A DNA stretch of 54,184 nt from an uncultured Clostridia bacterium (GTDB lineage: Bacteria; Bacillota; Clostridia; Oscillospirales; Ruminococcaceae), in NCBI GenBank assembly GCA_947625915.1, contig CANQPX010000011.1:1-54184 (forward strand), written 5' to 3'. The position numbers and the translations under genes were made by a program. Numbering within the stretch: position 1 is the stretch's first letter; every line of letters starts with the position of its first letter. The notes beneath the pieces are model-generated. The model ran no database searches and had not been told where the DNA came from. It saw only the letters and a list, made by a program, of their open reading frames with translations. Positions 1 to 54,184 of this stretch are shown one piece after another.

Positions 1-144
1 AAACGAACTGCGTTCGTTTCGGCGACAAGGGGTCTAGACGAATGCGAAGCATCCGTTTTTCCCTTAGACCCCACCAACGCGGCTGCGCTGGACCAGCTTT
101 TCAATTTTGCGCTGCGCGCAAAATTGTTAAAATTTTTTCCACAG
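1..144 (+). repeat. Hairpin-rich intergenic element, copy 1 (left-truncated by window)
   Basis: This is the right part of the repeat family described at 2921-3299, in the same orientation. It shows the conserved CCAACGCGGCTGCGCTGG-like stem followed by the CAATTTTGCGC/GCGCAAAATTG hairpin and a degenerate right end (ttttttccacag). Two small inserted palindromes are visible, at 1-19 (AAACGAAC/GTTCGTTT arms) and near 39-60 (ACGAATGC/GCATCCGT arms). It lies downstream of oadB. No open frame is preserved between copies, so I treat it as non-coding. Confidence 0.85.
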
Positions 145-185
145 AATAAGTTTCCCTCGTCATAAAGGCGAGGGGAACTGTTCTG
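142..185 (-). terminator. Hairpin downstream of oadB
   Basis: The arms at 149-159 and 169-179 pair over 11 positions with one G-T, and an outer CAGAA/TTCTG pair extends the stem to 142-185. On the minus strand it follows the oadB stop closely. It lacks a clean U tract, so the terminator role is inferred from position. It abuts the right end of repeat copy 1. Confidence 0.5.
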
Positions 186-196
186 AAATATACTTT

Positions 197-1387
197 TTAA
201 ATTATGCTGAGCAATACGCCCGCTGCAACAGCCGAGCCGATAACGCCTGCAACGTTCGGTCCCATAGCGTGCATGAGCAGGAAATTCGTGGGATTTTCGC
301 TTGCTCCCACTTTCTGGGAAACTCTCGCCGCCATAGGTACTGCGGATACGCCCGCCGAACCGATGAGGGGATTTACTTTGCCCTTTGTGGCAACGTACAT
401 AAGTTTTCCGAAAAGAACGCCTGCGGCAGTTCCGATAGAGAATGCGATAACGCCAAGGATTATGACTTTTGCAAATGAAAGGTTCAGTATCTTGTCTGCC
501 TGAGTTGTTGCACCAACGGAAACACCAAGGAAGATCGTAACTATATTCATAAGCGCGTTCTGTGCAGTCTCAACAAGACGCTGGCAAACGCCGCTTTCTT
601 TGAGAAGATTTCCCAGCATGAGCATACCGACAAGGGGAGCAGCGGAAGGAACGAGCAGGGAAATTACTATCGTTACGGCAATTGGGAAAATTATCTTTTC
701 GGTTCTGGAAACAGTTCTGAGCTGTTCCATAACAACGGAGCGTTCTTTCTTTGTGGTAAGGAGTTTCATGATAGGCGGTTGGATAATGGGAACGAGAGCC
801 ATGTAAGTGTAAGCCGCCAGTGCAATGGTACCTGTGTCGATAGTGTCTGTAGGTTTCAGCAGCTTACTGGAAACGTAGATAGCCGTAGGACCGTCCGCGC
901 CGCCTATGATAGCGATAGAACCCGCTTCCGTAGGTGACATTCCGAGCAGAGCCGCGCCGATAAAGGTGAAGAAAATTCCCGCCTGAGCGGCAGCACCGAG
1001 GAGAAAGCTTTTCGGATTTGCGATAAGGGGAGAGAAGTCGGTCATAGTACCTATCCCGAGGAAGATGAGCGGCGGGTAAAGCTGCAATTTTACGCCCAGA
1101 TACAGCAGGTCGAGCAGACCGCCGTTGGTGAGGACGTTCAGTACGTCGATATGCCCCTCCTCGTTGATAATGAACAGATCCGGGTTATAAAGTCCCGAAA
1201 GGGGCAGGTTCGTTAAAAGCATACCGAAAGAGATCGGGAGCAGCAGCAGCGGCTCGAAATTCTTTGCGATCGCAAGATACATAAACACGAAAGAAATAAG
1301 TATCATCACTATTTCTTTCCAACCGATGGCGGCAAATCCGCTTGTTGCCGCAAGTTCGGTTATGGCGTCCTTAAAAACTTCAAACAT
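197..1387 (-). CDS. oadB: Sodium-pump decarboxylase beta subunit (oxaloacetate/methylmalonyl-CoA/glutaconyl-CoA type)
   Basis: The 396-residue hydrophobic protein carries the family signature GGADGPTAIYVSSKL near residue 165 and many membrane helices, matching the OadB/MmdB/GcdB beta subunit in length and order. This subunit couples decarboxylation of carboxybiotin to export of Na+ across the membrane. It lies 47 bp after oadG on the same strand, so the two form one unit. The alpha (carboxyltransferase) and biotin-carrier genes are not in the window: downstream is a repeat copy. Which acid is decarboxylated cannot be told from beta and gamma alone. Confidence 0.93.
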   Translation of the reverse strand: MFEVFKDAITELAATSGFAAIGWKEIVMILISFVFMYLAIAKNFEPLLLLPISFGMLLTNLPLSGLYNPDLFIINEEGHIDVLNVLTNGGLLDLLYLGVKLQLYPPLIFLGIGTMTDFSPLIANPKSFLLGAAAQAGIFFTFIGAALLGMSPTEAGSIAIIGGADGPTAIYVSSKLLKPTDTIDTGTIALAAYTYMALVPIIQPPIMKLLTTKKERSVVMEQLRTVSRTEKIIFPIAVTIVISLLVPSAAPLVGMLMLGNLLKESGVCQRLVETAQNALMNIVTIFLGVSVGATTQADKILNLSFAKVIILGVIAFSIGTAAGVLFGKLMYVATKGKVNPLIGSAGVSAVPMAARVSQKVGASENPTNFLLMHAMGPNVAGVIGSAVAAGVLLSII

Positions 1388-1434
1388 TTGGCTCGTTTTC
1401 CTTTCTGAGTAGATTTATATTAATTGTGCAGCCG

Positions 1435-1818
1435 TCAAAACGGTTTTACAGCTTCGGCGCGTGCGGCGGCAGCCCATGCATTTCCTGCGGAAACACCTGA
1501 AGCGGCGCGAACGGATCTTACGCGGTAAGTTTTTCCGTCAGCCGCGCTCATCATTGCAACTGCTGCGGAAATAACAGCGATCACTTCGTCGTCTTCGGAA
1601 GAAACAGCAGGCTGAACAGGTGCGGCAGGCTGTAACTTTACCGCTGCGGCAGGCGGAGCGGAAGTTTTAGCGGCGGGCTTGTTCTTTTGGTTCATTTTCT
1701 TGAAGAACGCTCCGATAAGGCTTATAAACGCTATCAGGAGCACCAATCCGAGGAAAACTACCACCAGTCCCGTAATTACCACGGCAAACACATAAGAAAG
1801 TTCCATTTGCATATTCAT
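1435..1818 (-). CDS. oadG: Sodium-pump decarboxylase gamma subunit (OadG family)
   Basis: The 127-residue protein has one N-terminal membrane helix (about residues 9-38), a K-rich juxtamembrane stretch, an Ala/Pro-rich linker and a C-terminal segment beginning EDDEVIAVISAAVA, the usual clostridial OadG layout. The gamma subunit holds the complex together at the membrane. AAGGAG precedes the ATG. It is the first gene of a two-gene unit with oadB and has a consensus promoter at 1850-1878. Confidence 0.85.
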   Translation of the reverse strand: MNMQMELSYVFAVVITGLVVVFLGLVLLIAFISLIGAFFKKMNQKNKPAAKTSAPPAAAVKLQPAAPVQPAVSSEDDEVIAVISAAVAMMSAADGKTYRVRSVRAASGVSAGNAWAAAARAEAVKPF

Positions 1819-1849
1819 AGAAAGATCTCCTTAAATCAATATATAATTT

Positions 1850-1878
1850 ATTATAGCTTATTTCTGATAAATTTGCAA
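1850..1878 (-). promoter_or_regulatory. Sigma-A-type promoter of oadG-oadB
   Basis: On the minus strand TTGCAA (1873-1878) and TATAAT (1850-1855) are separated by 17 bp, followed by a short leader and the AAGGAG site of oadG. Confidence 0.75.
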
Positions 1879-2007
1879 TATATTTTTTGATAAAAAAATC
1901 ACTTTTTATAGCATATTTTTAGGAATATTTGTGAACGCGCACATTGCAGCATACCCGCAGACGGGTTAACATAAATTTCAACAAAAATACATAATATTCT
2001 ACTATTA

Positions 2008-2036
2008 ATGACATAAAAAATGCGATATAGTGATAT
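2008..2036 (+). promoter_or_regulatory. Possible promoter of the MscS-family gene
   Basis: ATGACA (2008-2013) and TGATAT (2031-2036) are 17 bp apart, about 28 bp before the mscS start codon. The -10 is a weak match, so this is tentative. Confidence 0.4.
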
Positions 2037-2063
2037 TATTAAATTACCGGAAGGAGAAATGAT

Positions 2064-2870
2064 ATGAAATATTTTGAAAGTATCATTCAGAACGTTGTGA
2101 ACTTCATTCCCACGCTTCTCATAGCGATAGTCATTTACATTGTGGGGTCTTTTCTCAATAAGCTGATACTTAACCTTTTTGCCAAAGGCGTTGAGCACAG
2201 CAAAATGGATAAGACCGTTCAGAAATTTTTATCCTCTGTGATAAAAATAGTTATCACCGCTCTTGTTCTTATAATAGTACTTAGTGTTCTGGGAATACCT
2301 ATGACTTCCATAATCACTGTACTTGGTACGGCGGGCGTTGCGGTAGGTCTTGCATTGAAAGACAGCCTTTCAAATGTTGCAGGCGGCGTGCTGCTGCTTG
2401 TCAACCGCACCATTAAAGTCGGTGATTACGTTGAGATCGGCGCATATGCGGGTATCGTTGAAGAAGTTTCCATACTTTTTACAAAGATCGTCACACTTGA
2501 CAATAAGGATATCTACATTCCGAACGGCGTTGTTTCCACATCATCGTTAGTGAACTACAGTTCGGAAAGTGACCGTCGGGTCGACCTTGTGTTCGGCATT
2601 TCCTACGGCAGCGATCACAATAAAGCCATGGAAGCCATTAAAAGCGTTATAAATGCTCACCCGTTCATCAACAAAGAAAAGGATATTTTTGTCAGAATAA
2701 GCGAACTTTCTTCAAGTTCCGTAAATATCACCGTTCGCGTCTGGACGGAAAACGCTCACTACTGGGACGTTTACTTTGACCTTATCCAACAGGTGAAAGA
2801 AAAGTTTGATGAAGAGGGCATAAAGATACCATACGATCAGCTTGACGTTCACGTTATCGAAAATAAATAA
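2064..2870 (+). CDS. mscS: Small-conductance mechanosensitive channel (MscS family)
   Basis: The 268-residue protein has three N-terminal membrane helices, the pore-lining Gly/Ala-rich TM3 (GTAGVAVGLALKDSLSNVAGG, about residues 92-112, split here only for description) and the beta domain starting with the IKVGDYVEIG motif. It opens under membrane tension to release solutes on hypo-osmotic shock. AAGGAG sits 8 bp before the ATG. It is a single gene, ending at the first of two identical terminator hairpins that flank repeat copy 2. Confidence 0.93.
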   Translation: MKYFESIIQNVVNFIPTLLIAIVIYIVGSFLNKLILNLFAKGVEHSKMDKTVQKFLSSVIKIVITALVLIIVLSVLGIPMTSIITVLGTAGVAVGLALKDSLSNVAGGVLLLVNRTIKVGDYVEIGAYAGIVEEVSILFTKIVTLDNKDIYIPNGVVSTSSLVNYSSESDRRVDLVFGISYGSDHNKAMEAIKSVINAHPFINKEKDIFVRISELSSSSVNITVRVWTENAHYWDVYFDLIQQVKEKFDEEGIKIPYDQLDVHVIENK

Positions 2871-2889
2871 GAGTAATAAAAGCAAAGAA

Positions 2890-2919
2890 GATCGGCGGAT
2901 GGAACTCCATCCGCCGATC
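2890..2919. terminator. Terminator hairpin, left copy of a 31-bp direct repeat
   Basis: GATCGGCGGATGG and CCATCCGCCGATC form a perfect 13-bp stem with loop AACT, 19 bp after the mscS stop. The same 31 bp recur at 3300-3330. This copy has no U tract because the repeat element begins immediately after it. Confidence 0.8.
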
Positions 2920-2920
2920 G

Positions 2921-3299
2921 CAGCTTGTTGATAAATATAGTATAGTTTGTTGTCAAGCAACGGATTTTTTTATAAAAACAAATTGCTCTTTATTGCAAAA
3001 CAGCTCACCGGGCTGTTTTGCAAGGCATAAATTATAATAGCCGTTAATGCCAAGGGGAACGCTCTCAAACAAACGAAGTTTGTTTTTGCAGAAGCGTTCC
3101 CCTCTTGCCGCTTACAGCGGAAACGACGCTTGCGTCGTTTTATTCACACCCTTTGCAGAGGCGCCTTCGTAAGGGGAATTTCGCGCTCTGCGGAGCGCGA
3201 CAAGGGCTTCGCCCCTTGACCCCACCAGCGCGGCTGCGCTGGACCAGCTTTTCAATTTTGCGCTGCGCGCAAAATTGTTAAAAACTTTTTCGACAGACT
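2921..3299 (+). repeat. Hairpin-rich intergenic element, copy 2 (complete, flanked by duplicated terminators)
   Basis: This 379-bp copy fills the convergent gap between mscS and the giant repeat protein. In order it has a left end CAGCTTGTTGATAAA, a 12-bp hairpin TTGCAAAACAGC/GCTGTTTTGCAA, a GGGGAACGCTCT stem (interrupted by a small palindrome at 3067-3085), another inserted palindrome at 3121-3140, a GCGCTCtgcgGAGCGC stem, GGGGCTTCGCCCC, CCAGCGC/GCGCTGG, CAATTTTGCGC/GCGCAAAATTG and the right end CTTTTTCGACAGACT. Its ends are inverted copies of each other, and it is bracketed by 31-bp direct repeats of a terminator hairpin. Confidence 0.9.
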
Positions 3300-3337
3300 G
3301 ATCGGCGGATGGAACTCCATCCGCCGATCGTGTTTTT
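3300..3337 (-). terminator. Terminator hairpin, right copy (serves the minus-strand gene)
   Basis: The stem at 3300-3312 and 3317-3329 is identical to 2890-2919. It lies just downstream of the stop codon of the minus-strand giant gene. On the plus strand it is followed by a T run (3333-3338), so it could act in both directions. Confidence 0.8.
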
Positions 3338-6300
3338 TATGAAAGTTTGTTTCCGCATTCCGCACAGAATTTTGCGTTCGGACTTGTGATCTTTGCACCG
3401 CATTGATCGCAGAAACGTATTTTGCCCTTTTCGGCATTTTCTTCTGCGGCTGCGGTTTCTGCAAGATGTTCCGGAGCAGCTGCGGAGATCTCCTCTGTTT
3501 TGGGAACTTCGGCAGCCTCTGCGTCCTGCGTTTCAGCAGCGACAGGTGCTTCTTCTGCGGCGGGAACTTCCTCCTCCTGCTTTGCTGCCGGAGCAGGCGG
3601 CTCAACAGGTACAGCGTTCTGCATGGCTTTTTCCTGAACGGCATTTTCGAGAAGTTCCTTCATATGCTCTGCCGAACGTTTATCATGGATAAAGCATATC
3701 AGCGATGTAAGCACTTTCGCAACGTTCTCAACGATATTTTTGTTGAGCGAGTTGGGAAGATCGGTGGAGTTTCCGTTCCTTTCAACAAGTGTAAGAACAG
3801 AGGACATAAGGGTTTTCTTTGCTTGGAAAGAAGTTATGTCGTCAATTTTTATCCTGTTCATAACGCCCTTTGAATATATGTACATATAGTCTGTGGTAAG
3901 TGTGAAGCTGTCACCGTTGTTTCCCTCATGGAGAAGGATAGGCAGTTCATATCTTCCCGGAGAAATATATGTATCGCAGGCTGCTTCGTATTTATTGTGG
4001 AAAAGGTTCGACAATGTGGGAACGCACAGATGTATTGCTGTAACGTTGAATTCGTCCATTTTTCCGCTGAGGTGCCAGATGTAATCATTTGCCTCGGTCT
4101 TTCTGATAGAAGCGATATGTGCGTCAAGAGCGTCGATGTAACGGTTCTTTGCGTTCTCATCAAGCGGCATGGTATTGAGTTTTCTGATAAGTTCGGCGGA
4201 TTTTTTTGCTGTAAGGGATTCGATATTTCCGCAAAGTTCGCGTACTTCCTTATCTGCGATCTCGGAAAGCGCCCTTTCGATCCTGCGTACATAATTTTGT
4301 TTAAGGTCGGCAGGACAGCCGTGACCGTATTCCTGTATTTTTATCTGTGCTTGGATAAGCTGTTCCTTATCCATATCTTCCGCACCGTTAACAAAGGAAT
4401 CAAGTTCCTGCCTGTGCAGTTCGAGTATGCGTCTGTCGATCCTGTCGATATAGTCGGCGGTCTTTTCGGGAGAATAATTTCCTGAAGAAAGTTCATTCTT
4501 GACAGCTTCGGCTTTTTCAAGATCGTATTCATCGATATTTCCTGCGATCCTGTCGATCTTTTCGGTCTCGATAGCGTCTTCGCGGCGGTCGGCGGCTTCC
4601 ATGCTGCGTTCGTAAAGTTCCTCGCCGATCTCGCCGCGTTTTTCTTCGGCATTTCTGCGGAACTCGGCAAGCTGTTCAGCCGACATATCGGAAGTGCTTT
4701 CGATAACTTTTCTGTAATCGGCGACTTTGATGGCGGATATCCTGTTATTGATGGAGCCGACATATTTTTCTGAAACGGGAGCATATTTTTCCGTTCCGAG
4801 GATAGTTTCTTTGAGTTTTTCGAGTTCGGGGATATCCTTTTTCTCGCTCAGATCGCCGCAAAGCTTATCCAGTTCGAGGATAAGGAGTTCCTGTTCTCTT
4901 TCTTCGATCTTCTTGAAATAAACTGCGGTGAATTCCTTGTCATAATTTTCGCTGTCAAGTTTTGTTTTGAGTTCATCGAGTTCGGGCTGTTCCATTGAGA
5001 ATATGTATTTGCATAGTTCGGCAAGCTCGGAGTTTTTGAGTTCAACGATCCTCTGGGCGATGCCGTCGAGGTATTTTTCTTTAAGCTGCGGATCGTAGTC
5101 CTTATCGGAAGTAAGGATAGTTTCCTTGAGTTTGTCGAGTTCTTCCTGCGACATAGAACCTATGCCGGAGCACATATCATCGAGTTCTTCGTTGAGGATA
5201 TCCTTTTCGCGCTGTTCGACTTTTGCGATATACGGTTCAACGATCTCATCGCTGAATCTGCCGTATTCTATAGCGTGTTTCATAGCTTCAAGCTGCTCTG
5301 CCGAAGCGAATTCCACGCCGTCGAAAACTTTTGCCGCTTCGTTTGCTTCATAGTTATTGAGCGCGTCGGTAAGAGTTTTTATCGGACCGTAAGTGAGGTG
5401 ACCGGGATAACTGTTGTCGGAAAGCTTTTTGATAAGTTCTTCAAGCTGTTCTCTGCCAAGATCCTCGTAATTTTTCATAAGTCCGTCGATCTCGGCGCGG
5501 GTGTTGTTTTCTTTTATTTCTATAACTTTATTGCGGTAGTGATCCGCTATCGCCGCATCGTATCTTCCGGAATTGATAGAATCCATTACCTTATCGAGCT
5601 GTGCAGCGGTAAGTTTTTCGGGATCTCTCAGCATAGCTTCCAGTTCATTTTTCTGAGCCGTATCGGAAGCGTCCTTGATCCTTGACATAAAAGGTTTTAC
5701 GACTGCTTCGGGGTAATCGTATTCCGAGATCTCCTGACGGAGAGCGGCTATTTCTCCCAGAGTCATGACGGGAAGGCTGAGGCAGCACTGTTCCAGCGAA
5801 GATGTCTGAACGACATTGAGCGCAAGGTTGACTTTAACGAGATATTTTGCCTTTGTATCTTCATCGAGAGTAGTGTTCTGGATATTTTCCATAAGGAATT
5901 GGAGTTCCGATTCGCTGAGAGCGGAAAGGTTACGGCAAAGATCGCGGACGTAAACTTCGTTCTTTACCGCAAGTTTCATTTCCTCGGGAGTATTGAACAG
6001 AGTGCCGTTGAAAGTGCGGCGTTCTTTGTCGAGGATATCGATATGTTCATCGAGTTCGGTTATGTATTCGCGGTTGGAAAGCTGATATTTTTCGGCTACT
6101 TTTATCAGCTGATCCCTGAGTATGCAGGACTGATCGTATCCTGCACAGAATCTGCCCTGTTCATCGAAACTTTCATCGAGAATGTAGTCGTTGAGGATGA
6201 TATTTTCCATTTCCTCCTCGTCAACGGGAGAAAGCTGCCAGAAATCGGCGATCTTTTTCAGGTTATCCGCTTCATCGGGATATTTTTTCATTGCATAGTA

Positions 6301-7401
6301 GAATATCCTGTAGTCGGTGGGTTTATGGGCTGCAAGTTCTTCAATGACAAATTTTTCCTCATCACCGTCATAATTGCCCTGTTCAAGTCTGCGTATGCCG
6401 TTTTTGTAGAAGTCTGCGTCTCCCGCGTCATATCCTACATCGTCACTGTTTTCGGACTCTTTATATTCCGCAGTAACGGCGTCTATGAAAGCAAGCTTTA
6501 TGGCGTCGATGTCCTCATTTCCGCAGGTCTTTCCGAGGGCAGCGATCCTTGAAGCAACATCGCTGCCGTTTATAACGGGGGAATAATATTTCTTTGCGAA
6601 TTCGTCCTTGGAGAGAGCGATACCGTTCTTTTTAAGTGCTTCTGCGGTAAGGTCAAGGATAAAGTCGAGTTCGGAAAAATCATATCCTGTAAGTTCGAGC
6701 ATCTCGGAGTTCTGGGAAAACGTTTCCATAATGCTGTCAATGTCGGCAAAGAATGATTCTATAGTGATAGATCTTGTAGTTTTTGCATCTATTGCCACTT
6801 CATCGCCGAAAAGGGAGAAATTTATGGTTTTTGCTCCCGAAAGATCGGGCAAAGAAGCGCAGCATTCCTTAAAGAACTCTTCCAAGCGTTCGCCGATATA
6901 TTTTTTATCGACCGATATGATATTTCCCGGCGCAGATGATTTCCAGAAGAAGTTGTTATTATATTTTTTGAAATGAAGAACTCTGTTTGTCAGCGGAGTT
7001 ACAGGGGCATATCTTTTGCCCTTTTCGCGCATATAGTCCTCATTTACGATAATTGTGTCATTTTTTCCGTTTATCATCCATTCTTCCGAGAGGAAAGCGT
7101 CCTCCGCTAAAAGGTCGGAGATGTAGATAAAGCCGTTTTGCTCGGCAATGCTGCGGGCTTCCATAAGATTGAAAGCCGACCAGTCATCGCCGTTATCCGA
7201 CATCAGCAGCATATCCGCCATACGGCAGATGCAAAGAGCGTTGCTGTGGGCTTCTTCATCGCTGCAAAGCGAGATAAGTTCCCCGCGTACAAACGGGTGG
7301 CATATGAGTTTATTTTCACCTGAAAAATACTTTTCCTCGAATTTTTCGGGAAATTCGGTACATTTTTCCTTAAAGGTGTCATAATCTTTAAATATTTCCA
7401 A
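3337..7401 (-). CDS. Giant helical-repeat protein with PH-like and C-terminal zinc-ribbon domains
   Basis: I do not recognise a named family for this protein of about 1354 residues. The N-terminal 480 residues are mixed and unassigned. Roughly residues 480-1110 hold about twelve degenerate repeats of 45-48 residues. Each reads approximately ELxxLCxxI..MSxEELxxLKxxL..YDxxLxxxYxxxIxxR, two or three helices per unit. Next comes a beta-rich PH-like segment (near YELPILLHEGNNGDSFTLT), then an Ala/Pro/Glu linker and a terminal zinc ribbon with CDQC and CAEC. There is no signal peptide or membrane helix. I chose the TTG at 7401 because GGGGGA lies 6 bp upstream; the in-frame TTG at 7419 has no ribosome binding site. 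It is a single gene with its own promoter and a palindrome over the -35. An intracellular scaffold role is only inference. Confidence 0.8.
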   Translation of the reverse strand: MEIFKDYDTFKEKCTEFPEKFEEKYFSGENKLICHPFVRGELISLCSDEEAHSNALCICRMADMLLMSDNGDDWSAFNLMEARSIAEQNGFIYISDLLAEDAFLSEEWMINGKNDTIIVNEDYMREKGKRYAPVTPLTNRVLHFKKYNNNFFWKSSAPGNIISVDKKYIGERLEEFFKECCASLPDLSGAKTINFSLFGDEVAIDAKTTRSITIESFFADIDSIMETFSQNSEMLELTGYDFSELDFILDLTAEALKKNGIALSKDEFAKKYYSPVINGSDVASRIAALGKTCGNEDIDAIKLAFIDAVTAEYKESENSDDVGYDAGDADFYKNGIRRLEQGNYDGDEEKFVIEELAAHKPTDYRIFYYAMKKYPDEADNLKKIADFWQLSPVDEEEMENIILNDYILDESFDEQGRFCAGYDQSCILRDQLIKVAEKYQLSNREYITELDEHIDILDKERRTFNGTLFNTPEEMKLAVKNEVYVRDLCRNLSALSESELQFLMENIQNTTLDEDTKAKYLVKVNLALNVVQTSSLEQCCLSLPVMTLGEIAALRQEISEYDYPEAVVKPFMSRIKDASDTAQKNELEAMLRDPEKLTAAQLDKVMDSINSGRYDAAIADHYRNKVIEIKENNTRAEIDGLMKNYEDLGREQLEELIKKLSDNSYPGHLTYGPIKTLTDALNNYEANEAAKVFDGVEFASAEQLEAMKHAIEYGRFSDEIVEPYIAKVEQREKDILNEELDDMCSGIGSMSQEELDKLKETILTSDKDYDPQLKEKYLDGIAQRIVELKNSELAELCKYIFSMEQPELDELKTKLDSENYDKEFTAVYFKKIEEREQELLILELDKLCGDLSEKKDIPELEKLKETILGTEKYAPVSEKYVGSINNRISAIKVADYRKVIESTSDMSAEQLAEFRRNAEEKRGEIGEELYERSMEAADRREDAIETEKIDRIAGNIDEYDLEKAEAVKNELSSGNYSPEKTADYIDRIDRRILELHRQELDSFVNGAEDMDKEQLIQAQIKIQEYGHGCPADLKQNYVRRIERALSEIADKEVRELCGNIESLTAKKSAELIRKLNTMPLDENAKNRYIDALDAHIASIRKTEANDYIWHLSGKMDEFNVTAIHLCVPTLSNLFHNKYEAACDTYISPGRYELPILLHEGNNGDSFTLTTDYMYIYSKGVMNRIKIDDITSFQAKKTLMSSVLTLVERNGNSTDLPNSLNKNIVENVAKVLTSLICFIHDKRSAEHMKELLENAVQEKAMQNAVPVEPPAPAAKQEEEVPAAEEAPVAAETQDAEAAEVPKTEEISAAAPEHLAETAAAEENAEKGKIRFCDQCGAKITSPNAKFCAECGNKLS

Positions 7402-7437
7402 CGGTATTCCCCCGATCAAATAAAAATATACAATATA

Positions 7438-7466
7438 ATGATACCAATTTATTCAGTAAATGTCAA
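7438..7466 (-). promoter_or_regulatory. Promoter of the giant repeat-protein gene
   Basis: TTGACA (7461-7466) and TATCAT (7438-7443) on the minus strand are 17 bp apart and precede the TTG start by about 37 bp. Confidence 0.75.
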
Positions 7467-7477
7467 GGACATTTACT
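7455..7477. promoter_or_regulatory. Perfect palindrome overlapping the -35 (candidate operator)
   Basis: AGTAAATGTC and GACATTTACT are perfect 10-bp arms around AAG, covering the -35 hexamer at 7461-7466. The position is that of a repressor site; the regulator is unknown. Confidence 0.6.
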
Positions 7478-7551
7478 CACTTTTGACATTTTATAAAAGA
7501 TTTTAAACGTTTAGTACAGCACTTTGACGGCTGGCGGGAAATGCTTATGTG

Positions 7552-7573
7552 AAAATGCCGCATTATTTCGGCA
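7552..7573 (-). terminator. Terminator of the SGNH hydrolase / DUF4358 unit
   Basis: TGCCG/CGGCA arms (7556-7560, 7569-7573) lie 9 bp after the lipoprotein stop and are followed on the minus strand by TTTTC. The stem is short. Confidence 0.5.
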
Positions 7574-7581
7574 GGAGCCGA

Positions 7582-8112
7582 TCAAATGAGGTTTTCTATG
7601 ATCTCTTTTGCGGCTGCGTTGTCGGAACAGATAGTGAGGATCACCCAGTTATCTTTTTGGATAATTTCTGCGTCCTCGAGTTTGTAGACTTCATCGGGAG
7701 TATAGTCGGTGTAAAGCGCGGTCTGGCTCTCAAGTCTTTTGCGGGCTGCTTCTGCGCCTGCGCCCGCGTTGTCCGCGTCGGTAAATCTGAATACAGCCAG
7801 TTCGTCGGGATATGCACCGCTGCCACATACGAAAACAGCCATATCTTCCACCGTGGAAGCGTCTATATCGTAGAACGGACCTATGTCGTCAACGGTCTTT
7901 TCTACGGGAGACTGTAACTCGATGCTGTTCATCACTGCCGCTGCGATATCTGCGGCGGAGACGTTTTCGTCGGATTCGGTATCGGAAAGCACGGTTTCGG
8001 AGTCCTGTACAACGGGAGTCCCGTTTGCGGGTACCGATCCTCCTTGGTCGGTGCTTTTGCAGGCTGCAAGCAGGAGCGCGGCTGCGGCTGTGATAATGAT
8101 ATATTTTTTCAT
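7582..8112 (-). CDS. DUF4358-like lipoprotein
   Basis: The 176-residue precursor starts with a lipoprotein signal peptide ending in the lipobox LLAAC (Cys18). A Ser/Asp-rich linker precedes a compact C-terminal domain of about 110 residues with the ending DNWVILTICSDNAAAKEIIENLI-like pattern typical of DUF4358, a family without known activity. AAAGGA sits 9 bp before the ATG. It follows the SGNH hydrolase gene by 34 bp, so the two are probably co-transcribed. Such lipoproteins often neighbour cell-surface O-acyl modification genes in Clostridia (family knowledge); here only the SGNH partner is present. Confidence 0.7.
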   Translation of the reverse strand: MKKYIIITAAAALLLAACKSTDQGGSVPANGTPVVQDSETVLSDTESDENVSAADIAAAVMNSIELQSPVEKTVDDIGPFYDIDASTVEDMAVFVCGSGAYPDELAVFRFTDADNAGAGAEAARKRLESQTALYTDYTPDEVYKLEDAEIIQKDNWVILTICSDNAAAKEIIENLI

Positions 8113-8146
8113 GAATGATCTTCCTTTCAGAATTATTTATAAGAAA

Positions 8147-9166
8147 TTATTGTATCGGCAAAGCCGCTGTTTCTGACTGTAACGATGTTTCCTCAAAGGC
8201 AGTCGGAGCCGTAGCGGCAGATGCGGCGGTCTGAGCTTCGGTCTGCAAAATTTCGGGAAATGTTTCGGTTATGGCGGTCTGCACCGCGCTGAGTACAACG
8301 GGATATGCGGCGCCTTTGAAATGCAGTCCGTCATTTTCCGCAAAATCGTCCGCAAGGTACCCCGTACTTCCCTGAAGGAGCGGGAATATATCCACGAACA
8401 GTGCCGATCTGTCATCGGCTACCTTTTTAATATGTTCGTTATAATTGCTTATATTCGTAAGGTTTTCGGGTTTTTCTTTTTCATGTTCTTCCGTAACGGG
8501 GGGAATAGACAGCACCGCTATTTTTGAGTTCGGACATTTTTCGCGGAGCGCGTCTATGAACTCGCCCATTTTTTCCGCCATATAGTCCTCCGAGAGGTAG
8601 GAAAGCCCGTTTGTGCCGAGCATGATACAGATACAATCCGGATCGCAGGCGGCGGCTTTATCATAAACGCTTTCTTCGTTTATCAGTGTTGTCATTACCG
8701 AAGCGGGAGTAAGACCCACCTGAGCGAAAACATTTTCCGCTTTAAGGTAGCCGTAATTCACCAGCCCTACGGAAATGGAATCTCCTACCATAAATATATT
8801 ATCGAAAAATCCCTTATCGTATTCCGACGGAACAGGCTTTGCGGGATTTGAACCGTCTGCGGGCAGATCCGTTTCTGTTGTTTCCATAACAGTCGTGACT
8901 GAAGAAGGTACTGTAGTAGTAACGGTTATCGGAGCGGAAGTTTCCGCAGCTGCGGTATGAGTTGTTTCCGCAGCGGTATCAACGACGCTTTCTGAGATTA
9001 TCACATGGGGCTGTGTTGCTTCTGCGGAACTGTTTTCAAATCGGAGCATACCGTTTTGCCGCAGAAAATATATTCCCAATAATACTATTATCGTTATTAT
9101 CAGTATAATGATCGTTAACAGAGCCGCAGTGTCTGCGGGAGAAGATCTTGATCTATCATGAGTCAT
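8147..9166 (-). CDS. Membrane-anchored SGNH/GDSL hydrolase
   Basis: The 339-residue protein has an N-terminal membrane helix (about 14-35), a Thr/Ser-rich linker (45-115) and an SGNH domain. The nucleophile motif is MVGDSISVG (Ser130), followed by IMLGTNGL (block with Asn) and DGLHF near residue 290 (catalytic Asp and His). The active site is therefore complete and lies outside the membrane. The family removes or transfers acyl groups on glycans and lipids; the substrate is unknown. AAAGGA is 8 bp before the ATG. It is first in a unit with the DUF4358-like lipoprotein. The last 30 residues are a Thr/Ala-rich tail. Confidence 0.85.
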   Translation of the reverse strand: MTHDRSRSSPADTAALLTIIILIITIIVLLGIYFLRQNGMLRFENSSAEATQPHVIISESVVDTAAETTHTAAAETSAPITVTTTVPSSVTTVMETTETDLPADGSNPAKPVPSEYDKGFFDNIFMVGDSISVGLVNYGYLKAENVFAQVGLTPASVMTTLINEESVYDKAAACDPDCICIMLGTNGLSYLSEDYMAEKMGEFIDALREKCPNSKIAVLSIPPVTEEHEKEKPENLTNISNYNEHIKKVADDRSALFVDIFPLLQGSTGYLADDFAENDGLHFKGAAYPVVLSAVQTAITETFPEILQTEAQTAASAATAPTAFEETSLQSETAALPIQ

Positions 9167-9407
9167 GGCAATGATCCTTTACATATCGAGGGAAATTTTT
9201 GTGCAATATTTCAGCATACATATATTATTATACAACGGTTTCAAATGTTTTTCAAGTATTATTTTCATTTTCCGTCAATTTACAATTATTTTTTTACTTT
9301 GGAGCAAAATCTCTGATTTCTGCAATAAATAAAGTGTAATTTTTGTATTTTAATAAGAGGAAATTTGAGGTAAAGTATTTATAGTAATTGTTGAAAGAAG
9401 CTGCTTT

Positions 9408-11003
9408 ATGAAAAATGTATTTTTGAAAAAATTTTTGTCTTTTTTTGCCGCTGTCTCCATGACGGCAATGTTCTGCTCCTGTGACAGCGGAAATAACGGT
9501 GAGACCGGTACATCTGTTCCGACGGAAAGTTCTTCCGCTGCCGAAAGCGAAGTTACTTCCGCTTCCGAAACACAGACTGAGACCGAAACGAGCGTTGTTG
9601 TCCCGCCTATGGACACTTCTCCGATAACGCTTTCGCTTTTTATTTTCGGCGAACATGAGGATATCCCCTTTGATGATGCCGCCGCAGCGGCGATAACCGA
9701 AAAAACAGGCGTTACTCTCAATGTTTCCGTTTTTGAAAACGATCTGCCCGCAGATGTCCTTTCCGAAAGCGAGGAACTTCCCGATCTTATTTATGCGGGG
9801 GAAAATACTGCCGATCTTATCGGAAACGGAAGTATTATCCCACTTAACGATCTGACCGACATTTACGGGGAGAATTTCAGGAACTTTTACGGAGAATATT
9901 TTGACAGCCTCAAAGAAGCCGACGGTAACATCTATACTTTCGGAACAGGCGGTTCTTCGCCTGCGGTGCTTACCGATGAAGGTACGTTCAGCATACGCCA
10001 CGATGTCCTTGCGGAAACGGGTTATCCCGAAATAAAGACCCTTTCCGATCTGGAAAGCTGCATCTCGTCATACATGGAGTCACATTCGGGAAATACGGGA
10101 CTGCTTTTGTGTGGCGGTCCCATACAGTTCTATGAAACGACTATAAGCGAAAGAGTGAATTATGTTCTCGGATATCCCAATGACGGGGAATTTCTTGTTG
10201 ACGAGGACGCGAAAACAGCTTCCTACAAATGGCTCGATCCGAGAGCGGGGGAATTCGTAAAATGGCTGAACCATATGTATAACACAGGCTTGCTTGACAG
10301 CGATTCCTACGCGCTGAAGGAAGGCGCCTATTACGATAAGATCTCACAGGGCAGGGTGATCGCCGTAGCAGGCTGCCCCGAGGAGTATGCCGAAAACTAT
10401 TGTCCGCTTTCGGTAACTCTTGACAGCAGTATGCAGACCATGTTCAATGCTCATAACGATCTTTCCGTTCCGTACGGCATAGCAATAACAAGTTCCTGCA
10501 AAGATCCCGAGCGCGCATACCGTTTCCTTGATTGGTGGTGCAGCGATGAAGCGCAGGAAATAATACTTTCCGACTACGATGAAGAAAATTTTTACAGGCG
10601 TTACGCCGAACCGTTCCCCATGATAAGCGTTACACAAAAGGACAGCGGCGGGAACTATATTTCTCCGCTCCTTGATGATATAATTTCCGCCTATTCCGAT
10701 CGGGAACGCGCAACTCTTGACGGTTACGGCATAAAGATATTTGCGGATCTTTTCCCGTCTGCGGAGGAACTTCCCCGCATAGACAGGACGCTCATAAGCG
10801 AATACGATCTTCCCGCAATGAGCGAGGAAAGCATTTTGCTTGAAACTCTTGAAACGTATATGAAGACCGAAGTGCGGAACGCCATCACCTGCTCCGAAGA
10901 AGAATTTGACGGAAAATGGGCGGAAGTCACCGCATGGTGCGAAGAAAACGGCGCAAAAGAACTGGAAACTCTTTTTACCGAACGCTTACGAGCCGATGAA
11001 TGA
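9408..11003 (+). CDS. Extracellular solute-binding lipoprotein (family 1, probable sugar ABC transporter)
   Basis: The 531-residue precursor has a lipoprotein signal peptide with lipobox FCSC (Cys23 region), an acidic Ser/Thr linker and a two-lobed binding domain. It contains the EKTGVTLNVS segment near residue 103 and the late motif YGIAITSSCKDPERAYRFLDWWCSDEAQE (given here as the known family pattern of a Pro-Glu-X-Ala-Tyr-Arg helix). It would capture an oligosaccharide for an ABC importer, but no permease or ATPase gene is adjacent, so its partners lie elsewhere. Its RBS (GAAAG) is weak. It converges on xylB and shares a bidirectional terminator with it. Confidence 0.8.
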   Translation: MKNVFLKKFLSFFAAVSMTAMFCSCDSGNNGETGTSVPTESSSAAESEVTSASETQTETETSVVVPPMDTSPITLSLFIFGEHEDIPFDDAAAAAITEKTGVTLNVSVFENDLPADVLSESEELPDLIYAGENTADLIGNGSIIPLNDLTDIYGENFRNFYGEYFDSLKEADGNIYTFGTGGSSPAVLTDEGTFSIRHDVLAETGYPEIKTLSDLESCISSYMESHSGNTGLLLCGGPIQFYETTISERVNYVLGYPNDGEFLVDEDAKTASYKWLDPRAGEFVKWLNHMYNTGLLDSDSYALKEGAYYDKISQGRVIAVAGCPEEYAENYCPLSVTLDSSMQTMFNAHNDLSVPYGIAITSSCKDPERAYRFLDWWCSDEAQEIILSDYDEENFYRRYAEPFPMISVTQKDSGGNYISPLLDDIISAYSDRERATLDGYGIKIFADLFPSAEELPRIDRTLISEYDLPAMSEESILLETLETYMKTEVRNAITCSEEEFDGKWAEVTAWCEENGAKELETLFTERLRADE

Positions 11004-11030
11004 AGATAATATGCTCCGATAAAATAAAAA

Positions 11031-11068
11031 CTCCTGCCGATATTAATGTTACATCGGCAGGAGCATTA
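11031..11068. terminator. Bidirectional terminator between the solute-binding protein and xylB
   Basis: CTCCTGCCGAT and ATCGGCAGGAG form an 11-bp perfect stem. On the plus strand it is followed by CATTATTTTT and on the minus strand by TTTTTATTTT, so it can stop both genes. No repeat element has inserted here, which makes it a useful comparison for the gaps that carry one. Confidence 0.9.
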
Positions 11069-11093
11069 TTTTTGTTATGCGATATTTGCGATA

Positions 11094-12617
11094 TCAAAGT
11101 TCCGCAAGTTTTGCACATTTTTCCTTTACGGCAGGATATATCTCATCGTAAAGGCGGAAGTATTTTTCATAAGCCGCTGTGTTTTCCTTTATCGGCTCTT
11201 GTATCTTGTTTATTCCGACTATCTTTTCGCAGGCTTCCTGTACTGTCTTATAAACGCCCGCTCCCACAAGTGCAAGTATTGCCACTCCCAGAGCAGGTCC
11301 TTCCTTTGAAGAAGCTGTCTTTACGGGACAAGCGTAAAGATCCGCCAGCATTTGTCTCCATAACGGGGAAGTTCCTCCGCCGCCGCAAGCCATCATATCC
11401 GAAACGTTTATGCCCATTTCTCTGCATATCTCAACGCAGTCTCTCAGCGAATATGCCACGCCTTCCATTACCGCGCGGAGCATATCCTTCTTTGTATGCA
11501 TCGCCGAAAGACCGAAGAACATTCCTCTTGCGTTCGGGTCAAGGTGAGGAGTTCTTTCGCCCATAAGGTAAGGAAGATATATCAGGCGGTTCGCACCGAT
11601 AGGAACGGTTTCCGCTTCTTTGTCTATAAGGTAATATTCATCAACGCCCATAAGCTTTGCGGTATCTTTTTCGGCTTGGCAGAAGTTGTCTCTGAACCAT
11701 TTAAGTGAAAGTCCCGCGCCTTGTGTAACGCCCATTATATGCCATTCTCCGGGAACAGCCGCGCAGCAGGTGTGGACTCTGCCCTGCGGGTCGATGGAAA
11801 CTTTCGGAGTATGTGCGAACACAACGCCGGAAGTTCCTATGGTAGTGAAAGCTTTTCCGTCTTTTACAACGCCTGTTCCCACGGCAGCGGCAGCATTATC
11901 GCCTGCGCCGCCCACAACTATCGTTCCTTCGGCAAGTCCTGTAAGTTCCGCAGCCGAAGCTGTGATCTTTCCTGTAACTTCACAGGATTCATAGACTTTT
12001 GCCAGCATGGACATATCTATGCCGAGAGCGCCGCATACTTCCTTGCTCCAACAGCGGTTGGGAACGTCCAGCAGCTGCATTCCCGAAGCGTCTGAAACTT
12101 CCGTTGCAAATTCTCCCGTAAGTCTGTATCTTACATAATCTTTAGGGAGCAGTATGTGGCGGCATTTCTTATAATTTTCGGGTTCATTGTTCCTTACCCA
12201 AAGTATTTTTGCCGCAGTCCAGCCTGTAAGAGCGGGGTTTGCGGTTATTTTGATAAGTTTTTCTCTGCCGAGTTTTTCGTTCATTTCGTCGACTTCCGCG
12301 GCAGTTCTCTGGTCGCACCATATTATGGAGCGGCGGATAACGCTGCCGTTTTCGTCAAGCATTACAAGACCGTGCATTTGTCCCGAAAGACCTATGCCAA
12401 CGATATCCTTGTTATTGACTTTGCTGTTTTCGATAACTGTTTTTATTGTGGAAACAGCGGCATTGTACCAATCTTCGGGATCCTGTTCCGCATAGCCGTT
12501 TTTGGGCTGATACATCGTATATTCTACCGTTTCCGAAGAAATTACCTTGCCTTCCTCATCAAAAAGAACTGTTTTTGTTCCGCTTGTTCCGATGTCGATA
12601 CCGACTGCATAGCGCAT
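11094..12617 (-). CDS. xylB: Xylulokinase
   Basis: The 507-residue FGGY kinase begins with the phosphate-binding GIDIGTSGTKTVLFDEEG segment and has the SGQMHG motif (about 78-83), the GGAGDNAAAAVG motif and ACGGGGTSPLWRQ near residue 415. It phosphorylates D-xylulose to xylulose 5-phosphate, the second step after xylose isomerase. GGGAGGG precedes the ATG. It is the last gene of the xylA cluster, three genes away from xylA. SGQMHG and the operon context favour xylulose over other FGGY substrates. Confidence 0.93.
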   Translation of the reverse strand: MRYAVGIDIGTSGTKTVLFDEEGKVISSETVEYTMYQPKNGYAEQDPEDWYNAAVSTIKTVIENSKVNNKDIVGIGLSGQMHGLVMLDENGSVIRRSIIWCDQRTAAEVDEMNEKLGREKLIKITANPALTGWTAAKILWVRNNEPENYKKCRHILLPKDYVRYRLTGEFATEVSDASGMQLLDVPNRCWSKEVCGALGIDMSMLAKVYESCEVTGKITASAAELTGLAEGTIVVGGAGDNAAAAVGTGVVKDGKAFTTIGTSGVVFAHTPKVSIDPQGRVHTCCAAVPGEWHIMGVTQGAGLSLKWFRDNFCQAEKDTAKLMGVDEYYLIDKEAETVPIGANRLIYLPYLMGERTPHLDPNARGMFFGLSAMHTKKDMLRAVMEGVAYSLRDCVEICREMGINVSDMMACGGGGTSPLWRQMLADLYACPVKTASSKEGPALGVAILALVGAGVYKTVQEACEKIVGINKIQEPIKENTAAYEKYFRLYDEIYPAVKEKCAKLAEL

Positions 12618-12644
12618 TGTTTGACCCTCCCTGAAAAATTTTTA

Positions 12645-13469
12645 TTACATTATGATATCGTCTGCGATATACGGTTTATTTGTGGAATATACCGCGCAGT
12701 AACGATCGGCTTCGTAATGGAACAGCGACAGATAGTACCATCCGAAGTCCCAATAGCAGGCTTCGCTTTTTTCGTAAACGAATTCCGGAGCTTCATCAAA
12801 CTGTTTTGTAAAGTAGTTTATTACTGTTTCCGGAGCAACATTTTCCTCTTTGAACATATATCCGTAAGCGGTAAGTTTTCCCTCGGTGAATTCATACAAA
12901 TGATCGTAATATTTGCTTGAATTGTGAGTAAAAACGCAGTATTCCGAGTCGGCGGGCAGACCTATTATCATAGTGCTGTAGCCGTAAACTTCGTCCGTAT
13001 CGAAACCTTCTCCGTAATAGGAATCGTCTATGACGTCAGTGAATTTTTCGAGCGTCATTCCGAAGTCAATGGCTTCAACGTCTGTAAGTTTTCCGTCATA
13101 TCCGTAATGGTAAAGATATCTGCCTGTTTTCAAGCAGTATTCCGAAGCCATTTTTCCGTCGGACATGAAATAATATTCCGAGCCGTCCGCGAACCGAACG
13201 ACTTTATTTTTTGCCATCACGCCGTTCTGATCGAAGTAATATTTTGCGCCTTGTTTTGATTTGAGCCAACCTGTTTTACGGATACCGTTTGGCTGGATAT
13301 AGTATGTATTGTCCCCAAGCTTCAGCCAGCCGCTTTTGGCGGCAGTGCCGTTTTCATAGTAATATGCATATCCGTATTTTGTTTTTGTCCAGCCTGCCGC
13401 ATCTGCCGTTACAGTTGCAGCCGCCGCAGAAAGTATTACTGCGAGTAATGCGGAAATAATTTTTTTCAT
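12645..13469 (-). CDS. Secreted cell-wall-binding-repeat protein
   Basis: The 274-residue precursor has a signal peptide (MKKIISALLAVILSAAAA) and then about five aromatic repeats of the choline/glucan-binding type (GWxKxxxGxxYYxxxGxxxxxGW, residues 25-115). These are followed by an unassigned C-terminal domain of about 160 residues with YEKSEACYWDFGWYYLSLF near the end. The repeats bind cell-wall or glucan polymers. I chose ATG 13469 with GGGTGAG just upstream; an in-frame GTG at 13478 has no ribosome site. It sits 28 bp before xylB and its RBS overlaps the stop of the upstream 49-residue ORF, suggesting coupled translation. Confidence 0.82.
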   Translation of the reverse strand: MKKIISALLAVILSAAAATVTADAAGWTKTKYGYAYYYENGTAAKSGWLKLGDNTYYIQPNGIRKTGWLKSKQGAKYYFDQNGVMAKNKVVRFADGSEYYFMSDGKMASEYCLKTGRYLYHYGYDGKLTDVEAIDFGMTLEKFTDVIDDSYYGEGFDTDEVYGYSTMIIGLPADSEYCVFTHNSSKYYDHLYEFTEGKLTAYGYMFKEENVAPETVINYFTKQFDEAPEFVYEKSEACYWDFGWYYLSLFHYEADRYCAVYSTNKPYIADDIIM

Positions 13470-13474
13470 AATTC

Positions 13475-13624
13475 TCACCCGTTCGATCTGTTATAGCCGT
13501 TTTCAAATTTTCCTGTTCCGGACATTTCTTCTTTTGACAATTCGCCTTTTCCGTCACTGTCGGTATAACCCGGAGACGCGAACAGCGAACGGTCTATCAG
13601 TGAAAGTATTTCGTTTTTTGTCAT
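13475..13624 (-). CDS. Small 49-residue ORF with an EF-hand-like loop
   Basis: AAAGGA is placed 9 bp before an ATG at 13624. The frame runs to a TGA at 13475-13477 that lies inside the RBS of the next gene, so it looks translated and coupled. The peptide has an N-terminal helix (TKNEILSLIDRSLF) and the loop DSDGKGELSKEE, which fits the 12-residue EF-hand pattern at positions 1, 3, 6, 8 and 12 but has Lys at position 5. It resembles half of a dockerin or a lone EF-hand. There is no signal peptide. Function unknown. Confidence 0.6.
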   Translation of the reverse strand: MTKNEILSLIDRSLFASPGYTDSDGKGELSKEEMSGTGKFENGYNRSNG

Positions 13625-13643
13625 AAAAAATTCCTTTATCAAA

Positions 13644-14189
13644 TCAGTTTTTACCGTTATATTCGTCTTTTAAGATCGCATAACTTGCGAAATCGCCCCA
13701 GATCGGCTCACCGTTATTATCTTTTTTGAAATATGCGCTTTTTATGAAAACGCCTTCCCTGCGAAGTCCCGCGCGTTCAAGAAGTTTTATCGAACGTGTA
13801 TTGAGGACATCTGCTTCCGCGTATATCCTGCGGACGTTCATTTCGGAAAAAGCGTAATTTATCACGCCTTTGACCGCTTCGAGGGCATAGCCGTTCCCCC
13901 AATATTTACGGTTGAAGGAATATCCTATTTCCCAAGTGCCGAAAAACTTTTTATCCTCAAAATAAATTTTCCCGACAAGTTTTCCCGTTTCTTTAATTAT
14001 CACGGCAAAGAAACGTTCATCGCCCGCAAGCTTTTCCGCTTCTTTTATCGCATTTTCATATGTAAACGTGTCATAAGGTTCAAAATAACTTGTCTCTTCG
14101 TCTGTCAGTATCTCAGCAAAGTCTTCGCCGTCGGAGACTTCAAACCTCCGCAGACCGAGCCGTTCCGTTTCAAAAATAAAATTTGTCAT
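13644..14189 (-). CDS. GNAT N-acetyltransferase, RimJ/RimL type
   Basis: The 181-residue protein opens with ETERLGLRRFEVSDGEDFAEIL, the usual start of the RimL-like branch, and has the acetyl-CoA-binding region around FNRKYWGNGYALEAVKGVINYAF (described by its core R-x-x-G-x-G/A variant, YWGNGYA) and LNTRSIKLLERAGLRREG near the end. It would acetylate a protein N-terminus or a small amine. ATG 14189 is preceded by AAGGAA; the longer frame to 14240 runs into the xylA terminator-like hairpin and is rejected. It lies between xylA and the 49-residue ORF in the xyl cluster. Confidence 0.85.
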   Translation of the reverse strand: MTNFIFETERLGLRRFEVSDGEDFAEILTDEETSYFEPYDTFTYENAIKEAEKLAGDERFFAVIIKETGKLVGKIYFEDKKFFGTWEIGYSFNRKYWGNGYALEAVKGVINYAFSEMNVRRIYAEADVLNTRSIKLLERAGLRREGVFIKSAYFKKDNNGEPIWGDFASYAILKDEYNGKN

Positions 14190-14206
14190 ATAAAATTTCC
14201 TTATCT

Positions 14207-14242
14207 GTATTTTGGGAAACCGCATTACACGGTTCCCCAAAA
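14207..14242 (-). terminator. Hairpin between xylA and the acetyltransferase gene
   Basis: ATTTTGGGGAACCG and CGGTTTCCCAAAAT arms on the minus strand form a long stem with one mismatch right after the xylA stop. There is no long U tract, so it may give partial termination or protect the xylA mRNA 3' end rather than fully separate xylA from the genes below. Confidence 0.6.
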
Positions 14243-14252
14243 TAATTTCGGA

Positions 14253-15578
14253 TCAAAGGCTGAACATGATGTTATTGAGGATAGATTCAAGCATTTCCTG
14301 TCTGCCGCTGGTGAGTGAGTCGGTAACTTCGCCCTTTTCGAGAGCATATTTTTCAAGATCCGCAAGAGTAGCCTTGCCGCTGATGATATCCGCGCCTATG
14401 CCTGTGTTCCAAGAAGCGTAGCGGTCTGCAACGAACTTGTCGATCCTTCCGTCTGAAATTATCTTATCCGCAATTTTAAGACCGAGAGCAAATGTGTCCA
14501 TGCCCGCGATATAGCTGTGGAAGATATCTTCCGGAGTGTAAGAACCGCGGCGAGCCTTGGAGTCGAAGTTCAGACCGCCGTTTGTAAATCCGCCTGCTTT
14601 GAGGACTTCATACATACAAAGAGCAGCGTCGTAAACGTTAGTGGGGAACTGGTCGGTATCCCAGCCGAGGAGAGTATCGCCTTGGTTCGCGTCTATAGAG
14701 CCGAAAACGCCGTTATCTCTTGCGACTCTCAGTTCATGCTGGAAAGTGTGCTGTGCAAGTGTAGCGTGGTTAGCTTCGATGTTCATTTTGAAATCCTTGT
14801 CAAGACCGTACTTGCGGAGGAAGCCGAGGACAGTCGCGGTATCGAAATCATACTGATGTTTTGTAGGCTCCTTGGGCTTGGGTTCGATGTAGAAATCGCC
14901 CTTATAGCCTATGGAACGTGCATACTCAACGGTCATTTTCATAAGACGAGCCATATTGTCAAGTTCCAGAGCCATATTTGTATTCAGGAGAGTTTCATAG
15001 CCCTCACGTCCGCCCCAGAAAACGTAACCGTTTCCGCCGAGCTTTACGGTAGCTTCAACGGCTTTCTTTATCTGAGCGGCTGCATAAGCGAAAACGTCTG
15101 CGGAAGGAGAAGTTCCCGCGCCGTGCATATATCTTGGGTGGTCGAAACATTTAGCTGTTCCCCAAAGGCACTTTTTGGAAGGATCTTTCTTCATTTTTTC
15201 GGCAATGTAGTCGGTTACTTCGTCCATTTTGGCATTTGTTTCCGCAAGGCTGCCGTATTCGGGAGAAAGGTCTCTGTCGTGGAAGCAGAAATAGTCTATG
15301 GAAAGCTTATCCATTATTTCAAAAGCAGCGTCCACCTTAGCTTTTGCTCTTGCGGCGGGATCGGATTCGCCCCAGCTCTTATCGGCAGTTCCCACGCCGA
15401 ACATATCGGTTCCGTCGCCGCCCATGGTATGCCACCAAGAAAGGGCAAATTTAAGCTGATCGCGCATTTTCTTTCCGCCGATCGTTGCATCGGGATCATA
15501 ATACTTGAATGCAAGGGGGTTGGTGCTGTTTTTTCCCTCGTAAGGGATCTTGCCTATGCCTTTGAAAAATTCGCTCAT
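14253..15578 (-). CDS. xylA: Xylose isomerase
   Basis: The 441-residue class II isomerase has the family signature blocks [11 protein letters not shown] (catalytic His and Asp), [16 protein letters not shown], and [18 protein letters not shown] (metal-binding Glu and Lys, written here as family motifs), plus [14 protein letters not shown]. It converts D-xylose to D-xylulose in the cytoplasm. ATG 15578 follows AAGGAGG by 9 bp; the 12-residue longer frame is rejected. It heads the xyl cluster ending in xylB and is divergent from a GH4-like gene. A consensus promoter is at 15673-15701. Confidence 0.96.
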
Positions 15579-15642
15579 TGGTTTATCCTCCTTAAAATAT
15601 GTACGAAGCCGCACATTTTATTACAAAATTTGCCTTTATCCT

Positions 15643-15659
15643 GCGGAAACGAATTCCGC
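15643..15659. promoter_or_regulatory. Small inverted repeat in the xylA leader
   Basis: GCGGAA and TTCCGC arms flank ACGAA a few bases downstream of the predicted xylA transcription start. It is placed like an operator, and the centre faintly resembles a cre half-site. No XylR-type box is visible. Confidence 0.3.
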
Positions 15660-15672
15660 CTATACACTATAT

Positions 15673-15701
15673 ATTTTACACATAAAACCCGTTACTGTCA
15701 A
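15673..15701 (-). promoter_or_regulatory. Promoter of xylA
   Basis: TTGACA (15696-15701) and TAAAAT (15673-15678) on the minus strand are 17 bp apart, about 95 bp before the xylA start. Confidence 0.75.
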
Positions 15702-15862
15702 GTAGATTTTGTAAATTTTATATAATTGTCATATCTCCGTGCAGGCGGGGGAACCGACGCGGCTTTTGCATGATACGGGAATATTTTGTCATTATTTGTC
15801 GTTAAAGGGATCATACGGCGGGGAATTTTGAAAATATATTTTATATTATTTGGCAAAAACTC

Positions 15863-15891
15863 TTGACAAATCGTCGATTTTGTACAATAAT
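15863..15891 (+). promoter_or_regulatory. Promoter of the GH4-like gene
   Basis: TTGACA (15863-15868) and AATAAT (15886-15891) are 17 bp apart, 37 bp before the chosen start codon. Confidence 0.65.
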
Positions 15892-15928
15892 ATTATTGTA
15901 TAAGTATTTTCTGAAAGGAATATTATTT

Positions 15929-17299
15929 ATGTTGGATAAAGATAAACGGACCAATATCGCATATATCGGCGGCGGCTCTTTCAATTTCGGCTGGAAACTT
16001 TTTTCCGAACTTGCCGCCGAGGAAATATGCGCTGTGATACAACTGTATGACCCCGATAAGCAGCTTTCCTTGTCAAATGAAGCCATCGGCAATAAGCTGC
16101 GGGAATCCCCCGACTGTAAAAGCGACATCATCTACGTTGCCGCCGATACACCGGAAGAAGCCCTCAGGAATGCGGAGATCGTTATTCTTTCCTTTACTCA
16201 GGGAACGGTGGAAGAAGCCGTTACCGAAATGCACCTTCCCGAAACATACGGCATTTACCAGTCTGTGGGCGAGCATACAGGTCCGTCAGGCGTTATAAGA
16301 TCGTTGAAAACGCTGCCCGTTTATATAAAATATACCGAAATGATAAAGGAACTCTGCCCGGAGGCATGGGTAATAAACCTTACGGATCCTATGCCGGAAT
16401 GTCTTTTGATGATGTATGAAGTTTTCCCGGAAATAAAACTTTTCGGTTCAACAGATGAACTGTACCCGACTCTTGATCTGCTTGCGGAAATATGCAAAAA
16501 GGAATACGGCGTTGAACGCGTAAGGCGCAGAGATATAAAATATAACCTTTTGGGAATAAGCGGATTTTGCTTTTTTGACGAAGTCTCATACGGCGGAGAA
16601 AGCATTATCCCGCTGTTCAGGAAGTATGCCGAACAGTATTACGAAAACGGATATGAAGCAAGACAGGCTGAATTCAAGATAAACCCTTTCGCTACGGCTA
16701 ATAAAATAAAATTCGATATGTTCCTGAGATACGGCTGTATACCCGCAGTATCGGATAGGATCGTTGCCGATTTCTGCCCGCCGTGGTACCTTAAAAATCA
16801 GAAAACTATGTCAAGCTGGAAATTCAGCCAGACTACCGTCAATTACCTTAAAAAACTCAAACTGGACAGGCTCAGCAGAGTCCGTCCGCTCATGAACGGG
16901 GACGAGTTCCTGCCGGTGGGCGGCGGTACAACGGACTGCGCTTTGCAGATACGCGCGCTAATGGGACTGGGCAACCTTATTACAAACGTTTGCATGAGGA
17001 ATAAAGGTCAGGTGGAAAATCTTCCCGAAGGCGCGATAGTACATACCAATGCACTTATAAGCAGGAACGCCGTAAAACCCGTTGCGGCGGGAAAACTGAA
17101 CGATGAACTTTACGGCTTGACGATACGCCATGTTGTTAACCAGAAAACTATCGTAAAAGCCGTTAAGGAGCGGGATCTTGATGTGGCGTTCAACGCATTC
17201 CTTAACGATCCGCTGATGACTGCCGATCTGAACGATGCTGCGGAACTTTATAAAGAAATGCTTTCGGCGGTGAGGGTACATTTGCTGTATTATTGTTGA
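15929..17299 (+). CDS. Glycoside hydrolase family 4-like NAD-dependent enzyme, divergent active site
   Basis: The 456-residue protein has an N-terminal Rossmann motif YIGGGSFNFG and the GH4 block EHTGPSGVIRSLKTLPVY. Canonical GH4 enzymes oxidise C3 of the sugar with NAD and need a metal held by a Cys and a His. Here the usual NxTNP block reads NLTDPM, the usual GLCH position reads LFGSTDE, and the usual NH block reads GISGFCFFDEV. Both ligands therefore appear replaced, although the Cys of GFC could substitute. ATG 15929 follows AAAGGA by 9 bp; the upstream 22 codons are rejected. It is divergent from xylA and ends at a terminator duplicated around repeat copy 3. Confidence 0.8.
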   Translation: MLDKDKRTNIAYIGGGSFNFGWKLFSELAAEEICAVIQLYDPDKQLSLSNEAIGNKLRESPDCKSDIIYVAADTPEEALRNAEIVILSFTQGTVEEAVTEMHLPETYGIYQSVGEHTGPSGVIRSLKTLPVYIKYTEMIKELCPEAWVINLTDPMPECLLMMYEVFPEIKLFGSTDELYPTLDLLAEICKKEYGVERVRRRDIKYNLLGISGFCFFDEVSYGGESIIPLFRKYAEQYYENGYEARQAEFKINPFATANKIKFDMFLRYGCIPAVSDRIVADFCPPWYLKNQKTMSSWKFSQTTVNYLKKLKLDRLSRVRPLMNGDEFLPVGGGTTDCALQIRALMGLGNLITNVCMRNKGQVENLPEGAIVHTNALISRNAVKPVAAGKLNDELYGLTIRHVVNQKTIVKAVKERDLDVAFNAFLNDPLMTADLNDAAELYKEMLSAVRVHLLYYC

Positions 17300-17310
17300 A
17301 TAATAATGTT

Positions 17311-17330
17311 GAGGTGTGCGCGAAAAGGCG
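17311..17330. terminator. Truncated left copy of a terminator hairpin
   Basis: GAGGTGTGCGCGAAAAGGCG matches the first half of the intact hairpin at 17705-17728 with two differences. It stops in the descending arm, just before repeat copy 3 begins. Confidence 0.6.
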
Positions 17331-17335
17331 TAATT

Positions 17336-17703
17336 CAGTCTGTCGAAAAAGTATTTGTAAAAAATATGGTTGTTTAAAAACGGACTGTTTTATAAAAACA
17401 AATTGCTCTATATTGCCAAACAGCTCACCGGGCTGTTTGGCAAGGCATAAATTATAATAGCCGTTAATGCCAAGGGGAACGCTCTCTCTTGCAGAGCGTT
17501 CCCCTCTTGCCGCTTACAGCGCAGACGACGCTTGCGTCGTTTTATTCACACCCTTTGCAGAGGTGCCTTCGTAAGAGGAATTTCGTCGTCTGCGGACGAC
17601 GACAATGGGCTTCGCCCCTTGACCCCACCAGCGCGGCTGCGCTGGACCAGCTTTTCAATTTTGCGCTGCGCGCAAAATTGTTAAAAACTTTTTCGACAGA
17701 CTG
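17336..17703 (+). repeat. Hairpin-rich intergenic element, copy 3 (complete)
   Basis: The 368-bp copy has left end CAGTCTGTCGAAAAAGTATTT and right end ACTTTTTCGACAGACTG, exact inverted repeats over at least 15 bp. Its first hairpin is TTGCCAAACAGC/GCTGTTTGGCAA, a paired change relative to copy 2. Its variable stem is GTCGTCtgcgGACGAC. A GACGACGC/GCGTCGTT palindrome sits near 17524-17541. Terminator sequence occurs on both sides. Confidence 0.9.
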
Positions 17704-17704
17704 A

Positions 17705-17733
17705 GGTGTGTGTGAAAAGGCGCGCACCTTTTT
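17705..17733 (+). terminator. Terminator of the GH4-like gene, right copy
   Basis: GGTGTGTGTG-AAAA-GGCGCGCACC forms a GU-containing stem followed by TTTTT. It is separated from the gene it should serve by repeat copy 3. Confidence 0.75.
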
Positions 17734-17802
17734 GCTTTTTGCACAAAAATTTCTGTAAGCACAGCAATATGTTGTTAAAATCAACAAAAATAAAAAATAC
17801 CC

Positions 17803-17831
17803 TTGACAGCGGGGAAATTATGGTGTATTAT
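17803..17831 (+). promoter_or_regulatory. Promoter of the first metY-like gene
   Basis: TTGACA (17803-17808) and TATTAT (17826-17831) are 17 bp apart. The leader that follows is about 85 nt. Confidence 0.85.
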
Positions 17832-17841
17832 ATTATTATAA

Positions 17842-17914
17842 CCTACTAAACACATATGAATAATGTGTTAGGCAAAATTTTTCCGATCCCACGGAATAAA
17901 ATAAAATTCGGAGG
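17842..17914 (+). promoter_or_regulatory. Structured leader of the first metY-like gene
   Basis: The short leader holds an AACACAT/ATGTGTT hairpin and two competing pairings: TTCCG (17881-17885) with CGGAA (17892-17896), or TCCGA (17882-17886) with TCGGA (17908-17912), the latter covering the GGAGG site. It does not match any SAM riboswitch class I know. A switch is only a possibility. Confidence 0.35.
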
Positions 17915-17923
17915 TAATGTAAA

Positions 17924-19225
17924 ATGAGTAACTTTTCTGAAAGGAATTTAAAATTTGAGACAAAACAGCTCCATGTCGGTCAGGAAAACGCCGACCCCGT
18001 TACAGACGCAAGAGCGGTGCCGATATATGCTTCAACTTCATTCGTTTTCCATAATTCACAGCACGCTGCGGACAGGTTCGCCCTTAAAGACGCGGGAAAT
18101 ATCTACGGCAGACTTACAAATCCTACACAGGATATCTTCGAGCAGAGGATCGCCGCTCTGGAAGGCGGCGTCGCGGCTCTGGCAGTGGCTTCAGGCGCGG
18201 CTGCCATAACTTACACCATACAAAATCTTGCACAGGCGGGCGATCATATCGTTGCTTCAAAAACGATCTACGGCGGTACATATAATCTTTTGGAGCATAC
18301 TCTTCCCGCATACGGCATCACCACAACTTTCGTTGATCCCGACGAGGAAAATTCCTTTGAGAACGCTGTAAAGGAAAATACAAAAGCAATTTTTATCGAG
18401 ACCCTCGGCAACCCCAATTCCAACATTATAGATATAGAAAAAATTGCGGAAATTGCCCATAAACACAAGATCCCGCTGGTCATCGACAATACTTTTGCAA
18501 CGCCTTATCTGGTGCGCCCCATCGAATACGGCGCGGATATCGTTGTACATTCCGCAACAAAATTCATCGGCGGTCACGGAACGGCAATAGGCGGAGTTAT
18601 TGTTGACAGCGGAAAATTTGATTGGGAGGCAAGCGGAAAATTCCCCTCGCTTACAGAACCGAACCCGAGTTACCACGGCGTAAGTTTCACAAAAGCCGTA
18701 GGCGCGGCTGCATTTGTAACAAAAATACGCGCGATACTTTTAAGAGATACGGGAGCAACGCTGTCGCCGTTCCATGCGTTCCTGTTCCTGCAAGGTCTGG
18801 AAACACTTTCTCTGCGCATTGAACGCCATGTTGAAAATGCATTGAAAGTTGTTGATTTCCTGAAAAAACACCCGCAGGTGGAGAATGTGAACCACCCGTC
18901 TCTTGCCGCAGGAGAACAGAAACGTTTGTATGATAAATATTTCCCCAACGGCGGAGGTTCGATATTTACATTTGAAATAAAGGGCAGCGAAGAGGACGCA
19001 AAGAATTTTATCGATCATCTGCAAATTTTCTCTTTGCTTGCAAATGTTGCGGACGTAAAAAGTCTTGTTATCCATCCTGCATCGACTACACATTCTCAGC
19101 TTAATGAGCAGGAACTTGCGGAGCAGGGAATAAAGCCGAACACTATCAGGCTTTCTATCGGAACGGAGCATATCGACGATATAATTTACGATCTTGAAGA
19201 AGCTTTCAAGGCGATAGGAAAATAA
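17924..19225 (+). CDS. metY: O-acetylhomoserine sulfhydrylase / aminocarboxypropyltransferase
   Basis: The 433-residue PLP enzyme of the Cys/Met metabolism family begins with the typical KFETKQLHVGQ segment, has YGRLTNPTQDIFEQRIAALEGG (substrate and PLP-phosphate region, core NPTQDIFEQRIAALEGG), VIDNTFATPYL and the PLP lysine in VHSATKFIGGHG. It would replace the acetyl group of O-acetylhomoserine with sulfide to give homocysteine. GGAGG lies upstream of the ATG in a structured leader. It has its own promoter and terminator. A second homologue is at 50016-51302. Confidence 0.92.
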   Translation: MSNFSERNLKFETKQLHVGQENADPVTDARAVPIYASTSFVFHNSQHAADRFALKDAGNIYGRLTNPTQDIFEQRIAALEGGVAALAVASGAAAITYTIQNLAQAGDHIVASKTIYGGTYNLLEHTLPAYGITTTFVDPDEENSFENAVKENTKAIFIETLGNPNSNIIDIEKIAEIAHKHKIPLVIDNTFATPYLVRPIEYGADIVVHSATKFIGGHGTAIGGVIVDSGKFDWEASGKFPSLTEPNPSYHGVSFTKAVGAAAFVTKIRAILLRDTGATLSPFHAFLFLQGLETLSLRIERHVENALKVVDFLKKHPQVENVNHPSLAAGEQKRLYDKYFPNGGGSIFTFEIKGSEEDAKNFIDHLQIFSLLANVADVKSLVIHPASTTHSQLNEQELAEQGIKPNTIRLSIGTEHIDDIIYDLEEAFKAIGK

Positions 19226-19244
19226 GGTGCAAAATAAATTATTG

Positions 19245-19279
19245 CTCAGTCGTTTTTATTTGAACGGCTGAGTTTTTTT
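19245..19279 (+). terminator. Terminator of the first metY-like gene
   Basis: CTCAGTCGTT and AACGGCTGAG pair with one GU and are followed by seven T. Repeat copy 4 begins about 55 bp later. Confidence 0.9.
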
Positions 19280-19332
19280 GTTGACATATTTTTTTGAAAA
19301 TGGTATAATTATTTTGCGGTTAAAAAAAAAAA

Positions 19333-19692
19333 GGCGCGGACAAACTAAATATCGAAAAACAAAACCTTGCCCGAAAAGCTGGTCGAGCCAGACAAAACCT
19401 TTGGTTTTGTTTTGCACAGACTCGCGGTTTCCAAAGGCAGAGCCTTTGGTCGCCGTCCGCAGACGGCGAAATTCCCTAATGCCTTTAGGAGCTCCGCAGG
19501 GGGTGAATTGCTGTCGCAGACAGCAAGAGGGGGAAGCCCTGCGATAGAGGGCTTCCCCCTTGAACTAACAAATTTTTTCAAATTTTCTCTTGCCAAACAG
19601 CCCGGTGAGCTGTTTGGCAAGACAGAGCAATTTGTTTTTCTAAAAAATGATACGTTATTTAACAATAAACTATATTATGCTTTATCAAGAAA
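19333..19692 (-). repeat. Hairpin-rich intergenic element, copy 4 (reverse orientation, alternative end)
   Basis: This copy starts with the alternative end GGCGCGGACAAACTAAA and shares the element body in reverse orientation. Its variable stems read GCCGTCcgcaGACGGC, GCTGTC/GACAGC and a GGGGGAAGCCCT/AGGGCTTCCCCC version of the long stem. Extra palindromes are ACAAAACC/GGTTTTGT (19392-19410) and CCAAAGGC/GCCTTTGG (19431-19449). The first-hairpin homologue TTGCCAAACAGC/GCTGTTTGGCAA is at its right part. It separates metY from maf. Confidence 0.88.
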
Positions 19693-19714
19693 TTAAAACG
19701 AAAGGAATATCGTC

Positions 19715-20287
19715 ATGTGCAGAAAATTTATCCTTGCTTCCGCGTCACCGCGCAGACAGGAACTTTTAAAATATATAATTCCCGAATTTGAAATTATCCC
19801 CGCAGATGTAGAAGAAAATATCCCGCAAAATATTTCCGCTGAAAAAAGTGCGGAATTTCTGGCGGTGAAAAAAGCGTCGCACATTTCGGAAAAATTCCCC
19901 GAAAGCATTGTAATAGGCAGTGATACTACCGTTATTATAAACGATCGGATATTGGGGAAACCTTCCGATGATGCGGATGCGGAAAGAATGTTAAGAATGC
20001 TTTCGGGTAATGTTCATAAGGTGATAACGGGAGTGTGCATTTCCTGCGGAAATATCAGGGAAAGTTTTTCATGCGTCACGGAAGTTGAATTTTATCCGCT
20101 GGATAAAAAGGATATAGACGGATATATCGCCACGGGAGAAACTGCGGATAAAGCGGGCGCATACGGCATACAGGGCAAAGGCTGCCTTCTGGTAAAAACG
20201 ATAAACGGTGATTATTTCAATGTTGTGGGACTTCCGATATCGGAACTGAAACGGCGGCTTGAAAAATTTATTTTATCTTTGGAGTAA
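19715..20287 (+). CDS. maf: Maf-like nucleoside triphosphate pyrophosphatase
   Basis: The 190-residue protein has the Maf signature LASASPRRQELL at the N-terminus, the catalytic region VIGSDTTVI with a downstream GKP, and DKAGAYGIQGKG near residue 147. Maf proteins hydrolyse dTTP/UTP or modified nucleotides to monophosphates as house-cleaning enzymes. AAAGGA precedes the ATG. It lies between repeat copy 4 and asnB, whose RBS hairpin begins 30 bp after its stop. Confidence 0.93.
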   Translation: MCRKFILASASPRRQELLKYIIPEFEIIPADVEENIPQNISAEKSAEFLAVKKASHISEKFPESIVIGSDTTVIINDRILGKPSDDADAERMLRMLSGNVHKVITGVCISCGNIRESFSCVTEVEFYPLDKKDIDGYIATGETADKAGAYGIQGKGCLLVKTINGDYFNVVGLPISELKRRLEKFILSLE

Positions 20288-20316
20288 AATTTTTCTTAAA
20301 TGCATTTATGGCTTTT

Positions 20317-20347
20317 CCTCCGGAACTGCATATAATAATTCCGGAGG
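20317..20347 (+). promoter_or_regulatory. Hairpin sequestering the asnB ribosome binding site
   Basis: CCTCCGGAA (20317-20325) and TTCCGGAGG (20339-20347) are a perfect 9-bp stem with a 13-nt loop. The right arm contains the whole GGAGG site of asnB, and TGTTTTT follows. It could be a maf terminator that also blocks asnB translation, or an asnB-specific RNA switch. Confidence 0.75.
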
Positions 20348-20354
20348 TGTTTTT

Positions 20355-22196
20355 ATGTGTGCTATTGCGGGACAAATTTTTCCAACGGGAAATAACGCGG
20401 AAAAATATAAAAAAATATACGAAGAAATGTATCTGACAATGACGCGCCGCGGTCCGGATCAGAAAGGCGCTTTTATTGAGGGAAATGCCGCGCTGATCCA
20501 TGCGAGACTTTCGGTCATGGATCCGGAAAACGGTTTGCAGCCTATGCACCTGCACATGGGCGAAAAACATTTTGTACTTATTTATAACGGAGAGATCTAC
20601 AATACTGCGGAACTTAAAAAGGAGCTTTCCGAACTGGGACACAGCTTTGAAACACATTCTGATACGGAAGTACTGCTCCATGCTTACGCGGAGTGGGGAG
20701 AAGATTGCACGAGCCGACTGAACGGGATATTTGCTTTTGCGGTGTGGGAAAAACATTCGGGAAAGCTTTTTGCGGCAAGGGACAGAATGGGCGTAAAGCC
20801 GTTTTTTTACACCGTCCGTGATGGAAGCTTCATATTTGCATCGGAAATAAAAACGCTGCTTGCCCATCCGCTCGTTAAGCCGGAAATAGACAGTAACGGA
20901 CTTATGCAGATAATGCTTCTCGGTCCGGGGCGTATTCCCGGCGACGGAGTTTTCAAAGGAATTAAGGAACTTCTTCCCGGTGAACAGGGATATTTTGACT
21001 CAAATGATCCCGGTTTCAGTAAGAAAATATATTGGAAAGCAGAGGACAGGGAATTTACCGATACGTTTGAGCAAACGGTGGAAAAAGTCCGTTACCTTGT
21101 TCTGGATTCTATCGAAAGGCAGCTCGCATCTGACGTGCCGGTGTGTACTTTTCTTTCGGGCGGGCTTGATTCGAGCATTATATCATCGGTTGCGGACAGA
21201 TATTTTACCAAAAGGGGAGAACGGCTCAAGACCGTTTCGGTGGCATACAAGGACAACGAAAAATATTTCAAAGCGACAAAATTCCAGCCCAACAGTGATG
21301 AGAATTTCATCAAGATAATGAACGATAATTTAAATGCCGAGCATACGCTTGTCATTATAGATACGCCTGAACTTGTTTCCGCGCTTTATGAAGCGGTGGA
21401 CGCACGGGATCTTCCCGGAATGGCTGATGTGGATTCGTCGCTGTTGGTTTTCTGCAAGGAGATCAAGAAAATTGCCACGGTCGCACTTTCGGGCGAATGT
21501 GCGGACGAAATTTTCGGCGGATATCCTTGGTACAGGGATAAAACTATCCGTGAAAGGGATGGTTTCCCATGGGCGCAGTCAACTGCTTGGCGGGCGGGAT
21601 TTTTCCGTCCCGAGTTCCTTGAAGGGAAAGATCCTGTAAAATATGTTGACGGATATTACAGGCAGACCGTTGAGGAAAGTTCCGTACTTCCCGGAACGAA
21701 CGCTTTGGAAACGCGCATGAAACAGATGATGGGACTTAATTTAAAATGGTTCATGCAAACGCTTCTTGACCGTAAGGACAGAATGAGTATGTACAGCAGT
21801 CTTGAAGTGCGGGTACCGTTCTGCGATCATAGGATCGCGGAATATCTTTACACCGTGCCTTGGGAGTTCAAGGACTATAAGGGCTGCGAGAAAGGGCTGC
21901 TGCGGGAAGCGATGAAAGGTTTTCTGCCCGATGAAGTTTTGTGGCGGAAGAAAAGTCCGTATCCGAAAACGCATAATCCGTCCTATATGAAAGCGGTCAC
22001 GGAAGAACTTAAAAAGGTGATCGCCGATCCGTCATCGCCGCTTCTCGGGCTTGTAAAAAAAGATGCGCTTGAAGAACTGATGGTATCGGAAAATGCTGTT
22101 CCTTGGTACGGACAGCTGATGAACACGCCGCAGACGATAGCATATTTTCTGCAATTGAATTATTGGTTTGAAAAGTATAAAGTAAAGCTTGTGTAA
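20355..22196 (+). CDS. asnB: Asparagine synthase, glutamine-hydrolysing
   Basis: The 613-residue protein starts MCAIAGQI, giving the N-terminal nucleophile Cys2 of the glutaminase domain after Met removal. The glutaminase motifs RGPDQKG and YNGEIYN follow. The synthetase domain has the ATP PP-loop FLSGGLDSSIISS near residue 260 and the ALSGECADEIFGGYPWYR region. It makes asparagine from aspartate using glutamine nitrogen. The start at 20355 is fixed by Cys2 and by GGAGG upstream; the 32 codons of longer frame are rejected. It ends at a strong hairpin next to repeat copy 5. Confidence 0.96.
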   Translation: MCAIAGQIFPTGNNAEKYKKIYEEMYLTMTRRGPDQKGAFIEGNAALIHARLSVMDPENGLQPMHLHMGEKHFVLIYNGEIYNTAELKKELSELGHSFETHSDTEVLLHAYAEWGEDCTSRLNGIFAFAVWEKHSGKLFAARDRMGVKPFFYTVRDGSFIFASEIKTLLAHPLVKPEIDSNGLMQIMLLGPGRIPGDGVFKGIKELLPGEQGYFDSNDPGFSKKIYWKAEDREFTDTFEQTVEKVRYLVLDSIERQLASDVPVCTFLSGGLDSSIISSVADRYFTKRGERLKTVSVAYKDNEKYFKATKFQPNSDENFIKIMNDNLNAEHTLVIIDTPELVSALYEAVDARDLPGMADVDSSLLVFCKEIKKIATVALSGECADEIFGGYPWYRDKTIRERDGFPWAQSTAWRAGFFRPEFLEGKDPVKYVDGYYRQTVEESSVLPGTNALETRMKQMMGLNLKWFMQTLLDRKDRMSMYSSLEVRVPFCDHRIAEYLYTVPWEFKDYKGCEKGLLREAMKGFLPDEVLWRKKSPYPKTHNPSYMKAVTEELKKVIADPSSPLLGLVKKDALEELMVSENAVPWYGQLMNTPQTIAYFLQLNYWFEKYKVKLV

Positions 22197-22202
22197 AAAA
22201 CG

Positions 22203-22227
22203 GCGGCGGTATTTTTATACCGCCGCT
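22203..22227 (+). terminator. asnB terminator hairpin lacking its U tract
   Basis: GCGGCGGTAT and ATACCGCCGC form a perfect 10-bp stem with loop TTTT. The stem is followed directly by the repeat end CAGTTTGTCGAAAAAG instead of a T run, as if the tail had been displaced by the element. Confidence 0.75.
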
Positions 22228-22549
22228 CAGTTTGTCGAAAAAGTATTTAAAAAGAATTATTTTTTAGAAAAACAAATTGCTCTGTATTGCCAAACAGCTC
22301 ACCGGGCTGTTTGGCAAGGCATAGATGGTATTAATCGTTAGTGCCAAGGGGAACGCTCTCTCTTGCAGAGCGTTCCCCTCTTGCAACCTTCGGTTGCAAT
22401 TCACCCCTTTGCAGAGGCGCCTTCGTATAGGGAATTTCGCGCTCTGCGGAGCGCGACGGGGGCTTTGCCCCTCGACCCCACCAGCGCGGCTGCGCTGGAT
22501 CAGCTTTTCGGGCAAAGTTTTGTTTTTCGCTATTTAGTTTGTCCGCGCC
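22228..22549 (+). repeat. Hairpin-rich intergenic element, copy 5 (mixed ends)
   Basis: The 322-bp copy begins with the CAGTTTGTCGAAAAAG end and finishes with the alternative end TTTAGTTTGTCCGCGCC. Variable stems are GCAACCttcGGTTGC and GCGCTCtgcgGAGCGC; the first hairpin is the TTGCCAAACAGC version. No terminator copy is seen on its right side. Confidence 0.9.
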
Positions 22550-22602
22550 TGTTTTTTGTTTTTGATAGTTCGGCTTTTTTGTTGAATATGCAAAAATTGT
22601 GC

Positions 22603-22631
22603 TTGCAAATGATCGCATCATGTGGTATAAT
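22603..22631 (+). promoter_or_regulatory. Promoter of the GH25 gene
   Basis: TTGCAA (22603-22608) and TATAAT (22626-22631) are 17 bp apart, 55 bp before the start codon. Confidence 0.75.
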
Positions 22632-22673
22632 ATCATAAAGCCGCGAATTTTGCGGTCTTATGATATTTTTTTT
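22630..22673 (+). terminator. Terminator-like hairpin in the leader of the GH25 gene
   Basis: ATATCATAA-AGCCGC pairs with GCGG-T-CTTATGATAT with small bulges, and a run of eight T follows. The left arm overlaps the -10 and start site, so transcripts begun at this promoter keep only the inner stem while read-through transcripts form the full hairpin. The RBS GAGGA follows immediately. Confidence 0.6.
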
Positions 22674-22685
22674 GAGGAATAAAAA

Positions 22686-23771
22686 ATGAGCGATATTAAT
22701 GAAAAAATTCCCGCAGATGAAGCATTGACTTCAAATGTAAGTCCCGCAGCCGCGGGAAAAGATACTAAGATCTCTTTAAGACCCGCCTTGGGAATATTTT
22801 TTACAATGCTTGCGGTCATAATTTGCCTTGCGGCAGCGGTGATAGTGCTTGCAGTCAAAGGCGTCGGGAACGATGCCGAGGAGGATATCACCGCACAGGA
22901 AACGGAAAAGTTCGTGCCGGTCATAAACGAACGGGTATATGACTTCTTCGATGAAGATGATACTATCTTGTTTGACGATCCCACATACGGGCAGATATGG
23001 CTGCCCACATTGAATAACGTTCCAAAGCATACATATGATTACAGCGGGCTCGAACTGGAGAACGGACGTTATAAATACAGCGAAAACGGCGAAGTCGTTT
23101 CCCGTACGGGTATAGACGTTTCCTACCACAACGGCGATATAGACTGGGAACGCGTTGCGGCGGACGGAGTGGATTTTGCCATACTTCGGGTCGGCTACAG
23201 AGGATATGAGAGCGGACTTATAAATCTTGACGCAAATTTCCACAGTTACATAAAAGGCGCTCTCGATGCGGGACTTGATGTGGGAGTTTACTTCTATTCA
23301 CAGGCTATGAGCGCGGAAGAAGCCGTTGAAGAAGCAAATTTTGTCATGGAACAGATCTACGGCTATGATGTGAAGTTCCCGATAGTTTTTGACTGGGAAA
23401 TAACCGAGGAAGAAACTTCCCGTACAAACAATGCCCCTCCTCACGTTGTAACGGAGTGCGCGGCGGCGTTCTGCGATACGGTAACGGACGGCGGATATAC
23501 GCCCATGCTTTACGGCAGCAGAAAATTTGCCTTGATGAAGCTTGACCTGAGCAAAGTGCCGAAAGTGGATTTCTGGTTCGCCGAATATAAGGACGGTCAC
23601 AACGAACCGAGTTATCCCTATAATTATCAGATCTGGCAGTATGCGAGCGACGGCAGAGTTGACGGCATAGACGGAGATGTGGACATGAACATTTGCCTTG
23701 CGGATTACGGCATAGAAACGTCAGCACAGGATATGCAGAGCGTAAATAATGAAAACGGCGAAAATACATGA
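22686..23771 (+). CDS. Membrane-anchored GH25 lysozyme-like muramidase
   Basis: The 361-residue protein has a cytoplasmic N-terminus of about 35 residues, one membrane helix (36-60), a spacer and a GH25 domain. The domain starts GIDVSYHNGDIDWERV (about residue 140), continues with FAILRVGYRG and VYFYSQAMSAEEA, holds the catalytic DxE in FDWEITEEE and ends with YQIWQYASDGRVDGIDGDVDMN. The family hydrolyses the beta-1,4 bond between MurNAc and GlcNAc, here outside the membrane. GAGGA precedes the ATG. It overlaps nothing; the epimerase gene starts 25 bp later and is probably co-transcribed. Confidence 0.92.
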   Translation: MSDINEKIPADEALTSNVSPAAAGKDTKISLRPALGIFFTMLAVIICLAAAVIVLAVKGVGNDAEEDITAQETEKFVPVINERVYDFFDEDDTILFDDPTYGQIWLPTLNNVPKHTYDYSGLELENGRYKYSENGEVVSRTGIDVSYHNGDIDWERVAADGVDFAILRVGYRGYESGLINLDANFHSYIKGALDAGLDVGVYFYSQAMSAEEAVEEANFVMEQIYGYDVKFPIVFDWEITEEETSRTNNAPPHVVTECAAAFCDTVTDGGYTPMLYGSRKFALMKLDLSKVPKVDFWFAEYKDGHNEPSYPYNYQIWQYASDGRVDGIDGDVDMNICLADYGIETSAQDMQSVNNENGENT

Positions 23772-23796
23772 TAAATTTTTTGAAAGGGTGTTTTTT

Positions 23797-24669
23797 ATGC
23801 AGACAGTCATTTCATCGGAGCAGCTTACGGTCGTGATCGGCAGCTTCGGCGCGGAACTTCATTCGATAAAGGACAGCGGCGGAACGGAGTACCTCTGGCA
23901 AGCCGATCCTTCCGTATGGAAAAGGCACGCGCCCGTGCTTTTCCCGTTCATATGCAATACCGGTTCGGGAGTTTATACTGTGAACGGGGAACAGTTCAGA
24001 CTCGCAAATCACGGATTTGCACGGGATAATGAGTTTGAACTCGTTTCATCGGATAAAAACAAAGCGGGATTTGTTTTGAAGTCCTCCGATGAGACTAAGA
24101 AACTTTATCCGTATGATTTTGAACTTCATATCGGATATTCCGTTTCGGGGAATAAGATCACCGTGAGTTACAAAGTAAAAAACCCGGGCAGTGAAACGAT
24201 AAAATTTTTCATAGGCGGACATCCTGCTTTCAGAGTTCCCGTAAACGGCGGGGAAAGCTTTGAAGACTACTATGTGGAGTATGAGAAGCCCGAGACGATA
24301 GTTCAGGAACTCAAAGACAAAAAAATAACCGTTCTTGACGGCGGAAAAACCATACCTTTGAGCCATGAACTTTTTGCAAATGACGTGTTTATGAAAAACG
24401 AGCCGAATTCCTCATGGGTCGCTCTGGTAAACAAAAACACGGGAAAGAAAGTAAAGCTGCATTTTGACAGCAGCGGCTGCATAGCGGTATGGTCGTCATA
24501 TTTTGAAGACAAAGAAAAGACTGCGAAAGCGGAATTTGTTTGTCTGGAGCCGTGGAGCAGTGTCCCGGTATATCTTTGCGGCAGTGAAGAACTCACCGAA
24601 ATGAAGAATGCGGTCGTTCTTGACGCGGGGAAAGAGTATGGATTTTCCTATGATATAGAGATCGGGTAA
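23797..24669 (+). CDS. Aldose 1-epimerase family protein, LacX-like
   Basis: The 290-residue protein has the galactose-mutarotase fold segments GAELHSIKDSGGTEYLWQAD and NHGFARDNEFE, with FFIGGHPAFRVP carrying a histidine expected near the active site, and LEPWSSVPV near the C-terminus. The LacX-like branch is small, cytoplasmic and of uncertain substrate. ATG 23797 follows GAAAGGGTG; the 16-codon extension is rejected. It lies 25 bp after the GH25 gene and ends at the first of two related hairpins around repeat copy 6. Confidence 0.85.
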   Translation: MQTVISSEQLTVVIGSFGAELHSIKDSGGTEYLWQADPSVWKRHAPVLFPFICNTGSGVYTVNGEQFRLANHGFARDNEFELVSSDKNKAGFVLKSSDETKKLYPYDFELHIGYSVSGNKITVSYKVKNPGSETIKFFIGGHPAFRVPVNGGESFEDYYVEYEKPETIVQELKDKKITVLDGGKTIPLSHELFANDVFMKNEPNSSWVALVNKNTGKKVKLHFDSSGCIAVWSSYFEDKEKTAKAEFVCLEPWSSVPVYLCGSEELTEMKNAVVLDAGKEYGFSYDIEIG

Positions 24670-24682
24670 CGGTATAAAAACT

Positions 24683-24704
24683 AAGCGCGCCGAAAGGCGC
24701 GTTT
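24683..24704 (+). terminator. Terminator hairpin left of repeat copy 6
   Basis: CGCGCC-GAAA-GGCGCG followed by TTT and then directly by the repeat end CAGCTTGTCGAAAAAG. The same stem recurs, inverted, at 25051-25075. Confidence 0.8.
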
Positions 24705-25033
24705 CAGCTTGTCGAAAAAGTTTTTAACAATTTTGCGCGCAGCGCAAAATTGAAAAGCTGATCCAGCGCAGCCGCGCTGGCGGGGTCAAGGGGCGGAGCC
24801 CTTGTCGCCGTCCGCAGACGGCGAAATCCCCCTTACGAAGGCGCCTCTGCAAAGGGGTGAATTGCCGCCCTTTGGGCGGCAAGAGGGGAACGCTCTGCAA
24901 GAGAGAGCGTTCCCCTTGGCATTAACGGTTATTATAATTTAAGCCTTGCAAAACAGCCCGGTGAGCTGTTTTGCAATACAGAGCAATTTGTTTTTATAAA
25001 CAGTTCATTGTCAAACAAATTACTTTTTCGACA
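24705..25033 (-). repeat. Hairpin-rich intergenic element, copy 6 (reverse orientation)
   Basis: The 329-bp copy occupies a convergent gap. Its ends are CAGCTTGTCGAAAAAG and TTACTTTTTCGACA. Variable stems read GCCGTCcgcaGACGGC and GCCGCCCtttGGGCGGC, with AAGGGGAACGCTCT as the long stem. It is flanked by the same GC-rich terminator hairpin on both sides, in inverted orientation. Confidence 0.9.
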
Positions 25034-25050
25034 TTTTTTACAAAAGTCTA

Positions 25051-25077
25051 AAAGCGCGCCTTTCGGCGCGCTTTTAA
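25051..25077 (-). terminator. Terminator hairpin right of repeat copy 6
   Basis: AGCGCGCC-TTTC-GGCGCGCT with A and T tails on both sides, 6 bp after the minus-strand lipoprotein stop. It is the inverse of 24683-24704. Confidence 0.85.
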
Positions 25078-25082
25078 GTTTA

Positions 25083-26375
25083 TCAGCTGTTTGGATAACG
25101 GTATTTTGTAATTATAAATCCCGGATCTTTGTCCGTAAATTCCACCGTTATGTCTCCGCCGTCAATGTATCCCGTCAATTCATGGCTCTCGTTGAATTTC
25201 TCCTGCTTCGTGTGGAATGTTGTGTAAACTGCCGTATCATCGCCTTCGGGAGATCCGGCTTCTATAGTTGTGATGAAGCGCCTTCCTAAGGTTTCATTGT
25301 ATCCGCCGTCACCGACTATGGTGTACAATTCGCCGTCTATATCGCGGTACTGCTGCGGCGCGGAAAGAAACATCTCATCAACTATCTCTTTTGAAAAATA
25401 CCTTTCCGCATAACTCCTCAGTTCTGCGACCGTTGAAAACCTCGGATCGTCCACTTTAAAGAAATATTGGCTCGATGTTCCGTCCGCAGACGGCACTTCA
25501 ACATAATTCTCATAGTCCGAAACGTTCAGGCTCGTGTCACGGAAATATTTATAGATGTTTTCGGCTATGGCATTTACCGCATAACCGTAATAAAGCGTAT
25601 TGTCATCGGCATCACAGGGTTCGTCCATGCAGGATATTTCCATTTTATCAAAATCAAGGGCATATGTGACGATGGACGCTTCAAGATCGCCGTTTTCAAG
25701 AACTGTGACTTTCGGGTCAGCCATAAATTTGTTCGTTTCCGAGCGGAAAATGTTGCTTTCGGGGATAAAACCGAGAACGGCGGGGGAATATTCGCCTTCT
25801 TCTTCGGAACTGCCGCTGTTTTCCGTTCCGCGCAGATCGTTGATAACGAATTCTTTAAGTTCTCCGTCGGAAATGGTGTATAGTCTGCATACGGAATAAG
25901 GTTTGCTTTCATCTTCAAATTCGGAAAGGTAAAAATCTATTTTCAGCAGATCGGGGACGTTCTCGCTGTCATCGGCGGAACGTATCACCGTACATACCGT
26001 ACTTGCAGTTTGTTGTGAATATGGAAGGTACACCGCATATCCTTGGGGCGGGGAAACGCTGAAATTTGAAAATCCGAAATTATTATCTTCAAGAGTAAGT
26101 TCGAGACCTGTTTTTGTTTCGTCAGGCACAACGGTGAGCATATAGTTGTTGCCGTAGGCGGAAAAGTCATAGGTATACGAACTGAACGGCGGTTCTTCGA
26201 TATTTTCTTCAAGGCTGTTGGCAACGGGGTTGCTCCGTACGGAATTGGGGTCGGTGTTCACGAGCGTTGTAGTTTCCGTTATATCCCGATCGGGAACAGT
26301 GTTTGCACAGGCTGAAAGTCCGATACATACCGATGCTATAGATAATATTTTTAACAGTTTTGATCTTACGGTAAT
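25083..26375 (-). CDS. Lipoprotein of unknown function, apparently initiated at ATT
   Basis: From the first ATG/GTG/TTG (GTG at 26261) the protein would lack an export signal. The open frame continues upstream to a stop at 26394-26396 and encodes an N-terminus TVRSKLLKILSIASVCIGLSAC, a normal lipoprotein signal and lipobox (described here in two parts: charged TVRSKLLK, then hydrophobic core and LSAC). AAGGGAG lies 8 bp before an ATT at 26375, which I take as the start, giving 430 residues. The C-terminal 110 residues (from about AELRSYAERYFSKEIVDE) resemble small extracytoplasmic alpha/beta domains such as the IseA-type endopeptidase inhibitor, but I cannot assign it. It has its own promoter and is divergent from the zinc-ribbon repeat gene. 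Confidence 0.7.
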   Translation of the reverse strand: MTVRSKLLKILSIASVCIGLSACANTVPDRDITETTTLVNTDPNSVRSNPVANSLEENIEEPPFSSYTYDFSAYGNNYMLTVVPDETKTGLELTLEDNNFGFSNFSVSPPQGYAVYLPYSQQTASTVCTVIRSADDSENVPDLLKIDFYLSEFEDESKPYSVCRLYTISDGELKEFVINDLRGTENSGSSEEEGEYSPAVLGFIPESNIFRSETNKFMADPKVTVLENGDLEASIVTYALDFDKMEISCMDEPCDADDNTLYYGYAVNAIAENIYKYFRDTSLNVSDYENYVEVPSADGTSSQYFFKVDDPRFSTVAELRSYAERYFSKEIVDEMFLSAPQQYRDIDGELYTIVGDGGYNETLGRRFITTIEAGSPEGDDTAVYTTFHTKQEKFNESHELTGYIDGGDITVEFTDKDPGFIITKYRYPNS

Positions 26376-26427
26376 AGTTATCGCTCCCTTCGCCTATAAT
26401 TTCCGGTACAAATGTCTTACTATGAAT

Positions 26428-26456
26428 ATTATAACATTTTTTTCTTTCAAATTCAA
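26428..26456 (-). promoter_or_regulatory. Promoter of the ATT-start lipoprotein gene
   Basis: TTGAAT (26451-26456) and TATAAT (26428-26433) on the minus strand are 17 bp apart, 52 bp before the proposed start. The -35 abuts two TTACA repeats. Confidence 0.7.
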
Positions 26457-26555
26457 TTACATTTCAATTACAGTTTAGGCGGCGATTGCAGCTTTTTATT
26501 ACATTTAATAACAAAATCATACAAAAGCGGTTACAGAAGTTAAAAGATCGTTACA
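26457..26555 (+). promoter_or_regulatory. Helically phased TTACA repeats between divergent promoters
   Basis: TTACA begins at 26457, 26468, 26499, 26531 and 26551, with a related ATAACA near 26508. Spacings of 11, 31, about 10, about 22 and 20 bp are close to whole helical turns, and the last repeat is 18 bp from the -35 at 26569. The first pair reads CAATTACA-TTT-CAATTACA. This is the pattern of tandem sites for a response regulator or other activator on one face of the DNA. Confidence 0.5.
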
Positions 26556-26568
26556 GGAAAAATTTGTC

Positions 26569-26597
26569 TTGACTTTATGCGATTTTTGGAGTAAACT
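26569..26597 (+). promoter_or_regulatory. Promoter of the zinc-ribbon repeat gene
   Basis: TTGACT (26569-26574) and TAAACT (26592-26597) are 17 bp apart, 34 bp before the start codon. Confidence 0.65.
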
Positions 26598-26631
26598 TTA
26601 TTTATCACATTCTGTCGGGAGGGGATATCAT

Positions 26632-28431
26632 ATGCTGTGCGAAAATTGCGGCGGAGAAATAAGAGATACCGCAAAATTCTGCCCTTGGTGCGGAACAAAG
26701 ATATCCGTTGCGGTACAGGTGAACTCTCCTGACGAAAAAACGTTGACCGCCTTTGCCGATGTAAGAGAAAATTTATTTTACGATGATGAGCCTGTTTCGG
26801 ATTTTGAAGAAGCAGTTGCGGAAGTTGAACCTTTTCCGCAGAATGACGTTTACTATCGCATTTCTGAGACTTCTTCGGAGGAAAATTATGAGAATGTTCC
26901 TTCTGAAAATTATGAGGACATTCCCACGAAAAAAGAAGAAAATATTCTCCCGGAAAATGATGAGCCGCAGAGAGAAAATATCCCGCCTGCGGAAATTGCG
27001 CCGACAAATGAAGATGCGCCGTCAAAACTTGACGTAAAATTTACCGATGAAAACGATCTTATGATACTTTCGGAACTTCCCGCTGCTGCGGATAATGATA
27101 AAACTTCGGAAAATTTATTGCATGACCGTGAAAAAACGATAAGATTTCCCGTCCGTATGGGAATTGCCGTTCTTTCAGCGGCAATTGCCGCAGGGATATG
27201 CATTACGGCGGTTTTTATAGTTCCTGACAAGATAATACCTTATGTAAACTACAGAAATGCGCAGGATCTTTTTGAAAACGGCGATTATGATGCCGCAGAA
27301 GAAAAATTTTCCTCATTGGGCAGCTATGAGGACAGTTTTGAATATGTCCGCAAATGCCGCTACGGCAAGGCTGATGTTCTTATGGAACAGGGAAATTACA
27401 GCGGAGCGGCAGAAGCATTTGCTTCATTGAACGGTTATTCAGATTCGGACGAACTGGCGGCGGAATGTCTTTTGAAAGCGGCTGAAAAGTTTAAAACAGA
27501 GGGAAATTTTGACGAAGCGATCTCGGCATATTATGCCGCGGGAAGAGACGATCTTGCGGAGGGAACAGCTAAGGAAAGAGCGGAATTTTTCTCGGAAAAC
27601 GGAGATTTCTTTGCGGCAGCGGAAGCGGCGGAAAAATTTTCCCATGATGAAGCGTTGAGATATCTTTATGAGGGTTCGCTGAACGCAAAAAACAGCGGCG
27701 ATCTTGAAAACGCCGCAAAAGGTTTCGCAATGCTCGGAGATCATAAGGATTCACGGGAATTGCTGAAAGAATGTGAATATGAACTTTGCATATCCGAGCT
27801 TGAAAAGAACGGTGCAAATGCCGAAAATGTCCGCGAATTTTACGAACTTGGCAGCTATATGGACTCGGAAGAAATTTTTGTTGATGCGGCATATGGATAC
27901 GGTACAAAATGTTTCGACAGCGGGAACTATTATGAAGCGTCACTTATGTTCAGGAATACAGGTACATATAAAGATTCAGTCTCAATGCTGCATAAGTCGC
28001 TTTATGAACTGGGAAGATCCATTGAAGAAAGCGACAGCATTTCCGCACATTCGATATTTGCCATGCTTGGAAATTATTCTGACAGTGCGGTAAGGAAAAA
28101 AGCTACCAAAAGCGGTGCGTCGTCATGGTATGCAGACGGATATACTTCCGTGGACGGATTTTGCACATCACAGTTCAGAAAGGGAGATACAGTTATTATA
28201 AATTGTACAGCCGGAACGGATTCGCCGTCGGCGCCGGTCACTATCCTGCTTGAACTGGAAACAGAGAGCGGGTTTTCGGTCTCTGCGGAATGTGAGAACG
28301 TCAGGAACAGCGGTTCTTTCAGCGGCAGCATCACACTTCCCGACACTGTTTCGGGAGAAGCGGATATTATCGTTTCATTGAAAGACAGCGGAGAAGTTCT
28401 GCGAAAATTTGATATTACCATAAAAAATTAG
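26632..28431 (+). CDS. Zinc-ribbon, membrane-anchored TPR-like repeat protein
   Basis: The 599-residue protein starts MLCENCGG with a CxxC-CPWC zinc ribbon (residues 3-22). An acidic, low-complexity region follows to about 170, then one membrane helix (about 178-200) and then TPR-like helical repeats (ENGDYDAAEEKFSSLGSYEDS and about eight further units, to about 510). A beta-rich C-terminal domain of about 90 residues ends it. The topology suggests a cytoplasmic ribbon and an outside repeat region. ATG 26632 follows GGGAGGGG; the longer frame overlaps the promoter and is rejected. The stop codon lies inside a CIRCE-like palindrome. Molecular role unknown. Confidence 0.82.
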   Translation: MLCENCGGEIRDTAKFCPWCGTKISVAVQVNSPDEKTLTAFADVRENLFYDDEPVSDFEEAVAEVEPFPQNDVYYRISETSSEENYENVPSENYEDIPTKKEENILPENDEPQRENIPPAEIAPTNEDAPSKLDVKFTDENDLMILSELPAAADNDKTSENLLHDREKTIRFPVRMGIAVLSAAIAAGICITAVFIVPDKIIPYVNYRNAQDLFENGDYDAAEEKFSSLGSYEDSFEYVRKCRYGKADVLMEQGNYSGAAEAFASLNGYSDSDELAAECLLKAAEKFKTEGNFDEAISAYYAAGRDDLAEGTAKERAEFFSENGDFFAAAEAAEKFSHDEALRYLYEGSLNAKNSGDLENAAKGFAMLGDHKDSRELLKECEYELCISELEKNGANAENVREFYELGSYMDSEEIFVDAAYGYGTKCFDSGNYYEASLMFRNTGTYKDSVSMLHKSLYELGRSIEESDSISAHSIFAMLGNYSDSAVRKKATKSGASSWYADGYTSVDGFCTSQFRKGDTVIINCTAGTDSPSAPVTILLELETESGFSVSAECENVRNSGSFSGSITLPDTVSGEADIIVSLKDSGEVLRKFDITIKN

Positions 28432-28459
28432 CACTCTCAAATCAAGAGTGCTAATTTTT
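28428..28459. terminator. Convergent terminator with a perfect CIRCE consensus
   Basis: TTAGCACTC, nine bases, GAGTGCTAA and then TTTTTA. The arms and the spacing equal the HrcA operator CIRCE exactly. It overlaps the stop codon of the zinc-ribbon gene and converges with the HEPN gene, so a terminator role is the simplest reading. No heat-shock gene starts here. Confidence 0.8.
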
Positions 28460-28529
28460 ACTTTTTATTCACAAAACTAACGTTTAAAATTCACAATATA
28501 CTATTATACTATATGTTGTAAAAAGAAAA

Positions 28530-28928
28530 TTATAAGCCGTTAATGTTTGATAACTCTTTTTCGAGCATTTCCCGAAGTTTGGCATAAACTCTTTTGGCAC
28601 ATGAATATTTTTTCTCCGAAAGATCAATGAACGGGTCATATCTTACCGTTGACTCCCACAAGGTAAGAGTGTCGGAAATATCCTCTAATTCTTCGGGCAG
28701 CTTTACGCCAAGAGAACTCAACCGCATACCGAGTTTGGCGATATTGTGAGTAAATTCGGGAGTTTCGCCGTAGATCAGCGTCAAACCTTTAAGTATCTTC
28801 TCCACAGCTTGCTGTATATGATAAGCCGCAGCGGAAACCGCATATTCATCGGGAAATTCCTTTTCGGCAAGTAAACAAAGCTTATGGTCTCTTTCAGCAA
28901 GTATAAGATATTCACTTGTGCTTGGCAT
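28530..28928 (-). CDS. HEPN-domain protein (partner of MNT nucleotidyltransferase)
   Basis: The 132-residue all-helical protein fits the HEPN fold, with AAYHIQQAVEKILKGLTL in the central helix and the TVRYDPF motif in the third. HEPN proteins encoded beside MNT enzymes are commonly RNase toxins. The R-x4-6-H catalytic motif of HepT-type toxins is not evident here, so activity is uncertain. AAAGGAG precedes the ATG by 9 bp. Its first 17 bp overlap the end of the MNT gene, a tight toxin-antitoxin style arrangement. Confidence 0.85.
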   Translation of the reverse strand: MPSTSEYLILAERDHKLCLLAEKEFPDEYAVSAAAYHIQQAVEKILKGLTLIYGETPEFTHNIAKLGMRLSSLGVKLPEELEDISDTLTLWESTVRYDPFIDLSEKKYSCAKRVYAKLREMLEKELSNINGL

Positions 28929-29259
28929 AAACGCAGACTCCTTTCTCTACTTCGCCCTTTAACATTTCGCTTTGTATATTGTTGTAATGTATGACATCCA
29001 CCTCAGACGGGATCTCAATATAAAACGGTCTTGCAAGCTTTGCAAAATCATCATTTGTAATATCGGGAACATCAATGGCGATATCAACATCGCTGGTGCT
29101 TCCGCAGTCCATAGTTACGGCACTTCCGAAAACGATAAGACGTTTTATCCTTTTATCTCCCGAAGCAAGTTCAATAGCTTTGCTTACAGCCTTTTGCTTT
29201 GAAGGGAAAATATATTTTAACTCTTCCGCTCCGTTACATCTTTTAGGGAAAATATACAT
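28912..29259 (-). CDS. MNT-type minimal nucleotidyltransferase
   Basis: The 115-residue protein carries the polymerase-beta-like motif GSx10DxD: FGSAV at about residue 45 and SDVDIAID ten residues later, followed by a third acidic residue in EVDVIHY. In MNT-HEPN pairs this enzyme acts as antitoxin, in known cases by adding AMP to the HEPN partner. AGGTGA precedes the ATG. The unit lies downstream of smpB-ssrA on the same strand but 180 bp away. Confidence 0.87.
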   Translation of the reverse strand: MYIFPKRCNGAEELKYIFPSKQKAVSKAIELASGDKRIKRLIVFGSAVTMDCGSTSDVDIAIDVPDITNDDFAKLARPFYIEIPSEVDVIHYNNIQSEMLKGEVEKGVCVYAKHK

Positions 29260-29438
29260 TGAAAGTCACCTGCCTTAAAATTGTTGTTCCCGATAAACTC
29301 AACGGTATAAAAAGCCGAAGAACACAAAATAACGCCTGAATGGGTCAAGGCTTGCCGTTAAAAGATCATTTACTTAGAAACAACAAAGCTTGGATAACGT
29401 GCATTCTAATAAAAGAATATACGCCTCCAAGCTCAGCT

Positions 29439-29788
29439 TGGTGGAGATGACGGGAATCGAACCCGTGTCCGAAAACCTCTCCGCATGAACTTCTACGAGC
29501 GTAGTTTGTCATTGACATTCCCTTGCCTTCCCGAGGACAAACACCCCGAAAGGCTCAGTAGCCTGCAATACATCACAGAAACGCAGGCACTTTTCTGTGA
29601 CGTTCACCGTTAGTCGGCGCCCTTGTCTAAGCCACGGTACTCAAAGACAGGACGGGCAGCACTTAAGCGGCTGCCAATTCAAAATTATTGTTGTCGTCTA
29701 ATTTTAAAACGTCGCCGTTTAAAGAGAATGGCGCTTCCTCTGCTCGCTTATCATGTTTCATGATCCCCGTCGAAACCTTTACATCCCC
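29439..29788 (-). ncRNA. ssrA: tmRNA
   Basis: On the minus strand the 5' end GGGGATGTAAAGGTTTCGAC and the 3' end with the T arm GGTTCGATTCC and CATCTCCACCA form the tRNA-like domain, 350 nt in all. The tag frame ends DDNNNFELAAA followed by TAA. The stop lies in the loop of a GGCAGC/GCTGCC hairpin as is usual for tmRNA. The resume codon is probably a GGC, giving a tag of about 17 residues. The tag ends in Leu-Ala-Ala-Ala rather than the common Leu-Ala-Ala. CCA is encoded. It rescues stalled ribosomes with SmpB, whose gene is just upstream. Confidence 0.96.
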
Positions 29789-29795
29789 ATATTTT

Positions 29796-29814
29796 CCCGC
29801 CGCGATGCAGCGGG
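29796..29814 (-). other. Hairpin between smpB and ssrA
   Basis: CCCGC and GCGGG arms enclose nine bases, 8 bp before the tmRNA 5' end. There is no separate promoter visible for ssrA, so this may mark processing of a joint smpB-ssrA transcript. Confidence 0.4.
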
Positions 29815-29825
29815 AGATAATAAAC

Positions 29826-30293
29826 TTAACGGTTGTTGCGTTCCTTGACGGCTCGTTCTATATCGCGCTTTGCGGCGCGTTCTGCCATATCGTCCCGTTT
29901 GTCGTGGAGTTTTTTGCCCTTACAAAGACCTACCTGCATTTTCACCATTGAACCTTTGAAATACAGTGAAATGGGAATAAGCGTCAAGCCTTCCTGCTTT
30001 ACCTTTCCGAGGAGCTGCATTATCTGCTTTTTATGGAGCAGCAGCTTGCGTACCCGCATAGGGTCGCGGTTGAAGATATTCCCGTGGTCATAGGGGGAAA
30101 TGTGCATACCCTTGACCCACAGTTCACCGTCATCTATTGAACACCAACTGTCTTTAAGGTTCACGCCGCCTCGGCGGATAGATTTGACTTCGGTGCCAAC
30201 GAGTTCAATTCCGGCTTCATAGCTGTCAAGGATAAAATATTCGTGCCGAGCCTTACGGTTTTCGGCAATGGTCTTAAAAGAAGTTTTATCCAT
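29826..30293 (-). CDS. smpB: SsrA-binding protein
   Basis: The 155-residue protein has the SmpB beginning [13 protein letters not shown], the [13 protein letters not shown] segment, HISPYDHGN and the C-terminal [22 protein letters not shown]-type basic helix that enters the mRNA channel. It delivers tmRNA to stalled ribosomes. AAAGGA precedes the ATG. It sits 37 bp upstream of ssrA, the common clostridial order, under a perfect consensus promoter. Confidence 0.97.
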
Positions 30294-30359
30294 ATCATAA
30301 GTCCTTTGAAAAAAGCGGTATAACTGTTTACTTGCCTATCTTTCAACAAGCAGTATCTT

Positions 30360-30388
30360 ATTATAAAACATTTTTCGTGATTTGTCAA
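30360..30388 (-). promoter_or_regulatory. Promoter of smpB-ssrA
   Basis: TTGACA (30383-30388) and TATAAT (30360-30365) on the minus strand are 17 bp apart; both hexamers are perfect. Confidence 0.9.
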
Positions 30389-30398
30389 GGGGTATACT

Positions 30399-30665
30399 TC
30401 ATAAAACCGTAAATTCGGCTGTAACATATTCTTCCGTGACCTCGGAGAGAGTAGACGGGAGAACAAGGTTGTCCGCAAGAATGTACAAAAATTTCTCGGC
30501 AAATTCGCGGCGGGAGGTGATATCTTTGACGGTGGAAGATTCATTTTCCCCGAAAACTGTGGACATAACGGTGATGCCGTATGTTTCGGTGCCGTTATTT
30601 TCCTCACTGAATAAAGTATAGATCAGCTTTCCTTTGGCGGTCTCGATAGATTTGACGGTTTTCAT
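30399..30665 (-). CDS. DUF6514-like small protein
   Basis: The 88-residue protein (ETAKGKLIYTLF, then YGITVMSTVFGENESS, ending EEYVTAEFTVL) matches the compact DUF6514 pattern found in Clostridia, with no known function. ATG 30665 is 12 bp after AAAGGA, a long gap; the in-frame CTG six bases upstream is better spaced and could be the true start. It is divergent from clpB across an imperfect inverted repeat, and its stop lies 10 bp from the smpB promoter. Confidence 0.65.
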   Translation of the reverse strand: MKTVKSIETAKGKLIYTLFSEENNGTETYGITVMSTVFGENESSTVKDITSRREFAEKFLYILADNLVLPSTLSEVTEEYVTAEFTVL

Positions 30666-30737
30666 AGACAGATGATATCCTTTCAATATTTTTTTGGCGC
30701 CGTAAGACAAATTATATAATAAAGCGCGTTGTGCCGC

Positions 30738-30791
30738 AATATGAAAATTTCGGAAAAAACTGCCAAAATACGCCGACAAAATTTCCATATT
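30738..30791. promoter_or_regulatory. Long inverted repeat upstream of clpB
   Basis: AATATGAAAATTT (30738-30750) and AAATTTCCATATT (30779-30791) are inverted with one mismatch, and GCCG/CGGC bases extend both arms. The right arm overlaps a possible TTTCCA-17-CATAAT promoter for clpB. Neither a CtsR nor a CIRCE site is seen here. It may be an operator for both divergent genes or a leader hairpin. Confidence 0.45.
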
Positions 30792-30851
30792 CGGCAAAAT
30801 AATACATAATTCTACAAAATTCGCAAATAATTTCAGAAAGGCGGAATGTAT

Positions 30852-33464
30852 ATGAATTCTCAAAAGCTTACAAAAAAATCTCTGGAAGCCATAAACGACG
30901 CCCAGAGCATTGCCATCGAGTATCAGAACATGAACGTTGAGCAGGAACACATCTTATATGCCCTGCTGACGGCGGAAAACGGTCTTATACCCCAGCTTTT
31001 TACAAAAATGGGAATAGACGCTGTTTCCCTTGAAGCTTCTGCGGAAAAGCTCATCGCCGCTCTGCCGAAAGTTACAGGCAGCGGACGTGAGGCAAATACC
31101 GTGTACATTTCTCAGGACGTGGATAAGTGCCTTAATAAAGCGGAAAATATCGCCGACAGCATGAAAGATGATTTTATTTCCGTGGAACATATCATGCTTG
31201 CGCTCTTTGATACCGCAAACGACCGCCTTAAAAAGCTTTTCGGTACTTTTTCCGCAGATAAGAACCGTTTCCTTGAAGCATTGAAGGAAGTACGCGGAAA
31301 TCAGCGCGTTACAAGCGATACTCCCGAAGATACTTACGATGTTCTTAAAAAATACGGTCAGGATCTTGTGGAACTTGCCCGTCAGAACAAGCTTGATCCC
31401 GTTATCGGACGCGATGCGGAAATAAGAAACGTTATCCGCATACTTTCCCGTAAGACAAAGAACAATCCCGTTATCATCGGTGAACCCGGCGTCGGAAAGA
31501 CCGCTATAGTTGAAGGTCTTGCACTTCGTATAGTCCGCGGTGATGTTCCCGACAACCTGAAAGACCGCCGCCTGTTCAGCCTTGACATGGGCAGCCTTAT
31601 TTCAGGCGCAAAATTCCGCGGCGAGTTCGAGGAACGTCTTAAAGCCGTTCTCAACGAAGTAAAGAAGTCGGACGGACGGATGATCCTGTTCATTGACGAA
31701 CTTCACACCATTGTGGGCGCGGGAAAGACCGACGGCGCAATGGACGCGGGAAATCTGCTGAAACCTATGCTTGCCCGCGGCGAACTCCACTGCATCGGTG
31801 CAACGACCCTAAATGAGTACCGCAAATACATTGAAAAAGATCCCGCTCTTGAAAGACGTTTCCAACCCGTTATGGCGGACGAACCTACCGTTGAGGATAC
31901 TATTTCGATCCTTCGCGGGCTGAAAGAACGTTACGAAGTTTTCCACGGCGTAAAGATACAGGATTCTGCGCTTATCACTGCGGCAGTCCTTTCAAACAGA
32001 TATATTTCCGACAGGTTCCTTCCCGATAAGGCTATAGATCTTGTGGACGAAGCCTGCGCACTTATCCGCACGGAAATGGATTCCATGCCTGCGGAAATGG
32101 ACGATCTTGCCAGAAAGATAATGCAGCAGGAGATCGCCGAAACAGCTCTGAAAAAAGAAGAAGGAAAGCTTGCAGCCGAAGAACTTGCGGAAGTACAGAA
32201 GGAACTTGCGGAAATGCGCGCGGAATTTGACGGCATGAAAGCCCGCTGGGAAAATGAGAAAGTCACCATTTCCCGCTTACAGAAACTCCGTGAGGATATT
32301 GAAAAGACAAATGCTGATATTGCCGAAGCGGAACGTTCCTACGACCTTAACAAAGCTGCCGAACTCAAATACGGAAAACTTCCCACCCTTAAAAAAGAAC
32401 TTGAAGAAGCCGAGGACGCTGCCGAAAAGCAGAAAGAAAAAGCCGATAATCTGCTCCGCGACAAAGTTACCGATGAGGAGATCGCAAGGATCGTAGGCAG
32501 ATGGACGGGCATACCCGTTTCAAAGCTTATGGAGGGCGAACGGGAAAAACTGCTCAATCTGGAAAATATCCTTCATCAGCGCGTTATCGGTCAGGACGAA
32601 GCCGTTCAAAAAGTCAGCGAAGTGATACTCCGTTCCCGCGCGGGGATACAAGATCCCAACCGTCCTATAGGTTCTTTTCTGTTCATGGGACCTACAGGCG
32701 TGGGAAAAACAGAGCTTGCAAAGGCTCTTGCACAGTCGCTTTTTGACGATGAACACAACATTGTCCGCATAGATATGACCGAATATATGGAGAAACACAG
32801 CGTCAGCCGTCTTATAGGCGCACCTCCGGGATATGTAGGCTACGAGGAGGGCGGACAGCTTACCGAAGCGGTACGCCGCAAGCCGTATGCCGTGATCCTT
32901 TTTGACGAAGTAGAAAAAGCGCACCCCGATGTTTTCAACATTCTTCTGCAGATCCTTGACGACGGACGTGTTACCGATTCGCAGGGCAGAACGGTAGATT
33001 TCAAGAACACCATTATTATCTTGACTTCAAACCTTGGCTCCGACTACATTCTTGACGGCATAGACGAAAACGGTGTGATATCCGATGAAGCACGGGAGCA
33101 GGTCAACAAAGTCCTTAAAGGACATTTCCGACCCGAATTCCTGAACCGATTGGACGAGATAGTGTTCTACAAGCCGCTTACAAAGAAAGAGATCTACCCG
33201 ATAATAGATCTTATGCTGAATGATCTCAGGAACCGTTTAAAGAGCAAGCAGCTTGATGTGTTCGTTACCGATGCGGCAAAGGACTACATCGTCAAGGAAG
33301 GTTACGATCCTGTTTACGGAGCAAGACCTTTGAAGCGTTTCATACAGCGCAGGCTTGAGACCATGATCGCGCGGAAGATAATTTCCGACAGTGCGGAACC
33401 GTATTCGGTGCTTAAAGTTGACTATGACGGCAGCGAACTTGTTCTAAGCTGTGAGAAGCAATAA
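30852..33464 (+). CDS. clpB: ATP-dependent disaggregase ClpB
   Basis: The 870-residue protein has an N-domain with two Clp_N repeats, NBD1 with Walker A GEPGVGKT and Walker B LFIDELHT, a coiled middle domain (about 400-520) and NBD2 with GPTGVGKT and [14 protein letters not shown], ending in the ClpB C-terminal domain. It lacks the ClpP-binding loop of ClpA/ClpX as expected for ClpB. With DnaK it dissolves protein aggregates after stress. AAAGGCGG fits the second ATG (30852) better than the one at 30846. It ends at a strong terminator beside repeat copy 7. Confidence 0.96.
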
Positions 33465-33468
33465 AAAA

Positions 33469-33492
33469 CGGGGCTTTTTAAGCCCCGTTTTT
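33469..33492 (+). terminator. Terminator of clpB
   Basis: CGGGGCTT and AAGCCCCG arms with TTTTT after the stem; the repeat end CAGTTTGTCGATAAA follows at once. Confidence 0.9.
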
Positions 33493-33873
33493 CAGTTTGT
33501 CGATAAAGCATAATTATAGTTTTTGACAAACAACGGAATATTTTTTAGAAAAACAAATTGCTCTGTATTGCAAAACAGCTCACCGGGCTGTTTTGCAAGG
33601 CATAAATTATAATATCCGTTAATGCCAAGGGGAACGCTCTCTCTTGCAGAGCGTTCCCCTCTTGCCGCTTACGCGGCAATTCACCCCTTTGCAGAGGCGC
33701 CTTCGTATGGGGGATTTCGCGCTACTGCGAAAAACGAACTGCGTTCGTTTGCGCGACAAGGGGCTTAGACGAATGCGAAGCATTCGTTTTTCCCTCAGAC
33801 CCCACCAGCGCGGCTGCGCTGGACCAGCTTTTCAATTTTGCGCTGCGCGCAAAATTGTTAAAAACTTTTTCAG
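33493..33873 (+). repeat. Hairpin-rich intergenic element, copy 7 (carries nested palindromes)
   Basis: The 381-bp copy fills the convergent gap between clpB and the M23 gene. It has TTGCAAAACAGC/GCTGTTTTGCAA, the long GGGGAACGCTCT stem and GCCGC/GCGGC. Two inserted palindromes lie in later stems: AAACGAAC/GTTCGTTT (33732-33750) and ACGAATGC/GCATTCGT (33769-33787). Its right end runs into the M23 stop codon, so no second terminator copy exists here. Confidence 0.9.
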
Positions 33874-34631
33874 CTTCCCTCGCCCGAAATGAGCGCAATG
33901 GGATCTATCCATTTGTCATTCTTTTTTACGCCGAAATGAACGTGCGATACTTCACCGATCTCACTTTCGGCGGTGTTCCCTACAGTGCCGATTATCGTTC
34001 CCGCGGAAACTTTTTGTCCTTCGGCGACCGGAACATCTTTCCCAAGACCGCAGTACCAGCCTTCAAGCCCGCTGCCGTGGTCAATTACAACGCATACGCC
34101 CATCATCTGATCTTCGCAAACGTTTTTGACCGTTCCGCTTGTCATGCTCTTGACTTTTTCACCTTCTTCGCCGGCAATATCAACGCCGTCATGGGTCTTC
34201 CAGACATTAAGGGTCTTTGATCTGACAAGTTCGCCGTCAGAAAAAATGTTTATGACTTCTCCGTTAAGGGGTCTTACCATTGCGGGCGGAGCAGCTTCGG
34301 ACTCGGGCTTTTCCGTTTCGCTTTCTTTCGGGAGTTGAGTCGTGACAGCTGCGGACATTTTGGGAACTTCTGTCTTTTCGGTAACGGCAGTCGTTTCCGT
34401 TTTGGCAACATTTGTTTGACCGATGTCAACGGGAGCGTCCTTTACATTTTCTTCGTCCGCGTCTGCGGATAATGTACCGCTGTTGTTCCCGATAAGCTCT
34501 GTATTCAGCTTGTCCGAGATCGTGGTATAGGAATAATATCCCGCTGCACCTACCGCGGCAACGCATATGCCTGCGGCGATCAAAAGACCTTTTCCTGAAA
34601 GATTGCCGATCCTGAATTTGGAATTACTCAT
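33870..34631 (-). CDS. Membrane-anchored M23 family peptidase, SpoIIQ-like
   Basis: The 253-residue protein has an N-terminal membrane helix (about 14-36), an acidic/Thr-rich linker and an M23 LytM domain with HDGVDIAGE (first metal ligands), the central VIDHGSGLEGWYCGL and the HVHF motif (last ligands), ending WIDPIALISGEG. The ligand set looks complete, so it may cleave peptidoglycan cross-links. The single anchor and domain layout fit SpoIIQ, the forespore partner of SpoIIIAH, but no other sporulation gene is nearby. GAGGTG sets the start at 34631. The TGA stop is formed by element copy 7 sequence. Confidence 0.8.
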   Translation of the reverse strand: MSNSKFRIGNLSGKGLLIAAGICVAAVGAAGYYSYTTISDKLNTELIGNNSGTLSADADEENVKDAPVDIGQTNVAKTETTAVTEKTEVPKMSAAVTTQLPKESETEKPESEAAPPAMVRPLNGEVINIFSDGELVRSKTLNVWKTHDGVDIAGEEGEKVKSMTSGTVKNVCEDQMMGVCVVIDHGSGLEGWYCGLGKDVPVAEGQKVSAGTIIGTVGNTAESEIGEVSHVHFGVKKNDKWIDPIALISGEGS

Positions 34632-34732
34632 AAAATTCACCTCGAACATAGTTTTGACAGCTTTGGTGAATTTATTCTTTTAATTATAATTTTTTTTGGA
34701 AAAATATCGCGAGCCGTGATCGGCAAAAAAAT

Positions 34733-34768
34733 ATCCTGTTCGGATATCCATATATATCCGAACAGGAT
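34733..34768 (-). terminator. Terminator of the FecR-domain gene pair
   Basis: ATCCTGTTCGGATAT and ATATCCGAACAGGAT form a 15-bp perfect stem, followed on the minus strand by ATTTTTTT. Confidence 0.92.
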
Positions 34769-34789
34769 CTGTTTGTTTTGAGGGAAAAT

Positions 34790-36571
34790 TTATCCGTATA
34801 ATGCTGTGATAACAGTATCTTCCGTAATGTTGTCAAGACTGTGATCCCAGAATAAAAATACCGCTCCCGCCGAACTTGTTGAAGGCTGGAAAGGCGGCTC
34901 GGCTCTTTCGCCGTGGCGCACCTTGATATTATAGAACTGACCGTCAATGATGAATGTTACATTGTGATAATTTTCATCTTCAAAAGTAGCTGTGATAGTT
35001 GTATCGGAAGTTATGTTGCCGAGGGACTTGTCCCAGCCTGTGAAACGGTTGCCCTGACTGTCAACGGTGGGTATATATGTTGGCAGCGCCATATCGCCGT
35101 GAGCTACTTTCACCTGAAAACTGTTGTCCTCGACTACAAATGTCACCGTATGCATATTGACAGGTTCAAGTATAGCCGTAATGGTGATATCCGAAGTTAT
35201 ATTCGTGAAATCCTTATCCCAGCCTTTGAAAACATATCCTTCGACTTCCACGGAAGTGGGGAGATTTGCCGACTGACCGTCGGGAACGGTGATAGTGGAA
35301 GTTTTATCTCCGATAACTACCGTTACTATATGGAAATCATTGGGAGAATATGATGTATCGGGAACGATCGGTTCGTTGAATACAGCCGTTATGGTTCTAT
35401 CCTCGGTAACATTTTCAAATGAACCGCTCCAACCGACGAATGTCATTCCTTCTATTACAGGATCGGCAGGTTTTACCGCGTCTTTTCCGTGCTGAACGCT
35501 CTGGATAGTCTCTTCTCCGTCAATAACGATTATAACGGTATGCATCTGTACGTCATTCGATCCGGAGTCGGTCTGCGGTGCGGGAGCGGAAGAAGATGAT
35601 GCAGTCGTCTGCGGCTTATTTGTCTGAGGAGGCGCGGTAGTAGCCGAAGGAGTGATAACATGAGGAGCAGTCGTAACGTTTCCGGGAAGAGTGGTCACGG
35701 TATCGGGTGAAGCCGTGCTTTCCGTGAAAGGCGCTGCTGTCTGTATCGTATCTGAACTGTCCGCAGGAAGGGTCTCATCTCCCGATATGGGCGGGATAGT
35801 TGCGTAAGGATCTTCGCCTTTGGCATCGAGAGCAGCTTGCAGTTCTTCAACGGTATAGGGGAAATTTTCTTTTAATTTTGCGATCGTAATAAGGTTTTTA
35901 AGATCGAACGCCGTAAGTTCGTTTATGTCGAATTCAAGATTGAGGGACTCAAAGGAAGGCATATCCTCGGAAACGATGCGTCCCCAGCGTTTTTCTATCT
36001 GTATTTCGGGAGAATTCACGGTATTGCCGAGTGAGTCGTAAAGCTGTATGGTATTGTTTCCCATGAAAGTGTATATGTCTGTGTAAGAGAAAAATTCATT
36101 TGTGTAATATGAGATCTTTGCCGTGCTGTTTTTCACTGTAACAGTGGAATCGGCAGTCCTTATAAGTATGGCAGCCTTATCTTCCTGTGAAAAATTGCAT
36201 ATTGCCGTTCCGTTTCTTATGAAGATCTCGCCGTCATTTTTGCCGTTGAGATCGTCGGATATGACAGCTTGTGTGTTTTCGCCGAGGATAATGCAGTTAT
36301 CATCGGAATTTTTTTTGCTCTTATATGTAATGCTGCATGAAGAGCCTTCGCCGACGGTGACAACGTCTCCCTGTTCGAGGAAGATACCGTTTACGGCATT
36401 TTCGTTCTTTTCGGAATTTGTAACGCTGACGCTTCCCGATGCGGAAGTTATGTAAAGTCCCGCGTCCGAAGATATCCCTCCCGTGACTATGATGACAGTT
36501 GCAATAACGACTATCAGCGCAATTGATCCGAGGATAAGGGGTATTTTGAAATTTTTTAAGAATTCCTTCAT
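34790..36571 (-). CDS. Membrane-anchored FecR-domain protein with InlB-type repeats
   Basis: The 593-residue protein has one N-terminal membrane helix (about 11-31), a FecR-like beta domain (about 36-190; ISSDAGLYITSASGSVSV onward), a Thr/Pro-rich stalk (260-345) and four Listeria-Bacteroides/InlB B-type repeats of about 60 residues. Each reads HTVxxxIDGE...VKHGE..P.P....G..F.GWD.SLxNITxDTTITAxF. It is thus an outside-facing adhesin-like protein. AAAGGAG lies 27 nt before the ATG with a GGATC/GATCC hairpin between. It follows its FecR paralogue by 51 bp; no anti-sigma partner is present. Confidence 0.82.
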   Translation of the reverse strand: MKEFLKNFKIPLILGSIALIVVIATVIIVTGGISSDAGLYITSASGSVSVTNSEKNENAVNGIFLEQGDVVTVGEGSSCSITYKSKKNSDDNCIILGENTQAVISDDLNGKNDGEIFIRNGTAICNFSQEDKAAILIRTADSTVTVKNSTAKISYYTNEFFSYTDIYTFMGNNTIQLYDSLGNTVNSPEIQIEKRWGRIVSEDMPSFESLNLEFDINELTAFDLKNLITIAKLKENFPYTVEELQAALDAKGEDPYATIPPISGDETLPADSSDTIQTAAPFTESTASPDTVTTLPGNVTTAPHVITPSATTAPPQTNKPQTTASSSSAPAPQTDSGSNDVQMHTVIIVIDGEETIQSVQHGKDAVKPADPVIEGMTFVGWSGSFENVTEDRTITAVFNEPIVPDTSYSPNDFHIVTVVIGDKTSTITVPDGQSANLPTSVEVEGYVFKGWDKDFTNITSDITITAILEPVNMHTVTFVVEDNSFQVKVAHGDMALPTYIPTVDSQGNRFTGWDKSLGNITSDTTITATFEDENYHNVTFIIDGQFYNIKVRHGERAEPPFQPSTSSAGAVFLFWDHSLDNITEDTVITALYG

Positions 36572-36579
36572 AGTTAACA

Positions 36580-36605
36580 GGATCGCAGAGTGATCCGACT
36601 CCTTT
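36580..36605 (-). promoter_or_regulatory. Hairpin between Shine-Dalgarno and start codon
   Basis: On the minus strand AAAGGAG (36599-36605) is followed by GGATC-actctgc-GATCC and then TGTTAACT before ATG 36571. No start codon in frame lies at a normal distance. Folding the hairpin would bring the site close to the ATG. Confidence 0.45.
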
Positions 36606-36622
36606 CAATTTTATGTTTATGT

Positions 36623-37738
36623 TTACGGCTCGGCGGAAGTTCCCGCCGTTACTGTTGTGCCGTTTTCTCCAAAAAAGTTCAGGAACTCGTCATATCCGCC
36701 GTTGTCGCCGTCGTCTGCATTTTCTCCGGTATCGGCGATCCCTGTGATCTCCCACCATTTTACGCCCGAATTTGTGGTATAAACATGAGTTTCGAGGGTA
36801 GTGCCGGAATAGCTTGAAGAAGTTGTTTCCGTGGGAACGGAAGTGAAAGTTCCGGCGGTATCGTTTGTTGTTTCTTCATCTGTTTCGGAAATTTCCGTTA
36901 CCGAAGTTTCCGCTGTAGTTTCGGTATCGGAATATACCGAAGTTTCTTTCATTCTGTTTATATTCTGGACTGAAATGAAAGCGGCGTTCACTTCGTCCGT
37001 GGAATAGGCGATGCCTTTTTCATTTGAAGCGCGGAGAACTTCTTTCAAAGTATTTTCGTTCAGTGAGCGCAGGTCGATATCATAGTTGAGGTAACCGTAT
37101 CTGCATATATCGTCGCCTGTGAGCATTTGTGCGCAGGTACGTTCCACCAGTACCATAGGCAGGTCGAAGGGCTGCTGCTCTTTATCATAGAGCTGCAGGG
37201 AGATATCTCCGTCGAAGTTCTGGACTTCGGTTATCATAACGTTGCTGTAGCCCATATAATCCCCCAGCAGGTCGAAAGCCGTCCTGAACACGGTACCTTT
37301 CACGTCAACGGTACCGTTGGGAGTTTTCAGCATAAAGGTGGAATTTTTTTTCAGCTTATTGTTCAGCTGGCAAATAACGGCACCTTTGCTGAGATTGACG
37401 GATATATCGCCTTTGAAGGCAACATCGGTAAAATATATGTATAGAACGGTGTTCGGTTCGGCAAATATATACTTATCCCCGTCGATGCTTATCCTCAAAG
37501 AGCCGTTTGAGTCGGTGGAGATAAGGTCGCCGCTGTGGATCTTGATATTTTTGTCGGCATTGAACTGTTTGCCGTCTCTTATGACATGAGCGCTGCCGCT
37601 TATATCGACAATGGAAGGGCGTCTCATGACATCGCCGCCGAAGTAAAGGCTTATGACTATTGCGGCGGAAATTATCATAAGAACGGCGATCATGCCGATA
37701 AGTATCAGCTTAATATTTTCTGACAGGATCTTTAACAA
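36623..37738 (-). CDS. Membrane-anchored FecR-domain protein
   Basis: The 371-residue protein has one membrane helix (about 10-32), a FecR domain with the NGTVDVKGTVFRT motif (about residue 150) and a Ser/Thr-rich tail of about 110 residues. In FecR regulators the domain senses and passes a signal outside the membrane, but Gram-positive FecR-fold proteins like this usually lack sigma factors. TTG 37738 is preceded by AAAGGTGG at 7 bp, so I accept the TTG. It is the first gene of a two-gene unit with the InlB-repeat paralogue and has a perfect promoter. Confidence 0.8.
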   Translation of the reverse strand: MLKILSENIKLILIGMIAVLMIISAAIVISLYFGGDVMRRPSIVDISGSAHVIRDGKQFNADKNIKIHSGDLISTDSNGSLRISIDGDKYIFAEPNTVLYIYFTDVAFKGDISVNLSKGAVICQLNNKLKKNSTFMLKTPNGTVDVKGTVFRTAFDLLGDYMGYSNVMITEVQNFDGDISLQLYDKEQQPFDLPMVLVERTCAQMLTGDDICRYGYLNYDIDLRSLNENTLKEVLRASNEKGIAYSTDEVNAAFISVQNINRMKETSVYSDTETTAETSVTEISETDEETTNDTAGTFTSVPTETTSSSYSGTTLETHVYTTNSGVKWWEITGIADTGENADDGDNGGYDEFLNFFGENGTTVTAGTSAEP

Positions 37739-37791
37739 GGCGCAGCCACCTTTCCGGTACGTTGTATATATACAAACAACGATCCATCATC

Positions 37792-37820
37792 ATTATAACA
37801 CAAAATCATTCATTTGTCAA
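37792..37820 (-). promoter_or_regulatory. Promoter of the FecR-domain gene pair
   Basis: TTGACA (37815-37820) and TATAAT (37792-37797) are 17 bp apart on the minus strand; both perfect. Confidence 0.9.
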
Positions 37821-37854
37821 AGATTTTTTGTCATTTTTCAGCAAAACGTCACAA

Positions 37855-37883
37855 TTGACGGTTTTTGCATATTATGTTATAAT
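37855..37883 (+). promoter_or_regulatory. Promoter of the HD-domain gene
   Basis: TTGACG (37855-37860) and TATAAT (37878-37883) are 17 bp apart, 56 bp before the start. Confidence 0.85.
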
Positions 37884-37938
37884 TGGAACAAGGCGCGGAT
37901 ATGCCGCTTGTTTTGAATTACAGATACGGAGGGAAGTT

Positions 37939-38607
37939 ATGAGCAGTACCGTAACTTACAAATATATAAAACAAAATCCTGATATACACACATATATAAA
38001 GAATGCCGATGCGGCTGTGGAAGCACAGGGTTATACGGAACATTCCTTTGCCCATGTTGAAAAGGTCGCTTCAACGGTGGAAATGATCCTTTCTGCGCTC
38101 GGCTATGATGAAAGAACAGTGGAACTCGGCATGATCGCCGCATATCTCCATGATATCGGGAATGTCGTCAACCGCATAGACCATGCCCAGAGCGGCGCAG
38201 TAATGGCGTTCAGGCTCCTTGACAACCTCAATATGCCCGCAGAGGAGATCTGCGCGGTGATATCCGCCATAGGAAATCATGATGAATCCACAGCGCAGCC
38301 GCTCAATCCCATAAGCGCGGCGCTTATAATAGGCGACAAGACCGATGTTCGCCGAAGCAGAGTGAGGAACGCCGATATGCGGAGCTTCGACATACACGAC
38401 AGGGTAAATTATGCGGTGGAAAAGTCGGATCTTATTTTCAGCGCAGACAAGACTGAGCTTATACTCGATCTTTCCATAGACAACAGTATCTCATCGGTAA
38501 TGGAATATTTTGAGATATTTTTGCAGAGAATGCTTTTGTGCAAACGCGCTGCCGAATTCCTCGGCATAAAGTTCAGGCTGAGGATAAACGGCAGCGAGGT
38601 AATATGA
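37939..38607 (+). CDS. HD-domain metal-dependent phosphohydrolase
   Basis: The 222-residue cytoplasmic protein has the HD signature: HSFAHVEKV (first His), the YLHDIGN motif (His-Asp), and AIGNHDES (later His), followed by ALIIGDKTDVRRSRVR. HD enzymes hydrolyse phosphate esters of nucleotides; the substrate is not predictable. GGAGGG precedes ATG 37939; the longer frame overlaps the promoter and is rejected. It ends 6 bp from a convergent gene with no terminator in between. Confidence 0.88.
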   Translation: MSSTVTYKYIKQNPDIHTYIKNADAAVEAQGYTEHSFAHVEKVASTVEMILSALGYDERTVELGMIAAYLHDIGNVVNRIDHAQSGAVMAFRLLDNLNMPAEEICAVISAIGNHDESTAQPLNPISAALIIGDKTDVRRSRVRNADMRSFDIHDRVNYAVEKSDLIFSADKTELILDLSIDNSISSVMEYFEIFLQRMLLCKRAAEFLGIKFRLRINGSEVI

Positions 38608-38612
38608 CCCGT

Positions 38613-39413
38613 TCAGCCTCTGCCGTATGTCTGAACGACTTCAAAAAGATCGCTGCCGCGGATATCTTCCGGAGTGACGATAAGACCGCGGTCGGAATCT
38701 ATATCGAAGCCGAAAGCCGCGTAGGAAAGCCATATGAGATGAGCGCACTGCGTTCCGGATATTTTATCGGGAACGCAGTATTTTTGCGGATAAAGACCGA
38801 TAAAAACGTTATACGGAACATTGTTCAGATTTTTGGCGGCAAACATGGCGATCTTTGCTCTGTTTTCGGCTGAAACTCCTTTCAGTCTGAGAACGGTGAG
38901 ATTGGGATATTTTGTCCATTTGGAAATATCCTGCGTTTTAGAATTTTTTCCTATTACCACCGCTTCGACAGTAACGCCTTTTTCCGCGTCGGCAACTATC
39001 GCCGCATGACCGTTTCGCCAGCTGAGTACATGTGAACAGTTGGTAACGAGTATATCGCCGTTTTCAAGGGGTGCAAGCTTTATCGGCTTTCCCGTTATCC
39101 TTTCTTCGCAGGAAACGGGGGAGTTGGCTTTACAATCAAATTCAGCCGCCGTAAAGTAGCTTTCCTGATAGGAAATGAGTTCGCCGAGGTCTTTAAGGGA
39201 ATTTACTGCGGCTTTTCCGAGCCCTGTCTGTGAAAAGATGAATTCGTAGTCCTTTTCCGTCAGCGAAGCGGGATCCTTTCCCGCTATCTGCGAAATATCC
39301 GCTTTCTGCGCTTTCGGCGGGATATACGCAAGACTTTCCGCATAAAAAAGCGAAGCAAGATATGCCGCTGCCGTTCCATATATAATACAAATGAAAAAGA
39401 CGATTTTTTTCAT
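38613..39413 (-). CDS. Exported permuted papain-fold (YiiX/NlpC-P60-like) hydrolase
   Basis: The 266-residue protein has a signal or anchor helix (residues 2-23). The catalytic domain contains GDILVTNCSHVLSWRNGHAAIV near residue 125 (described by its GDIL and GHAAIV blocks, the His of the dyad) and GTQCAHLIWLSYAAFG near residue 227 (the Cys), followed by VTPEDI. The His-before-Cys order is the circularly permuted arrangement. It probably cleaves peptide or amide bonds in the cell envelope. AAGGAG selects ATG 39413 over the ATG at 39419. It converges with the HD gene. Confidence 0.72.
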   Translation of the reverse strand: MKKIVFFICIIYGTAAAYLASLFYAESLAYIPPKAQKADISQIAGKDPASLTEKDYEFIFSQTGLGKAAVNSLKDLGELISYQESYFTAAEFDCKANSPVSCEERITGKPIKLAPLENGDILVTNCSHVLSWRNGHAAIVADAEKGVTVEAVVIGKNSKTQDISKWTKYPNLTVLRLKGVSAENRAKIAMFAAKNLNNVPYNVFIGLYPQKYCVPDKISGTQCAHLIWLSYAAFGFDIDSDRGLIVTPEDIRGSDLFEVVQTYGRG

Positions 39414-39588
39414 CACCATGCTCCTTTCCGCAAAAAAACAAAAATATTATCCGCATTATCTTTCGGAAAATCCGCTTTTCGGAAAGCCTTCGTCCTGTGC
39501 GCCGCATACATTTTGTGAACGTGTTAAATGTTCATAAAAAATTAACCGGAAAATCATTCTATTTTGCCTTCTGACACTGTTACGCCTA

Positions 39589-39617
39589 TTGACAAACAGA
39601 CGCAAAAGTGGTATACT
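39589..39617 (+). promoter_or_regulatory. Promoter of metK
   Basis: TTGACA (39589-39594) and TATACT (39612-39617) are 17 bp apart, about 22 bp upstream of the riboswitch aptamer. Confidence 0.88.
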
Positions 39618-39639
39618 TTCTTTGTCAATAATCAAATAC

Positions 39640-39749
39640 CTTATCAAGAGCGGCGGAGGAACTGGTCCTGTGAAGCCCGGCAACCTGATGGCATTTTACC
39701 ATGTGTCAGAAAAGGTGCTAAATCCTGCGGATTTTATCCGAAAGATGAG
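39640..39749 (+). ncRNA. SAM-I riboswitch (S-box) aptamer
   Basis: The aptamer has the S-box landmarks in order: CTTATCAAGAG, GGCGGAGGAACTGG, GTGAAGCCCGGCAACC, a variable P3 hairpin, AAAGGTGCTAAATCC and a closing GATGAG that pairs with CTTATC to form P1. SAM binding stabilises P1 and switches downstream transcription off. It sits in the leader of metK, which makes SAM, giving product feedback. Confidence 0.96.
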
Positions 39750-39770
39750 GATTTTTCAGATGAGATCTTG

Positions 39771-39806
39771 CAGCTCCGGATAATAAATATCCTGTGCTGT
39801 TTTTTT
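39771..39806 (+). terminator. Expression-platform terminator of the SAM riboswitch
   Basis: CAGC-tcc-GGATA pairs with TATCC-tgt-GCTG around a short loop, and seven T follow. The internal mismatches make it moderate in strength. Confidence 0.8.
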
Positions 39807-39859
39807 ATGCTGTTCCTACCTTCTCGGCAAGGCTTTGAATAAAAGGAAAGGTGATAATC

Positions 39860-41038
39860 ATGTCTAAAATGCTTTTTACTTCCGAATCCGTTACGGAAGG
39901 TCATCCCGATAAGATATGCGATCAGGTGTCGGACGCGATACTTGACGCGATACTTGCTCAGGATCCCGAGGGCCGTGTTGCCTGCGAAACGGTAACAACA
40001 ACAGGCGTTGTTATGTGTATGGGAGAAATATCCACAAAATGCTATGTGGATATCCCCAAAATAGTGAGACAGGTCGTCATAGATATCGGTTACGACAGAG
40101 CAAAATACGGCTTTGACGGTCACACCTGTTCGGTGCTCCAGTCCATTGATGAGCAGTCCTCCGATATCGCCATGGGCGTTGACGACGCTCTGGAACATAA
40201 AAACGGCGAGGACGACAGTTCCACCGGAGCAGGCGATCAGGGAATGATGTTCGGCTTCGCCTGCAATGAGACCCCGGAACTTATGCCGCTGCCTATATCA
40301 CTTGCGCATAAGCTTGCGAAAAAACTTACCGAAGTAAGAAAAACGGGAGTTCTTCCTTATCTCCGTCCGGACGGGAAAACTCAGGTCACCGTTGAATACG
40401 AAAACGGAAAGCCGATAAGAGTCGATACGATAGTTGTTTCTTCTCAGCACGCTGCGGAAGTTCCCCTTGAAAAAATAAGAGCGGATATTATCGAAAAGGT
40501 AATAAAGCCCATAGTTCCCGCGGAACTTCTTATAGATACAAAATATTTCGTTAATCCTACGGGAAGATTTGTTATCGGCGGTCCTCAGGGAGACAGCGGT
40601 CTTACGGGACGGAAGATAATCGTTGATACATACGGAGGATATGCGCGCCACGGCGGCGGTGCATTCAGCGGAAAAGATCCCACGAAAGTCGACAGGAGCG
40701 CGGCTTATGCGGCAAGATATGCGGCAAAGAACGTTGTTGCGGCAGGACTTGCGGATAAATGCGAAGTACAGCTCGCTTATGCGATAGGCGTTGCACACCC
40801 CGTTTCGATAATGGCGGACACTTTCGGCACAGGCAAGGTCAGTGACGAAAAGATCGCTGCGGCACTGGAAAAAGTGTTTGACTTCCGACCTGCGGCAATA
40901 ATAAGAGATCTCGAACTTCGCAAACCCCAGTACCGTCAGCTTGCGGCATACGGTCATATGGGACGTGAGGATCTGGGCGTTGCATGGGAGCGCACGGACA
41001 AAACAGAGGAACTAAAGGCAGCTGTTTCCGAAAGGTAG
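39860..41038 (+). CDS. metK: S-adenosylmethionine synthetase
   Basis: The 392-residue protein shows [20 protein letters not shown] near the start (the family's first signature), [10 protein letters not shown] (about 115-124) and [16 protein letters not shown] (about 258-273). It makes SAM from methionine and ATP. ATG 39860 follows AAAGGTG by 6 bp; the GTG at 39851 is rejected. A SAM-I riboswitch controls it. The lipid kinase gene begins 8 bp after its stop. Confidence 0.97.
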
Positions 41039-41046
41039 TATTGGAT

Positions 41047-41982
41047 ATGAAAAAAATGTTGTTTGTTTTTAATCCTCATTCTGGAAAAGGACTTATCCGT
41101 CAGCACCTGTTGGAAATAATAGACATTTTTACAAAAGACGGCTACGAAGTTACCGCATACCCGACTCAGGCAAGAAACGATGCATATGAGAAGATATATT
41201 CCCGCTGCGGAGATTTCGATACGGTGGTATGCAGCGGCGGAGACGGCACTCTCAATGAGACGATAAAGGCACTTATGAAAGCCGAAAAACGTGTTCCCAT
41301 AGGATATATCCCGTCGGGAACAATGAATGATTTTGCTTCGAGCATAGGTATCCCGAAAGATATGCCGTCAGCAGCTTCGGTAATAGTAAAAGGCGAACCT
41401 GTCAGCGTGGATATCGGCTCGTTCAATGAGGAAAGCTTCACATACATAGCCGCTTTCGGCGCGTTTACCGATGTAAGCTATGAAACTCCTCAACAGATGA
41501 AGAATATGTTCGGCAGCCTTGCATACATAATGGAAGGCATGAAGCACCTTAATACTGCAAGATCCTACCATGTAAAAGTTGTGAACGGAGATGAAGTCAT
41601 CGAGGACGATTTCATTTTCGGAATGGCATCGAATTCCACTTCGGTAGGCGGGTTCAAGGGTTTGAGCGGAACGGAAGTAAAGCTTGACGACGGGGTGTTT
41701 GAAGTCGTGCTTATAAAGACTCCGAAGAACTTATCCGAATTTCAGCAGACGATAAATGCGTTTCTGAGACGAGAGATAGATTCAAAATATTTTGTTTCGT
41801 TCAAAACGAAACAGGCGGAGTTCCATTCGGATAACGATCTTCCGTGGACGCTTGACGGAGAATACGGCGGTAACTGCCGCAACGTAGTTATAAAGAACAA
41901 TTGCAGGGCTATAGATATATTTGCCCCGCATATGGGAGGACTTGAAGCGGCTCTTTATTCGGGAGCGGCTGAAACGGAATAA
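41047..41982 (+). CDS. Diacylglycerol/lipid kinase, DgkB-YegS family
   Basis: The 311-residue protein has the DAGK catalytic motifs NPHSGKG (residues 8-14), VCSGGDGTLNETIKAL (about 59-74) and PSGTMNDFASS (about 92-102). It phosphorylates diacylglycerol, or a related lipid, at the membrane inner face. The ATG lies 8 bp after metK; AAAGG is 11 bp upstream, so the TTG at 41041 is a possible alternative. Co-transcription with metK would place it under the SAM riboswitch. Confidence 0.9.
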   Translation: MKKMLFVFNPHSGKGLIRQHLLEIIDIFTKDGYEVTAYPTQARNDAYEKIYSRCGDFDTVVCSGGDGTLNETIKALMKAEKRVPIGYIPSGTMNDFASSIGIPKDMPSAASVIVKGEPVSVDIGSFNEESFTYIAAFGAFTDVSYETPQQMKNMFGSLAYIMEGMKHLNTARSYHVKVVNGDEVIEDDFIFGMASNSTSVGGFKGLSGTEVKLDDGVFEVVLIKTPKNLSEFQQTINAFLRREIDSKYFVSFKTKQAEFHSDNDLPWTLDGEYGGNCRNVVIKNNCRAIDIFAPHMGGLEAALYSGAAETE

Positions 41983-41987
41983 GATAA

Positions 41988-42009
41988 GGCGCAGGAGAGT
42001 ATCCTGCGC
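41988..42009 (+). terminator. Terminator hairpin left of repeat copy 8 (direct-repeat copy)
   Basis: GCGCAGGA-gagta-TCCTGCGC directly after the lipid kinase stop; identical over 23 bp to 42337-42359. The repeat end TTCAGTCTGTTGAAAAAG follows the stem at once. Confidence 0.85.
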
Positions 42010-42011
42010 TT

Positions 42012-42335
42012 CAGTCTGTTGAAAAAGTTTTTAACAATTTTGCGCGCAGCGCAAAATTGAAAAGCTGATCCAGCGCAGCCGCGCTGGTGGGGTCAAGGGG
42101 TGAAACCCCTTGTCGCCATCCGCAGATGGCGAAATCCCCTAATGCCTTTAGGAGCTCCGCAGGGGGTGAATTGCTGTCGTAGACAGCAAGAGGGGGAAGC
42201 CCTGCGATAGAGGGCTTCCCCCTTGGCATTAACGGCTATTTTAATTTATGCCTTGCAAAACAGCCCGGTGAGCTGTTTTGCAATACAGAGCAATTTGTTT
42301 TTCTAAGAAAATCCGTTGTTTGACAACAAACTATA
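42012..42335 (-). repeat. Hairpin-rich intergenic element, copy 8 (reverse orientation)
   Basis: This copy lies in a convergent gap. Its variable stems are GCCATCcgcaGATGGC, GCTGTCgtaGACAGC and GGGGGAAGCCCT/AGGGCTTCCCCC. The GCCATC stem differs from the GCCGTC of copy 6 by paired changes. Its right end is truncated relative to copy 2. Direct repeats of a terminator hairpin flank it. Confidence 0.9.
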
Positions 42336-42337
42336 CA

Positions 42338-42366
42338 GGCGCAGGAGAGTATCCTGCGCCTTATTT
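42338..42366 (-). terminator. Terminator hairpin right of repeat copy 8
   Basis: GGCGCAGGA-gagta-TCCTGCGCC, the second copy of the 23-bp direct repeat, 10-15 bp after the DUF4317 gene stop on the minus strand. Confidence 0.85.
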
Positions 42367-42375
42367 ATTTAAAAA

Positions 42376-43509
42376 TTACTGAACGCTTGTTGTAAGACCG
42401 TTTATTGAAATGCTCGGATCATCGAGATCTATTATAAGACACCGTCTGCCGTTTATAACGCTTGTACGAACTTTGTCGGTTGCATCACGGCTTATGTTGA
42501 CGGTGATCTCGGGCGTGGCAAGAACGGTTTTGCTGACAATGAGATTTTCGGCGGTAAGCCCGTCAGCACTGCCGACTTTTTCTTTGAATACCGCGGGAAG
42601 TGCGTCAAGCTTTTCACTGCTTACTCCCGCGTCAAAAAGTATGCCGTGGAGCTTGTTGTCGTCGATAAGCGGAAGTTCCGTTTCGTCCTTTGATCTTATG
42701 ACGATATCGCGTATCGCTTCGTTTACCTGAGTGATTACCGTGTAACTCAGTTCGTCCGCTACCACATCGGTAAGCACTTGTTGGAAAGTTTCCCTTTCGT
42801 TCTGGCATGACATGGTGAATTCACAGCCGAGAACATTTTCTACCACGGAAATATTTGGTTTTTTCGGAGTGGCGGTGTAATACATCACATTGTTCACATC
42901 GGGACTTCTGTCGCTGAAAACGGGATAAAGGAAACCATCGGTAGGTTTGCGGCTGATGATGAGTTCGTTGTTCATTTTTTTGACGATAGCGTTATTTTCG
43001 CTGTCGAACATGAGTCCGTCGTTTCCCGTATCGACGGGGCATATGGCGGTAACGATGAAATTGTATTCATAGTCCGCTTCGTCATATGTATCATCGTTTT
43101 TGTCTTTGGAAGCTATGCTGTAGGAGCAATAGCCGATCATCACCGCATATGCTTTTTCGTATTCCATGTTGTTTATGATGCGTTCGAGGAGCATGGCGTT
43201 GGCGGCTTCATCGGTGAGTTTTCCTTTAAGAGCGGAGTAAAGAACGCTCTGCGCGCCGTTCTCGCCGTATTCACTGTTGGGAAAACCGTATTCCATGAGG
43301 TTTTTCCCGACGCTGCCGCTGAGAACTTTTTTCAGTGACTCCAACATTACCGCGCCCTCGTCCTCGGGGATAAGAGAATACAGTTTATTTTCGCTGCAGC
43401 GGATATTTTTCTGCGGATCGACGTATACCGAGATAACGTGTTCCAGTGTGAAAAAGCCGCTTGAGTCGGTAAAATTCTTTTTTATCTCTGCAATTTCTTT
43501 TTTATTCAT
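42376..43509 (-). CDS. DUF4317 family protein
   Basis: The 377-residue soluble protein starts MNKKEIAEIKKNF, the typical DUF4317 opening, with YVDPQKNIRCSENKLYSLIPEDE and a long middle domain. The function of the family is not known to me. ATG 43509 fits the family start; AAAGGA lies 11 bp upstream, and the in-frame ATG at 43533 is the alternative. It has its own promoter containing a LexA-like box. Confidence 0.8.
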   Translation of the reverse strand: MNKKEIAEIKKNFTDSSGFFTLEHVISVYVDPQKNIRCSENKLYSLIPEDEGAVMLESLKKVLSGSVGKNLMEYGFPNSEYGENGAQSVLYSALKGKLTDEAANAMLLERIINNMEYEKAYAVMIGYCSYSIASKDKNDDTYDEADYEYNFIVTAICPVDTGNDGLMFDSENNAIVKKMNNELIISRKPTDGFLYPVFSDRSPDVNNVMYYTATPKKPNISVVENVLGCEFTMSCQNERETFQQVLTDVVADELSYTVITQVNEAIRDIVIRSKDETELPLIDDNKLHGILFDAGVSSEKLDALPAVFKEKVGSADGLTAENLIVSKTVLATPEITVNISRDATDKVRTSVINGRRCLIIDLDDPSISINGLTTSVQ

Positions 43510-43541
43510 TATAAAAACATTCCTTTCAGTCATTAAAGAAC

Positions 43542-43570
43542 ATTATAACACAAAAACGAATGTTCGTCAA
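43542..43570 (-). promoter_or_regulatory. Promoter of the DUF4317 gene
   Basis: TTGACG (43565-43570) and TATAAT (43542-43547) on the minus strand are 17 bp apart. Confidence 0.88.
43554..43567 (-). promoter_or_regulatory. LexA-like box inside the DUF4317 promoter
   Basis: CGAAC-ATTC-GTTT on the minus strand, within the spacer next to the -35, matches the GAACNNNNGTTT form of clostridial LexA sites and the left half of the Bacillus site. Confidence 0.45.
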
Positions 43571-43663
43571 GACTTTTTCCTCAAAAAAACGCTTTGTTCC
43601 GCAGGGCGGGGAAAGGACTGTAAAATTTTTTTGCATTTTTTTAATAAAATTTTTATTTTCCTA

Positions 43664-43692
43664 TTGATTTATTTTGTGCAATATGGTATAAT
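43664..43692 (+). promoter_or_regulatory. Promoter of the chemotaxis receptor gene
   Basis: TTGATT (43664-43669) and TATAAT (43687-43692) are 17 bp apart, 72 bp before the start. Confidence 0.8.
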
Positions 43693-43764
43693 TTATCTAT
43701 ATTTTATACATCAGCCCGATAGATGACAAGATATTTGCCATTATATTTACAAGGAGTTGCGCTT

Positions 43765-45795
43765 ATGAATGAAAAAAACAAAGTCTGTAAAGTAGGTCTG
43801 CATATCTCGCTTATGGTACTGGTGATACAGGCGGTAGTATTTCTTATACTCTTCCTGCTGATAAACGGCTCGGTGTCGGGCTCGGCTAAGGACAACGCTG
43901 TCAACAGCATGAAAAACGCTGCCCTTGACCGCTCGGAGATCATAATGAATTATGTCCGTTCGGCAGAGGACAGCCTTACAGCTTACCTGAAAGCCGACCA
44001 GATATACGATATGCTGAAAGATCAGTCCGATCCCGAAAAATCAGCTGCGGCACAGGCTTATACCGAAAATTTCGGCGCGGATCTCACAAACCTTGAAGGT
44101 ATCTACGCAAGCAGTTGGGATACACTTGTTCTTACACATACGAACTCCGGTTCTATCGGAATGATAACCCGTAAGGACGAGAGCAGCAGAAATGCGCTCC
44201 ATGGAGCTATGCTCGCGGCAAACGGCGTGTATAATACGGGAATAATCATTTCCCCCGCCAGCGGCGAACAGATAGTATCCATGTATAAAGCCGTCAAAGA
44301 TGAGAACGGCGATCCGATAGGACTTGGCGGAATAGGTATCTTTACAAAAGGTCTTGTTGACAAACTTAACGAACTTCCGCTCAACGGTATCCCGAGCGCG
44401 GAATATTACCTTGTAAATACCGAAACCGGAGAATACATATTCCACCCCGATACGGAGAAGATCGCAACAGTTGCCGATGAGGAGTTTGTTAAAAATATCA
44501 TAGAAAATGTAAAAGGAAAAGACAGCGGCATATGCGACAGTATCGCATATGAACAGGACGGCACGTCATATATTGCCGCTTATAACAGCATAAGCAGTTA
44601 CGGCTGGGTATTTATCGTTTCCGATACAAGAGCAGAAGTGTATGCTTCCGCTACAAGGCTAAGTATAATGCTCGTTGTTATCTGCCTTATCAGCGCGATA
44701 GTGCTTGCGGCACTGGTCTACTTGCTTATAAACGCGGCGGTAAGACCTATCAAAAATATCGAGAACTCCATCGTTTCCATTGGAGATCTGCGCCTTGACG
44801 CGGCTCATGACATCAGCAGGTACACTTCACGCAGCGATGAGATCGGAAGTATTGCCAAGTCGGCTGAAAGACTCAGCAGCAACATCAAAAACTCCGTCAA
44901 TGACATCGGAAGGATCCTCGGTGAAATGGCAAACGAAAATCTCACTGTTGATGTTGACCTTAATAAAGGTCTTTATATCGGCGATCTTGAAGTGCTGCAC
45001 AGGGATCTTAGAACGATAAAAGAAAACCTTGTACAGGTAATAAGCAATATATATGTTTCCTCGGAGCAGGTAAACGCGGGTTCGGATCAGGTAGCTGCGG
45101 CTGCACAGATGCTTTCCGAAGGTACAATAGATCAATCGGCTTCAATTGATGAAGTTGTCAACAGCATAGGCGAAATAAACGAAAGGAACAGATCAAATGC
45201 CGACAGCTGCATGAGAGCAAGCGAACTTATTTCCCAGACGTCCGATTATGTAAATACGGTCGACGGAAAGATGTCCAATCTTACCGAAGCGATGAACAAC
45301 ATCAACAGGTCTTCCGGTCAGATAGGAAATATCATGAAAACCATTGAGGATATAGCGTTCCAGACGAATATACTTGCGCTGAACGCGGCTGTTGAAGCTG
45401 CAAGGGCAGGCGAAGCGGGAAAAGGATTTGCAGTCGTTGCGGACGAGGTAAGAAATCTTGCCGCAAAATCTTCCGAAGCCGTGAAAGATACGGCGGTGCT
45501 TATCGAGGAATCCATAAACGCCGTAAACAACGGTGCGTCTATAATGGAAGATACAGCGTCCGCCATGAAGCAGCTTGATGAACACACTGAGTCGGTAAGG
45601 AACATCATCGAGAATATTTCCGAATCCAACAATATACAGCTTGAAAAGACCGAAAAGATCAATGCTGACATTGTGCGCATATCCGACATAGTGCAGTCCA
45701 ATTCCGCCACAGCGGAGGAATGTGCGGCTGCTGCGGAGGAGCTTTCGGGTCAGTCAAGTGTGCTTAAAGATCTTATCGGAAGGTTCAGTTTTTAA
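43765..45795 (+). CDS. Methyl-accepting chemotaxis protein
   Basis: The 676-residue receptor has a membrane helix at about 14-36, an extracellular Cache-type sensor (about 40-300, with [17 protein letters not shown] near its end), a second helix (about 307-330), a HAMP region and a cytoplasmic signalling domain. The hairpin tip reads [24 protein letters not shown] (the near-invariant MCP motif). It signals to CheA. AAGGAG fixes ATG 43765. No che or flagellar genes are nearby. It ends at a bidirectional terminator. Confidence 0.93.
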
Positions 45796-45821
45796 AATTT
45801 CCCGTATTAAACATAAAAAAG

Positions 45822-45858
45822 AAAGCGAAATGCCGATTTTTTGGCATTTCGCTTTTTG
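45822..45858. terminator. Bidirectional terminator between MCP and the GH13 gene
   Basis: AAAGCGAAATGCC and GGCATTTCGCTTT form a 13-bp stem with A-rich and T-rich flanks. No repeat element is inserted. Confidence 0.92.
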
Positions 45859-45859
45859 C

Positions 45860-47593
45860 TCATTCGGGAATATATTCAAATCTCGGCTTTACATTTCCGT
45901 GATCGTCAACATCTTCAAGAAACATCTTCAGCGGACGTACCCAGACAGTCGGCTTGTCATAGATCTGCATATATACCGCTTGCTCCTCGCAAGTCTCGTG
46001 ATCTTTTGCAACATTCAGAACTACATAATCTCCGCCTTTGAAATGCTTGTAATGTCCCCCGATAACGATCTTCCGTCCTTCCGGAACGCCAAGTCCGCGG
46101 GTACCGTTATTTTTCGGTTCGGACTGTTCCGGCTGCGGAACAGGCTCTGCTGCGGGAACAGGAGCAGGAGTTTCCTCGGCTTTTGGAGTTTCGGGAACGA
46201 TCATTTCCTCGGAAATATTTTCAAGCTTCGGAGCAGTATCGCTGTTAACAAGTATCATTGACTTGTTCTGCGGAACGGTGATCTCAGCATTCCCGCCGCC
46301 GAACTTCTGTCCGCTGAGAAGATCGGTAAGACTTCCGTACGGCGTGTTGAACCTGAATGTATAGTCGCCGTCGCTTATGTTAAGAGCAATATATGCAATA
46401 TCTCCGTTAAGTTCGCGCTTGAAAAGGAAAGTCTGGTTTTTCAGATCCATTTTTGCATAGGAACCCGACTGTATCGCAGGAAGCGACATTCTTACTGCAC
46501 CAAGTTTTGAAATATGTTTCAGAAGTTCATCGTTCCTGTCGGGAATGTTGTTGAGTTCAAGGCAAGGGCGTATTGCTCTGTCAGCGTCTGCTCCCTGACC
46601 TTTTGCACCGTAAATGCCGAACTCACTTCCGTAATATATTGACGGAACGCCGTACATTCCGTACATCATCGTATAGCAGCACTGAGCATGAGCGGGGTTT
46701 TTCAGAACGGACATAAGGCGCGCAACATCATGGTTATCAAGGAAGTTGTACATATAAATATTGCCGTACTGACCCATCTGGTACTCTATGGAGTGCGCGA
46801 TCTCAAAATAATTCCTGTCGTTATGTGAGGAGTAAATTCCCTTGTAGCACTGGTAATTTGTAACACAGTCGAACATATCTCCGTTTGCCCAACGATTGTA
46901 CTGACCGTGGATAATTTCGCCCATGAGCCAGAAATCGGGACGGAGTTCACGCGTAAAATTGTGTATCCTCTTGATAAAATCATCGGTAAGGCAATCTGCG
47001 GCATCAAAGCGTATGCCGTCAATGCCGAACTTTTCTATCCACATTTTTACCGCGCCGAAAAGGTGTTCAACGACTTCGTTGTTCCAGAGGTTGAGTTTTA
47101 CAAGGTTATAGTGACCGTTCCAGCCTTCGTAGGAAAAGTTGTCGCCGTAAGGTGATCTGCCGCCGAAATTTACGCCTGCGAACCAGTCTTTGCAACGCGA
47201 ACCCTGACCGTTCTGCTGTAAGTCTTTGAAAGCGAAATGATCTCTGCCCACATGGTTGAAAACGCCGTCGAGTATAACGCGTATGCCGTTTTTATGGAGT
47301 TCATCGCAGACATGAGCGAACTCATCATTTGTACCGAGACGCTTGTCGATGGTATAATAATCGGTGGTATCGTAGCCGTGTTCAAAAGACTCAAATACGG
47401 GACCGAAATAAACAGCGTTCATATTTAATTCTTTAAGGTGAGGTATCCAGTCGATAACTTTAAGGATACGTCCTTTTTCAAGATCTTTGGCTTCGGAGCG
47501 GAATTTTTCGCAGCCGCAGAAACCGAGAGGGTATATGTGGTAGATGCTTGTTTTTTCTATCCAATGTGACAATTTAAACGACCCCATTTCCAT
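45860..47593 (-). CDS. GH13 alpha-amylase-family enzyme fused to a DUF1653 domain
   Basis: The 577-residue cytoplasmic protein has the GH13 barrel (about 15-400). The catalytic residues are in GIRFDAAD (nucleophile Asp), LMGEI (acid Glu) and LDNHD (third Asp), with DGVFNHVG before them. A C-terminal beta domain, a Pro/Glu linker (470-500) and a DUF1653 module (GGHYKHFKGGDYVVL ... WVRPLKMFLEDV ... RFEYIPE) follow. GH13 enzymes act on alpha-glucans; DUF1653 usually stands alone. No signal peptide. The ATG has no clear RBS; the TTG at 47572 with GGGG upstream may be the true start. Confidence 0.9.
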   Translation of the reverse strand: MEMGSFKLSHWIEKTSIYHIYPLGFCGCEKFRSEAKDLEKGRILKVIDWIPHLKELNMNAVYFGPVFESFEHGYDTTDYYTIDKRLGTNDEFAHVCDELHKNGIRVILDGVFNHVGRDHFAFKDLQQNGQGSRCKDWFAGVNFGGRSPYGDNFSYEGWNGHYNLVKLNLWNNEVVEHLFGAVKMWIEKFGIDGIRFDAADCLTDDFIKRIHNFTRELRPDFWLMGEIIHGQYNRWANGDMFDCVTNYQCYKGIYSSHNDRNYFEIAHSIEYQMGQYGNIYMYNFLDNHDVARLMSVLKNPAHAQCCYTMMYGMYGVPSIYYGSEFGIYGAKGQGADADRAIRPCLELNNIPDRNDELLKHISKLGAVRMSLPAIQSGSYAKMDLKNQTFLFKRELNGDIAYIALNISDGDYTFRFNTPYGSLTDLLSGQKFGGGNAEITVPQNKSMILVNSDTAPKLENISEEMIVPETPKAEETPAPVPAAEPVPQPEQSEPKNNGTRGLGVPEGRKIVIGGHYKHFKGGDYVVLNVAKDHETCEEQAVYMQIYDKPTVWVRPLKMFLEDVDDHGNVKPRFEYIPE

Positions 47594-47680
47594 TAATACT
47601 GATTTGTATATTATAACATATTTTTCTTACTAAATAATGACTTTTGATAAAATTTTTATTAAATTAAAATGCCGTGAAAA

Positions 47681-47723
47681 CTATAAAAAGCGGCAGACGT
47701 TCCGTAACGGAGCATCTGCCGCT
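47681..47723 (-). terminator. Terminator of the 96-residue ORF
   Basis: AGCGGCAGA and TCTGCCGCT arms enclose a smaller CC/GG stem, with TTTTTATAG after it on the minus strand, 35 bp past the stop. Confidence 0.85.
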
Positions 47724-47757
47724 CTTTACTGCTTGATATCAGATCAAAAATACTGCT

Positions 47758-48048
47758 TCATATGTATTCGCGGATAGCGTTCATTCCTTTTTCGGAAAGG
47801 ACGTTACACATACTTGCGGGAAGTGAACCGTATTCATGTACAACAACATCTGCGCGGAAATTTCCTTTCATGCTGAAAAGAAATTCGATGTTATCGATAA
47901 AATACCCCCTGTTTTTAAGATCCATGCAGGCGTCGTAAATAAATTTCCCGTCATGTTCGGCTAAAAGGTAATTCATTGACTTGCGATCCGGCGTATCGTT
48001 GAATGCGAGCAGGATCTCAGTCTGAGTAAAAGTAAGTTCATCAGACAT
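47758..48048 (-). CDS. Hypothetical 96-residue protein
   Basis: I do not recognise the family. The protein is soluble and mixed alpha/beta (MSDELTFTQTEILLAFNDTP, ending NVLSEKGMNAIREYI), with FTQTEILLAF suggesting a small DNA-binding or adaptor helix only loosely. The ATG at 48048 follows GGGGGA by about 8 bp; the 14-codon extension is rejected. It is a single gene with perfect promoter and terminator, which supports real expression. It is divergent from the GGDEF gene. Confidence 0.7.
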   Translation of the reverse strand: MSDELTFTQTEILLAFNDTPDRKSMNYLLAEHDGKFIYDACMDLKNRGYFIDNIEFLFSMKGNFRADVVVHEYGSLPASMCNVLSEKGMNAIREYI

Positions 48049-48078
48049 TTTTAATTCCCCCATGTGCTTTTTCTTTAC

Positions 48079-48107
48079 ATTATAACACATTGTTTAAAAA
48101 ATGTCAA
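48079..48107 (-). promoter_or_regulatory. Promoter of the 96-residue ORF
   Basis: TTGACA (48102-48107) and TATAAT (48079-48084) are 17 bp apart on the minus strand; both perfect. Confidence 0.9.
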
Positions 48108-48156
48108 CAGAAAAATTTGAATAACATATATCGAAGAAATAACTGCACGCAATGTC

Positions 48157-48185
48157 TTGACAAATCTGCGGTAATGTGGTATTAT
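48157..48185 (+). promoter_or_regulatory. Promoter of the GGDEF gene
   Basis: TTGACA (48157-48162) and TATTAT (48180-48185) are 17 bp apart. Confidence 0.85.
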
Positions 48186-48228
48186 TTACTATATATAATC
48201 CTTTTCACGAAGGGCGTGGAACTTGTAC

Positions 48229-49962
48229 ATGAAAAACAAAATAAATAAAAACAATATCTTAAAAAATATAATAATTTTTTTATATATTGCACTTTTACTT
48301 ATGTTCGTGGGCGTGATAATTTACCTTGCCGCAAGATGCGGTCAGCCGTCAATGAAAGACGATCTGTACAGCGGTTCTCAGGATTATGAGTACGGCTGGA
48401 TAACTGCCGACGGCACCGAAGCGGATATTTCCGCTCTGCAAAAACTCGACTATGCTCCATATGAGGAATTTTCCCTTTACAATACATTGCCGGAAAATTT
48501 GCCCGAGGGCAGCAGCTTGTTTTTCAGAAGCAAAAATATATTCTTTTCCGTATATGTTGACGGCGAAAAAGTCTATGATCCGCACGTCCCCGAAAGCATA
48601 TTCTATACCGACGCTTTCGGCACAAGATGGAGCTGTATACCGCTGCTGAAAGAAAACAGCGGCAAAACCATAGAGATACGCATGACAAAAGTTTATGAAA
48701 GCTCGCGTTCGAGCATTGACAATATCCGTATCGGAAATTCGGGCGGCGTCATAATGGATACGATATACGGAAAGATCACCTCCTTCGTTACCTGCATACT
48801 TATGCTGTTTACGGCTCTGCTGCTCGTGATAGCGGATATCCCCGTCAACGCACAGTCCCATAAGAACCATGAACTTTTTTTCCTCGGGCTGTTTGCTTTC
48901 AGCATATCGGCATGGTGCCTTTCGGAAACAAATCTCGTTCAGTTCTTCTTTGATGACAGCAGAATGATGCAGGTAGTTTCCTGTACGGCACTGATGTTCA
49001 TACCCGTGCCGATGATGCTTTACCTTAACGCGGCTTTCGGTTTCAAGCACAAATGGCTCACACCTGTTTTCTGCATATCGTCCGAAGCGGAGATACTTAC
49101 CTGTTGGATACTGCACTTCCTTAAAATAACCGACATACACCATACAATGACGCTTACGCATATTTTCCTCGGACTTTGCGCGGTTATAATGTTCAGCGTG
49201 AATATCCGTAACATAATCGTTTCGGGGAAAAATGCTTCTCCGCTGATATACCGCATACTCAGGGGAAGCGGATTTGTCTGCGTTTCATTAGCTGCGGTGA
49301 TAGACATTATCAGATATTACCGCGGCGGTTCAACGGACAGCGCGATGTTCGTCCGCATAGGATTGCTGATATATATAATCTGCTACGGCATATCCAGCCT
49401 TGAAAATACCGTAAAAGCCGTAAAATTAGGTGTCCGCGCCGAATTCGTCAGCAAACTTGCTTACAGCGACGGTCTTACGGGAATAGGCAACCGCACAGCT
49501 TTCAAAGAATGTCTTTCCGAGCTTGAAAGCGAAAAACGCCCCGGCGAACTGGGGATCATTATGTTCGATGTGAACGATCTTAAATATGTCAATGATAACC
49601 TCGGTCATGACCACGGAGACAGTATGCTAATATGCAGTGCGGACGTAATACGCAGTTCTTTTGAAAATTACGGTGGAAAATGTTTCAGGATAGGCGGAGA
49701 TGAATTCGTCGTTATCCTTAAAGGTGATAATGTTTCGGAAATATATGAACGCGGAATAAAAAAATTCAGCGCAGCTATCGCCGCACACAATGAACTTCCC
49801 GATAAGGATTTCGTACTCAGCATAGCGCACGGATTTGCGCTTTATGAACAGTCTCCTGAGGAAAACACTCTGAATGATGTCTATAAACTTGCGGATCAGA
49901 GAATGTATGACAATAAGAAAATGATAAAAGCTTCACGAAGAACGGCTGTGCCGGCAGTGTGA
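48229..49962 (+). CDS. Membrane diguanylate cyclase (GGDEF) with 7TM-DISM-like region
   Basis: The 577-residue protein has an N-terminal helix (about 10-32), an extracellular beta-sandwich (about 40-185), about seven further membrane helices (190-390) and a GGDEF domain (about 410-565). The active site RIGGDEFVVIL is intact, with DVNDLKYVNDNLGHDHGD as the upstream metal site. It should make cyclic di-GMP in response to an outside ligand. The TTG at 48223 is 8 bp after AAGGG and is an equally good start. The second metY-like gene follows by 53 bp with no terminator. Confidence 0.92.
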   Translation: MKNKINKNNILKNIIIFLYIALLLMFVGVIIYLAARCGQPSMKDDLYSGSQDYEYGWITADGTEADISALQKLDYAPYEEFSLYNTLPENLPEGSSLFFRSKNIFFSVYVDGEKVYDPHVPESIFYTDAFGTRWSCIPLLKENSGKTIEIRMTKVYESSRSSIDNIRIGNSGGVIMDTIYGKITSFVTCILMLFTALLLVIADIPVNAQSHKNHELFFLGLFAFSISAWCLSETNLVQFFFDDSRMMQVVSCTALMFIPVPMMLYLNAAFGFKHKWLTPVFCISSEAEILTCWILHFLKITDIHHTMTLTHIFLGLCAVIMFSVNIRNIIVSGKNASPLIYRILRGSGFVCVSLAAVIDIIRYYRGGSTDSAMFVRIGLLIYIICYGISSLENTVKAVKLGVRAEFVSKLAYSDGLTGIGNRTAFKECLSELESEKRPGELGIIMFDVNDLKYVNDNLGHDHGDSMLICSADVIRSSFENYGGKCFRIGGDEFVVILKGDNVSEIYERGIKKFSAAIAAHNELPDKDFVLSIAHGFALYEQSPEENTLNDVYKLADQRMYDNKKMIKASRRTAVPAV

Positions 49963-50015
49963 ACGTATTAATGGTACGGAAAAATTTTTCTATGATAGGA
50001 AGGGAATTTTTTAAA

Positions 50016-51302
50016 ATGAAACAGTTAAACGAAAATGCAAAGATCGAAACAAAATGTCTCCATTCCGGTTATACCCCCAAAAACGGCGAGCCGAGAGTTG
50101 TGCCGATAGTCCAGAGCACTACTTATGTCTACGATTCCACAGACGACGTGGCGGCTGTTTTTGACGATCCTACAAAGAGCCTCATTTACTCGCGCTTTGC
50201 AAATCCCACTACAGACGCTGTGGAAAAGAAGATCGCCGCTCTCGAAGGCGGCGCTGCCGCTATGTGTACTTCAAGCGGTCAAGCGGCTTCGCTGCTTTCA
50301 ATATTGAATATCTGCGAAGCGGGGGACAGCTTTATCGCTTCTTCATCTATCTACGGCGGAACGATAAACCTCTTTGCCGTTACGCTTAAAAGAATGGGCA
50401 TTGAGTGTATTTTTGCGGACGTTGACGCTTCCGAAGAAGAACTCAACGCCGCTTTCAAACCGAATACAAAGGCTGTTTTCGGCGAAACTATCGCAAATCC
50501 CGCACTTACCGTTCTGGATATTGAAAAATGGGCAAAAGCCGCTCATGCTCACGGCGTTCCGCTTATCGTTGACAACACTTTTGCAACGCCTGTGCTTTGC
50601 CGTCCTTTTGAATGGGGAGCGGATATAGTTGTTCATTCAACTTCAAAGTATATGGACGGTCACGCGGTGCAAGTGGGCGGAGTTATCGTTGACAGCGGAA
50701 AATTTGACTGGACAAACGGAAAATTCCCCTGCATGACCGAACCCGATGAAAGCTATCACGGGCTTGTTTATACGGAAAAGTATTCTTTTGCGCCGTATAT
50801 CGTAAAAGCAAGAATGCAGCTGATGCGCGACTTCGGCTGCTATCCTGCGGCGAACAGTTCTTTCCTGCTCAATCTCGGTCTGGAAACTCTTGCGGTGAGA
50901 ATGGAACGTTACTGCGAAAATGCAATAAAAGCAGCCGAATTCATTGAGTCTGCGGGAAAAGCAAATTTCGTTTCCTATCCTTCGCTCAAAGGCAGCAAAT
51001 ATTACAGCCTTGCGCAGAAATATCTTCCCAAGGGCGCAAGCGGAGTGATCTCTTTCTCGATAAAAGGCGGACGTGATACCGCAGTTAAATTTATGGACAG
51101 TCTTACACTTGCGTCCAATGAAGTACACGTTGCGGATATACGCACCTGCGTGCTGCACCCCGCTTCGGCAACTCACCGTCAGCTTACCGATGAACAGCTT
51201 GTCGCCGCGGGTATCGACGGCGGACTTATCCGCTTTTCTGTGGGTCTGGAAAATATTGATGATATAATCGCCGATCTTAAACAGGCTTTTGATAAGATCT
51301 GA
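50016..51302 (+). CDS. O-acetylhomoserine sulfhydrylase-like PLP enzyme, second copy
   Basis: The 428-residue enzyme is homologous to the protein at 17924-19225 and has ETKCLHSGYTPKNGEP at the start, SRFANPTTDAVEKKIAALEGG (core ANPTTDAVEKKIAALEGG), VDNTFATPVLCRPFEWGAD and the PLP lysine in VHSTSKYMDGHAVQ. It likely makes homocysteine from O-acetylhomoserine, or acts as a related gamma-lyase. AAGGGAA precedes the ATG. It follows the GGDEF gene and precedes a small membrane protein gene by 42 bp, so the three may form one unit. No riboswitch is present. Confidence 0.9.
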   Translation: MKQLNENAKIETKCLHSGYTPKNGEPRVVPIVQSTTYVYDSTDDVAAVFDDPTKSLIYSRFANPTTDAVEKKIAALEGGAAAMCTSSGQAASLLSILNICEAGDSFIASSSIYGGTINLFAVTLKRMGIECIFADVDASEEELNAAFKPNTKAVFGETIANPALTVLDIEKWAKAAHAHGVPLIVDNTFATPVLCRPFEWGADIVVHSTSKYMDGHAVQVGGVIVDSGKFDWTNGKFPCMTEPDESYHGLVYTEKYSFAPYIVKARMQLMRDFGCYPAANSSFLLNLGLETLAVRMERYCENAIKAAEFIESAGKANFVSYPSLKGSKYYSLAQKYLPKGASGVISFSIKGGRDTAVKFMDSLTLASNEVHVADIRTCVLHPASATHRQLTDEQLVAAGIDGGLIRFSVGLENIDDIIADLKQAFDKI

Positions 51303-51344
51303 ACTTCCGCTCACGGACGGAAATGCTCTGTAGGAGGATACTGA

Positions 51345-51899
51345 TTGTTTAAGAAAATAGATATGTATTTTACCGATAAAAAAAGGCTTGCCGCTGCTCT
51401 GGCGGCAATAGCCTTTGCGGTTTTATGGGCGATACTGTGGAATATTTTCCCCATGGTATTTTACGCGGTATTTTTTGCGGGAACTATAGGCAGCAATGTT
51501 CAGCTGATACTGCTGAACATTGTAGTGCTGCTTCCGCTTTTTTTCATTTTTACAAAACTGACCGCCTCGGATCTCAGCTTTTGCAGGACAGTTTTGCTGA
51601 ATATCCTGCTTATTGCGGCGGTGGAATATGTTTTCTCCGTTTTTATGTTCAGCGATCGTTTTTATATATGCATAATTGCATATATCCTGCACGCTGCGGT
51701 GAATGTCCCGATCTTCGGAAGTGCTGCGCTGAAACAAAAAAAGCCCATGAAAGGTATGCGCTCGGAGAATGCTCCGCTTGTTAAGGCAATAAAAGAGCAG
51801 CCCGTTATTACCATAGTATGGGCTGCTGCATTTGCATTTGTTTCTGACGCGCTGTGCATCGCGCTTATGTATATTATAGCAAGACTTTACGCTTATTGA
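51345..51899 (+). CDS. Small polytopic membrane protein of unknown function
   Basis: The 184-residue protein has about five hydrophobic helices (residues 15-37, 40-56, 58-72, 80-100, 105-125, 155-180) and no recognised domain. A TTG start is used, with AGGAGG 7 bp upstream. It lies 42 bp after the second metY-like gene. Its stop overlaps the stop of the convergent C39-like gene by 7 bp. The sequence AATGTTCAGC/GCTGAACATT within it (51495-51521) is a perfect inverted repeat in coding DNA. Confidence 0.72.
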   Translation: MFKKIDMYFTDKKRLAAALAAIAFAVLWAILWNIFPMVFYAVFFAGTIGSNVQLILLNIVVLLPLFFIFTKLTASDLSFCRTVLLNILLIAAVEYVFSVFMFSDRFYICIIAYILHAAVNVPIFGSAALKQKKPMKGMRSENAPLVKAIKEQPVITIVWAAAFAFVSDALCIALMYIIARLYAY

Positions 51900-52735
51900 A
51901 CATATGAACTGTAATCCTTGACAACAACGCATTGGCTGCCGTTTTCATTGAAACGCTTTAAGAATATCTCCTTGGGGTAAGGAGTGATCTTGTCCTTGCC
52001 GTCGCAGTCCATAAAGTAAAAGTTGTCGCTGTCATAGCCGCAAAGCACCAATGTGTGGGAATTGCTCAGCCATGTAAAAGTTTTGTTCGTGCCGTTTATG
52101 ATCCACTGCGGAGGGTCGTTGTATTTGAATTGTTTCATTCCGCGGCTTGCCCATACGATCATGGGAACGCCTTCATCAATAATAAGTTCGATATCGGCGG
52201 AGTTCAGATCTTCAATGGGGAGCGCTTTGTAGTCTGCTCCTTTGTCAGCAAAAAATTTATTCAGCGTGTCGATTATTACAGGCGCATAGCAGCCGTAACC
52301 CCATTTATGCGGATCGCCTGCAAAAACTCTTTTCGGGTCGGGACCGTGGGAGACCATGTTGCTGTCATAGGTAAAGTTATCGTCCCATTTAAGGTAGTTG
52401 TCGGTAAGCGTCAGCTTGTCCACTTCAAAGCCGAGATATTGCAGAACGGCAGTTGCGCTGGTAACTTCGCAGCCAACGGGCAGTTCGGGAAACTGATCTA
52501 TTATGGGAACATTCAAGATAACTTTTCCCAGAACGGAAGCGGGTTTATCGTAGCCGCTGCCGAGTTCTTCGGCGGTAAATCCGCAATAGATATTATGCGG
52601 TTCTTCTTTGTCGGGGTTCATGATATTTACCTCTATACGTTCGGAATTGATTTGTTCGGTATATGCGTAATCCACAGCAGCGGTACATACTGCCGTACCG
52701 ATCCCGAGGATAGCAGCTATCAGTTTATTTGTCAC
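51893..52735 (-). CDS. Exported C39-like cysteine peptidase
   Basis: The 280-residue protein has an N-terminal signal or anchor helix (about 4-24) and a Peptidase_C39-like domain. The catalytic Cys is in PVGCEVTSATAVLQYLGF (near residue 85), the His in SNSHTLVLCGYD (near 238), with an Asp in the following YFMDCDG. It would cleave peptides outside the cell. GTG 52735 is 8 bp after AAAGG; the GTG at 52744 is too close to it. The leader carries a GC-rich hairpin at 52771-52787. Confidence 0.85.
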   Translation of the reverse strand: MTNKLIAAILGIGTAVCTAAVDYAYTEQINSERIEVNIMNPDKEEPHNIYCGFTAEELGSGYDKPASVLGKVILNVPIIDQFPELPVGCEVTSATAVLQYLGFEVDKLTLTDNYLKWDDNFTYDSNMVSHGPDPKRVFAGDPHKWGYGCYAPVIIDTLNKFFADKGADYKALPIEDLNSADIELIIDEGVPMIVWASRGMKQFKYNDPPQWIINGTNKTFTWLSNSHTLVLCGYDSDNFYFMDCDGKDKITPYPKEIFLKRFNENGSQCVVVKDYSSYVQ

Positions 52736-52770
52736 GCGCAGCACCTTTCTTTCGTTAATTTTGATCCGTC

Positions 52771-52787
52771 AGCCCGCGGAGCGGGCT
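52771..52787 (-). other. GC-rich hairpin in the C39-like gene leader
   Basis: AGCCCGC-gga-GCGGGCT, 36 bp upstream of the start. No U tract follows, so it is more likely an mRNA 5' stabiliser or leader element than a terminator. Confidence 0.4.
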
Positions 52788-52932
52788 TGCAGCGTTTTAA
52801 ACATTATACCACAAAAAAATTTTTTTTGCAATACTTGCATATGATAATTTGCAGCAAAGCTTTTGGTGCTGAGCATAACGTCTGCGAACACGCTTTTTTG
52901 CAAATAATTAAAATAAAAAAGGAATGATCTTT

Positions 52933-53772
52933 ATGACAGGACTTGTTCTGGAAGGCGGAACTTTCCGCGGGATATTTTCCGCGGGGATAATGGATGCCTT
53001 CATCGAAGAAAAAATCGAATTCCCATATGTAGTCGGAGTTTCGGCGGGGATATCCAACGGAGTTTCCTACGTTTCAAAACAGTTTGAAAGGAACATAATA
53101 ATTCTTGAAAAATACCGGAATGATAAACGTTATCTCGGTATAAGGAATTTTGCAAAATGCAGGAGTATGTTCGGACTGGATTTTGTTTTCGGCGATATCC
53201 CGAAAGAACTTGTACCTTTCGACTATGAGGAATTCCATAAATATAACGGCAAATGCCTTGTAGGCGTTACTAATGCGGTCACTGGAAAGACGGAATTCCT
53301 TAATGCGCTTGAAGATGATGAGAATTTCACATTTCTTCGTGCGACCTGTGCGATACCGGGATATTTTCCGGCAATAATGATAAACGGCGTTCCGTATTTT
53401 GACGGGGGACTTGCTTGTCCTATAGCTGTAAAGCAAGCTCTTAAAGACGGCTGTTCAAAAGCTGTCATTCTCCTTACCCAACCGGAAGGCTTTGTAAAAA
53501 AATGCGGGAAAGGAAATATTGCCGTCAGTCAGCTCGTACACAGGAAATACCCCGAGATAGAAATGCTGCTGCTTACCCGTCACAAGCTTTACAATAAGCA
53601 GATACAGTTCTGCAATGAACTTGAAAAGCGCGGTAAAGCGATAATTTTCCGTCCGGAGCATAAGCTTAACAGTTTTGAAAAAGATGAAAAGACTCTCCGT
53701 GAAGTATGGCGCGAGGGTTATGAAGCGGGAAAAGCAAGAGCCGAAGAAGTCCGCCGTTTCATGATGGAATAA
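52933..53772 (+). CDS. Patatin-like phospholipase
   Basis: The 279-residue cytoplasmic protein has the oxyanion-hole start LVLEGGTFRGIFSAG, the nucleophile elbow VGVSAGISNG (Ser about 40) and the dyad Asp in YFDGGLACP (about 160). Patatins hydrolyse acyl chains of lipids. ATG 52933 is 9 bp after AAGGA; the ATG at 52924 overlaps the RBS. A 57-residue ORF follows. Confidence 0.92.
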   Translation: MTGLVLEGGTFRGIFSAGIMDAFIEEKIEFPYVVGVSAGISNGVSYVSKQFERNIIILEKYRNDKRYLGIRNFAKCRSMFGLDFVFGDIPKELVPFDYEEFHKYNGKCLVGVTNAVTGKTEFLNALEDDENFTFLRATCAIPGYFPAIMINGVPYFDGGLACPIAVKQALKDGCSKAVILLTQPEGFVKKCGKGNIAVSQLVHRKYPEIEMLLLTRHKLYNKQIQFCNELEKRGKAIIFRPEHKLNSFEKDEKTLREVWREGYEAGKARAEEVRRFMME

Positions 53773-53870
53773 AGTGAAAAATTTTTTTGCGGTATATTCC
53801 GGCGGTGTTCAAAGAATATTTTTCGTTTGCAAACAAAAACTATAAAAAACACCGAAAGGAAATTTATCTT

Positions 53871-54044
53871 ATGAAACGCTTTGAAAATCTTGACAAGCTT
53901 CTTGCAGGCAGTGACACTGCGAAAGTTTATTTTGCGTCGCTTCCCGATTATGTACAAGGTGCTGCGCTGCGCAATTCAAGCAGGATATACACCGAAGATG
54001 AACTTCATCGTTTTGCGGAAAAGACTATGCATGAGTTCAACTGA
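53871..54044 (+). CDS. Small 57-residue protein
   Basis: AAAGGA lies 10 bp before the ATG. The peptide (MKRFENLDKLLAGSDTAKVY, later LPDYVQGAALRNSSRIYTEDEL) is soluble and helical, with TEDELHRFAEK near the end. It resembles other clostridial orphan mini-proteins but I cannot assign it. It is followed directly by repeat copy 9. Confidence 0.6.
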   Translation: MKRFENLDKLLAGSDTAKVYFASLPDYVQGAALRNSSRIYTEDELHRFAEKTMHEFN

Positions 54045-54053
54045 ATTAAAACA

Positions 54054-54184
54054 GGCGCGGACAAACTAAAAAATGAAAAACAAAACTTTGCCCGAAAAGC
54101 TGGTCCAGCGCAGCCGCGCTGGTGGGGTCGAGGGGCGAAGCCCTCGCCGCCGTCCGCAGACGGCGGAAGCCCCTAATGCCTTTA
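54054..54184 (-). repeat. Hairpin-rich intergenic element, copy 9 (right-truncated by window)
   Basis: Begins with the alternative end GGCGCGGACAAACTAAA, then CCAGCGC/GCGCTGG, a GCGAGGGCTTCGCCCCTCG-type stem and GCCGTCcgcaGACGGC, continuing past the window edge. Same orientation and end type as copy 4. Confidence 0.88.

Follow-up and report, generated by a model that had tools for sequence, protein, structure and literature searches.

A MITE of about 380 bp lies between two identical copies of a terminator-like hairpin in the window, as we call the whole 54,184-nucleotide stretch of DNA that was analyzed. The flanks of its copies, the insertion sites of related IS1182-family elements and the comparison of empty with filled sites strongly support the core of the preliminary description, namely that the element inserts at terminator-like hairpins and duplicates them, so that a complete hairpin is left on both sides.

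The focal element and its copies

The hairpin pair at the focal site is the exact 31-bp repeat GATCGGCGGATGGAACTCCATCCGCCGATCG, as had been reported, and no third copy was present among the loci examined in the genome that contains the window (own genome). The left hairpin has a folding energy of -27.2 kcal/mol, and its ends are paired. The element between the hairpins has imperfect terminal inverted repeats (CAGCTTGTTGATAAAT and CAGTCTGTCGAAAAAG), in agreement with the earlier reading of its ends as inverted copies, and the G at position 3300 can be read either as the last base of the element (..GACTG) or as part of the hairpin repeat (Table 1). The comparable arrangements described for other parts of the window were recovered as well: the two hairpins around the 42-kb copy are identical over 23 bp (AGGCGCAGGAGAGTATCCTGCGC), the arrangement at 17 kb is partial, with a decayed left and an intact right hairpin, and an inverted arrangement, in which the loops of the left and right hairpins are inverted, surrounds the copy at 24705-25038. 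The window also carries a tmRNA gene on the minus strand (29439-29788; Rfam RF00023, 179.9 bits) and a SAM riboswitch on the plus strand (39638-39751; RF00162, 81 bits).

Table 1. MITE copies and hairpins located in the window
Feature	Position	Strand	Basis or remark
Partial MITE	1..145	+	window edge
Terminator-like hairpin, left copy of 31-bp target duplication	2890..2920		exact repeat of 3300-3330
MITE copy, about 380 bp, without transposase frame	2921..3300	+	own-genome matches, RNA fold, frames
Left terminal inverted repeat CAGCTTGTTGATAAAT	2921..2936	+	1 mismatch to CAGYYTGTHGAWAAAG
Right terminal inverted repeat, CAGTCTGTCGAAAAAG on minus strand	3285..3300	-	0 mismatches
Terminator-like hairpin, right copy of 31-bp target duplication	3300..3330		exact repeat
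Decayed left hairpin copy, 17-kb MITE	17311..17330
MITE copy	17336..17703	+	0 mismatches in both terminal repeats
Intact right hairpin copy, 17-kb MITE	17705..17728
Partial MITE	19553..19695	-
MITE copy, diverged right end	22228..22509	+	GCGGCGGTATTTTTATACCGCCGC hairpin as left flank
MITE copy, GCGCGCC hairpins on both sides, loops inverted	24705..25038	-	25038 end degenerate (3 mismatches)
MITE copy	33493..33871	+	hairpin AACGGGGCTTTTTAAGCCCCGTT on left side only
Hairpin, one of 23-bp identical pair, 42-kb site	41987..42009		single in four congeners
MITE copy, 42-kb site	42012..42336	-	42336 end without recognisable terminal repeat
Hairpin, second copy, 42-kb site	42337..42359
Partial MITE	54094..54184	-	window edge

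The repeat is a dispersed, multi-copy, non-coding MITE. It is short, has terminal inverted repeats and contains no transposase frame; its RNA fold beat 100/100 shuffles (z -10), and an Rfam search at the element matched no family. A DNA search of the own genome (2.1 Mb in 73 contigs, 89% complete) gave 47 matches. Seven of these were short and either secondary or self-palindromic, and the others mark at least 40 places, counting the focal site; this number of places is a lower bound, with 40 of 181 first-look candidates scored. The end pattern CAGYYTGTCGAWAAAG, with at most one mismatch, had 83 matches in the same genome, compared with 4 for the reversed control. Collection of copies from relatives, which had been proposed as a check, gave DNA matches in 12 of the 13 genomes from the same genus (own genome included) and in 0 of 8 genomes from other families. 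Many of the matches in relatives are confined to some 75-100 bp in the right part of the element, and therefore point to kinship of this module, not necessarily of the whole MITE. The interior of the element (2921-3300 and other copies) looks assembled from exchangeable hairpin modules, with alternative stems and extra hairpins within loops, and the right ends are of two types, AATTTTGCGC.. and GGGCAAAGTTTTG..TTTGTCCGCGCC..

Direct repeats flanking the MITE copies

MITE copies were delimited by their ends alone, and 46 candidate pairs were reduced to 37 by keeping a single pair for each site and only pairs with two element motifs, which left out copies with a degenerate end (e.g., L025, L046 and the 42-kb copy). 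Anchored flanking direct repeats with a score of at least 8 were found at 17 of the 37 MITEs, compared with 3 of 444 (0.7%) pairings of flanks from different copies. At a score of at least 15 the corresponding numbers were 8/37 and 0/444, the null maximum being 9, and the focal hairpin pair scored 31. Long duplications, mostly of whole hairpins, flank nine MITE copies (the focal one at 2890, L007, L015, L029, L048, L051, L059, L079 and, more weakly, L073). Eight of the 37 MITEs (L001, L011, L016, L019, L033, L054, L058 and L078) are flanked by AT-rich duplications of 8-14 bp without a strong hairpin, which are a second target mode of the MITE. The remaining 20 of the 37 have diverged, one-sided or absent repeats, none above the threshold. 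Among the MITE copies of relatives that have both ends, the fetched loci gave three candidate pairs, none of them convincing. One MITE in the own genome (L068) has ends that adjoin two different hairpins.

Where the two hairpins of a copy have diverged (eight pairs; L045 was dropped for unequal length), we counted five compensatory changes, two single changes that keep the pair, four that break it and eight in loops. Since three of the five compensatory changes come from L069, we make no claim of selection.

An IS1182-family transposase with MITE-like ends

The IS1182 family transposase model NF033551 had matches in 6 of 21 genomes (2 above cut-off). An IS1182-type copy in a congener (L085, genome G012) carries the MITE end pattern at its two ends, with 1 and 0 mismatches, and a 466-aa transposase frame lies inside these ends. 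The protein (P0001) scored 392 bits against the NF033551 cut-off of 270, the proteins of L098, L106 and L111 being likewise above it, and contains the domains DDE_Tnp_1_6 (PF13751), DUF772 (PF05598) and DDE_Tnp_1 (PF01609). By the family model, the DDE and DUF772 domains and the hairpin target, L085 is a member of the IS1182 family. Its left end adjoins a terminator-like hairpin, and its contig ends one base past the right end; an IS1182 copy in another genome (L087, G023) adjoins a hairpin on the right. A transposase gene with matching terminal repeats, which the preliminary description had suggested looking for, is thus present in a congener, but the NF033551 search of the own genome, at 89% completeness, found no IS1182 transposase. 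The IS1634 family, which makes target duplications of variable length, was ruled out as the mobiliser because its model NF033559 matched 0 of 21 genomes.

Hairpin duplication at autonomous IS1182 copies

A scan of a collection of species genomes with the L085 transposase yielded 42 loci, which were examined together with L087 (43 in total). Both ends and enough flanking DNA were available at 19 of the 43, comprising 13 elements of 1.47-1.77 kb and 6 that were shorter and internally deleted. Direct repeats with a score of at least 10 flanked 11 of these 19 copies, compared with 0 of 342 mismatched flank pairings, and all 11 were whole hairpins of 20-38 bp (9 on full-length elements, and those of L124 and L126 on shortened ones). 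Eight of the 19 had no long duplication. L102 has an 8-bp duplication only, the ends of L121, L129, L130 and L132 adjoin two different hairpins, and L105, L112 and L134 have a hairpin on one side only. A transposase search of the 13 genomes behind the loci added few usable copies.

Among plasmid and phage sequences, 1827 plasmid and 15 phage records matched, and 12 copies were chosen among the 55 matches listed. An exact whole-hairpin duplication was found at 9 of the 12 (L211, L212, L214-L217 and L219-L221), of which L214-L217 are close relatives of one another; L213 has two different hairpins, L210 is without the right flank and L218 without the right end. The copy on the Thermocaproicibacter plasmid pTVN (L210, 1-352) adjoins a gene annotated as type III-A cas10/csm1. 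Eight further plasmid copies, mostly more distant, were fetched and seven examined: L230 from Rhizobium has a 20-bp hairpin duplication, L229 has two different hairpins at its ends, the distant IS1182 members L231, L232 and L235 showed no hairpin duplication, and the duplications of L233 and L234 look short by eye. For the six IS1182 copies named above that lie between two unlike hairpins, and for the MITE L068, recombination between copies, or the joining of each end to another hairpin, would explain the arrangement.

ISPse1, a captured Paracoccus member of the family, is tabled with a 4-bp duplication (PMC3281130) and, together with the distant members that have no hairpin duplication, indicates that hairpin duplication is not family-wide in IS1182. 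A tree of 30 proteins has hairpin-duplicating elements throughout the CAG-end clade (Clostridia, Bacilli, Cetobacterium and Streptococcus phages) and also in the Rhizobium row. The hairpin-duplicating label needs six changes on this tree, and the three rows that lack duplication group together in a single supported clade; the distant rows, whose placement is unsure, sit on long branches.

Borders and terminator character of the duplicated hairpins

The long duplications of 29 copies (8 MITE and 21 IS) were pooled; they are 17-47 bp long, and in 27 of the 29 the piece is closed by base pairs that lie no more than four bases from each of its ends. When equally long windows were shifted, 0/29 closed at 5 bases in either direction, 4 and 3 of 29 at 8 bases, and 8 and 2 of 29 at 11 bases. 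This test speaks to the borders of the duplications and not to their frequency, because the set was picked for long duplication. The offset of the duplication from the hairpin was zero in 21 of the 29 copies. L073 combines a long duplication with a weak hairpin (-2.9 kcal/mol).

In 27 copies (L073 and L079 omitted), the mean number of T in the 8 bases outside the hairpins was 5.1 (plus side) and 4.9 (minus side), compared with 2.26 in background windows. At least 5 T in 8 nt were present on at least one outer side in 24 of the 27 and on both sides in 11, and the inner faces, which are element sequence, had 2.3 and 2.5 T in 8 bases. Given these T-rich outer flanks, the target hairpins resemble intrinsic terminators, in many cases bidirectional ones. 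What is duplicated is the stem-loop, with no more of the T-tract than is paired, so that the gene-proximal hairpin copy borders on the CAG... end of the element, not a T-rich sequence, and the unpaired T-tract lies outside the far copy. The gene-proximal copy would in this way lose its unpaired T-tract to the element, which weakens the earlier suggestion that both convergent genes keep a terminator; judged from the sequence, that suggestion is doubtful. Placement between convergent genes applied to part of the sites: by the longest open frame, a method too crude for this purpose, the genes at the 37 sites were oriented toward/toward at 11, away/away at 11 and in the two mixed orders at 10 and 5.

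Empty and filled sites

Four insertions in Enterococcus plasmids could be compared with related plasmids that do not carry the element. The expectation that an empty site has one hairpin and a filled site two was borne out at 4/4 sites, where filled minus empty equalled the IS plus exactly one hairpin: 1518+25 (L217), 1517+27 (L215), 1517+47 (L214) and 1516+22 (L216). The six empty records (L222, L223, L224, L225, L227 and L228) have one hairpin each; the loop is inverted in L222, L225 has two changes, and L227 covers the right flank in part. For the phage site L220, no two-sided empty record was present among 20 of 21 matches listed.

Across species, empty sites could be read via joined flanks only for the 2.9-kb and 42-kb sites of the window. 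In all four congeners searched for the 42-kb site (G005, G025, G026 and G028), one hairpin of the GGCGCAGG..CCTGCGCC type follows the left gene and the element is absent there, as expected of an empty site; the right-hand neighbour is close by only in G026, and is further off or on another contig in G005, G025 and G028. At the focal site, the gap in G026, the one intact ortholog, is also empty, but it holds two unlike terminators, neither recognisably the 31-mer, and in G005 an element lies at a contig edge adjoining a hairpin. The focal site is thus without a clean empty ortholog, and its insertion is read by analogy.

Hairpin loops were found inverted between otherwise alike copies or alleles (L222 vs L217, L012, and positions 24660-25075 of the window). 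Since such an inversion is also present at an empty site, hairpin loops can flip without transposition.

Proposed mechanism and alternatives

We consider it likely that the MITE is moved in trans by an IS1182 DDE transposase of the clade with CAGNYTGT ends, which would choose stem-loops and generate hairpin-length target duplications via joins at the 5′ feet; the larger jumping genes (IS1182) would probably move the small MITE. The transposase would select stem-loop DNA, often an intrinsic terminator, with the hairpin extruded as a cruciform. The two 3′ ends of the element would be joined to the two 5′ feet of the hairpin, one per strand, and gap repair would copy the entire stem-loop to both sides. 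Joining at the 5′ feet followed by gap repair would make the target duplication as long as the hairpin (17-47 bp), and at AT-rich sites without a hairpin the MITE would leave duplications of 8-14 bp. Mobilisation in trans in the own genome, extrusion of the cruciform and cuts at the 5′ feet are the steps that we infer. With somewhat less confidence, we favor the wider reading that a clade of DDE transposases without a fixed stagger gauges its target by DNA secondary structure and cuts at the feet of the extruded hairpin, whereby the terminator stem-loop is doubled, and that such an IS1182 element spawned the high-copy MITE in a Ruminococcus-like lineage.

The main rival, which we regard as unlikely, is that the inverted repeat is recognized as duplex DNA, with one transposase monomer on each half-site and cleavage outside it, and that no hairpin is extruded. 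The end product would be the same, with the whole inverted repeat duplicated; the slow extrusion of short hairpins in duplex DNA counts for this reading, as does the weak hairpin of L073. However, the hairpins differ in sequence and range from 17 to 47 bp, which would be hard to reconcile with a dimer that has specific half-sites at a fixed spacing. It is very improbable that the element inserted beside a hairpin with an ordinary short duplication and that the hairpin was copied later by replication slippage or gene conversion: hairpins do rearrange, as the loop-inverted alleles illustrate (L222 vs L217; L012; 24705), but the duplications are of exact hairpin length at both ends in several genera, their offset is mostly zero, and each of the four plasmid comparisons gave the IS and exactly one hairpin.

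Two further explanations can be given hardly any credence. Hairpins that are part of the mobile element and travel along with it would account for their adjoining the element ends at many copies, yet different sites have different hairpins, and a hairpin is present in the empty sites. A stem-loop replacement of the IS1272 type, with the visible hairpins as residual arms, has in its favor the same transposase family and the targeting of stem-loops and terminators described for IS1272 in the available parts of PMC4923244 and PMC5678879; against this barely conceivable course of events, whole hairpins are found on both sides, and the flanks plus one hairpin match the empty sites. Replacement may apply to distant members such as L232 and L235.

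Relation to known systems and significance

IS1272 and TnSha1, IS1182-family elements of staphylococci, have terminal repeats of about 16 bp and target stem-loops that show little conservation of primary sequence and include several terminators (PMC4923244; PMC5678879). In the available parts of these articles, IS1272 replaces the hairpin without target duplication (PMC5678879), and in TnSha1 insertions the stem-loop is replaced with partial deletion, also without duplication (PMC4923244). The elements described here have the transposase family and the stem-loop targets in common with IS1272 and TnSha1, but they keep and duplicate the hairpin, whereas the latter delete or replace it; the IS1272-type features, hairpin loss and no duplication, were not seen at the empty and filled sites. 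Palindrome targeting by some IS1182 members is known through a review cited in PMC5678879 and PMC4923244. The structure-dependent transposition model in PMC5678879 (Discussion, Fig 13) includes a pathway b, in which 3′ ends joined at the 5′ feet may duplicate the whole stem-loop, and which that part of the article draws without an example. The product is the same as that of the hairpin-duplicating insertions reported here, for which there are many examples as well as empty sites. The preliminary description had regarded duplication of a complete terminator as new. Among the matches listed in the open-access literature, no article was found that describes whole-terminator duplication, hairpin-length target duplications together with empty sites, or a MITE that makes them, but the pathway had already been drawn as a possibility (PMC5678879).

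The Enterococcus elements L214-L217, which duplicate hairpins of 22-47 bp, are ISEfa7-like: the protein of L214 shares 76% identity with records that carry an ISEfa7 family annotation. The ISEfa7 copy L218 is itself without a right end. For the IS1182 family, ISfinder reportedly gives repeats that are long or vary in length, and part of the present finding may be tabulated there. Insertion at palindromes is common to our elements and the REP-targeting insertion sequences, among which IS1397 reportedly is REP-specific and makes short duplications. The CRISPR integrase Cas1-Cas2 joins both ends of a repeat that is often palindromic and duplicates the whole repeat; this duplication is alike, but the enzyme is unrelated to the DDE protein of IS1182.

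Most DDE transposases generate target duplications of a length that is nearly constant for a given enzyme. A duplication length that tracks hairpin length makes structure-dependent target choice directly testable, and the insertions described here supply examples for a pathway that, in the available part of PMC5678879, has so far only been drawn for the IS1182 family. A target mode that spares the terminator stem-loop bears on the tolerance of such elements and on the evolution of gene 3′ ends.
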